DNA from: a virus
Direction: 5' to 3' (one strand)
Virus record (IMG/VR): IMGVR_UViG_3300038299_000100
Span: 1 to 36,565 of that record
DNA length: 36,565 nt
The position numbers and the translations under genes are program-made. The notes under the pieces were generated by a model, which saw nothing but the letters and a program-made list of their open reading frames with translations, was not told where the DNA came from and searched no databases. The stretch's first letter is position 1; every line of letters starts with the position of its first letter. Of this stretch, positions 1-36,565 are shown piece by piece.

Positions 1-331
1 TAGAGTCTTGATCCAACATCTTACCATCTACCCATATTTCAAAAATATTTGGTTTGATTCCGCGGCGGACAAGATAGTTCTTTTTACCAATAGTAAAAGT
101 AATTTCAATTACCGTATCTTTACTGTTGATAGAGTTGACTAGCTGAGGTTTGTTGATCTTTCTAAAAGATTTTCCAAATAATCCAAATGTCAATGCATCT
201 AATATTGTAGATTTACCAGCACCATTCTCACCTACAATCAATGTAGATGATGATTTGTTAAGCTGCACTTCTGTAAAGTAATTACCAGTGGAAAGAAAAT
301 TCTTCCACTTGATTGTCTGAAATTCTATCAT
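1..331 (-). CDS. 46: gp46 recombination endonuclease subunit (SbcC/Rad50-like), N-terminal part
   Basis: N-terminal ~110 residues of the ATPase subunit of the phage gp46/gp47 (Rad50/Mre11, SbcCD-type) complex, which resects DNA ends for recombination-dependent replication. The translation starts MIEFQTIKWKNFLSTGNYF and contains a Walker A P-loop, GENGAGKST, about 35-45 residues in, followed by ILDALTFGLFGKSFR, as usual for SMC/Rad50 N-terminal ATPase lobes. The start ATG (complement of 329-331) shares one base with the gp47 stop codon (TAATG), so translation is probably coupled. The coiled coil, Walker B and C-terminal lobe lie beyond the left edge. The call is secure because the P-loop protein directly follows gp47. 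Confidence 0.93.
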   Translation of the reverse strand, partial: MIEFQTIKWKNFLSTGNYFTEVQLNKSSSTLIVGENGAGKSTILDALTFGLFGKSFRKINKPQLVNSINSKDTVIEITFTIGKKNYLVRRGIKPNIFEIWVDGKMLDQDS

Positions 332-1353
332 TATTCACCTCGCATAGCAGAGACATACAAGTCTTGCATAATGCTTTTCAATTTATTTTTATCTACATCA
401 ATTTCATAATTGTCGATGTAACTAGTAAGTAAAGACATAGTATCCTTTGTAGTATCCACATCACTTTGCTCTTCAAACTCAAAATCAGTTTCATCCACAA
501 TGGACAAATCTGCTACGCCGGCCTTATATAAAGAATCCACAAACACATCAAACTTATACTGATCTGTTTTATTTGTAACGACAACTTTAATGTATTTGTT
601 AGCAAATGAGGAAAGTTTATATTCTCTAGTTTCGTCATAAAAGATTTTATGAAACAATTGATGAGGATTCTTGATAAAGTCTAGTTCTAAAGTTTCTGTA
701 TCTAAAATATGAAATCCTTTGGCATCATTACAGTCATTCCAGTACATTTCATATGGAGAACCCAAATAATGAATATTACCTTGATTTGATTTTGTATGAA
801 AATGTCCAGAACAAGTTAAATCAAACTTCTTAAACAATTTAATATCCATACCAGCTTCACACTTGATACCACGCATCATTTCAAATCCATTCAACTCCAG
901 ATGTCCTAGAGCAACAGTTGCTTTTGTTTTTTTCAGATGTTTGGTAGTTTGGTTTAAATTATCAGAATTTATCCAAGGAACAAGACACACATCAATCCCA
1001 CCAGTATTAATAGTAGTGGCTTCTGTATAAACCTTGAAATCATCACCGAAAAGCTGTTCCATAGAGTTAATACGGTTTGTGTTCTTATAATACACATCAT
1101 GATTACCAACAATAAAATGAGTGTCATACTTACGCATCTTCTCTATAAAGCCAATCTTCAATCCATCCAAAATGTTATAATTGATAAACTTGCGTCGATC
1201 AGTAACATCTCCAAGATGAATTACAGTGGTTATTTCATTTTCTTCTAGATATGGAAAAAAGATATTATCATAGAATTTCATAAAATACTCATGAAATAAA
1301 GCAGAGTCTCCCCTTGCCCCAAAATGAGTGTCAGTTATTAGGGCAATTTTCAT
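331..1353 (-). CDS. 47: gp47 recombination endonuclease subunit (SbcD/Mre11-like nuclease)
   Basis: Calcineurin-like metallophosphoesterase, nuclease partner of gp46. All family motifs are visible: DTHFGARG (D8, H10), HLGDVTDRRK (D49), GNHD (N84, H85), GHLELNG (H151) and GHFHT (H184, H186), the di-metal ligand set of Mre11/SbcD nucleases. Its 340 residues match T4 gp47. It overlaps the gp55 3' end by 4 bases upstream and gp46 by 1 base downstream, so gp55-gp47-gp46 look like one translationally coupled minus-strand unit. A sigma70-like promoter before gp55 (1922-1950) could drive all three early. Confidence 0.97.
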   Translation of the reverse strand: MKIALITDTHFGARGDSALFHEYFMKFYDNIFFPYLEENEITTVIHLGDVTDRRKFINYNILDGLKIGFIEKMRKYDTHFIVGNHDVYYKNTNRINSMEQLFGDDFKVYTEATTINTGGIDVCLVPWINSDNLNQTTKHLKKTKATVALGHLELNGFEMMRGIKCEAGMDIKLFKKFDLTCSGHFHTKSNQGNIHYLGSPYEMYWNDCNDAKGFHILDTETLELDFIKNPHQLFHKIFYDETREYKLSSFANKYIKVVVTNKTDQYKFDVFVDSLYKAGVADLSIVDETDFEFEEQSDVDTTKDTMSLLTSYIDNYEIDVDKNKLKSIMQDLYVSAMRGE

Positions 1354-1895
1354 GAAGGTTCCTTGTTGTCTCTTTTCTCTTTTGCTTTCTCTTTTTTCTT
1401 TCGTTGAGTCTCTTCAAAATCTGCAAGAAAATCATCCATATTACTCTGCAAGAATTCCATAAAATTATTCTTCACAGGAGTGCCGTTAGGGCCTTGCATG
1501 ATTTCGTCAATCAGTTCTTGATTCTCCAAGGCCTTATACTTAACATATGTCTGCTTTTTCTCTTTCTGTATCCTTCGGATGAAGGCATAATAGATAATCT
1601 GCGTAAAATATGCAAATGGATTCTTAGATTTCTCTGGGTTGAAATTATCAATGTATAAAAGACAATTCTCAATACCATCTGAGATCATTTCTTCTTTATA
1701 TGTATAGTTGATAAAATTGGGTTTGTATGAGAGATGTTGTGCAATCTTCATGATACATTCCCCTATGTAGTTAGGTACTCTAGGTCGTTCTGTATCTGAT
1801 GCTTTTGCAGTCTCTACTGACTCTTTATACTTGGTCATCTCTACTAACAACTTTTTGTTGTCTACATAGTGATTTCTTGTTGGTTTTTTAGCCAT
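1350..1895 (-). CDS. 55: gp55 sigma factor for late transcription
   Basis: Small phage sigma factor that directs host RNA polymerase to late promoters (TATAAATA type). The central part (roughly residues 45-135: ECIMKIAQHLSYKPNF, EEMISDGIENCLLYI, FAYFTQIIYYAFIRRIQKEK) has the sigma region-2-like helices seen in gp55 of T4-like phages, and 181 aa is close to T4 gp55 (185 aa). Near the C-terminus, MDDFLADF is a hydrophobic/acidic stretch that could be the sliding-clamp-binding motif, followed here by a Lys/Glu-rich tail; this motif assignment is inference. Position beside gp47/gp46 is the usual one in marine T4-like phages. The many TATAAATA sites in the window are its expected targets. Confidence 0.93.
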   Translation of the reverse strand: MAKKPTRNHYVDNKKLLVEMTKYKESVETAKASDTERPRVPNYIGECIMKIAQHLSYKPNFINYTYKEEMISDGIENCLLYIDNFNPEKSKNPFAYFTQIIYYAFIRRIQKEKKQTYVKYKALENQELIDEIMQGPNGTPVKNNFMEFLQSNMDDFLADFEETQRKKKEKAKEKRDNKEPS

Positions 1896-1921
1896 ATTAA
1901 TTCCTCAATTCAATTACATAG

Positions 1922-1950
1922 ATAATATCATAAAAATATTTGTCTGTCAA
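1922..1950 (-). promoter_or_regulatory. sigma70-like promoter for gp55
   Basis: On the minus strand, TTGACA (complement of 1945-1950), a 17-base spacer, then TATTAT (complement of 1922-1927), 26 bases before the gp55 start codon. This is a near-consensus host sigma70 promoter, suited to early transcription of gp55-47-46 before late sigma is available. No experimental start is known. Confidence 0.75.
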
Positions 1951-1980
1951 TACAAAATAATTATTTTTTCTTATTGACAG
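1944..1980. repeat. inverted repeat joining two divergent -35 boxes
   Basis: CTGTCAATA (1944-1952) and TATTGACAG (1972-1980) are perfect 9-base inverted arms around a 19-base AT-rich centre. Each arm contains the TTGACA of one of two divergent promoter-like sequences. It could also be an operator or a transcript hairpin; nothing further distinguishes these. Confidence 0.7.
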
Positions 1981-2002
1981 AGTGCGAATCTTTTGTTACA
2001 AT
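1974..2002 (+). promoter_or_regulatory. sigma70-like promoter pointing right, antisense to the next gene
   Basis: TTGACA (1974-1979), exactly 17 bases, then TACAAT (1997-2002) on the plus strand: a near-perfect sigma70 promoter. It points into the 3' end of the minus-strand gene at 2017-2427, and there is no plus-strand gene downstream. Immediately after the -10 box is a short possible stem, GGGT (2003-2006) with ACCC (2013-2016). If used, it would make an antisense or small RNA. Confidence 0.55.
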
Positions 2003-2016
2003 GGGTATGTGGACCC

Positions 2017-2427
2017 TTAATGATATACTTTATTATTACCTAACATCTTCATCATGTCTTCAATAGAATACTCTCCGTCTTCTTCTATGTCTGTTGCGGC
2101 TGGAGCGTTTGTCTGATTGAATTCTTCTGCGCCCTCTTCGAGCAGAGCCTCTCTTCTTTTCAATATCTTTTCGTAATGATCTATGATATCAGAAGCAGGA
2201 GTGCTGATCGTTAAGACATTGAACGCCTCAATCTCAACGAAACTATCTGAGCTATATTGCAACCAATCTATTAGTGTAGAATTAAAATCTCCAGTACTGG
2301 GATTCATAAACGATTTGATTTCAAAGGGGTCGTGCAATACTACTTTGTTTTTATCTTTTTCATTCGCATAGGCTTTACATATAATAACTTCTTTTGTTGT
2401 AAGTCTTAAAAGTTTAAAGTCGTTCAT
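2017..2427 (-). CDS. conserved hypothetical protein, possibly Sm-like fold
   Basis: 136-residue acidic protein between uvsW and gp55. A small beta-rich N-terminal half (FKLLRLTTKEVIICKAY, KVVLHDPFEI) is followed by a helix (IIDHYEKILKRREALLEEG) and an acidic tail ending EYSIEDMMKMLGNN. The N-terminal pattern of short strands is compatible with an Sm-like barrel, a weak impression only. A protein of this size occupies a similar place in other marine T4-like phages, and a role in late transcription (a gp33-like co-activator) is conceivable from position and the short C-terminal hydrophobic motif, but I cannot support it by sequence. It ends 8 bases from the uvsW side and 121 bases before gp55. 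Confidence 0.6.
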   Translation of the reverse strand: MNDFKLLRLTTKEVIICKAYANEKDKNKVVLHDPFEIKSFMNPSTGDFNSTLIDWLQYSSDSFVEIEAFNVLTISTPASDIIDHYEKILKRREALLEEGAEEFNQTNAPAATDIEEDGEYSIEDMMKMLGNNKVYH

Positions 2428-2435
2428 GTATTTTC

Positions 2436-3926
2436 CTAACCGTAAAGTTTGAGTTCATTAATTTTAAAAGAAAACTTCTCTTCATTGTAAATATTTATGC
2501 GTTCATAAAAATGCCGTATAGCAAAATTCATATAATTCTTATGTCTCATATCATCTGCGATATCATATAAGATCGCTGAAGTTTTGTTATTTCCCTTTCT
2601 TAATCCTCTACCAATAGACTGTAAGTTTCTTATCCTACTTTTAGAAGGAGAAGTGAATACAACATTATGCAAGTTCCTTATATTTATGCCTGTTGAAAAG
2701 GTTCCATATGAAGCGACAATAATTGCATTGTCTTCGGTTTCTGTTGTGGCTCGGATTGCCTCTCTGGTTTCTGTATCAACTCCACCAGATACGAAGAAAA
2801 CTTTTCTACCTTCTTGTGCGTGATCTGATATTAACTTATGTAATGGAATTCCATGTTTCTCTACAAAATTGTAAAGTACTAGTGTATTACCTTTTAAGTC
2901 TAATGTCAAGTTTTTAATAAATTCATTTCTCCTTGGATTAGTGACGATATATTCTACCTCATCAGCATATTTCATCTTTTTAATTTCTTTGCAAGTTTCT
3001 TCAGAATATTTTAAAACTAAACATTGAATCTTAAAATCGGCAAGAGTTTTATTGTCAATCAACTTTCTAGTAGATGTAACCTGTTTTGCTTCGCCAAACA
3101 TTCCTGTCAATACAAGCTTGTGCGTCTTTGTTCCATCTAATGTTCCAGTTGTTCCGAATCTAAATCTGCAGTCAGTTAATCTGTCCATAATTTTATTGAG
3201 AGAGTTTGCTTTGAATAAATGACACTCATCTCCAATAACTACTCCAAACTGATCCCAATATTCTCTTGGCATTTTGTATATAGACTGCCACGTGGAAATG
3301 ATAACTTTCTTATCTGAATGTTTATCTTGCCCTGCAAAAATCTTATGACAGTATTTTTCTACGTTCCATCCATAATCTTTGAAGTCGCCATACATCTGAG
3401 CAACTAGTGATGTTGTAGGAACGATTATTAATATTTTCTTGTTTTTCACTTCTGGGTGCATATTATAAAAGCGAACTAGTGTATATATGATTAAAGATTT
3501 GCCTGATGCTGTGGGCGATAGCAAAAGAGTTCTGTTCTTTTTGATGGCGTGATATATGGCGTCTAGTTGATAATCTCTATAAGAGATTGGTTTGCCTTGA
3601 CTGTGCGGATTTATATACTTGGCCAAAGATTCTAAATCTTTTGGAGTAAATTCTTGGTCTTTTAAATCTTCATCATATACTATTTCATAATCATTTTTTT
3701 CACAGAAGAATTTTAACTGACTTACTAGCCCTAGATATAACTTGCAGTTCATAGGATTGAAAAGTCTAATCTTTCCATCCCAATATTTGTTTTTATACGA
3801 CGGCATAAATTCAGCGCCAGGCACTTTGAATGTAAAATAATCTACAAGCTCTTTCAACATAAAAAGTTCTGGCGAGTCTACTTGCACATAGACTTCATTT
3901 AATTTAGAAACATAAAATTTACTCAT
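2436..3926 (-). CDS. uvsW: UvsW RNA-DNA and DNA helicase
   Basis: Superfamily 2 helicase that unwinds R-loops and branched DNA and helps the phage switch to recombination-dependent replication. The N-terminal ~110 residues match the UvsW DNA-binding region (YFTFKVPGAEF, KYWDGKIRLFN). Helicase motifs follow: motif I SPTASGKS (137-144), motif II DECH (233-236), motif III near GTTGTLDG, motif VI QSIGRGLRKG (436-445). Length 496 aa agrees with T4 UvsW (about 500). It overlaps the uvsY stop by one base, so UvsY and UvsW are probably translationally coupled, as expected for two recombination proteins. Confidence 0.97.
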   Translation of the reverse strand: MSKFYVSKLNEVYVQVDSPELFMLKELVDYFTFKVPGAEFMPSYKNKYWDGKIRLFNPMNCKLYLGLVSQLKFFCEKNDYEIVYDEDLKDQEFTPKDLESLAKYINPHSQGKPISYRDYQLDAIYHAIKKNRTLLLSPTASGKSLIIYTLVRFYNMHPEVKNKKILIIVPTTSLVAQMYGDFKDYGWNVEKYCHKIFAGQDKHSDKKVIISTWQSIYKMPREYWDQFGVVIGDECHLFKANSLNKIMDRLTDCRFRFGTTGTLDGTKTHKLVLTGMFGEAKQVTSTRKLIDNKTLADFKIQCLVLKYSEETCKEIKKMKYADEVEYIVTNPRRNEFIKNLTLDLKGNTLVLYNFVEKHGIPLHKLISDHAQEGRKVFFVSGGVDTETREAIRATTETEDNAIIVASYGTFSTGINIRNLHNVVFTSPSKSRIRNLQSIGRGLRKGNNKTSAILYDIADDMRHKNYMNFAIRHFYERINIYNEEKFSFKINELKLYG

Positions 3927-4393
3927 TAATTTCCTTCAAGCCACTTCTTATAGTCTATGAAATTCTTGATTGTCCATTTTTTCTGATCGACCAGAATATC
4001 TATTGTCTTATCAATTATAGTAATGATTTGCTTCAATATTAACATTTTCTTCTTTGCTTTAATCATATCATTATCATCATCTACCCAAATATTGAGATCT
4101 GCCTTGAGTATTTTAGTACCTTCTATTCCCCAACCCTTGGAAATAATTTCATCTTCTGACATTTTACCAGTATAGTATTTTGTCTTGGATGCCAATAACT
4201 GTCTATACTCTAAATCTAAGAATTGATATTTTGTTTCCCAAACCTGCTGATAAGTCATCCATTTCCCAATCAAGTTTTGATTGTGAGCGAGTTCTTCTGT
4301 TAATTTTAGAAAATCTATCTTTATATCTTTTTCAGATTCTTGAGTCAATTCAGCCAGTTTAACCGAATACTTTTCGTCCATAATGTTCTCCAC
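3926..4393 (-). CDS. uvsY: UvsY recombination mediator
   Basis: Loads the UvsX recombinase onto gp32-coated single-stranded DNA. The 155-residue, largely helical sequence shows the UvsY signature: LIGKWMTYQQVWETKY, YRQLLASKTKYYTGKMS and a C-terminal helix KKWTIKNFIDYKKWLEGN. T4 UvsY is 137 aa. It lies directly upstream of uvsW, as in T4-like genomes, with 6 bases to the tail-tube-fold gene upstream, so it likely shares a transcript with that late virion gene. An alternative start at residue 5 (MDEKYSV) is possible. Confidence 0.93.
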   Translation of the reverse strand: MENIMDEKYSVKLAELTQESEKDIKIDFLKLTEELAHNQNLIGKWMTYQQVWETKYQFLDLEYRQLLASKTKYYTGKMSEDEIISKGWGIEGTKILKADLNIWVDDDNDMIKAKKKMLILKQIITIIDKTIDILVDQKKWTIKNFIDYKKWLEGN

Positions 4394-4399
4394 GTAGTA

Positions 4400-4912
4400 T
4401 TATAAAGTTTCAATATCATAACTTCTGTACATAAAGTCAGCAGTAGAAAGAGGTGCGACACTTCCTGTCTCTGCAGAAGAAAGAGGTAAATCTCCTACTG
4501 CTATAGGAAATGCATCTTTAAATGTAAATTTTAGGATAGGTATCGATTGATTATTATATATGAGTAGAATCAGATCTGAAAACACATCCGTCAATGCAAG
4601 TCGTTTTGCATTGGTAAAATTCCCATATTGTTGAAAGTTGTCTGGAAATCCTAATGCAGTAAGCCAATTGTAAATTTCTAACCAATTTTTCATTTCTTCG
4701 TCTACTAGAAATCCAACAGACAATACTGAATATATCAGTTTATCGCCTGGCTCTGGTCTTTTTACAAATGGTGTCTCTACTGCGGCTTCTCCCAATGTCA
4801 CGCCAGGAATGCTTACAGACTGAACATAATCTGTAAGAGATGGACATGTATTAGTAGAAAAACTAAACGTCTGGGTGTTTAGATAATTTGGATTTTGAGT
4901 ACTTACGTCCAC
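4400..4912 (-). CDS. tail-tube-fold virion protein (gp19-family paralogue)
   Basis: 170-residue protein with features of the T4 gp19 tube family: N-terminal FSFSTNTCPSLTDYVQSVSIPG (a tube-type SIPG turn), a middle ILKFTFKDAFPIAVGDLPLS, and an ending FMYRSYDIETL that parallels gp19's LFPTELSTVEL and TFAFDYW. It is distinct from the main tube protein at 10195-10731. Conserved in marine T4-like phages between gp23 and uvsY to my knowledge. It may be a tube-end, baseplate-tube or completion protein; exact role unknown. It follows the gp23 terminator and has its own late-promoter-like element at 4936-4943. Confidence 0.65.
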   Translation of the reverse strand: MDVSTQNPNYLNTQTFSFSTNTCPSLTDYVQSVSIPGVTLGEAAVETPFVKRPEPGDKLIYSVLSVGFLVDEEMKNWLEIYNWLTALGFPDNFQQYGNFTNAKRLALTDVFSDLILLIYNNQSIPILKFTFKDAFPIAVGDLPLSSAETGSVAPLSTADFMYRSYDIETL

Positions 4913-4935
4913 AATATATTCTCCTTGTTACCTAC

Positions 4936-4943
4936 TATTTAGT
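4936..4943 (-). promoter_or_regulatory. late-promoter-like element, variant ACTAAATA
   Basis: ACTAAATA on the minus strand lies 24 bases before the start of the tail-tube-fold gene and just beyond the gp23 terminator, a spacing like that of the consensus late sites here (20-44 bases). It departs from TATAAATA at two positions, but CTAAATA-type late boxes are used in T4-like cyanophages. It would supply transcripts for this gene and uvsY downstream of the terminator. Confidence 0.5.
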
Positions 4944-4946
4944 CAT

Positions 4947-4972
4947 AAAAAAAGGGGGGTATTAAACCCCCC
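4947..4972 (-). terminator. intrinsic terminator after gp23
   Basis: On the minus strand GGGGGG, a 7-base loop, CCCCCC, then TTTTTTT: a textbook rho-independent terminator 40 bases past the gp23 stop. It would insulate the very highly expressed capsid gene from the tail-tube-fold/uvsY/uvsW genes. Confidence 0.93.
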
Positions 4973-5011
4973 AAATTTCTGCGTTTTTTATTATTATTGT
5001 TATCTAGCAGA

Positions 5012-6361
5012 TTAGATAGAGTTGATGTTGTCCACTCTAAAGATTCTGTAATACTGGTTGGCACGTGCTCCACCAGCAAATGGGTTTGCAACCATGCCGT
5101 AGCGTGTTTTGAAACCGATTTTTGGTTGGAATGTGTTTTCGCCAACAGCGCGTACCATTTGCATTGGTACATATGGGCAATAGAAATAACCAGCATCGTA
5201 TGGTGAATTACCACGATAGCCAACCATTGCAAAGTCATATGCGCCTGCTGCTGAGAAATAAGGGTCGATGAAGACTTTATATTTCTTGTTAAGTACACCA
5301 GCGAATGTTTGGCCAGTATCGTCTACAGTCAAAGCTGTATCCATTTGTGGGTTGTAATCAAGTACACCAGACATTGCAAGTGCTGAAGCAACATCAGAAG
5401 AACATACGATTGTGTTCGCTTTTCCTCTACGTGTTTCTTTAGCAATAAGGTTTGCTTCACGCTCGATGTGGAACATAAGTCCTTTGTACTTCTCAACTGA
5501 CCAACGACCGTCTGCGTCTGTTGTCAAGTCAAAGATACCTGTGTTTGTTACTTGTGTTTGTGCGCCAAGTTTTGCTTGTGCATAAAGAGTTCTAAGAACT
5601 TCGCGGTTGATTTCTGCAGTGATCTCTGTAGAAAGAATTGTTGACAATTCTGATTCTGCATCTAGACCATGGACAGCTTTCAAGTCTTGTGAAAGTTCCA
5701 TTGTGTATTCTGCTTTCAACGCTCTGGTTTTTGCAGTTACTGAAACTCTCTCAATTGAGAATGCCATTTGGTTGAAGTGTCCGTCTGAAGTCATCGCGGA
5801 ACCATCACCCAACTTTTCACCCTCAGCTGTTGAGCCTGGGCCACCAGTTGCATATGTTGAACCTGACTCATCCAATGCGTTAGAAGCAATAACCGCGCCT
5901 GCAAATGGATCTGTTCCAGCGTGTGATGTAGCATCATCACCAGAATGTACTGTGTTAGCTTCGTTGAAGAATGCTTCTGTACCAGTTTGTGATGTATAAC
6001 GTGAGCGCATTGCAAAGATCAAGCCTGTTGGGCCAGTCATTGGCTGAACGCCTACGAGTTCATATGCCATCAATTGTGGCATTGTTCTGCGAATCATTGA
6101 GATTACAACAGGGTCAGAATACTGAAGATTTCCAGATGCAGCTGCAGTTGGTGCAACGTTTGCTGGTGCTTCGTTAAGAACACTCATAGACTCACGGCCC
6201 ATTGCGTTTTCTTGACGAGTAGCGTTTTCAGTATTTTCCAAAAGAACGGCAGTTACCGCTTTTCTGTATGGATCAGTAATTTCAGCTTGATCAGGATGCT
6301 CAAGCACTGGCTTCCACTTTTCTTTCAACTCCTGAATATGATTTTCATTAAAGTCGTGCAT
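5012..6361 (-). CDS. 23: gp23 major capsid protein
   Basis: Major head protein, 449 aa, forming the hexamers of the prolate or isometric head after cleavage by gp21. Recognisable gp23 stretches: DPVVISMIRRTMPQLMAYEL (about 82-101), VGVQPMTGPTGLIFAMRSRY, MAFSIERVSVTAKTRALKAE, YTMELSQDLKAVHGLDAE, and near the end FQPKIGFKTRYGMVANPF. It is shorter than T4 gp23 (521 aa), like cyanophage and pelagiphage homologues. Residues 1-~65 form the propeptide region expected to be removed during maturation. A consensus late promoter at 6403-6410 lies upstream and a strong terminator follows, giving a single-gene late transcript. Confidence 0.98.
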   Translation of the reverse strand: MHDFNENHIQELKEKWKPVLEHPDQAEITDPYRKAVTAVLLENTENATRQENAMGRESMSVLNEAPANVAPTAAASGNLQYSDPVVISMIRRTMPQLMAYELVGVQPMTGPTGLIFAMRSRYTSQTGTEAFFNEANTVHSGDDATSHAGTDPFAGAVIASNALDESGSTYATGGPGSTAEGEKLGDGSAMTSDGHFNQMAFSIERVSVTAKTRALKAEYTMELSQDLKAVHGLDAESELSTILSTEITAEINREVLRTLYAQAKLGAQTQVTNTGIFDLTTDADGRWSVEKYKGLMFHIEREANLIAKETRRGKANTIVCSSDVASALAMSGVLDYNPQMDTALTVDDTGQTFAGVLNKKYKVFIDPYFSAAGAYDFAMVGYRGNSPYDAGYFYCPYVPMQMVRAVGENTFQPKIGFKTRYGMVANPFAGGARANQYYRIFRVDNINSI

Positions 6362-6402
6362 TTTTTTCTCCTTAGTAGATTTTAATTATGTTATCTCTAT
6401 TA

Positions 6403-6410
6403 TATTTATA
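6403..6410 (-). promoter_or_regulatory. late promoter (TATAAATA) for gp23
   Basis: Exact TATAAATA on the minus strand, 42 bases before the gp23 start codon in the 54-base gap after gp22. Matches the T4 late (-10) box read by gp55. Confidence 0.88.
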
Positions 6411-6415
6411 AAATT

Positions 6416-7450
6416 TTAATCTTTAGGTCTATTTAGTGCTTTAGCGTAAATATCCATCACAGATTGAAATTTATTTTCCTCTTGAACCACTGGCGAATCT
6501 TCTACAGAAGTTTCTAATGCACTTTCATCAAGTACTACGCTTTCTACGATTGTTTCAGATGGAAAATAGTTGTCTCTGATCAATGTAACTTTGTTCATCA
6601 TGTCTTCTTGAGTTGTATACTCAAGGCTTTCGCTCAAAGAACGAACTTTTTCACTTTGTGAAACTGTAAGTCCTTCTGTTACATCTTTCAAGATAATTTC
6701 TTTCTCAAGTTCTTCAAGTTTTTTAGTTAGTTTGATATTCTTTTCAAATTGCTCGTTCAACTTGCTTTCTTTTTCGTCTAATGAAGTCAATGCTTCACCA
6801 TACAAGTCAACTTTTTCTTCTGGAACATCAACATAGTTTTCCTCAAAGACCTTCTTCAGACCATTCATAAAGTTCTCCATGATATCTAGTTTGAGACCTG
6901 TTTGAATTGCGAGTTTGTTTTCAGCAACATACTCTTTTGCAACGTATGACAAATACTCATCAACTTTTTCAGATAATTCTTGACGAATTTCTGCAACGTT
7001 TTCTTGAAGCTCAGTTTCGTAATCAGCATAAATTTCTTCCAACTTTTCGTTGACTTTTGTGACTACCGCTGCTTCAAAAATTGTTGTAACTTGCGATTGG
7101 AATTCTTCGGAAAGGTCTTGACCTTGTAGCATGGCATCGATGTCTTCTTTAACATCAACGTCTTCTGCTTTAACTTTGTAAGAAGCGTTCATTTTCTTCT
7201 TCTTTTTATCATAAGAAGCATTCATCTCTTCTTCATCTTCATCATCCATTTCAGAAACCTTTTTAGCTTCTTCCATAGACTCTTCTGATTCCTCAGATAC
7301 TTCTACTTCTTCTTCAACAGCTTCAGCAGTCTCTTCAGAAACTTCTTCAGTTTCTACAGTCTCTACAACCTCTTCAGTTGCTTCTACTACTTCTGTTGTC
7401 TCATCGGTAACAGTATCTTCGATAATCTCTTGATTTTCTACTTTTTCCAT
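6416..7450 (-). CDS. 22: gp22 prohead core scaffold protein
   Basis: Internal scaffold around which gp23 assembles; later degraded by gp21. Residues ~120-330 are helical with the gp22 pattern (DLSEEFQSQVTTIFEAAVV, LKLDIMENFMNGLKKVFEEN, EKVRSLSESLEYTTQEDM). At 344 aa it is longer than T4 gp22 (269 aa). The extra length is an N-terminal ~75-residue stretch made almost only of Glu, Val, Thr and Ser, followed by two copies of MNASY around a Lys run. Late promoter at 7482-7489. Low-complexity acidic tails are common in core proteins, so identity is secure while the extension is lineage-specific. Confidence 0.93.
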   Translation of the reverse strand: MEKVENQEIIEDTVTDETTEVVEATEEVVETVETEEVSEETAEAVEEEVEVSEESEESMEEAKKVSEMDDEDEEEMNASYDKKKKKMNASYKVKAEDVDVKEDIDAMLQGQDLSEEFQSQVTTIFEAAVVTKVNEKLEEIYADYETELQENVAEIRQELSEKVDEYLSYVAKEYVAENKLAIQTGLKLDIMENFMNGLKKVFEENYVDVPEEKVDLYGEALTSLDEKESKLNEQFEKNIKLTKKLEELEKEIILKDVTEGLTVSQSEKVRSLSESLEYTTQEDMMNKVTLIRDNYFPSETIVESVVLDESALETSVEDSPVVQEENKFQSVMDIYAKALNRPKD

Positions 7451-7481
7451 TTTTATTTCTCCTACGAGTTTAATTTATATT

Positions 7482-7489
7482 TATTTATA
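7482..7489 (-). promoter_or_regulatory. late promoter (TATAAATA) for gp22
   Basis: Exact TATAAATA on the minus strand in the 43-base gap between gp21 and gp22, 32 bases before the gp22 start. Confidence 0.85.
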
Positions 7490-7493
7490 ATAT

Positions 7494-8129
7494 TTACAAT
7501 TTTGACATGAAATTTTTGAAAAGATTGAGTTTAACTTCTTCAATCTGTTTTCTATTTGCCTCTTGCAATTGTTTTTCGTATTGAGATATCTCAAACTCTT
7601 TAATTGCACCGTTATTCCAAACCCACTCTTTGCCTTCCATAATACCGTTTACAAACGCATCTGGTGCGCTTGGGTCTGCAACAATATCGGCTGCAGTTGC
7701 TAGATAGAAATCGTCTTGTACGACATTTTTACCTTGTGACTGCTTCACACTACCCATACCCCTAGAAGAAACACCTAAAGATGCACCCTCTTTAATTAGG
7801 TTTGCCACTATAGCACCATACGGAGTCTCTGTCATGATCTTGGCTTTACCAACATAATTGTTTCCCTCTTTTTTGAGAGATTTGATCATATGTGAAACTC
7901 TTTCCAAATTTATTGAAGGACCGTCTGGGTGTCCTAACTCACCAAACGCCCTGTTCTTATCGATATAGTTCTCAGTATATCTTTGTACTTCTCTATCCAT
8001 GACTTCGGAAGGATATTCTCTACCATTTCTGTTTTGAATATTAGATTGCAAGAAAACGCCCTCAATATAAAGGTCTTTTCCTTTTTGTTCTACTAAAATG
8101 TCTTCTACTACTTCTGTAATTAGTTTCAT
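7494..8129 (-). CDS. 21: gp21 prohead maturation protease
   Basis: Serine protease (T4-type prohead protease, peptidase family U9/S80) that cleaves gp23 and the core proteins during head maturation. The catalytic histidine is in FGELGHP (H67) and the serine in LGVSSRGMG (S121 or S122), followed by the Asp-containing LATAADIVADPSAPDAFV. Length 211 aa matches T4 gp21 (212). The start overlaps the end of the basic prohead gene by 4 bases, so it is likely translationally coupled. The C-terminal ~40 residues are a helical tail (EKQLQEANRKQIEEVKLN). Confidence 0.96.
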   Translation of the reverse strand: MKLITEVVEDILVEQKGKDLYIEGVFLQSNIQNRNGREYPSEVMDREVQRYTENYIDKNRAFGELGHPDGPSINLERVSHMIKSLKKEGNNYVGKAKIMTETPYGAIVANLIKEGASLGVSSRGMGSVKQSQGKNVVQDDFYLATAADIVADPSAPDAFVNGIMEGKEWVWNNGAIKEFEISQYEKQLQEANRKQIEEVKLNLFKNFMSKL

Positions 8130-8395
8130 CCTAAGCCCGTCCTTTTTACCATAGATCTTTTCCTACGAATATTTGAGATGTTTACTTTACCTTTTCTTTT
8201 TCTAGCAGATTTGGTATTTCTGATACTCATCTTTTTTGCATCCGTAGGACTAATTCTAATTTCTTTTTTACCAACGACTTTGTAGCCATCTCTGTTAGTT
8301 TTGAATTTCACTTTTCGTTTGCCGCCACGGACAACAACTTTTCTCTTGACTGCTTCGTCAAGATCTTCTTCTAGAAATTCGTTAAAACTTAACAT
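8126..8395 (-). CDS. basic prohead-core-like protein (gp68 position)
   Basis: 89-residue, very basic protein. It starts MLSFNEFLEEDLDEAV, a short amphipathic acidic leader often seen on phage capsid-associated proteins, then a Lys/Arg-rich body (KRKVVVRGGKRKVKFK, SARKRKGKVNI). It sits between the gp67-like gene and gp21, where T4 has gene 68 encoding a prohead core protein (141 aa). The basic body might bind DNA or the acidic core. The gp68 assignment rests on position and charge, not alignment. Two bases separate it from the upstream gene and it overlaps gp21 by 4. Confidence 0.6.
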   Translation of the reverse strand: MLSFNEFLEEDLDEAVKRKVVVRGGKRKVKFKTNRDGYKVVGKKEIRISPTDAKKMSIRNTKSARKRKGKVNISNIRRKRSMVKRTGLG

Positions 8396-8397
8396 TT

Positions 8398-8661
8398 TTA
8401 GGCCTCTTCGTTTTCTGTTTCTTCTTCCTCCGAATCAGATTCAATTCCTTCTTCGGATTCAGCAGTTTCAATTTCATATTCTTCATCATCACCATGGAAC
8501 ATGTCATTAGCAAATTCCTTTTTGTAATCGTCAATTTCGATTCCAATTTTATCTCTTAGAATAGCATTGATATTATCTGCAACTGTGGCGCCATGGCCCA
8601 GAATTGAATCATCCACTATATCTAAATACTTATTATTTATATTTTCATTCTCTTCAGTCAT
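8398..8661 (-). CDS. acidic prohead core protein (gp67-like)
   Basis: 87-residue protein with a helical front (KYLDIVDDSILGHG, ADNINAILRDKIG, YKKEFANDMFHG) and an extremely acidic tail (ETAESEEGIESDSEEEETEN). Small size, acidic tail and location right after the portal gene match T4 gp67 (80 aa), a core protein needed for head shape. Two bases from gp20 upstream and from the basic gene downstream, so all belong to one head-assembly transcript. Confidence 0.7.
   Translation of the reverse strand: MTEENENINNKYLDIVDDSILGHGATVADNINAILRDKIGIEIDDYKKEFANDMFHGDDEEYEIETAESEEGIESDSEEEETENEEA
8634..8641 (-). promoter_or_regulatory. possible late promoter inside the gp67-like gene
   Basis: Exact TATAAATA on the minus strand lies within the first codons of the gp67-like gene (encoding NINNKY). 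It could serve the downstream basic protein and gp21, which have no other late box, but Asn/Lys codons in an AT-rich gene can create this motif by chance. Confidence 0.35.
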
Positions 8662-8663
8662 TT

Positions 8664-10166
8664 TTAAAAGTCCTCATCTTCTTCATTCTCAGTTTGGCCA
8701 AAGATTTCATCTTTCTGTTCTGCAACAATTTCTTTTCGCATGTCATTTATTTCTTCATCAGAGAACTTCAAAATATTTCTTTGTACCCATTGGTGTGAGT
8801 AATATTTACCCATATAGTCAGTCATTTCAGATAATAGAGCAACTCTGTCTCTAATCATCTCAGTATTTTTAATTTCAGAATAGTAAGAATCTTGCGTAAA
8901 ATCGAAAATAATTTCTTGTGAAATCGTTTTCCATTCTTCTGGAGTTATAATTCCTTTCAAAATCATTTGTTTTTTCAACAAATCCATAAACAATTCGGAG
9001 AATTGATTTCTAATTCTTACAATAAATCTATTAAATTTATATTCATCTCTATTTATCTCAGTTGCTCGGCCCAATGCCAAAGACTGTTCTGGTTCTAATC
9101 TAGAGATAGGAACGTTCAATGATTTATATAATTTCTTTTGAAAATATAGTACATCATCCATTTCACCTAAGTTCGATCCGCCAGGCAATGTTTCGATCTC
9201 TGTACCTCTACCACCCTCTCTTCTAGGGAACCAGAAGTCTTCTAACATTGACATATGGCGTCTATCATCTTTCACTTCGCCAGTTGCAGCATCATATGCA
9301 ACTTTATTTTTGTATCTATTCATGATGTCAGCAATATATTGTTCTGCTTTCATCTTCGGAAGGTTTCCGACATCAATATAGAAAACTCTTCTCTCTGGTG
9401 CTCTAGTCCATCTATAAATAACTACAGAGTCTTCAACCATTTGTAATTGATTTAGAGCTTTAATTGCTTTGTGTAAATGTCCAATTACATATTGTCTTTT
9501 TGCATCTTTAAGTCCAGAAGTGACATGTGCAATAGAATCTTGTGAAATAGGTATTCCAGTAGTTTTATCGCCATTGGAGAGTCCTTTTTCATTATATATG
9601 TAATATTCATTCACCTTTTTCACAAGTTTTCCTTGTGTTTTGGTGTCTTTTTCGATTTGTTTTACTTTTTTGATCTTTCTAGGATCAATTCTTCTTAATT
9701 CTTGGATACCATCTTTTACCTTATTAGGATTAATAATGATATGCCAGTATTGTCTTCCGTCAATGTACCAACTTCTAAAAATTTCATAGCCATTTCTGTT
9801 AAAATTTAACAGACGCAATACATTATCGAACTCTTCTTGCAATGCTTTTTTAACTGCAGAAGATTGATTTACATTTTTAAGTAGTAATTTTACGGGATTT
9901 TCATCAGCTTCATTGACAATTGCTTCCGAAACAATATCGTCTAACGCAATTTCAACTTCTGGGTGGATAGACATATCACGATATCTATCAATAAGTTCAT
10001 GGTCACTTTTTGCATTGTTTTCCAAATTGAATGATGTAGAATAAAAATTTGAAGAAACTGTCAAAGAGCCATCGTCATTCATACTCTCAGGGGGTACGAA
10101 TGACTTAAGCTCTTTGTTTTCTTCAGCCGTTTTTAGTAGGGTAAACCCAAATAATTTCACTTCCAT
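8664..10166 (-). CDS. 20: gp20 portal vertex protein
   Basis: Dodecameric portal through which DNA is packaged and the neck attached. Diagnostic stretches: YRDMSIHPEVEIALDDIVSE (about 62-81), WYIDGRQYWHIII, LRRIDPRKIKKVKQ, VVIYRWTRAPERRVFYIDVG, EDFWFPRREGGRGTEIETLP and YKSLNVPISRLEPEQ, which are highly conserved in T4-like portals. Length 500 aa (T4 gp20 is 524). The C-terminus is acidic. The 28-base gap after gp19 contains no late box, so it is probably read from the gp19 promoter. Confidence 0.98.
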   Translation of the reverse strand: MEVKLFGFTLLKTAEENKELKSFVPPESMNDDGSLTVSSNFYSTSFNLENNAKSDHELIDRYRDMSIHPEVEIALDDIVSEAIVNEADENPVKLLLKNVNQSSAVKKALQEEFDNVLRLLNFNRNGYEIFRSWYIDGRQYWHIIINPNKVKDGIQELRRIDPRKIKKVKQIEKDTKTQGKLVKKVNEYYIYNEKGLSNGDKTTGIPISQDSIAHVTSGLKDAKRQYVIGHLHKAIKALNQLQMVEDSVVIYRWTRAPERRVFYIDVGNLPKMKAEQYIADIMNRYKNKVAYDAATGEVKDDRRHMSMLEDFWFPRREGGRGTEIETLPGGSNLGEMDDVLYFQKKLYKSLNVPISRLEPEQSLALGRATEINRDEYKFNRFIVRIRNQFSELFMDLLKKQMILKGIITPEEWKTISQEIIFDFTQDSYYSEIKNTEMIRDRVALLSEMTDYMGKYYSHQWVQRNILKFSDEEINDMRKEIVAEQKDEIFGQTENEEDEDF

Positions 10167-10194
10167 ATTATAATTCCAATAACTTTTACGTTAA

Positions 10195-10731
10195 TTATGT
10201 AGTCACGACACCGGCATGCTGCCAGTAATCAAATGCGAATGTACAAGTAAATTCTTCGATAACATCGTTAGAATCCCATGCCAATTCGACAGTAGAAAGT
10301 TCTGTTGGGAACAATCCTACAAATTCATATTCAGCAATCTTTGCACCATCGCCGCTTTTACCATAATGGTCTACATATGCGTTTGCTTTATATTCACCAG
10401 TTGTGGCAGCACCACTGTTGTTTCTGTGTGAATTAATAGTATTCATCCATCTTTCGAGTGCATTTCTGACATCGAAATCTTCTGAATTTAATACTGTCAC
10501 TGTCCACGGTTCGAATGTTCTGTTTCCAGCAACTCTTACCTGTCTACCAAAATATGGTACATCCACCTGTGCAATGGTAGATGAAGGAATCTGTGCTGCT
10601 CTAATCATAAACGCACCAGATGATGCAATCTGCCCGACTGTATTCGGAAAGTTTAGTCTCACTTTGAAGAGGTTAGGACGTGCCCCACCATCTCCAAAGT
10701 TTGATTTGAATTGTTCTATGTTGAATGCCAT
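10195..10731 (-). CDS. 19: gp19 tail tube protein
   Basis: Main subunit of the inner tail tube, 178 aa (T4 gp19 is 163). Typical features: N-terminal MAFNIEQFKSNFGDGGARPN, then LFKVRLNFP, RAAQIPSSTIAQVDVPYFGR, FEPWTVTVLNSEDFDVRNAL, and the family ending LFPTELSTVELAWDS with FAFDYWQH. It follows gp18, as in T4, and has its own late promoter (10753-10760), fitting the need for many copies. Confidence 0.97.
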   Translation of the reverse strand: MAFNIEQFKSNFGDGGARPNLFKVRLNFPNTVGQIASSGAFMIRAAQIPSSTIAQVDVPYFGRQVRVAGNRTFEPWTVTVLNSEDFDVRNALERWMNTINSHRNNSGAATTGEYKANAYVDHYGKSGDGAKIAEYEFVGLFPTELSTVELAWDSNDVIEEFTCTFAFDYWQHAGVVTT

Positions 10732-10752
10732 TTATTATCTCCTATTTTTATC

Positions 10753-10760
10753 TATTTATA
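10753..10760 (-). promoter_or_regulatory. late promoter (TATAAATA) for gp19
   Basis: Exact TATAAATA on the minus strand in the 29-base gap between gp18 and gp19, 22 bases before the gp19 start codon. Confidence 0.85.
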
Positions 10761-13700
10761 TTAAACTGCACCAACAATTTCATTGAAATCAACACCAGTA
10801 CGAACTGCAACAAAGTTGAGTTGAATGAAGTTGATTGATCTTGCAGGCTGAATGAAGATATCTCCAACGAATTCATTTCTATCGATAACCTCACCAGTAT
10901 TATTTGTATCATCACATACAACCTTAAAGTCATATATTCCTCTTCTACCTTGTACATCTCTCAAGAATGGTTCAATCAAAGCTGTAAACTGCGATCTTGT
11001 AAACTCATCATTGAATTCGAATAAAGTAAACTTGGCTGAAGTTGCAATTGATTTTTCTAGAACGATAAACAATCTTCTTACATTAATTCTGCTGAATGCT
11101 GATGAATTGAGAGTTAGAGTTTTATCACCAAACAATACAGTTCCTTGGCCTGGGAAGCTTACAACTGGATTGATTGCTGCAGTGTATAATGCATCTCTAT
11201 CAGCTTTATTCTGAGATTGCATAGTTTTCACTACACCTCTATAAACTCCACGATTAAATCCTGCTGGAGAATACCAAGCATCTCTATCGTTTTCGCTTCT
11301 TACCATCAATCCTGCTGTATCTGCATTAAATGGTACATATCTGTACTTATCGTTATATTTATCGCTCATGTACTTATAGTTTGAATCTGCGAATGCATAT
11401 GTGCTCGATGTAACATTGCTGAAGAATGCGATTTGATTTGCACTTGAACCGGCATCTCTATCTGCTCTCACATCTACCTCTCTAGGAGAAATACATGCAA
11501 CAGCGTCTTTTCTTCCTTCCGCAAGATCAACGATATGAGAAACAATACCGTGTGCTGAGTCATCACTTTCAGCAACATCTGCTGCTTCGCCCTGTAGAAT
11601 GAAACCCACATCTACATTTTCTGCATCTGCAAAATGATCAAATCCTGCTTGGAATTGTGCAACAGTAGGTGTGATACCTTCTTGTCCATTACCCATTGGT
11701 CTTCTAACAAATAGTTCTGTTCCATCACTATTTCCAGATTCCGACAATTTGGCAAAAGTTCTTGTGGATACCAATCCACCCCAATCGCCACCAGCAATCG
11801 GATGATTCATTATATGGACATATTTAGAGTTTGTATTGATGTAATCTACATAATATACACGAGCTCCATTTTCAGTTTTACCATCTGAAGCTTTTGACAT
11901 ATTTGTTAATACTTCAATATTTTGTGCTGAACCATCAGGATATACTTTTTGTACAACCATAGCAACACCTTGTGATAATTTTTTATTATCAGGTGTTCCA
12001 GCGCGATATGTTACACTGTTATCGATTGTGCCATCGCCTGCTCTCGGCGCACCAGCTAGTGCTGATGCAACTGCCGGATGTGCAGTTTTAAGACTATCAA
12101 ATGATGTCTCATCCACTAAATAGATAACTAAGTCATTCGCCCAAGCGCCTGGATTTCTTGCAACAAATTCATGTCCATTTGCAGCAGCAGCTCCAAATCC
12201 AACATTGTCTTCGAAATGCGTGTCATTGGGTACATACATATTGTTTGCAAAAGTAAATGAGTTTGCATTTGCATTTCTGATAGTTGCAGTAACAACAGCA
12301 CCGTCTGCTGGAATGGATGCAGTAGCAAATTCTACTCTCGAACCACTTCCAACAAGGGTATAGTGAGTTCCACTTGAAAGTGTAGTTCCGCCTGCATCTA
12401 CGAGTTCTAATGTCTGTCCACCAGAAACATTTACTGCTGGATTTAATGTGAAGGATCTTCTAGCAGGAACAGTAACTGTTACTGTTTCACCAGTGAGCGG
12501 TAGATTTGATGTAAATGTGATTACATTGCTATTCGCAGCGACTGTAAAATCAGACGCTGAATAAGCACCATCAGCTGAAGAAACTGCAGTTACTAATGAG
12601 TTTGTCACTGCATATGTGCCTGGAGCTTCAGATACTAAGAATGCTGCCTGTTGAGCAATACTAATTACAACTTCATCATTGTCGTTTGCAAACAAACTAA
12701 TTGCACTATCTGCTGGCGCAGTAGCTGCTTCATGTACCGCAACTGTTGAGAGCGTTGGCATATAGAATACTTTATATAGTTTGTGATCAGTTTCTGAACC
12801 AGCAGACATTGTAATATCTGTTCCGCCAGTATTTGTTGAATATGTATATGTGTCGCTAAGAACAACATCTGCACCAGAAACACTTTTTACATAGTATGTT
12901 GTCGAATTAGTAAGTCCAGTTGCCTCTGGTGTTCCAGAGTCTTTGTATACTACAACATCACCCTGTGCTAGTCCATGACTTGCATTAGTTAATGTGATTG
13001 TGTTTCCAGCAATAGCTGATGCGTCGAACTGACTTCCATATTTTTCGAAGTAATGTCCATGTGATGCTCCAGTTCCACCTGCTCCAGAATCTGCAGCGTT
13101 TGCATCTGTTTGTCTAGTGTATAGTGGAGAAAAGAAACCGCCAGTTGTGAATTGTGTTCCAGTAGTTGACCACGCCTTGTTTGCATCTGAATGTATATAC
13201 CATGGGCCGGAATTTGAAGTATTACCGATCTCATCAGCTAATGAAATCTTAGTTGTTCCGCCGTTTGCACTACCAGATTCGCCAAGTGACCAACGAGATG
13301 CTGGTAATATACCACCAGTTTCTCCTGTACCTCTGATTGAAACTGTGATATCTGACGCAGCGAGATCTCTTAGATTTGTATCAGTTCCTGCTGCAGCTCC
13401 ATTTGTTGTTACTAGTGTAGAACCATCGGTTGCTAATCTTGGAAGTAGGTATTGTGAGTTAACACCTTGAAATAGGTCAAATGCTGACATAGTTCCAGAA
13501 ACTGCAGTAGTTATTGTTTGTGCAGATGAACCATAGAATGCTGTAGAAGATTCTGCAGTTCCTGTTAATGTTTGTGTTCCTGCTACAGCGGCTGAAACTG
13601 TTACTTTACCAGATACCGCATTTAATGTTTTATTAGCGTCACTGACTGCTGTATTATTTGCAACTCTTACAACTTTTATTGAGGCTGAGTATGCTAAGAA

Positions 13701-13913
13701 ATTGGCTGCAGTGAACCAAGATTTGTAGTTTGTATCATTTGGCTCGCCAAAAATTGATTTCAACTGCTCTTCGCTGGAGACTTCTACGATTTCCCCGATA
13801 GGGCCTTTAGAAAATCTCCCAACCATAGCACCGATATTAGTGACTAAGGCTGGAACGCTTGTTGATGCATCAATTTCAGAAACGTTAACGCCAGGACTTA
13901 CTTGGAATGCCAT
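10761..13913 (-). CDS. 18: gp18 contractile tail sheath protein with large insertion
   Basis: Contractile sheath subunit. The N-terminus (MAFQVSPGVNVSEIDASTSV, TNIGAMVGRFSKGPIGE, EEQLKSIFGEPND) and the C-terminal ~470 residues (HEFVARNPGAWANDLVIYLV, AVACISPREVDVRAD, ND-RDAWYSPAGFNRGVYRG, SFPGQGTVLFGDKTL, INVRRLFIVLEKSIA) are classic sheath sequence. At 1050 aa it is far longer than T4 gp18 (659). The extra material, roughly residues 105-560, is Ala/Thr/Ser/Gly-rich and beta-predicted, with Ig-like-looking segments such as ITLTNASHGLAQGDVVVYKD. It probably forms domains on the outer surface of the sheath. The reading frame is intact throughout. Late promoter at 13957-13964. Confidence 0.96.
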   Translation of the reverse strand: MAFQVSPGVNVSEIDASTSVPALVTNIGAMVGRFSKGPIGEIVEVSSEEQLKSIFGEPNDTNYKSWFTAANFLAYSASIKVVRVANNTAVSDANKTLNAVSGKVTVSAAVAGTQTLTGTAESSTAFYGSSAQTITTAVSGTMSAFDLFQGVNSQYLLPRLATDGSTLVTTNGAAAGTDTNLRDLAASDITVSIRGTGETGGILPASRWSLGESGSANGGTTKISLADEIGNTSNSGPWYIHSDANKAWSTTGTQFTTGGFFSPLYTRQTDANAADSGAGGTGASHGHYFEKYGSQFDASAIAGNTITLTNASHGLAQGDVVVYKDSGTPEATGLTNSTTYYVKSVSGADVVLSDTYTYSTNTGGTDITMSAGSETDHKLYKVFYMPTLSTVAVHEAATAPADSAISLFANDNDEVVISIAQQAAFLVSEAPGTYAVTNSLVTAVSSADGAYSASDFTVAANSNVITFTSNLPLTGETVTVTVPARRSFTLNPAVNVSGGQTLELVDAGGTTLSSGTHYTLVGSGSRVEFATASIPADGAVVTATIRNANANSFTFANNMYVPNDTHFEDNVGFGAAAANGHEFVARNPGAWANDLVIYLVDETSFDSLKTAHPAVASALAGAPRAGDGTIDNSVTYRAGTPDNKKLSQGVAMVVQKVYPDGSAQNIEVLTNMSKASDGKTENGARVYYVDYINTNSKYVHIMNHPIAGGDWGGLVSTRTFAKLSESGNSDGTELFVRRPMGNGQEGITPTVAQFQAGFDHFADAENVDVGFILQGEAADVAESDDSAHGIVSHIVDLAEGRKDAVACISPREVDVRADRDAGSSANQIAFFSNVTSSTYAFADSNYKYMSDKYNDKYRYVPFNADTAGLMVRSENDRDAWYSPAGFNRGVYRGVVKTMQSQNKADRDALYTAAINPVVSFPGQGTVLFGDKTLTLNSSAFSRINVRRLFIVLEKSIATSAKFTLFEFNDEFTRSQFTALIEPFLRDVQGRRGIYDFKVVCDDTNNTGEVIDRNEFVGDIFIQPARSINFIQLNFVAVRTGVDFNEIVGAV

Positions 13914-13956
13914 TTTTTTATCTCCTTCGATTTAATTTATAAAGTTATTTTCTATT

Positions 13957-13964
13957 TATTTATA
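13957..13964 (-). promoter_or_regulatory. late promoter (TATAAATA) for gp18
   Basis: Exact TATAAATA on the minus strand in the 81-base gap between gp17 and gp18, 44 bases before the gp18 start. Confidence 0.85.
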
Positions 13965-13994
13965 AAAATTCTAAACTCACCATAAATACCTAAT

Positions 13995-15623
13995 TCATGA
14001 CATACTCATACCATCAGCAGTCCACACATCTCCAGCATCGTCAACAAAAACTTCTGTATCATTCGATGATGTAATAAACCCAAACGGTAACATATTTTCT
14101 TCTAAATGTTTTAATCTTTCTTCATATATTTCTTTTCTGGTATCTACATCACAAAGTTCTTTGAAAAAGTTGTCAGTTGTCATCCATGAAAATAAAATAA
14201 GCGTATCAACTAAATCATCAAATTTACCAGCCTCTGCCTCATATTTATGACCTTTAGAAATAAAAGATGTTAATTCATTTATAGTTTCAAAATCTTTAAT
14301 AATTAATTTGTCTTCTTCGATAAGACTTTTCATATTCATACAACCAATTTTTTTGGTTGATTTTGTTGTCCTAATTCCCATTGTTGTGGATTTTCCTGAA
14401 AATCCTGAAGAAATACTTTGTCCTTTTCTAGTGTCACTGCTGATACTTATGATATTTTCATATTCCATTTCATGATATAAGATATCACTAATCTGTTGGC
14501 CAACATCATTAATTTCTACTAGAACGAATGCTTCGTTATAGGTTTGTGCCATTCTTCTTATAATTGTAGGATATACCATTGGGGGAATGTTATTTGATCT
14601 ATATGTAACAACTTGTGTATATGGAACTTGCGTGGCATCAAAAATGGAAAAAGCAGAATAGTCTCCACCTCTACCTCTTGCAACATCTACTGTCAGGAAA
14701 TATACACCATCTTTCTTGGGAAATCCATAAATTTTTAAATTCCCGTCCTCTGCAACTTTTCTTGGATTTTTATATGGCATATTTTTGAGTTTAGTTACAT
14801 TAATTAGAGTGTTTGTACTTCCCAAAAATTCTGTATCAAATTCTTGTCGAAACTGTTCAGCGCTAGTATTCTTGATTGTTGTCTGTTTCCATTTTTCGTC
14901 ACGGCCAGGAACTTCGCTCCAGTGTACTGAAATAGGATTGTATGTATTTCTACCTTCTTCTGCGTCGACCCATAGCTTATAAAAGTGGTTCATACCCTGT
15001 GGAGTAGAAACAATAATAACTTTTGTAGATTGTCCAGATGAAATTGTAGGATATACTGAGTTAAAGAATTCTTCTGCCATTTCATTAGGAACAAATGCGA
15101 ATTCGTCTAAGAACAAAATATTAAATGAACCACCACGAATTGCACTAGAAGATGTTGCGGCCGCCATAACCTTAGCGCCATTCTCTAATTCAATATTACC
15201 TTTGTTCCACGTAACAACGCCCTGCTGTAGCCACTTAGGTAGGTGCTCGTATGCCATCTGCAATCTACTCAGTAGTTCTCTAGCAGTTGCGAGTTTGTTT
15301 GCAAGCAATGCAACAGATACATCTTTGTTAAACAAGATATAATGTAAAAAGAATGCAATACATGTAATAGATTTGCCAGACTGTCTACCAATTTTACAGA
15401 TGGTAAATCGATTGTCGGTAAAAGACTCGATCATATTTTCTTGAAATGGATATAATTCAAAATTTACAAGTCCTAAATCAACATTAACGATCTTAACATA
15501 TTTTTTAACAAAGTATACAGGGTCTTCCATGCACTTTACATATTCTTGTGCCTGCTCCTCAGTCCAGTCTATCTGTACCCCTGCAGCTTTTAGATTTGGG
15601 TTATTCAGATAAATGTCACTCAT
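13995..15623 (-). CDS. 17: gp17 terminase large subunit
   Basis: DNA packaging motor ATPase and headful nuclease, 542 aa (T4 gp17 is 610). ATPase: Walker A GRQSGKS (79-85), Walker B ILFLDEF with D173/E174, and a coupling motif VSTPQG (about 206-210). RNase H-like nuclease: VDVARGRGGDYSAF (D313), VLVEINDVG (E370), and GKFDDLVDTLILFSW (acidic cluster near 469-473), corresponding to the T4 D401/E458/D542 triad. The start overlaps the gp16 end by 8 bases, so the terminase subunits are probably co-translated. The C-terminal ~60 residues carry acidic stretches that could contact the portal. Confidence 0.98.
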   Translation of the reverse strand: MSDIYLNNPNLKAAGVQIDWTEEQAQEYVKCMEDPVYFVKKYVKIVNVDLGLVNFELYPFQENMIESFTDNRFTICKIGRQSGKSITCIAFFLHYILFNKDVSVALLANKLATARELLSRLQMAYEHLPKWLQQGVVTWNKGNIELENGAKVMAAATSSSAIRGGSFNILFLDEFAFVPNEMAEEFFNSVYPTISSGQSTKVIIVSTPQGMNHFYKLWVDAEEGRNTYNPISVHWSEVPGRDEKWKQTTIKNTSAEQFRQEFDTEFLGSTNTLINVTKLKNMPYKNPRKVAEDGNLKIYGFPKKDGVYFLTVDVARGRGGDYSAFSIFDATQVPYTQVVTYRSNNIPPMVYPTIIRRMAQTYNEAFVLVEINDVGQQISDILYHEMEYENIISISSDTRKGQSISSGFSGKSTTMGIRTTKSTKKIGCMNMKSLIEEDKLIIKDFETINELTSFISKGHKYEAEAGKFDDLVDTLILFSWMTTDNFFKELCDVDTRKEIYEERLKHLEENMLPFGFITSSNDTEVFVDDAGDVWTADGMSMS

Positions 15624-16071
15624 CAGATTTTTCTCTATTCTTTCCTTTGAGTTGTTCTAGTAAATCATTGGTACTACCAACTAAGATGGCATTATTCACA
15701 ACCTTCTGGGGCTTTCCGCCATCTTTAGAGTTTTCAATCTTATTCATAGTCACTTGTAGTTCTATTAAATCCTTAGTTAAATCTGCTGTAGTTTTTAATA
15801 GTTGTCCTGTAACTTCATAAGCTCTAGGATGTTCACTTTCCTTGGCCAATAACAAAAGATTTTGAAGTGCTTCTTGTCCTTGGTTTACTAACTCTTTCAA
15901 AGTTTCTCTATGTTCAGTATAATCATCTACTAAATCTTGTTTTCTAATTTCCGAATGCTTTACTTCTTCTATATTAGTTTTTTGTTTTTGTATAATTTCT
16001 TTAGAGGTTTCTTCTATTTTATTTTCTATTTTCAAAAAATCACTCAATTTATCATTTAAACGCTCTTTCAT
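15616..16071 (-). CDS. 16: gp16 terminase small subunit
   Basis: 151-residue, mostly helical protein with long coiled-coil-like segments (FLKIENKIEETSKEIIQK, AYEVTGQLLKTTADLTKDLI, LQVTMNKIENSKDGGKP). The small terminase of T4-like phages regulates packaging as a ring on DNA and stimulates the gp17 ATPase; T4 gp16 is 164 aa. It lies immediately before gp17 and overlaps it by 8 bases, and shares one base with the end of gp15. The size, the conserved-looking KIENSKDGGKPQK turn and the position make the call strong. Confidence 0.9.
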   Translation of the reverse strand: MKERLNDKLSDFLKIENKIEETSKEIIQKQKTNIEEVKHSEIRKQDLVDDYTEHRETLKELVNQGQEALQNLLLLAKESEHPRAYEVTGQLLKTTADLTKDLIELQVTMNKIENSKDGGKPQKVVNNAILVGSTNDLLEQLKGKNREKSDE

Positions 16072-16835
16072 TATTCATCTCCAAAATTTTCATCAAAAGT
16101 GTTGATGAAACTAAAATTGTCTGTTGCTAATGCATCAGAAGGATTTGTAGTAATTGTATTTTTTGTGAATTGCTGTGTTTCAACTTCTAAGTCTTTGACA
16201 TTGGTTACAGCGGTTCTGATTAACTTCTGTTCTCGTGGCAGTCCATATAAATGTCCAGCCATATTAAATTGTAAAGTCCAAATTAATGCTCTTCTAGAGG
16301 TATAGTCTCCCTCATAATCATCTGAATAGTCAACCGACTCCAATGATAATGCGGTATCTCTAACCACTCCTAATTCATTTGCCTCTTTGATTGGTATCAT
16401 AAAGGTTGGGGTGAAATATGGTAAAATTTGTTCTATAATCTGCATCGAATCGTCTGCGTTTTTAGTCATAATAGACAAACTAAATCCAATATCATATGGC
16501 ACAGGATTGTATACTACATTCTTTTTATCCGTGTCTGTTGTATTTTGTTTATGCATTTTCTGAGTTTTGGGAAGCTTTCGATCTGCAGCATAATTAAACC
16601 CAGAAATTTCAAAACTCATTCTAGGTAAAACAATAGCAGGCTCGCCTGCCGTTGTAACTTTGTTAATTCTTGATAGATATTTTTCTGTAGGGCCATAAGC
16701 AACCGGCACTCTAATTACAGACAAAACATTATCGTTTGCATCTGTCTTTTTGATATCTATGTCATTAAACATAGAACCAAATGCAATTACATAATTTCTG
16801 ATTGTGTTTCTGTAAAAATATGCATTTCCTAACAT
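16071..16835 (-). CDS. 15: gp15 tail sheath stabilizer / tail completion protein
   Basis: Caps the top of the tail and joins it to the neck. The translation begins MLGNAYFYRNTIRNYVIAFG, a well conserved gp15 start, followed by FNDIDIKKTDANDNVLSVIRVP, PVPYDIGFSLSIMTKNADDS and IEQILPYFTPTFMIPI. Length 254 aa (T4 gp15 is 272). I chose the ATG at 16835-16833, which overlaps the gp14 stop as TGATG. An upstream in-frame TTG at 16838 would add only one residue. It forms a tight gp13-14-15-16-17 series with one late promoter at 18256-18263. Confidence 0.95.
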   Translation of the reverse strand: MLGNAYFYRNTIRNYVIAFGSMFNDIDIKKTDANDNVLSVIRVPVAYGPTEKYLSRINKVTTAGEPAIVLPRMSFEISGFNYAADRKLPKTQKMHKQNTTDTDKKNVVYNPVPYDIGFSLSIMTKNADDSMQIIEQILPYFTPTFMIPIKEANELGVVRDTALSLESVDYSDDYEGDYTSRRALIWTLQFNMAGHLYGLPREQKLIRTAVTNVKDLEVETQQFTKNTITTNPSDALATDNFSFINTFDENFGDE

Positions 16836-17479
16836 CAATAATCCTCACTGAATGGATTTGTTTTAGTGAAATCTATTACACCGTCAACTGTTGTTGGAGA
16901 CAATGGAACTAGTCCACTATCTGGATCTGGAGCATTATCTATTGTTGGATCTTCAACTGCTGGAGATGATGTGGTAAAGTTATTATCAATTTCTGTTATT
17001 CCAGTATTAACTGTTTCATGTGACCATGAGAATAATTCAGAGGTGATTTGATATACATGCATCTTTCCTAGCTGGAAGAATGGTACTTCATCTTCGACAA
17101 ATTTTATTTCGAATACTTTATCCGTGATTGGAAAATAAAGCAAATCACCGACCAATGGGCGTTCTTTTCCAGTTACTGTGAGAAATCTTGATATAGATAC
17201 CATCGTGACAACTTGATCTCTGACTTCTAAACCAAATTTAGAAAGCATATCTCCTTCACCTTCAAACCCATTAACACTTTCGATATGCATCTCTATAGTA
17301 TGTGTTTCTGTGAATGAACTAAGATTGTCTTCGTTAAATATTGTATCTTCACTTATAATTTCTCTAGGAACGTATATAAAATCCTGACCATGCATCTGGA
17401 TAGATTCTATTACAAGATTTCCGATCAAATCTTGTTCTGGTGCAAAATTTATAGTATTTATGTATGGATTAGTAGCCAT
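16835..17479 (-). CDS. 14: gp14 neck protein
   Basis: Head-completion/neck protein, 214 aa (T4 gp14 is 256). It starts MATNPYINTINFAPEQDLI, a conserved gp14 opening, and includes IQMHGQDFIYVPREIISEDT, LEVRDQVVTMVSISRF, RPLVGDLLYFPITDKVFEI and FQLGKMHVYQITSELFSWSHE. The last ~50 residues are Asp/Pro/Thr-rich (PDPDSGLVPLSPTTVDGVID). It lies 3 bases from the end of gp13 and overlaps gp15 by one base. Confidence 0.95.
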   Translation of the reverse strand: MATNPYINTINFAPEQDLIGNLVIESIQMHGQDFIYVPREIISEDTIFNEDNLSSFTETHTIEMHIESVNGFEGEGDMLSKFGLEVRDQVVTMVSISRFLTVTGKERPLVGDLLYFPITDKVFEIKFVEDEVPFFQLGKMHVYQITSELFSWSHETVNTGITEIDNNFTTSSPAVEDPTIDNAPDPDSGLVPLSPTTVDGVIDFTKTNPFSEDY

Positions 17480-17482
17480 CGA

Positions 17483-18229
17483 TTATCCAATCATGATATC
17501 TACTGGAAGTTCATATGACAGTGACATTTCTTCTTCTAATTTTTCGATTTCCGCATTTGCCTCATCTAAAATTCTACCACCATTAAAAGTGATACCGCCA
17601 GGCAATTCTACGCCCTCATATTTTGTTAAATTTTCACCCCACTGTTTTTTAACTAGGGCCGTTGCATATCTCTTCAACCATCTATCATTCCACACATCCG
17701 TATATGTGTCTGGATTTATGACTCTAGTGACTTCTATGATAATATTTTCTCCAACACTCAACGCCTCGCCCCAATCGATATCTAAGTGAAGTTTATTGAC
17801 ATGCCTATTATACCTAATCGGTACTCTGCCAGTAATTATTTCATTTACCATCTGTAAATGGTCTTGTGTCAATTGATAGGTGAGCATTTCCGCACTTTGT
17901 AAGTCATACACATCATTTAAAAATAATTGATATCTAATGTCGAACATATTACCAGAAGTATTATCTGCGTGAAAAAGTGGAATAACTTGTTTGATACCAA
18001 TAATATTATTACTGATAGTTATATATTTGTTATCCATATCTGTTTGAGTTATTTCATGAGCCAAATATGTATCCTCAACCGCATCATAATGATAGTCTTG
18101 ATAATACTCTAGCGCATCATCAATTCTATCTTCAACTTGCTCGTCTGCTACATTAATTTGAATTACAGGAGAACCCAACTTTCTGAGACAATAAGCTTTG
18201 AAGTCGGTTCTAGATGTTACTGTGGCCAT
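17483..18229 (-). CDS. 13: gp13 neck protein
   Basis: Neck/head-completion protein that sits on the portal with gp14, 248 aa (T4 gp13 is 309). Conserved-looking segments: DFKAYCLRKLGSPVIQINVA at the start, QVEDRIDDALEYYQDYHYDA, ITISNNIIGIKQVIPLF and WNDRWLKRYATALVKKQWGE, followed by LPGGITFNGGRILDEA, all typical of T4-like gp13. First gene of the gp13-gp17 late operon. A late promoter is 27 bases upstream. Confidence 0.95.
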   Translation of the reverse strand: MATVTSRTDFKAYCLRKLGSPVIQINVADEQVEDRIDDALEYYQDYHYDAVEDTYLAHEITQTDMDNKYITISNNIIGIKQVIPLFHADNTSGNMFDIRYQLFLNDVYDLQSAEMLTYQLTQDHLQMVNEIITGRVPIRYNRHVNKLHLDIDWGEALSVGENIIIEVTRVINPDTYTDVWNDRWLKRYATALVKKQWGENLTKYEGVELPGGITFNGGRILDEANAEIEKLEEEMSLSYELPVDIMIG

Positions 18230-18255
18230 TAGTCATACCTCTTATTTTATATGAC

Positions 18256-18263
18256 TATTTATA
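18256..18263 (-). promoter_or_regulatory. late promoter (TATAAATA) for the gp13-gp17 operon
   Basis: Exact TATAAATA on the minus strand in the 44-base gap between the LamG fibre gene and gp13, 27 bases before the gp13 start. Confidence 0.85.
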
Positions 18264-18273
18264 ATTTAAAAAG

Positions 18274-21090
18274 TTAACCTTCTAGTGGTGCTGTTGGTGG
18301 TGTAAAGTTTGCGGTGTAACGAGCATAATTGTTTACCCTTAAATCTTGAATAAAGCCAGTGATAAAAGCAGTAGGATTTGAACCAGTACTATGCCGCCCC
18401 GCGCCAATTATAAATGTTCCAGAGCTACTAAAATTAGTAGAGTTAGATACAGGTGTGCCACTAGAAGTGCCGTTTATGTATATTGTTAATGTACCACTAT
18501 TTCTTACTAAGGCGCAATGATTCCAAGTATTTTGAATAGTAAAAGAGCCAGTAGTTATTAAAGCACTACCAGACCAAACTCTAAATGTGTCAGTGCCAAT
18601 TCTAGTAAAAGTAAAGCCATCTGTGGTAGTTCCATTTGCTCGGCCATCCCATATACCTATATTAGTGTTGGTAGTAGTTTCGTAAAGCCAACATTCTACA
18701 GTAAAATCGCCAGTACCAATATTTAAATCACTTATAGTCGGACCTTCAATGTAATCTCCAGTTCCATCAAAATACATTGACTTAGTATCAGCAAACTTAA
18801 CTTGAGTGGTTGAACCAGTAGTGTTACCAACAAGTTTTAGATTAGAACTTTGAGATTTATCTATGATCGAAGCATCTGTGCCTTTAATGTGCAATTCTGA
18901 TCCTGATGAAGTAATCGGTGTAGTTCTAGGAGTAAATATCCGAGTTCCAGTTGTTGTACTAGATGTTTGGTATTCAGTTACTACGGATCCTTTAGTTAGT
19001 CTTAGATCAGCTACGTTACCTTTAAACCACCCATTTCCGCCATCCCAAGTTTTTCCTCCAACTTGTAAATTGTGACCTCCAATAGAAATATCATAAGCCG
19101 TACTATTGGTTCCAGTATCCTCTAAGATACCATTAACAAACATTCTCCAAGTGCTGCCGCCTGTTCTCGTAACAACAAAATGATACCATTGATTATGTTT
19201 ATACGTTGACTGAGTTTCTAAGAACGGATCGCCTGGGCCATACCAAGACATTTGAAATTTACTATCTCCAAGATTATCAAAACGCATACCTGAAGCCGCA
19301 ACACTACCCCATCCCGCCGTAGTTCCTAAGAAGCCAGGATAATTATTTCCAGTTACTTCTGGATATACCCAACATTCAATTGTTAAATCGCCCGTACCGA
19401 AATCAAAATCATCATTGTCTGCAATTTCTACTGCAGAATTAGTTCCGTTAAAGTGCAAAGACCCACCGTGATCTGTTGCAGAGTATTTAATGTAATCATA
19501 TGGGCTAAATGGTTTTGTAGCTACATTGCCATATGCTGTCATTGTATAAGGTGTTGACGACCCATCTACAATATAAGGAAGATGACAAGTAAAAAGGTTA
19601 TCTCCAGATAAAGTTGTAAGTGGTTCTGTGGGTGGAGTAAAATTACTAGTATATCTTACAGTACCCGCAGCCCATCTTAAATCTCTAATATATCCACCAT
19701 AGTAAACTGATGCATTATTTCCATGTCTACCTATTATCCAGTTTGCGTTTACTTGCATAGCCTCTGAATCTGTTTGACTTACATCTAAAATACCGTCTAC
19801 AAATATTTTACAAACATTACTATCTCTTACAAATGCTAAATGGTGCCATTTACCATCTTTTAAATTTACGGTTCCATTGAGATTATTAGCATTTGTATTA
19901 ATTTGAATAACAGGGAAACCGCTAGTTGAATCAATGATAAAACCATCTAGCGCCGATCCGCTCTGGTATCTTGCCATTAACATTCCGCCAACTGTAGTAT
20001 TGACCCAACACTCAAATGTAAAATCGGTTGCTACATTGTTTAAACCTGTATCAATATAATCTCCACTACCATCAAAATAAGTAGAATAACCCCCACTCCG
20101 ATAGGGACTGAACGTACCCGAGTGGGCATCGCCGTTTACTGTAATTGTATGATTGTTTGTTGAACTATCGGTGATGTTATTATTATCGGAAGTACCAGTT
20201 GCTGTCGCTAATAAAGTAGTATATCTGCTGTTTGTAACTATAACAATAAATTCTAGAGTTAAGTTTGTAGATGTACTTACTGCACCATTAACACCATCTG
20301 TTGCATTGATGGTTAAAGTGAATGTTCCAGCATCAGCTTCAGTAGTGCTTGGTGTTATCGTAAATACATTATCGGATTGGCTCACCGTAGCGATACTACC
20401 AATTCCACTTGCAGAATAACTCCATGTAAGAGGAAATCCTTCTGGATCTGTAGACACTGCAGTTATAACTGTCGCAGTACCATCTACTGCAAGTTCATAA
20501 GTGCCAGAGACACCAGTGATTGCACTAGGAGAATCATTCTGTACAGTTGCAATCTTATACCAACCAGAACCAGAATATATAAATAAATTATTGTTTGCAG
20601 TAACGAGTGCTTGGTCGCCATTAGCCATACCTGTTAGTGCAATCAATGCAGCCATATCCGCAACAGTTGTTACCCCAACACTGCTATTATTTGTAACATA
20701 TGTCTGTACATAAGATTCAGTCGCCATCGGATCTGAGATATCTTGTCTTATTAGATTTGATGCTGTTGGTTGATGAAAAACAATATCGACTTCATCTGAA
20801 AGTGCTAGCGCAGTATCAAAAATTATTGATGTTCCGTTTGTTGATGTTATATCCTGTGGGTTTAACATCACGCCGTTAACAGACACAATCACAGAAGCTG
20901 ATGGATCGTAATTTACAGTATGAACCGTTTGTCCTGCTGTCGCAACAAATGTAGAACGAGATGTAGAAGCAACAATCTGATCTTGTTTTTTAAGCAACCA
21001 ATATCCTCTGGTCGAATCAAAAACAAAGATTTGTCCATTTTCTGTATGAGTTTGTCCATTCACAGGACTTGCTGGAAATGTTATGGCCAT
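18274..21090 (-). CDS. fibre-like virion protein with three LamG/concanavalin A-like domains
   Basis: 938-residue modular protein, probably a tail fibre or other receptor-facing virion protein. Residues 1-35 (FPASPVNGQTHTENGQIFVF, GYWLLKK) are a short stem-type module common in marine phage fibres. About 165-180 NNLFIYSGSGWYKIA and 197-280 form a cadherin/Ig-like module shared with the fibre genes at 29939-34237. The rest holds three concanavalin-like lectin domains of ~180 residues each (about 300-500, 540-725, 750-935). Each shows a YFDG/HFNG strand, FTFECWV or LTIECWVY, an NxWNHCALVR/WYHFVVTR strand, IYINGT-type turns, and GxIxDLR. Such folds bind glycans. Its late promoter is the minus half of the palindrome at 21117-21130. 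Confidence 0.85.
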   Translation of the reverse strand: MAITFPASPVNGQTHTENGQIFVFDSTRGYWLLKKQDQIVASTSRSTFVATAGQTVHTVNYDPSASVIVSVNGVMLNPQDITSTNGTSIIFDTALALSDEVDIVFHQPTASNLIRQDISDPMATESYVQTYVTNNSSVGVTTVADMAALIALTGMANGDQALVTANNNLFIYSGSGWYKIATVQNDSPSAITGVSGTYELAVDGTATVITAVSTDPEGFPLTWSYSASGIGSIATVSQSDNVFTITPSTTEADAGTFTLTINATDGVNGAVSTSTNLTLEFIVIVTNSRYTTLLATATGTSDNNNITDSSTNNHTITVNGDAHSGTFSPYRSGGYSTYFDGSGDYIDTGLNNVATDFTFECWVNTTVGGMLMARYQSGSALDGFIIDSTSGFPVIQINTNANNLNGTVNLKDGKWHHLAFVRDSNVCKIFVDGILDVSQTDSEAMQVNANWIIGRHGNNASVYYGGYIRDLRWAAGTVRYTSNFTPPTEPLTTLSGDNLFTCHLPYIVDGSSTPYTMTAYGNVATKPFSPYDYIKYSATDHGGSLHFNGTNSAVEIADNDDFDFGTGDLTIECWVYPEVTGNNYPGFLGTTAGWGSVAASGMRFDNLGDSKFQMSWYGPGDPFLETQSTYKHNQWYHFVVTRTGGSTWRMFVNGILEDTGTNSTAYDISIGGHNLQVGGKTWDGGNGWFKGNVADLRLTKGSVVTEYQTSSTTTGTRIFTPRTTPITSSGSELHIKGTDASIIDKSQSSNLKLVGNTTGSTTQVKFADTKSMYFDGTGDYIEGPTISDLNIGTGDFTVECWLYETTTNTNIGIWDGRANGTTTDGFTFTRIGTDTFRVWSGSALITTGSFTIQNTWNHCALVRNSGTLTIYINGTSSGTPVSNSTNFSSSGTFIIGAGRHSTGSNPTAFITGFIQDLRVNNYARYTANFTPPTAPLEG
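20248..20592 (-). repeat. fibre module copy 1: tryptophan-tyrosine motif plus cadherin/Ig-like domain
   Basis: Encodes residues 167-281 of the LamG fibre protein: NNLFIYSGSGWYKIA, then TDPEGFPLTWSYS and DNVFTITPSTTEADAGTFTL. Copies with clear protein and visible nucleotide similarity occur at 31346-31690 and 33230-33577 in two other fibre genes. Confidence 0.85.
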
Positions 21091-21116
21091 GAGTTACCTT
21101 TATAATATGTTCGTTC

Positions 21117-21124
21117 TATTTATA
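21117..21124 (-). promoter_or_regulatory. late promoter (TATAAATA), minus half of a palindrome
   Basis: Exact TATAAATA reading left, 27 bases before the LamG fibre gene. It shares two bases with the plus-strand late box at 21123-21130, so the pair forms the perfect palindrome TATTTATATAAATA. Confidence 0.85.
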
Positions 21125-21130
21125 TAAATA
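21123..21130 (+). promoter_or_regulatory. late promoter (TATAAATA), plus half of a palindrome
   Basis: Exact TATAAATA reading right, 32 bases before the membrane protein gene at 21162. With T4 spacing the transcript would begin near 21136, leaving a leader with the ribosome site TGGAGAA before the ATG. Confidence 0.82.
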
Positions 21131-21161
21131 AAACATACTAATATTTTTAGTGGAGAACTAA

Positions 21162-22424
21162 ATGATACTATCTATAACTTTATTAATGGTTGCGATTGCT
21201 TTATCCGTAGTTGCCGCATATTATTCTATTGCAGGCCTGATTACAATCTTTGCCGCGGCAGTAATCCCTGTCATTGTTATGGCATCTGTTTTGGAAGTTG
21301 CCAAGGTCTTAACTGCTGCATGGTTATCACACAATTGGAAAAGAGTCAACTTTTTTCTTAAAACATACTTGACATTTTCAGTCGTAGTACTTATGTTAAT
21401 AACCAGTCTTGGAATATTTGGATTTCTATCTAAGGCACATATCGAACAGACTTCTAGTGGAAAAGAGAATGTTGCACAAATAGAAATCACCGAAAAAAGA
21501 ATAACCAGGCTGGAAGAGGATATTGTTGATTTTGAAAATCAAATAGAAAAAATAGAAAATTCAAATGTCTCTAAGAATAAAGATATTGCAAAAGAGATAG
21601 AAAAAGAAGAACAGAGAATTGAAGATGCACTTGGAAATTATCAAAGACTTGTAGATGAGCAGAATGAAATTATAACATCATCTACAAAGAAACTAGATTT
21701 AATAGACAGGTATTTAGAAGAAGAAAACATTAAAGCTTTACAAACTTTGGTGGGTACTACTCCAGATGGACAATATGGAAGGAACACTGCTAAAAAAGTT
21801 ACTGAATTTAGAGAAAAAGAGGAACAGAAAGCAGAAGAAGTTGTTGCATCTGCTAGACAAAGAATTAATGAATTACGTGACAATCAAGGTGAAGAGAGAA
21901 GATTGAGTAATGATCTGATTGATAGACTGAGAAAACAAATAAGTTTAGATGATTTGGATGAGGATGACAAGGCTAGAATTTCAAACATCAAGAAAAACAT
22001 ACTGACATCAGAAGAAGAACTTACTGTTTTGAATAACATAAAATTCGAATTTGAAAAAGAAGTGAGAAAATTTGAAGCAGAAGTTGGTCCAGTAAAATAT
22101 GTTGCGGAAGTTCTTTATAGTGATGTCGATGAAAATGTTTTAGAAGATGCAGTCAGATTTGTAATTCTTTGCTTAATTTTTGTTTTTGATCCACTTGCGA
22201 TACTTTTAGTTATTGCCAGTTCGTCTTCTATATGGTATTATAGAGGAATCAATAAAGGAGAGAATCTAACCCATCTGACAGAAGAAGATTTTAAAAAAGA
22301 CCAAGCCATCCCGCCATATGGTATGGATATGATGGAAGACAAAGTAAAAAAAAAGCCAAACCTCAATGATACAATTGAGAACTGGACAAACGAAAAAGTT
22401 GAAAACCACGATAGATTAGAATAG
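21162..22424 (+). CDS. coiled-coil inner-membrane protein with a peptidoglycan-binding-like motif
   Basis: 420-residue protein, not assigned to a named function. Three N-terminal membrane segments (about 2-20, 25-47, 68-90) are followed by a long Glu/Lys-rich coiled coil (about 105-320) and a fourth membrane segment at about 333-356 (FVILCLIFVFDPLAILLVIA), then a polar tail. FVFDPLAxLLxIA ends resemble the DUF4407-type membrane proteins found in phages. Within the coil, about residues 188-216, IKALQTLVGTTPDGQYG with NTAKKVTEF follows the pattern of PG_binding_1 repeats (LQxxLGxxxDGxxGxxT). It heads the plus-strand island; the ribosome site is TGGAG. It ends 10 bases before thyX. A role in the cell envelope or lysis is possible but unproven. 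Confidence 0.8.
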   Translation: MILSITLLMVAIALSVVAAYYSIAGLITIFAAAVIPVIVMASVLEVAKVLTAAWLSHNWKRVNFFLKTYLTFSVVVLMLITSLGIFGFLSKAHIEQTSSGKENVAQIEITEKRITRLEEDIVDFENQIEKIENSNVSKNKDIAKEIEKEEQRIEDALGNYQRLVDEQNEIITSSTKKLDLIDRYLEEENIKALQTLVGTTPDGQYGRNTAKKVTEFREKEEQKAEEVVASARQRINELRDNQGEERRLSNDLIDRLRKQISLDDLDEDDKARISNIKKNILTSEEELTVLNNIKFEFEKEVRKFEAEVGPVKYVAEVLYSDVDENVLEDAVRFVILCLIFVFDPLAILLVIASSSSIWYYRGINKGENLTHLTEEDFKKDQAIPPYGMDMMEDKVKKKPNLNDTIENWTNEKVENHDRLE

Positions 22425-22434
22425 GAGTATCGTA

Positions 22435-23145
22435 TTGGGAAAAGTTAAGTTAGTTAGTTATACCAAATCTGCAGAAGATTTGGATGAACAGGGCGTGGAG
22501 ACATTACAAGATTTGGTAGCGTATTGCGCCAAAGTATCTAATCCTTCGAGTCAAATAAACAAAAAAACAAGTGAAAAACTCATCAAATATTTAATCAAAC
22601 ATGCACATTGGTCGCCATTAGAGATGGTTGATGTGACAATGGAAATAGAAACCACCAGAGATATTGCACACCAAATGGTTCGCCATCGCAGTTTTTCTTT
22701 TCAAGAATTTAGTCAAAGATATGCAGAGCCCAAAGAGATGGGAGAAATGTTTGTAAAGAGAGAGTGTAGATTGCAAGACACTACAAATAGACAGAATTCT
22801 ATTGAAATTGAAACTGACCCAAGTCTTGTGCAAAATATCAGCCATCAGGAATTAATTGCAGAATGGAATAGAAGACAATCTGGTGTTATTGAAACTGCAC
22901 GAAAGGCGTATGAATGGGCAATTGAAAGTGGAATTGCAAAAGAACAAGCTAGGGTTTTACTTCCAGAAGGATTGACAAAGACTAGATTATATATGAAAGG
23001 TAGTATGCGTAGTTGGTTGCATTATATTGAATTAAGAAGCGCTCATGGAACACAAAAAGAACACATGACAATTGCAAAAGAATGTGCAGAAATTGTTTCC
23101 GAAATATTTCCTATGATATGGACAATTAAAGGCATAGAAAAGTAA
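22435..23145 (+). CDS. thyX: ThyX flavin-dependent thymidylate synthase
   Basis: Makes dTMP from dUMP using FAD, NADPH and methylene-tetrahydrofolate for phage DNA synthesis. The ThyX signature RHRx7S is present as RHRSFSFQEFSQR (83-95), preceded by HWSPLEMVDVTMEIETTRD and followed by the substrate-binding RVLLPEGLTKTRLYMKGSMRSWLHYIELR split region (RVLLPEG about 204 and MRSWLHYIELR). Length 236 aa is typical. The start is TTG, chosen because AGGAG lies 6 bases upstream and GKVKLVSYT is the usual N-terminus; no nearby in-frame ATG fits. Common in marine T4-like phages. Confidence 0.96.
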   Translation: MGKVKLVSYTKSAEDLDEQGVETLQDLVAYCAKVSNPSSQINKKTSEKLIKYLIKHAHWSPLEMVDVTMEIETTRDIAHQMVRHRSFSFQEFSQRYAEPKEMGEMFVKRECRLQDTTNRQNSIEIETDPSLVQNISHQELIAEWNRRQSGVIETARKAYEWAIESGIAKEQARVLLPEGLTKTRLYMKGSMRSWLHYIELRSAHGTQKEHMTIAKECAEIVSEIFPMIWTIKGIEK

Positions 23146-23151
23146 ATTCAA

Positions 23152-23191
23152 CCTCTCTTTTTCTGTTTTTTTATAAATAGGGGAAGAGAGG
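23152..23191 (+). promoter_or_regulatory. hairpin sequestering a ribosome site, with a late promoter in its loop
   Basis: CCTCTCTTTTTC (23152-23163) can pair with GGGGAAGAGAGG (23180-23191) over 12 positions, nine Watson-Crick and three G-U. The 16-base loop contains the TATAAATA late box. The 3' arm holds the AGAGAGG ribosome site of the gene at 23199. Read-through RNA from thyX would hide that site; a transcript starting near 23185 lacks the 5' arm and would expose it. Confidence 0.65.
23172..23179 (+). promoter_or_regulatory. late promoter (TATAAATA) for the small-protein/curli operon
   Basis: Exact TATAAATA on the plus strand after the thyX stop, 20 bases before the next start codon. It is the only late box found ahead of the genes running to the cyclase. 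Confidence 0.85.
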
Positions 23192-23198
23192 AATAATT

Positions 23199-23486
23199 AT
23201 GGATTTTCTTAGTTTAGTAGGTGACGTAGGTTTCCCGATAGCATCAGCTCTTGCTGGTGGTTTTTTCGTTTTTCTAACACTAAAATTCATCTTGGCTGGT
23301 GTCTTAGACGATATCCGCACCCAAAGAGGATTCGTAAAGTCTCTTGATAATAGAGTAAAAACGATGAACAACGAACTTTTGAGAATAGATATATTGATGT
23401 GTCGTTCATTCAACATTCCATTACTGCCCGCCGACTTGAATCGAATTTCTAGGGCAGATGGACAACAGGATGCTAGAAAGGATTAA
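23199..23486 (+). CDS. small single-span membrane protein A (holin-like appearance)
   Basis: 95-residue protein, family not identified. Short N-terminal part with a membrane helix at about 8-34 containing VGFPIASALAGGFFVFLTL, then a soluble helical tail (VKSLDNRVKTMNNELLRIDI). A GFPI membrane motif followed by a coil recalls small BhlA/UviB-type holin-like proteins, but this is only resemblance. It is paralogous to the gene at 23855-24148: both share GFPIxxALxxGxF-F, then L(I)-RV-x-x-(N/D)N-(E/D)L-(L/I)R at the same spacing. First gene of the late operon, ribosome site in the hairpin at 23180-23191. Confidence 0.75.
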   Translation: MDFLSLVGDVGFPIASALAGGFFVFLTLKFILAGVLDDIRTQRGFVKSLDNRVKTMNNELLRIDILMCRSFNIPLLPADLNRISRADGQQDARKD

Positions 23487-23488
23487 AC

Positions 23489-23668
23489 ATGTTGTGGAAA
23501 GATTTACTATTAATGAAATTTCAAAATGGTTTTCGCATTTTGACAAATAAAGATCCAGATGATAAATTTTTTGTTATTGATGACGTAGAGTTTAATATCG
23601 GCGATGTTTATAAAGTAGGCCCAAATGGATTTTTTGAGAGAATTGGAACAGAAAATGCTTTGGATTGA
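23489..23668 (+). CDS. small soluble protein B (59 aa)
   Basis: A short ORF starting MLWKDLLLMKFQNGFRILTN and ending GFFERIGTENALD. The ribosome site AAAGG lies about 6 bases before the ATG, which follows the upstream gene's stop by 2 bases. It is paralogous to the next gene: both begin MLW, have a polar middle, and end with GDVYKVGPNGFFERI versus GDVFRVNDDGWLVKV. This alignment is the main evidence that it is a real gene. No function recognised. Confidence 0.7.
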   Translation: MLWKDLLLMKFQNGFRILTNKDPDDKFFVIDDVEFNIGDVYKVGPNGFFERIGTENALD

Positions 23669-23855
23669 ATATGCAATAGAACAAGCAGGTAGAAACTGGA
23701 AAGTAAAGGGTGATTGGCCAGGAGAGGTTATGGGGTTGGACAGCCAAGGCAATTCCAAAGAACACTATCTTTACAAGCCAGGAGATGTTTTCAGAGTTAA
23801 TGATGATGGATGGTTGGTAAAAGTTATGGATGAAAACGGAGCTACGAAAGATTAA
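23655..23855 (+). CDS. small soluble protein B' (66 aa), paralogue of the preceding gene
   Basis: 66 residues from the chosen ATG at 23655: MLWIEYAIEQAGRNWKVKGD to MDENGATKD. A longer reading from 23625 exists, but the MLW start aligns with the paralogous 59-residue protein and the longer start has no better ribosome site. It overlaps that gene by 14 bases. The C-terminal YKPGDVFRVNDDGWLVKV looks like a small beta hairpin module. Its stop shares a base with the ATG of the next gene, so translation is coupled. Function unknown. Confidence 0.7.
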   Translation: MLWIEYAIEQAGRNWKVKGDWPGEVMGLDSQGNSKEHYLYKPGDVFRVNDDGWLVKVMDENGATKD

Positions 23856-24148
23856 TGGAAGAATATGATATTGCTGCTGCAATCGGGCAATATGGATTTC
23901 CTATTATTGCAGCATTAGGCCTTGGCTATTTCATATTTTATATTTGGAATTGGGTGACTCAAGAAGTCGATCCAGTCATAGAAGAATCTCACCTGACATT
24001 AATTGGATTGATTGATAGAGTGCGTATGTTGGATAATGACCTTATAAGACTTAATACAAAACTGAATATGATACTCGCTCAGCAAGGAACTGAAATTCCT
24101 AAAGACGATGAATTAGAACAGATAATTAAAAGTCAGAAAGAAAAATAA
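23855..24148 (+). CDS. small single-span membrane protein A' (holin-like appearance)
   Basis: 97-residue paralogue of the protein at 23199-23486. A membrane helix at about 13-33 (YGFPIIAALGLGYFIFYIW) is followed by a polar helical tail (LTLIGLIDRVRMLDNDLIRL). The order of the four small genes is thus A-B-B'-A'. Two bases separate it from the csgF-like gene, so it lies within the curli operon. It could be a holin-like or envelope protein, or an accessory to the secretion system; no motif decides. Confidence 0.75.
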   Translation: MEEYDIAAAIGQYGFPIIAALGLGYFIFYIWNWVTQEVDPVIEESHLTLIGLIDRVRMLDNDLIRLNTKLNMILAQQGTEIPKDDELEQIIKSQKEK

Positions 24149-24150
24149 AA

Positions 24151-24612
24151 ATGAAATATTTTATATTTACCGTATTTTTACTTTTGCCAATATCAATCAA
24201 CGCATCAGAGATGACATGGGGATTTAAAAATCCAGCATTCCATTATGGAAATGGATATTCAACTCATGTTTTGAGCGTAGAACAGTTGGGGCATAATCGT
24301 AAAGAAGATATAAGAAAAGAAGCGGAATCTGAAGCTGCAAGAATTGAAAGAGAACTAGAAAATTCTACTCTTAATAAGTTCATCCGTAATATTGAATCTA
24401 GAATTTATGCTCAATTATCAAAACAGATGGTTGATTCTATGTTTGCAGATTGTATCGATACCTGTTCCAATACAGGAACAGCGGAAATTGAAGGATCTAC
24501 AATTAATTGGGAAAAAGATACTACTACGGATGAAATAACACTGACTATCACTACTGAAGATGGATCAGTTACAACTATCACTGTGCCGGGCGGCGGAGAG
24601 TTTGGATTCTAA
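24151..24612 (+). CDS. csgF: CsgF-like curli assembly protein
   Basis: Secreted accessory subunit of the curli (type VIII) secretion pore. In Escherichia coli the CsgF N-terminus inserts into the CsgG channel and the rest links the pore to fibre nucleation. Residues 1-18 are a signal peptide (cleavage near NASE). The mature start EMTWGFKNPAFHYGNG matches the E. coli pattern TMTFQFRNPNFGGNP, the CsgG-binding segment. The C-terminal TINWEKDTTTDEITLTIT and VTTITVPG correspond to the family's beta-rich end. Length 153 aa versus 138 in E. coli. A CxxxC pair (CIDTC) near residue 100 is extra. It shares one base with the csgG start. Confidence 0.9.
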   Translation: MKYFIFTVFLLLPISINASEMTWGFKNPAFHYGNGYSTHVLSVEQLGHNRKEDIRKEAESEAARIERELENSTLNKFIRNIESRIYAQLSKQMVDSMFADCIDTCSNTGTAEIEGSTINWEKDTTTDEITLTITTEDGSVTTITVPGGGEFGF

Positions 24613-25436
24613 TGAAACTACATTATGTAATACCATTACTTCTATCGCTTGGTGGGTGTGCAATGATGCCGTCATTGGATGTGTTGAATGATTTGGACGA
24701 GTCACCAACCATTCAAGAAAGTCCTATTGATGCTAGATTGAAAGATGTTCCACCAATTGATGGAAAGAAGATAACAATCGCAGTGTATCAATTTATGGAC
24801 AAGACGGGGCAGCGAAAGCCTGGCGATAACATTGCAAACCTTAGTTCTGCAGTTACACAAGGTTCAGAGGTTTGGGTGATTAAGGCATTGCAAGATGTCG
24901 GCAATTCAAAATGGTTTGAGGTTGTCGAGAGAGTTGGAATGGACAATCTTATCAAAGAAAGACAATTGATAAGAAATACTAGAGAAATATATGAAAAAGA
25001 CAGGGAAGCCGGCCCAACAGCATTAAAACCTATGATTTTTGCTGGATTGTTATTAGAAGGTGGGGTTGTAGGATATGATAGTAATACTGCTGTTGGTGGT
25101 ATCGGCGGCCGCTATCTTGGAGTTGGCGCTCAAACAGAATATAGAATAGATACAGTAACTGTAGTTATGAGATTAGTTAGCGTTAATACAGGTAAAGTTT
25201 TGATGAGTATTGCCACGGAAAAATCTATCGCAAGCTATAGATCAGGGGCGGATGTTTTTAAATTTCTAGATCTAGGAACTAAACTTGTAGAAACAGAGGC
25301 AGGATTTTCAGTAAACGAACCTGTGAATTATGCAGTTCGTGCAGCTATCGAACAGGGAATTATAGAACTTGTCTATGAAGGTGTTGATAAAGGATTATGG
25401 AAATTTAAAACTACTAAAGGAAAGGAAAACAAATAA
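24612..25436 (+). CDS. csgG: CsgG-like curli secretion pore lipoprotein
   Basis: Outer-membrane lipoprotein that forms the nonameric curli export channel. The signal peptide ends in the lipobox LGGC (C16). Strong CsgG stretches: KITIAVYQFMDKTGQRKPGD (53-72), WFEVVERVGMDNLIKERQLI (101-120), GGVVGYDSNTAVGGIGGRYL, GVGAQTEYRIDTVTVVMRLV, VSVNTGKVLMSI and NEPVNYAVRAAIEQGI, plus VDKGLWKF at the end. Length 274 aa (E. coli 277). In the channel constriction loop (about 70-80), E. coli has Tyr51, Asn55 and Phe56; here the Tyr and Phe positions appear as Gly/Asp and Leu, with Asn kept. It overlaps neighbours by single bases on both sides. Confidence 0.95.
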   Translation: MKLHYVIPLLLSLGGCAMMPSLDVLNDLDESPTIQESPIDARLKDVPPIDGKKITIAVYQFMDKTGQRKPGDNIANLSSAVTQGSEVWVIKALQDVGNSKWFEVVERVGMDNLIKERQLIRNTREIYEKDREAGPTALKPMIFAGLLLEGGVVGYDSNTAVGGIGGRYLGVGAQTEYRIDTVTVVMRLVSVNTGKVLMSIATEKSIASYRSGADVFKFLDLGTKLVETEAGFSVNEPVNYAVRAAIEQGIIELVYEGVDKGLWKFKTTKGKENK

Positions 25437-26152
25437 TGTTGAAATATTTAATTTCAATGCTATTGGTTCTGACATTTATTGGAGCTCCATCATTCGCAAA
25501 TGATATTTATATTACTCAGAGTGGTGATAATCTAGACTTAGATATAACACAGGATGGACAAAACAACGAATTTGGTGATAGCACTACTGATGCAAGTCTT
25601 ACAGGAGATTTGATGACCTTCAGTATCACTCAAACAGGAAACTTTAATAAAATTGATATTGAAATCGATGGCAACAATTATACTGGTACTTGGGCTTTTA
25701 CTGGAGACAGTAATATTGTGGATTTTACCTGTGATGCTACATCTGGTGTAAATTGTGAAACTGTAACTGCGAATATCACAACAAATGGTGATGACAATGA
25801 ATTTGAAATCTATATTGGCGAAACTTCAGATTCGGAAGATCTAATTGCAAACTTCACCATTACTGGTGACAATTCTCAATTTATCAATAATATAGATGGT
25901 ACTGATGCGAATGTGACAGTCGTTTCTAATAACTCTTCAAGCTTGGCAACAACTTCTGTCAACTCAGATGAAGGTAATGTTATTACATTAGATTTAGATG
26001 GAAATGGAGATGTAAATGGACATACAATCACATTAAATATCACTGGAGGCGGTAGTACATATAACGTCACGCAAAGCGGAATATATGATAACATGGTGGA
26101 TGCAACATTTAATGGTGATTCACATGATGTCGATATTACGCAATCTGACTAG
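25436..26152 (+). CDS. secreted curlin-like repeat protein 1
   Basis: 238 residues with a signal peptide (cleavage near PSFA-ND, residue 21). The mature chain is Asp/Asn/Thr/Gly-rich and built of short beta-repeat units resembling curlin repeats: IYITQSGDNLDLDITQDG (24-41), FSITQTGNFNKIDI (62-75), TYNVTQSGIYDN (208-219), DVDITQSD at the end, with GDN/GDS turns between. Curlins (CsgA/CsgB) form functional amyloid by stacking such repeats. Q-x-G spacing is irregular in the middle, where C99 and C107 could form a disulphide. It follows csgF-csgG, so it is the likely export substrate; CsgA- or CsgB-type role cannot be told. It overlaps the FecR gene by 29 bases. Confidence 0.8.
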   Translation: MLKYLISMLLVLTFIGAPSFANDIYITQSGDNLDLDITQDGQNNEFGDSTTDASLTGDLMTFSITQTGNFNKIDIEIDGNNYTGTWAFTGDSNIVDFTCDATSGVNCETVTANITTNGDDNEFEIYIGETSDSEDLIANFTITGDNSQFINNIDGTDANVTVVSNNSSSLATTSVNSDEGNVITLDLDGNGDVNGHTITLNITGGGSTYNVTQSGIYDNMVDATFNGDSHDVDITQSD

Positions 26153-27251
26153 TTTAGTATTATTATTTCCAACTATTGCATTTGGGTCTGCTGGAGAAAT
26201 CGGTTCTTTTACTGGTAGTGGAGTTTTAGAAAGAGATAATCGGGTTATCGATGGTGGTGCTGGTGTCGGCGTTCAGTCTATGGACACAGCAGTTACTGCA
26301 AAAGGTAGAATGAGAATTGATTTTATAGACGATACTAGAGTTGATATAACTGAACATGCAAGACTTCTTATCGATGATTTTGTATACGATCCAAATACTG
26401 GTAGAGGTAGTTTAGGGCTGAAAGCAACGCTGGGTACAGTAAGATATGCTAGTGGTCAAATTGCAAAAAATAGTAGACAGAGAGTAAATATTCGCACCCC
26501 AAGTGCAAAGATTAATGTAAGAGGTACAGATTTTATTATGGTTGTAGATGAAATTGGTGGTACAATGATTACTCTACTTCCTAGCTGTGATATTTCTGGT
26601 AGTTGTGTGACTGGAGAAATTATGGTAGAGAATGATAACGGATTTGTCATAATGAATCAAGCATTTCAATCTACAATTGTCAAACAATCTTGGACTCCGC
26701 CACTCAAACCACTACTATTAGGGCTTGAAGAGGGAGATATAACAAATCTTCTAATACTTAGAAAAAAATCCCCCTATCTAGAAGAAGAGGAAGAAATTGT
26801 TAAGAAAGCACGTAAGATGTATGAATTTCTTGATATTGACTTCTTAGAATTTGATGGATTGGATGAAGATGCACTTGTAGATGATATAAAAAACATTTGG
26901 GCAACTGAACTAAATAATACAGATTTATATCTCCAAGAATTACTTCATGATATGTTAGACCAACTAAACATTGCCCTTGCAGAACTTTTCAGAGATGAAC
27001 TGGAAAAACAAAATGAAGAGTTTTTTGCAGAAAGAACTCTTGGTTATGATAGTAAAACTAGAATAACTTTAGAAAATCAAGATCCCAATTGGAGAGTCCA
27101 GAGAGAAGATACTTCTATAACCCATTACTTAGATTTAAAATTAAATCAATCATATGGGTATATTATAAATATGGAGCAACAAGATGACACGATTTATGAC
27201 TATCGCCTTGGTGTTGGTAACAACACTATTAATATCATCCAAGTCCAGTAG
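26124..27251 (+). CDS. secreted FecR-domain protein
   Basis: 375 residues from the chosen ATG at 26124; a longer reading from 26085 would put charged residues before the signal peptide. MMSILRNLTSLVLLFPTIAFGS is a signal peptide, and the ribosome site GGTGA lies 6 bases upstream. The FecR fold follows: VGVQSMDTAVTAKGRMRIDF, TRVDITEHARLLIDDFVYDP, GTVRYASGQI, RVNIRTPSAKINVRGTDF. After it comes an acidic helical half (YLEEEEEIVKKARKMYEFLD and onward). FecR domains in secreted proteins are often found beside CHASE2-cyclases in bacteria. Placed between two curlin-like genes and overlapping both, it is probably translationally coupled; it may bind or anchor fibre subunits (inference). Confidence 0.85.
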   Translation: MMSILRNLTSLVLLFPTIAFGSAGEIGSFTGSGVLERDNRVIDGGAGVGVQSMDTAVTAKGRMRIDFIDDTRVDITEHARLLIDDFVYDPNTGRGSLGLKATLGTVRYASGQIAKNSRQRVNIRTPSAKINVRGTDFIMVVDEIGGTMITLLPSCDISGSCVTGEIMVENDNGFVIMNQAFQSTIVKQSWTPPLKPLLLGLEEGDITNLLILRKKSPYLEEEEEIVKKARKMYEFLDIDFLEFDGLDEDALVDDIKNIWATELNNTDLYLQELLHDMLDQLNIALAELFRDELEKQNEEFFAERTLGYDSKTRITLENQDPNWRVQREDTSITHYLDLKLNQSYGYIINMEQQDDTIYDYRLGVGNNTINIIQVQ

Positions 27252-27864
27252 TAACGAAATTTATATCAGCCAAGTTGGTGACGATCTTACTTTGGAAGTA
27301 CAACAGCGTAGCGAAGACAACTATATTAGTTTTAATAGCACCGGCGACTCCAATGATATTACTATTCGTCAAGGTATGCACGATGACGGCACTATTGACT
27401 TAGATGAAATTGGTGACCACGAAGCATACTGGACTGTGACTGGTGATAATAACAATGTTGAAAGTTATCAAACTGATACAAACAGAGACGGCGGTGGTGG
27501 CGATCATCATCATTTGGCAAACATTGTAAATGGTGATAGTAATAATGTATCACATACTCAAATGGGTAAAGCAGGACATACAGGATTTATTGAAATACAA
27601 GGAGATAGCAACAACGTGTTGTTATTACAAAGAGGAAACGGTGGACAAAAATGGGCAGACATAGTTTTAACTGGTGATGGGCACAGTATTGCCAGTGACC
27701 AAAGAGGAACTGGCAGTGCCAATTTAGAACTAGATTTAACAAACAATGGAGGCGCATATAGTGTAACTACTAATCAGAATACAAGTACAACACATAGGAG
27801 TTATAGTTTAACTGGCTCGTGTGTAGCCTCTAACGGTTGTACAGTAACAGTTACACAGAATTGA
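27184..27864 (+). CDS. secreted curlin-like repeat protein 2
   Basis: 226 residues with an N-terminal signal peptide (about 1-23) and a mature start NEIYISQVGDDLTLEVQQ, parallel to repeat protein 1. It contains five units of the form GDxNxx-4-Q: GDSNDITIRQG, GDNNNVESYQT, GDSNNVSHTQMG, GDSNNVLLLQRG and GDGHSIASDQRG, a regular curlin-like pattern. A His run (HHH at 108-110) follows a Gly run, and C213/C219 near the C-terminus could form a small disulphide loop before the final VTVTQN. It overlaps the FecR gene by 68 bases. More regular than protein 1, so this is the better CsgA-like candidate; that ranking is inference. Confidence 0.82.
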   Translation: MTRFMTIALVLVTTLLISSKSSSNEIYISQVGDDLTLEVQQRSEDNYISFNSTGDSNDITIRQGMHDDGTIDLDEIGDHEAYWTVTGDNNNVESYQTDTNRDGGGGDHHHLANIVNGDSNNVSHTQMGKAGHTGFIEIQGDSNNVLLLQRGNGGQKWADIVLTGDGHSIASDQRGTGSANLELDLTNNGGAYSVTTNQNTSTTHRSYSLTGSCVASNGCTVTVTQN

Positions 27865-27876
27865 GGATAGCTTGCC

Positions 27877-29919
27877 ATGAAAAAAGTTTTACTTTCGCCT
27901 ATATGGAGTGTTTTATTACTTATATGTCTGACATGGATATACACAATAAATCCATCTCTAATAGAAAGTATTAGATTAAGATACTTTGACACGCTTATTA
28001 TAAATCAACCAGTTCAAGACAATAATATTTACGCAATAAATATAGATGAGGATACCATAAATAAGTATGGTCAATGGCCATTTCCAAGAGAAAACTATTC
28101 TGATATAATTGTAGATTTATATGACAGGGGTGCTGGTTTAGTTGTTTGGAATGTGTTGATGAGTGAAGAAGATAGATTTGGTGGAGATGCAGATTTATCT
28201 ATGACATTGACTCAAGTGCCAGTTATTTTGACCATGATAGGAACTGAGGAAAATAAAAATGAACCGTATAACCCTGGCGCTGGAATTATCAATAGTGACT
28301 ATATGCATCTTATCCCAAGTATATCTGGGATCACAACTAATATTAATGTCCTCGAAACTAACGCTGTTGGCACAGGAATTGCAGACACATATCCAGAGAT
28401 AGATGGTGTTACAAGAAGAGCTCCCCTAGTATTCGAAAGTAATGGTATTCTGTATCCAAATGTGACTATGGAAGTTATGAGAGTTATTGCTGGAGATCCA
28501 TCATTTCAAATCAAACTATCTCCACTAGGTGTTGATAAACTTAGAATACCACAGTTTGGAATTATTCAGACAAATGCACTTGGAGAAATCTGGATAGATT
28601 GGTCGCAAGGATATAAAACCGCAAGTGCGGTAGATCTACCAGAAGATTTAAACGGCGCAGTAGTATTTGTGGGTGTTACTGCTGGGGGAATTACACAACC
28701 AATTTCAACTGCGAAAGGTGGAGTCTGGCCCCACGAGATGCAAGCTGCAATGTTGGGAACCACATTCAATGATTCTAATATATCAAGACATCCAGACGCT
28801 AAAGCTTGGGGGGAACTTGCTGCACTAGTTGTTGCCGGTGTTCTATTGATCGCGCTGTCAAGATGGACTTATATTGGATTAGGCTTCTTCTTATTAACAT
28901 TGACAGGGTTTGTAGGTGGTTCAGTCTACGGATTCGCACAGTATGGCCTCCTAATAGATGGCCTAACTATCTCTTTCTTATTACTTCTTTTAGGAACTTT
29001 TAGGTACTCAGTTAAGTTTATTAGTGAGTTTTTAGAGAAACAGGCAATTAAAAAGCAATTTGCTGGCTATGCTTCTCCGACAGTTGTTCGTATGTTACAA
29101 GAAAATCCATCACTCATCAAAGACGGCATGAAGAAAGAGATCAGTATATGTTTCTCAGATTTACGCGGATTTACTCCATTAGGAGAATCATTTGGTGACG
29201 ATGTAAAGGGTTTGACAAAGATTATGAATGGCTATATGGATGCCATAACACAACCTATACTTGATGCTGATGGTATGGTAATCAAATATATTGGTGATGC
29301 GTCGATGCATGTACATAACGCTCCTATAGACGACCCTAACCATCCACACACTGCAGTTCAATGTGCGTTGGATATGCTGAAGGCCGTAGAGAAATTTAAT
29401 GATAAAATTACTGCAGAGGGTAGGCCTCCAGTTGGTATGGGAGCAGGTATTAATACTGGATTGGGATATCTTGGAGAGATGGGAAGTACTCAGAGACATT
29501 CTTATGATGTTCTTGGAGACAGTGTATCAACTGCAGCAAGAATAGAAAGTAAATGTAAAGAATATGGAATGGTCTTACTGATTGGGGAGGCAACCTATGA
29601 GAAGACTAAAGATGATTTCTTTTATCTGAAACTAGATGATCTAGCAGTAAAAGGTAAATCCATAGGGATTAGTATATACACTGTTTTAGATGATGTCAAG
29701 AGCAATTGGGATAAATTTTTAAAAATTCATAGAAATATGTTGAAGTTTTATAGAAACAAACAGTTTGACAAAGCTATAGAATTGTGTAACATATTGACAG
29801 GAGAATTTGATAAAAAGATGGATGGATATTATGAAATGTGGATTGAACGATGTGAGTATATGAAAACGCAAGACCTACCAGAAGATTGGAACGGCGTTTT
29901 CATTGCCACTACTAAGTGA
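27877..29919 (+). CDS. CHASE2-domain class III adenylate/guanylate cyclase
   Basis: 680-residue membrane enzyme. Membrane helix ~8-23; extracytoplasmic CHASE2 sensor ~30-305 (IRLRYFDTLIINQP, NIYAINIDEDTINKYGQWPF, EIDGVTRRAPLVFESNG, GGVWPHEMQAAML); three membrane spans ~311-375; class III cyclase domain ~415-600. Metal-binding Asp residues are D428 (FSDLRGFT) and D474 (YIGDASM); K470 and D544 occupy the adenine-recognition positions, favouring cAMP. The transition-state Arg is kept (R555 in TAARIE) but the usual Asn is Ser (S551). The C-terminus has the TPR-like tail ending DWNGVF usual in this family. The start follows the curlin gene by 12 bases (GAGGA site), making it last in the operon. 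Ligand unknown. Confidence 0.93.
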   Translation: MKKVLLSPIWSVLLLICLTWIYTINPSLIESIRLRYFDTLIINQPVQDNNIYAINIDEDTINKYGQWPFPRENYSDIIVDLYDRGAGLVVWNVLMSEEDRFGGDADLSMTLTQVPVILTMIGTEENKNEPYNPGAGIINSDYMHLIPSISGITTNINVLETNAVGTGIADTYPEIDGVTRRAPLVFESNGILYPNVTMEVMRVIAGDPSFQIKLSPLGVDKLRIPQFGIIQTNALGEIWIDWSQGYKTASAVDLPEDLNGAVVFVGVTAGGITQPISTAKGGVWPHEMQAAMLGTTFNDSNISRHPDAKAWGELAALVVAGVLLIALSRWTYIGLGFFLLTLTGFVGGSVYGFAQYGLLIDGLTISFLLLLLGTFRYSVKFISEFLEKQAIKKQFAGYASPTVVRMLQENPSLIKDGMKKEISICFSDLRGFTPLGESFGDDVKGLTKIMNGYMDAITQPILDADGMVIKYIGDASMHVHNAPIDDPNHPHTAVQCALDMLKAVEKFNDKITAEGRPPVGMGAGINTGLGYLGEMGSTQRHSYDVLGDSVSTAARIESKCKEYGMVLLIGEATYEKTKDDFFYLKLDDLAVKGKSIGISIYTVLDDVKSNWDKFLKIHRNMLKFYRNKQFDKAIELCNILTGEFDKKMDGYYEMWIERCEYMKTQDLPEDWNGVFIATTK

Positions 29920-29938
29920 ATTAATTTATACCTTTTGT

Positions 29939-32344
29939 TTAAGTAGAATGTTTATAAACATTCAGCTGTCTATCTCCATTAGAGTCTACAGAATTAATCG
30001 CAAATGTTGCGTTTTCCCATCCGTTCCCGCCATTTGGAATTACGATTCCATCATAGCCAAAATTTGTATCCGTAGGGTGTTGAATAGTATCTTCTAATGT
30101 CCACGTAGAATCTGAGCCACTAAAAAATGAAACAGACTCAAGGCCTCCAATTGCAATACGAGTTCCGGCGTGGTTTATGTGGAGTCCCATCCAACCAAAA
30201 CCCGAACTTGCCCAATAGCCAAACCCACTTATGCCACCAGCATCGGCAGATGTAAATTCTTTCATTAAAGTCCAAGATGCTCCAGAATCCGTTGATTTAT
30301 AATACCAGGCCTTGGATTGAGAACCTGCTCCAGAAATTAGAACATGTAAATTAGTTCCATCGAAACCGCCATGAAAAAACGGGAACCTTTTTAATTGACT
30401 TACTCTTAAAGTAGAAATATATGAATATTGTCCATTACCAGATGAGGGTCTTGAACAAAGAATTAATGCACCAACATTTGTCGAACTAGAATTTAAACGG
30501 TTATCGCTAGCACATGAAATTAAAGAAAACTGTCCATTTGGCCCTAAAAGTTGTACATGTTCGCCGAATCTTGCCTTTGTATTGGAGCGCATCTGCAATC
30601 CCATATTAGTAAATTGATCGGGTGCTCCATCCCTTGGCAAGGCATTCGGTCCAACAGCAGAACGACGGAAAAACCCATTCATCAGGTTGTGATTAGTTCC
30701 TGTCCAGTCTATTGCATTGTTTATATGGTCATACGAACTACCATTAAAACTATCCCCTCCCCCGATCCATATTGCAGATCCACAATTATCATAGTTAGAG
30801 TATTGAGTATATAAACTTCCGCCCGTATTGAAAAATCCAGAGCTAGTTGAGGCAGGAGTATTTATTTCGCCCATTAGTATTATTTTTCCATCTTCTGAAA
30901 ATGAAATAGATGTGAATGAGCCCATTCTCGCGCCATTGTTCGTTCCCAGATTTTGCCAATGCCTTTCTATATTCCAAGTTGTGCCTGTGTATTTAAAAAT
31001 GGTAAGATTGCTTTCAGGATTATATTGAGGACTATCGTAACCAATTATTGCAATATAATTTCCATCTCCTGATATGGATAAAGCTCTTATCCCATCTATC
31101 TTGTTTGTGCCGATAGTTGGATCTGTTCTTAAATTACTTGTATATTCTTCTTGAAAATCTCCATTTACATCTTTTCTCCACACTGTTAGAATTACTTCAC
31201 GCTCGTTTGTAGCACCTGTATCCTTTTGGTGTGTTGTTGCCAAAACGATACCATCGTCCGAAATTGCATTGGTACGATATTTATTCATTTCAAAACCAGT
31301 AGTCAGTGTTGATGGAGATATAGTTGTCGATAAATTAAACGGAGAAAAGAAAAGAGTAAACGAACTTGGAGAAGTTTCTTGATTTTCTCCATTGGTTGCA
31401 ATGAAAGATACAGTAAACTCACCAGCATCAGAATTATTAGTAGATGGTGTTATCGTAAATACATTGTTTACATTAGTGATCGTAGTTCCACCCAAAGATC
31501 CTGATGTAACTTGATGACTCCATTGCAAAGGAATTCCATCTGGATCCGAACTTGAAAGAGTGATTGTTGTGGGAGAACCTTGATTGTCGAGTTCATATGT
31601 TGCTGCATTTCCAGTAACTGCTGTGATTGGATTGCTTATCAATGCAATATTATACCAACCTGTTCCATTAAACAAATATAATTTATTGTTCTCTGCAACA
31701 TATGCTTGTGTTCCAGTATTCACTCCTGATGTGGGTAATTGTGATAATAGATTATATGCGCTCATTGCTGGTGCTGAAGCTTGTTCTTGTGTCTCAATAG
31801 AATTATCAGAACTATCTAGAAACTGAATTGTGTTTCCAGCACCTCTTTTCATTTTAATAGGATTTCCTGTTCCATCATCAATAGTTACTTCTTTTGCTTT
31901 AATAGTTCTTGGATTTCCAGAAGTATCTCTGATATCAATACCAGTACCATCATCGGATATTTTACTATCTCCGATAACAGCAGTATTTCCGCTTAGATGC
32001 AAATCTTTGAATCTATTTGTAGATGAACCTAAATCATGTACAATATTTTGATCTGGTATCAAATCTCCAGTGATTGTGGAAAGAGTTGTGACTGTAATTG
32101 AAGCAGGATTTAGGACTTGTTTGATTGCTCCTGCAAGTCTTGCGACATCATCGGCTGATGCAGAACCAATCAACGCATTTGCTCTTGCATTGATTGCATC
32201 TTCTAAAGACTTGTCTTCTCCAAGATTTAATGCCTTTACTGCTCTTGCAAGAGAAACTAATTCATTTACATTTGCGCTTGGAATACCATTCACAATCTTA
32301 GTTTTGAGTGCTGAGATTGATGTGGATAAATCACTATCTGCCAT
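29939..32344 (-). CDS. fibre-like virion protein with beta-propeller-like tip (Asp-box)
   Basis: 801-residue modular protein. Residues 1-~115 (MADSDLSTSISALKTKIVNG, LVSLARAVKALNLGEDKS, NPASITVTTLSTITGDL) and the strand-rich stem LGSSTNRFKDLHLSGNT are closely similar to the next fibre gene. A WY motif (LYLFNGTGWYNIAL, ~222-235) and a cadherin/Ig-like domain (~240-333) follow. The last ~460 residues are unique and repeat-like: ISISGDGNYIAI-type strands (ALSISGDGNYIAIIGY, ISFSEDGKIILMGE, NHAGTRIAIGG) and one Asp-box, STDSGASW (684-691), suggesting a beta-propeller. Probably a tail fibre or tip that binds the host surface. Nine bases separate it from the upstream fibre gene and it probably shares that promoter. 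It converges on the cyclase gene with 19 bases between. Confidence 0.8.
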   Translation of the reverse strand: MADSDLSTSISALKTKIVNGIPSANVNELVSLARAVKALNLGEDKSLEDAINARANALIGSASADDVARLAGAIKQVLNPASITVTTLSTITGDLIPDQNIVHDLGSSTNRFKDLHLSGNTAVIGDSKISDDGTGIDIRDTSGNPRTIKAKEVTIDDGTGNPIKMKRGAGNTIQFLDSSDNSIETQEQASAPAMSAYNLLSQLPTSGVNTGTQAYVAENNKLYLFNGTGWYNIALISNPITAVTGNAATYELDNQGSPTTITLSSSDPDGIPLQWSHQVTSGSLGGTTITNVNNVFTITPSTNNSDAGEFTVSFIATNGENQETSPSSFTLFFSPFNLSTTISPSTLTTGFEMNKYRTNAISDDGIVLATTHQKDTGATNEREVILTVWRKDVNGDFQEEYTSNLRTDPTIGTNKIDGIRALSISGDGNYIAIIGYDSPQYNPESNLTIFKYTGTTWNIERHWQNLGTNNGARMGSFTSISFSEDGKIILMGEINTPASTSSGFFNTGGSLYTQYSNYDNCGSAIWIGGGDSFNGSSYDHINNAIDWTGTNHNLMNGFFRRSAVGPNALPRDGAPDQFTNMGLQMRSNTKARFGEHVQLLGPNGQFSLISCASDNRLNSSSTNVGALILCSRPSSGNGQYSYISTLRVSQLKRFPFFHGGFDGTNLHVLISGAGSQSKAWYYKSTDSGASWTLMKEFTSADAGGISGFGYWASSGFGWMGLHINHAGTRIAIGGLESVSFFSGSDSTWTLEDTIQHPTDTNFGYDGIVIPNGGNGWENATFAINSVDSNGDRQLNVYKHST
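31346..31690 (-). repeat. fibre module copy 2
   Basis: Encodes residues 219-333 of the 801-residue fibre protein: LYLFNGTGWYNIA, SSDPDGIPLQWSHQ and NVFTITPSTNNSDAGEFT. The most diverged of the three copies, related to 20248-20592 and 33230-33577. Confidence 0.8.
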
Positions 32345-32353
32345 GGTACTTCC

Positions 32354-34237
32354 TTATACTGTTGTTTCGCCTGCTGTCGAAGATGCCTGATCTACATTGG
32401 TTGATGGGAAAGATCTTCCATTTCCCCAAACGATACGAACCGCTCCTCCGCCACCTCTCGCTGAATTTATGTTGTCTGTAAGCGTCCATCCAGCGGGCGA
32501 AGCGCTGTAATGGTTTCCAGATCCACCGCCACCATAGTATCCGCCTTCAAAAGCAGTTCCTAATGGTCTAGTTCCGGGCCCGTTAGAACCATTTTGATTA
32601 GCTAAAGTAGAATCATCACTCAAGAAGCCTGTTTTCTTCACACCACTTGAGCCCTCACCATAAACACCAACCCCGCCACCGCCGACGCCGTAGTAAGCAT
32701 TGTTGTTTGTTAGGGGGTTTCCGCCGCCACCACCGCCGCCTGCGCCGTTCTGGCCCGCATCACCACCATTTCCACTATATCCACCAGCACCACCGCCCCC
32801 GCCTCCGCGCCCGCTGGCAGAGGAATTTTGCGACCCACCCTGAGCAGCAGTACCCCCTGTGCCTCCACCATCTCCAATAAAACCTCCACCCAATGGAGTA
32901 CCTGAAGACCCCGAAAGCCCACGGCTGCCTTGCACTACTATCGCACCACTAACTTGGACATTGGAACCTGATCCAGCATTATTTTGCCTCCCGCCCGTGC
33001 CAACAATAACAGTTATAGATTGGCCTGGTGTTACTGATATATTATTTTTCCAACCTAAGCCCCCGCCTCCGCCGCCGGCGCCTGCAGGGTCGTTGTTGAA
33101 AGCGCCGGATTTCTTCTCGCCGCCAGCGCCACCGCCAACACATACAGCGCAAATACTAGTTACGCCATCTGGCACAGTCCATGTATGAGTTCCCTCAGTT
33201 GTGAATAGCACACCAGCTGGTGCCGGCCCAAATGACAATGAAAAATCACTACTCGAAACAGATTGATTTACGCCATCAGATGCTGAGAATGTCAGAGTGA
33301 ATGTTCCAGCATTAGCTTCTGTTGTACTTGGTGTGATGGTGAATACATTATCTGCTTGTGCCACCGTTGCTGTGGAACCTAATGCGCCAGTTGTTACCTG
33401 ATAACTCCATGTGAGAGGAATTCCTTCTGGATCGGTTGCATTCAAAGTTACAACAGTGGGAGTTCCATCAATTGCAAGATCATATGTTGCATTTGCTCCA
33501 GAGATTGCAGATGGGGTTTGATTGACTAGTGCAATATTATACCAACCAGTTCCTGTCCATAAGAACAATTTATTATTTTCGGATACAAATGCCTGCGCTC
33601 CTGCAGCAACTCCAGTAAGTGGTAATTCTGACATTAATGAGTATGCAGCAACAGTTGCTCCAGAAGATTCTGTTGATACTGCACCAGTATCATTTCCAGA
33701 ATTATCTATTGTTCTAAAATCTAACTTACCCTGTGCATTTCTTTTTAACCGAATCTTTCCAGAACCATCGTCCAGATCAATCTCTTTGGCTTTCATTTTT
33801 CTTGGATTATCTGATGAGTCTAAGAATTTAAGTTCTGTTCCATCATCTTGTATCTTAGTGTCTCCCAAGAACATTGTATTTCCGCTGATATACAAGTCTT
33901 TGAATCTATTAGATGTGCTACCTAAATCATATGCTTCATTAGTATCTGGAATTAAATCTCCAGTTACTGATGTAAAGTTTGTTACAGTAATCGCAGCAGG
34001 ATTTAAAAATTGTTTCACAACTGTTGCAAGTTTTGCAATCTCATCATTGGTTGCAGTTGCTGATAGAGTATTTACTCTAGAATCTATTGCTTGCTCTAAT
34101 GCAGCATCTTCTCCAAGATTCATACCCTTCGCAGACCTTGCGATACTTACTAATTCGTCTACGGTCGCAGTGGGAATAGAATTCAGAAGCTCGGTTTTTA
34201 ATGATGCGATTGATGTATTTAGATTGCTATCCGCCAT
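32354..34237 (-). CDS. fibre-like virion protein with glycine-rich tip
   Basis: 627-residue modular protein. Residues 1-~200 are paralogous to the 801-residue fibre (MADSNLNTSIASLKTELLNS, LGSTSNRFKDLYISGNT). A WY motif (LFLWTGTGWYNIAL) and a cadherin/Ig-like domain (~245-336) follow. From ~345 it changes to a glycine-rich domain introduced by FTTEGTHTWTVPDGVTSI, with many GGGGG runs and aromatic/polar breaks (GYYGGGGSGNHYSA, ending GGGGAVRIVWGNG). Glycine-rich adhesin tips with this TWTVP lead-in are frequent in phages. By analogy with polyglycine-helix adhesins such as S16 gp38, they can determine receptor binding (inference). Late promoter 34257-34264. Confidence 0.82.
   Translation of the reverse strand: MADSNLNTSIASLKTELLNSIPTATVDELVSIARSAKGMNLGEDAALEQAIDSRVNTLSATATNDEIAKLATVVKQFLNPAAITVTNFTSVTGDLIPDTNEAYDLGSTSNRFKDLYISGNTMFLGDTKIQDDGTELKFLDSSDNPRKMKAKEIDLDDGSGKIRLKRNAQGKLDFRTIDNSGNDTGAVSTESSGATVAAYSLMSELPLTGVAAGAQAFVSENNKLFLWTGTGWYNIALVNQTPSAISGANATYDLAIDGTPTVVTLNATDPEGIPLTWSYQVTTGALGSTATVAQADNVFTITPSTTEANAGTFTLTFSASDGVNQSVSSSDFSLSFGPAPAGVLFTTEGTHTWTVPDGVTSICAVCVGGGAGGEKKSGAFNNDPAGAGGGGGGLGWKNNISVTPGQSITVIVGTGGRQNNAGSGSNVQVSGAIVVQGSRGLSGSSGTPLGGGFIGDGGGTGGTAAQGGSQNSSASGRGGGGGGAGGYSGNGGDAGQNGAGGGGGGGNPLTNNNAYYGVGGGGVGVYGEGSSGVKKTGFLSDDSTLANQNGSNGPGTRPLGTAFEGGYYGGGGSGNHYSASPAGWTLTDNINSARGGGGAVRIVWGNGRSFPSTNVDQASSTAGETTV
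33230..33577 (-). repeat. fibre module copy 3
   Basis: Encodes residues 221-336 of the 627-residue fibre protein: NNKLFLWTGTGWYNIA, TDPEGIPLTWSYQ, DNVFTITPSTTEANAGTFTL. Very similar to the copy in the LamG fibre gene 13 kb away (20248-20592). Confidence 0.85.
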
Positions 34238-34256
34238 TGTAAATCCTTTTTAGTAT

Positions 34257-34264
34257 TATTTATA
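34257..34264 (-). promoter_or_regulatory. late promoter (TATAAATA) for the two paralogous fibre genes
   Basis: Exact TATAAATA on the minus strand in the 32-base gap, 20 bases before the start of the glycine-rich fibre gene. It probably also serves the 801-residue gene 9 bases downstream. Confidence 0.83.
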
Positions 34265-34269
34265 ATTAA

Positions 34270-36360
34270 TTATCCTGCCTCAAATATATATACTTCGCCA
34301 TCATCCATATCGTACATCCCAACAACTAGGGTATCATTTATGGTTGCATCCAACCCAATTGAACAACCAAATTCTTCGCCCCCAACCGGCGCATTCGCTC
34401 CGATTTTTGCCTGTTCTGTAAATGAACCATTTTCATTTTCTTTAAAAATGTACACTGTACCGGCATTGGCGGTTGCGCCGGCCGGTGCCGTATCTGATGT
34501 TGCTCCAATTGCTAATATTCCATTATCATATGTTATAAATGATCCAAAATCAGCGTTGCTGGCGGCGCTTGAGGGAAGTATCTGCCCCTGATAACTCCAA
34601 TAATCTGAACTGTCTGATGCTCTAGTGAAATACCATGCTTTTCCTGGCGCGGCAGTTCCGGCAGTACCACTAAATATTATTTTTCTGCCATCTGGAGTAA
34701 TTTCAAATGGATATTGTCCGTTTCGTTGCCCCGTATCGCCCGGCGGCTGAAGGTCAGCGCTCCAATCGGAAGGATTGTCTCCATAATTATCTACACTCAA
34801 TCTATGTACCTCTATTTTACCTTCATTGGTCGACCCAGTATCATCCCACGGCGCAGAGACAGCAAAAATGTCATTTGTTTGAGAATGAGTTGAGCCCAAC
34901 TGCCTAATACAAACCGTTTTGCCAAATTGATTGTTGGAACTATACCCATAACGTTGCCAGAGTTTACGTCTTTGGGTCCATTGAGTACCATCTCTTGTAA
35001 ATATATATGCTGCTCCAGAATGATCCGAATTGGTAGAATTGAATGTGGTTCCAGTCTTGCCCGGGGCCCCAACTATTAATGTATCTTTGTCTATGTAGAC
35101 TGACTCGCCGAAGGCGTCATTTGTGCCCATTATTTCATCCGGCACTATATATGCCTGCTGGGCCCAAATATTATCAGTTCCTTTTACATATACATATACA
35201 GCACCCCCATTAGACTGTCTGGGTGCGCCAACTACAATAGTATCTTCGCTCATATGAAGAGGACGCCCCCCAAAAGAAGATTCACTGCTTCCTATATAAG
35301 CAGACTGTGATGGAGTTGGTGAAGTACCCGCCTGCCCTGCGATCCGAGCAACTCCAGATGTTGGCTTTAATGTTTGTGTATATGTCCAAGTACCGCCACT
35401 CTTTTCGTAAATATATAAAGCACCAACATTGGCAACGCTATCTACGGTCACCATCCATGCAACAGCGACGAAAGTATTTCCTTTCATCGCTACGCTAGTT
35501 CCAAACCTTGGAAATCCATCTGTGCCAGTATCAATATCAGTTGTCGATTGTCCTATAAGCTGCGATTGTGTTGTAGCAGTCCAATCTATAAATGCAATTT
35601 CGAAACTGGCAGTTCTTTGAGCAGTTCCTATTCCATCAGTTACATCAAACCTATATGTTATTGTATTACGCCCAGTTCCAGTTGTATTTGGAACTAATGT
35701 AAATTTGTTTATATCCGATCCACTACCCTGTGTCATGCTAGAAGAAACACTACTTAAAGTTCCTGAAGTCAGAACTGCATCATAATATAAAGTTTGGCCA
35801 AAATCTGGATCTGTCGCAGTTAGAGTTATTACGGTATTTTGCCCCGGCGTAAGTGTAAACGATGTGGCATTAGCAATAGTTTCTGTAGTTCCATTTGTAG
35901 TGTGAGTTAAGTTAGTGATTGTAGGAGTAACATTTGAAATTTGTGCCAATCTATACCAACCAGAAGAGTTTTTTACATATAAACTACTATCAGCTGATAC
36001 GAAATGAAGTGTTCCTGCATCTGGAGATGTGCCTATCATTATAGACTGAGTTGCATGAACAGTAACGCCAGAACTAAGGGCAGAGCCAGTATCTGTTAAA
36101 TCAGAAATATCTGTTGGAATTGTTGGTTGTCCACTAAGACTTGAATATTGTCTATCAAAAAGAAGACTGGTTGTATCTGTCAAATCAGAAATATCGTCTG
36201 GAATAACATTAGTTGTATCTGTCAAATCAGAAATATCTGTGGCAGATGTCGCACTAGAAACTATTTTCCAAACCCCCGAAGCGGTATTATATTTGTATGA
36301 TCTACCACCAGTTTGAAATACTTGATTATCTGATGGACTATCTGGAAAATTGACGGCCAT
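34270..36360 (-). CDS. fibre-like virion protein with FG-GAP/integrin-type propeller
   Basis: 696-residue modular protein. Residues 1-32 (FPDSPSDNQVFQTGGRSYKY, GVWKIV) form the same short module that opens the LamG fibre. Three DISDLTDT repeats follow (42-49, 56-63, 84-91), then a WY motif (LYVKNSSGWYRLA) and a diverged cadherin/Ig-like domain (~150-255). Residues ~265-696 contain six FG-GAP-type units: FGTSVAMKGNTFVAV, FGGRPLHMSEDTIVVGAP, FGESVYIDKDTLIVGAP, FGKTVCIRQ with AVSAP, FGSFITYDNGILAIGAT and FGCSIGLDATINDTLVVG. This indicates an integrin-alpha-like beta-propeller. Likely a receptor-contacting tail fibre or tip protein. A late-box variant lies at 36441-36448. Confidence 0.82.
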   Translation of the reverse strand: MAVNFPDSPSDNQVFQTGGRSYKYNTASGVWKIVSSATSATDISDLTDTTNVIPDDISDLTDTTSLLFDRQYSSLSGQPTIPTDISDLTDTGSALSSGVTVHATQSIMIGTSPDAGTLHFVSADSSLYVKNSSGWYRLAQISNVTPTITNLTHTTNGTTETIANATSFTLTPGQNTVITLTATDPDFGQTLYYDAVLTSGTLSSVSSSMTQGSGSDINKFTLVPNTTGTGRNTITYRFDVTDGIGTAQRTASFEIAFIDWTATTQSQLIGQSTTDIDTGTDGFPRFGTSVAMKGNTFVAVAWMVTVDSVANVGALYIYEKSGGTWTYTQTLKPTSGVARIAGQAGTSPTPSQSAYIGSSESSFGGRPLHMSEDTIVVGAPRQSNGGAVYVYVKGTDNIWAQQAYIVPDEIMGTNDAFGESVYIDKDTLIVGAPGKTGTTFNSTNSDHSGAAYIFTRDGTQWTQRRKLWQRYGYSSNNQFGKTVCIRQLGSTHSQTNDIFAVSAPWDDTGSTNEGKIEVHRLSVDNYGDNPSDWSADLQPPGDTGQRNGQYPFEITPDGRKIIFSGTAGTAAPGKAWYFTRASDSSDYWSYQGQILPSSAASNADFGSFITYDNGILAIGATSDTAPAGATANAGTVYIFKENENGSFTEQAKIGANAPVGGEEFGCSIGLDATINDTLVVGMYDMDDGEVYIFEAG

Positions 36361-36440
36361 TTAAATTATCCTTATCTTTAGGTTTTGCTTTGCTAAATTT
36401 CTTGCTCTCGATACCATCTTTATAACCTTTTAGTTTATAC

Positions 36441-36448
36441 TATTTATT
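36441..36448 (-). promoter_or_regulatory. late-promoter-like element, variant AATAAATA
   Basis: AATAAATA on the minus strand, one base from the late consensus, 81 bases before the FG-GAP fibre gene in a 117-base gap. The longer spacing and the mismatch lower confidence. Confidence 0.45.
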
Positions 36449-36477
36449 ATTGTTAATCAAAAGATATTATTTCTTTA

Positions 36478-36565
36478 TTAGTCCGTCGATATTTTATGTT
36501 GAATAATCCAATTCGGATTTGTATGTAAAGTATATAAAAATTTGCCATGATAACTAAAATTAATT
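36478..36565 (-). CDS. C-terminal end of an unidentified upstream protein (partial)
   Basis: An open frame enters from the right edge on the minus strand and ends at TAA (36478-36480). The visible residues are INFSYHGKFLYTLHTNPN followed by WIIQHKISTD. The balanced composition, with Trp and two Tyr, looks like real coding sequence in this AT-rich genome, and the position is suited to another fibre or baseplate gene. Too short to assign a family. Confidence 0.4.
   Translation of the reverse strand, partial: INFSYHGKFLYTLHTNPNWIIQHKISTD

Follow-up and report, generated by a model that had tools for sequence, protein, structure and literature searches.

The viral DNA analyzed here (a stretch of 36,565 nt, referred to below as the window) carries a curli-containing operon whose first gene, orf95, follows thyX on the same strand. 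The thyX gene ends at 23145, and the terminator scan listed no terminator between the two genes. The original prediction was that the orf95 ribosome site is part of a hairpin that also harbors the late promoter of the operon, so that orf95 would be translated from late transcripts but not from read-through RNA. The features of the locus are listed in Table 1.

Table 1. Features of the thyX-orf95 junction and of related loci in the window
Feature	Position	Strand	Basis
gp55-like late sigma factor	1350..1895	-	phrog_234, E 3.6e-63
Upstream-unit late box, within a divergent palindrome	21123..21130	+	motif; conserved in L003-L005
tsp420, putative membrane protein of 420 aa that opens the upstream unit	21162..22424	+	weak sub-threshold Tetraspanin match
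thyX, upstream gene and presumed read-through source; its stop lies 6 nt 5′ of the hairpin	22435..23145	+	Pfam Thy1 4e-45
Hairpin 5′ arm, only in read-through RNA	23152..23168	+	fold, 17 pairs
Loop of the full-length fold	23169..23174	+	fold
Late promoter box of the T4 type, TATAAATA; RNA start predicted at ~23185	23172..23179	+	enriched motif, gp55-like sigma, T4 analogy
Hairpin 3′ arm	23175..23191	+	fold
orf95 Shine-Dalgarno GAGAGG, within the 3′ arm	23186..23191	+	sequence
orf95, 95 aa, the operon's first gene, with a hydrophobic helix at the N terminus	23199..23486	+	phrog_18771 (uncharacterized family)
orf97, orf95 paralogue	23855..24148	+	same phrog_18771
csgF	24151..24612	+	Pfam CsgF 3.3e-14
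csgG	24612..25436	+	Pfam CsgG 2.6e-49

The predicted structure of orf95 is essentially a single long helix (pLDDT 71), and a Pfam search of orf95 gave nothing beyond a weak resemblance to YvrJ (E 0.07). Together, orf95 and orf97 form a tandem of small helical proteins that is widespread in phage contigs, and some of these pairs have no curli genes nearby in the sequence covered around them. A terminator-like hairpin (23242-23259) followed by TTTTTTCG lies within codons 15-21 of orf95; when the hairpin in codons 14-21 was considered as a possible attenuator, the stems averaged -6.7 compared with -5.9 under synonymous reshuffling, which is weak evidence. Elsewhere in the window, the tail sheath protein (10761-13913, minus strand) is very large (1050 aa, where the matching profile has 496 positions), and therefore big insertions are probable.

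The Ribosome Site of orf95 Lies in a Stable Hairpin

The junction at 23146-23201 reads ATTCAACCTCTCTTTTTCTGTTTTTTTATAAATAGGGGAAGAGAGGAATAATTATG. As had been predicted, the arms 23152-23163 (CCTCTCTTTTTC) and 23180-23191 (GGGGAAGAGAGG) pair over 12 positions, through 9 Watson-Crick and 3 G-U pairs, and the 16 nt that separate them are TGTTTTTTTATAAATA. Folding extended the stem beyond its first description to 17 bp (23152-23168 with 23175-23191), closed by a 6-nt loop. The loop had been taken to be almost exactly the late box, but 5 of the 8 box bases (23172-23179) are paired in the 3′ arm of the full fold. That the 3′ arm contains the ribosome site of the operon's first gene was borne out by the Shine-Dalgarno sequence, located 7 nt before the ATG at 23199.

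The hairpin at 23152-23191 is real and beyond chance. The fold of 23146-23201 (-22.0 kcal/mol) was not matched by any of 200 dinucleotide shuffles (z -5.8), and in an 801-nt RNA (22800-23600) the pairing probability was ≥0.98 for 16 of the 17 hairpin pairs and 0.93 for the innermost one. When the 26 nt upstream were shuffled with their composition kept and TATAAATA...ATG held fixed, 28 of 20,000 shuffles (0.14%) reached the hairpin energy, and only 3 of 24,268 other 26-mers from the window, all of them from one C/T-rich stretch, folded as well. These two tests set the chance of finding such a hairpin at ~1e-3 to 1e-4, a figure that applies per site, before allowing for the ~12 late promoters in the window. 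A search against Rfam gave no match at the hairpin; its best match, far under the cut-off, lies at 23323-23361 in orf95 and resembles the DUF805b RNA (19.6 bits, cut-off 35.6, E 0.006).

RNA Starting at the Predicted Late Promoter Would Escape the Hairpin

The window contains 14 copies of TATAAATA compared with 4.2 expected, and 0 of 100 shuffles reached 14. In addition to the gp55-like sigma factor, the window encodes head, tail, helicase and recombination genes of the T4 type. Among related contigs, a box of the form NATAAATA precedes orf95 in 89 of 128 leader clusters. A late transcript start near 23185 is supported as a predicted position placed by analogy with T4 and, with the box at 23172-23179, a late RNA beginning there would lack the 5′ arm (23152-23168). 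Late boxes were noticed at two other sites of the window: the palindrome TATTTATATAAATA (21117-21130), which is conserved in L003-L005, is made of overlapping divergent late boxes between a baseplate-like gene on the minus strand and the 420-aa gene on the plus strand, and the late box at 27164-27171 is internal to a FecR-domain gene and precedes the second curlin-repeat gene, which starts at 27184, by 20 nt.

Folding of read-through RNA and of RNA starting at ~23185, proposed as a check of the original prediction, agreed with it, giving a computed accessibility difference of 12-16 kcal/mol. The cost of freeing the region from the Shine-Dalgarno to the AUG was 15-18 kcal/mol for all tested RNA starts up to 23152, dropped to 3-4 kcal/mol for starts from ~23158, and was about 4 near 23185. 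When 122 late-promoter genes were scanned (those of the window, of T4 40-75 kb and of the loci fetched by then), the orf95 site ranked first with a difference of 16.4 kcal/mol. The same scan recovered T4 I-TevII (12.7) and T4 gene e (12.6 and 11.5 at its two late promoters), and the recovery of these known cases validates the measure.

From these folds, RNA entering from thyX would have both arms and form the 17-bp hairpin, hiding the Shine-Dalgarno sequence and leaving orf95 untranslated. The late sigma factor would start RNA at ~23185, within the 3′ arm, and orf95 would be translated from this RNA devoid of the 5′ arm. The RNA hairpin may in this way play the role of the terminator that stands beside the same promoter in related phages.

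Comparison with T4 gene e and Translational Coupling as a Less Likely Alternative

The proposed arrangement resembles that of T4 gene e, where the box TATAAATA is also found in the hairpin region, the Shine-Dalgarno sequence lies in the 3′ arm, the late RNA starts downstream of the 5′ arm, and a co-directional upstream gene ends just before (PMC3014915). A review cites a 100-fold effect of that hairpin on lysozyme synthesis (PMC3014915). Gene e is unrelated to orf95, as is its sequence to the orf95 leader, and early read-through RNA and its repression are experimentally known in T4, whereas the orf95 switch is computed and the recognized upstream promoter is also late. Late RNA similarly escapes the RBS-masking hairpin of longer transcripts at T4 I-TevI, I-TevII, I-TevIII and segB and at Aeh1 mobE, although these genes encode homing endonucleases and orf95 opens a curli-associated operon (PMC2988022). 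The same cluster of orf95-like, orf97-like, csgF and csgG genes is present in pelagimyophage HTVC008M and in Methylophilales phage Melnitz (PMC7029224, PMC9004378), and the accessible text of these two papers makes no mention of the hairpin or promoter architecture of the curli operon.

Because the stem starts 6 nt past the thyX stop, ribosomes finishing thyX might melt the outer stem, and orf95 would then be translated in proportion to thyX, so that the hairpin would link the expression of the two genes instead of shutting one off. With the ribosome edge at 23155-23157, the computed opening cost falls to just 4-7 kcal/mol, and the stem is close behind the upstream stop in some other hairpin lineages too. 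However, T4 gene e is equally tight after nudE (37-nt gap) and is nevertheless repressed ~100-fold on read-through RNA (PMC3014915), and coupling would leave the constant presence of a late promoter inside the structure unexplained. Since gene e, with the same arrangement, is still strongly repressed, we consider coupling unlikely and rank it second to the promoter-in-hairpin switch.

Timing and Extent of the Predicted Silencing

The tsp420-thyX unit (plus strand) lies behind a divergent gene, and the only promoter recognized for it is the late box at 21123, which is kept in its orthologues in related contigs. A consensus early promoter was not found upstream of tsp420-thyX, where sigma-70 matches were at chance level. 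The idea of a late-only switch thus holds insofar as the orf95 site is computed to be masked on thyX read-through RNA, but not as to the read-through being early, and to describe orf95 as translated solely from its own promoter is safer than to call the switch "late only" because the only recognized promoter of the upstream unit is also late. In the same way, the proposal that the second half of the island is silent on read-through RNA is supported by calculation for the orf95 ribosome site and does not extend further, as no masking was found beyond the site of this first gene.

In other hairpin lineages (L-numbers designate loci or leaders from related contigs), orf95 is the last gene of long same-strand runs; the run of L100 includes thyX and a DnaB-type helicase and that of L376 includes PhoH and exonucleases, and no other late box was found upstream in the sequence covered for L100, L112, L376, L365 and L170. 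Such long upstream runs without a late box would, as expected, fit an early-versus-late switch.

Conservation of the Arms and Origin of the Junction

The carriers of the hairpin that were found are L002/L082/L190 (one contig, 99%) and L193 (95%), so that the hairpin is known from three contigs, all of one lineage, and two DNA pattern scans gave no additional carrier of the arms. The expected conservation of the arms failed in relatives whose orf95 is 94% identical (L083-L088), where the arms are missing: similarity to the window starts at the late box, the upstream sequence is different, and the hairpin is absent. In L193, there are 0 changes in the 40 nt of the hairpin, compared with 17-22% differences at fourfold sites of the flanking genes, but this identity was not counted as selection on the hairpin because the whole block to ~23583 is nearly unchanged (orf95 fourfold sites, 1/40). 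As a test of the hairpin, arm conservation was uninformative in both close carriers and was set aside; the arms have no independent conservation. The stretch ~23131-23583 is almost identical to L193, which is ~5% diverged elsewhere, as if it had been recently exchanged, and one of its edges is at the hairpin.

The three loci with tsp420-thyX orthologues (L003-L005) have an intrinsic terminator immediately after thyX, and in the L004 and L005 contigs orf95 is many kb off, preceded by a short terminator-like hairpin and by a CATAAATA box. We infer that in the window lineage the upstream unit and the orf95 unit were joined, that both terminators were lost, and that the hairpin now separates the two units.

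Masking Structures Appear to Recur before orf95

Four IMG/VR queries supplied the leaders of orf95 homologues, and these were collapsed into 66 distinct late-box lineages. Structures that mask the ribosome site, and that can form only if the RNA extends upstream of the start site, were found in unrelated sequences across these lineages. The masking stem closes on a TTG start in L098-L106, the hairpin has two pairing registers in L111-L114, the 5′ arm is located between the late box and the start in L121/L122/L207/L208, and L365 and L376 are further masking leaders; the shuffle null was widened because its upstream-only version missed 5′ arms located between box and start. On the orf95 tree, the seven strongest hairpins need six changes, with at least six forced by well-supported branches. 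The masking hairpin would therefore appear to have arisen repeatedly for orf95 in related phages. Covariation could be followed in these other lineages in few sequences and without a formal count: the 5′ arms changed with pairing retained via a shifted register in L111 versus L112 and in L098 versus L099, one G-C to G-U change distinguishes L121 from L207, and L103 has a broken pair.

When the read-through-only part was permuted among leaders, the excess masking was lost (mean 1.33 kcal/mol; 0 of 20,000), although part of this mean may reflect shared base composition because other late genes show 0.73 (p 0.03). The majority of orf95 late-box leaders are without a masking hairpin, and the number of strong hairpins does not differ significantly between orf95 (6/66) and other late genes (2/81; p 0.14).

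Two loci were noticed beside this survey. At L094:637-676 a late box lies in an RBS-masking hairpin before a gene that by eye resembles a GIY-YIG homing endonuclease, and this hairpin stands behind an apparent tRNA 3′ end in a layout that recalls T4 segB. At L097:2717-2752 a strong late-promoter hairpin (CATCCTTT..ACGG with CCGT..AAAGGATG) precedes an uncharacterized 82-aa gene.

Masking Depends on the Read-through Context

The leaders were classified by mechanical rules, i.e. a same-strand ORF ending ≤130 nt upstream, an opposite-strand ORF, or a terminator ≤75 nt from the box, with one terminator added by hand (L195, a stem and then TTTTCG). The median composition-corrected masking was 2.52 where read-through is expected and there is no terminator and -0.49 elsewhere (Mann-Whitney 7e-5, calculated without a masking cut-off, on lineages that are partly dependent and with rules set after the first survey had been seen). 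An excess of ≥3 kcal/mol was observed in 10 of the 21 same-strand, terminator-free contexts (the other 11 fall short of it) and in 0 of 45 elsewhere, and for each cut-off in the range 3-10 kcal/mol the masking cases belong without exception to the read-through class. The effect was reproduced in both halves of the orf95 tree (0.003 and 0.006) and became weaker, 0.0003 and 0.003 at two distance limits, when upstream ORFs >90 aa were required. In other orf95 lineages, a terminator next to the late promoter takes the place of the hairpin. Among other late genes, a same-strand upstream neighbor does not predict hairpins. The signal of orf95 is this context dependence, rather than the bare count of hairpins.

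These results bear on the reading that the hairpin is a fortuitous pairing of a C/T-rich intergenic stretch with the purine-rich region of the late box and Shine-Dalgarno sequence, with no regulatory role. The upstream stretch is of low complexity, composition-keeping shuffles do reach the energy at the low frequency given above, and the arms offer no independent conservation, but the first rank in the accessibility scan and the context dependence across the family argue against chance, which we regard as improbable and somewhat less likely than coupling. It is very improbable, and again less likely than coupling, that the structure serves the thyX mRNA as a 3′ end or stability element, blocking processing or decay, stable and directly behind the thyX stop as it is, since no U-run follows the stem, no terminator is listed on either strand, and both the masking of the ribosome site and the enclosure of the promoter would be accidental. 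An intrinsic terminator of thyX was rejected separately, because the stem is followed by AAUAAUUAUGG on the plus strand and by UUGAAUUUAC on the minus strand, with no U-run, and is absent from the terminator scan.

Taken together, the fold, the position of the late box, the gp55-like sigma factor, the energy difference and the comparative pattern bear out the gene e-type architecture, and the hairpin probably is a promoter-in-hairpin switch of this type that insulates the curli-associated operon from read-through.

Implications for the orf95 Family

The mechanism is known from a handful of T4 genes, and its assignment to the orf95 hairpin is well supported by computation and comparison; it is the apparent recurrence for a single gene that is of interest here. 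A gene e-type switch would now be known among uncultured marine phages too, where it would precede the first gene of the unexplained curli operon. The TATAAATA late promoters are recognizable in a phage group for which, in the accessible text of PMC7029224, late-promoter prediction in pelagimyophages is reported as unsuccessful.

We tentatively suggest, as a possibility that falls somewhat short of an even chance, that in marine and other T4-like phages the orf95 family has been repeatedly selected against read-through translation and that each lineage solves the problem anew by divergent placement, a terminator next to the late promoter or a masking hairpin that includes this promoter. If this is true, the small orf95 membrane protein would be harmful when made too soon, as would be, for example, a lysis-timing protein. 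The apparent repeated origin of the hairpin for one gene suggests a simple rule by which genes whose premature expression a phage has to avoid could be located in genomes, and orf95, a small putative membrane protein, would be one such gene.
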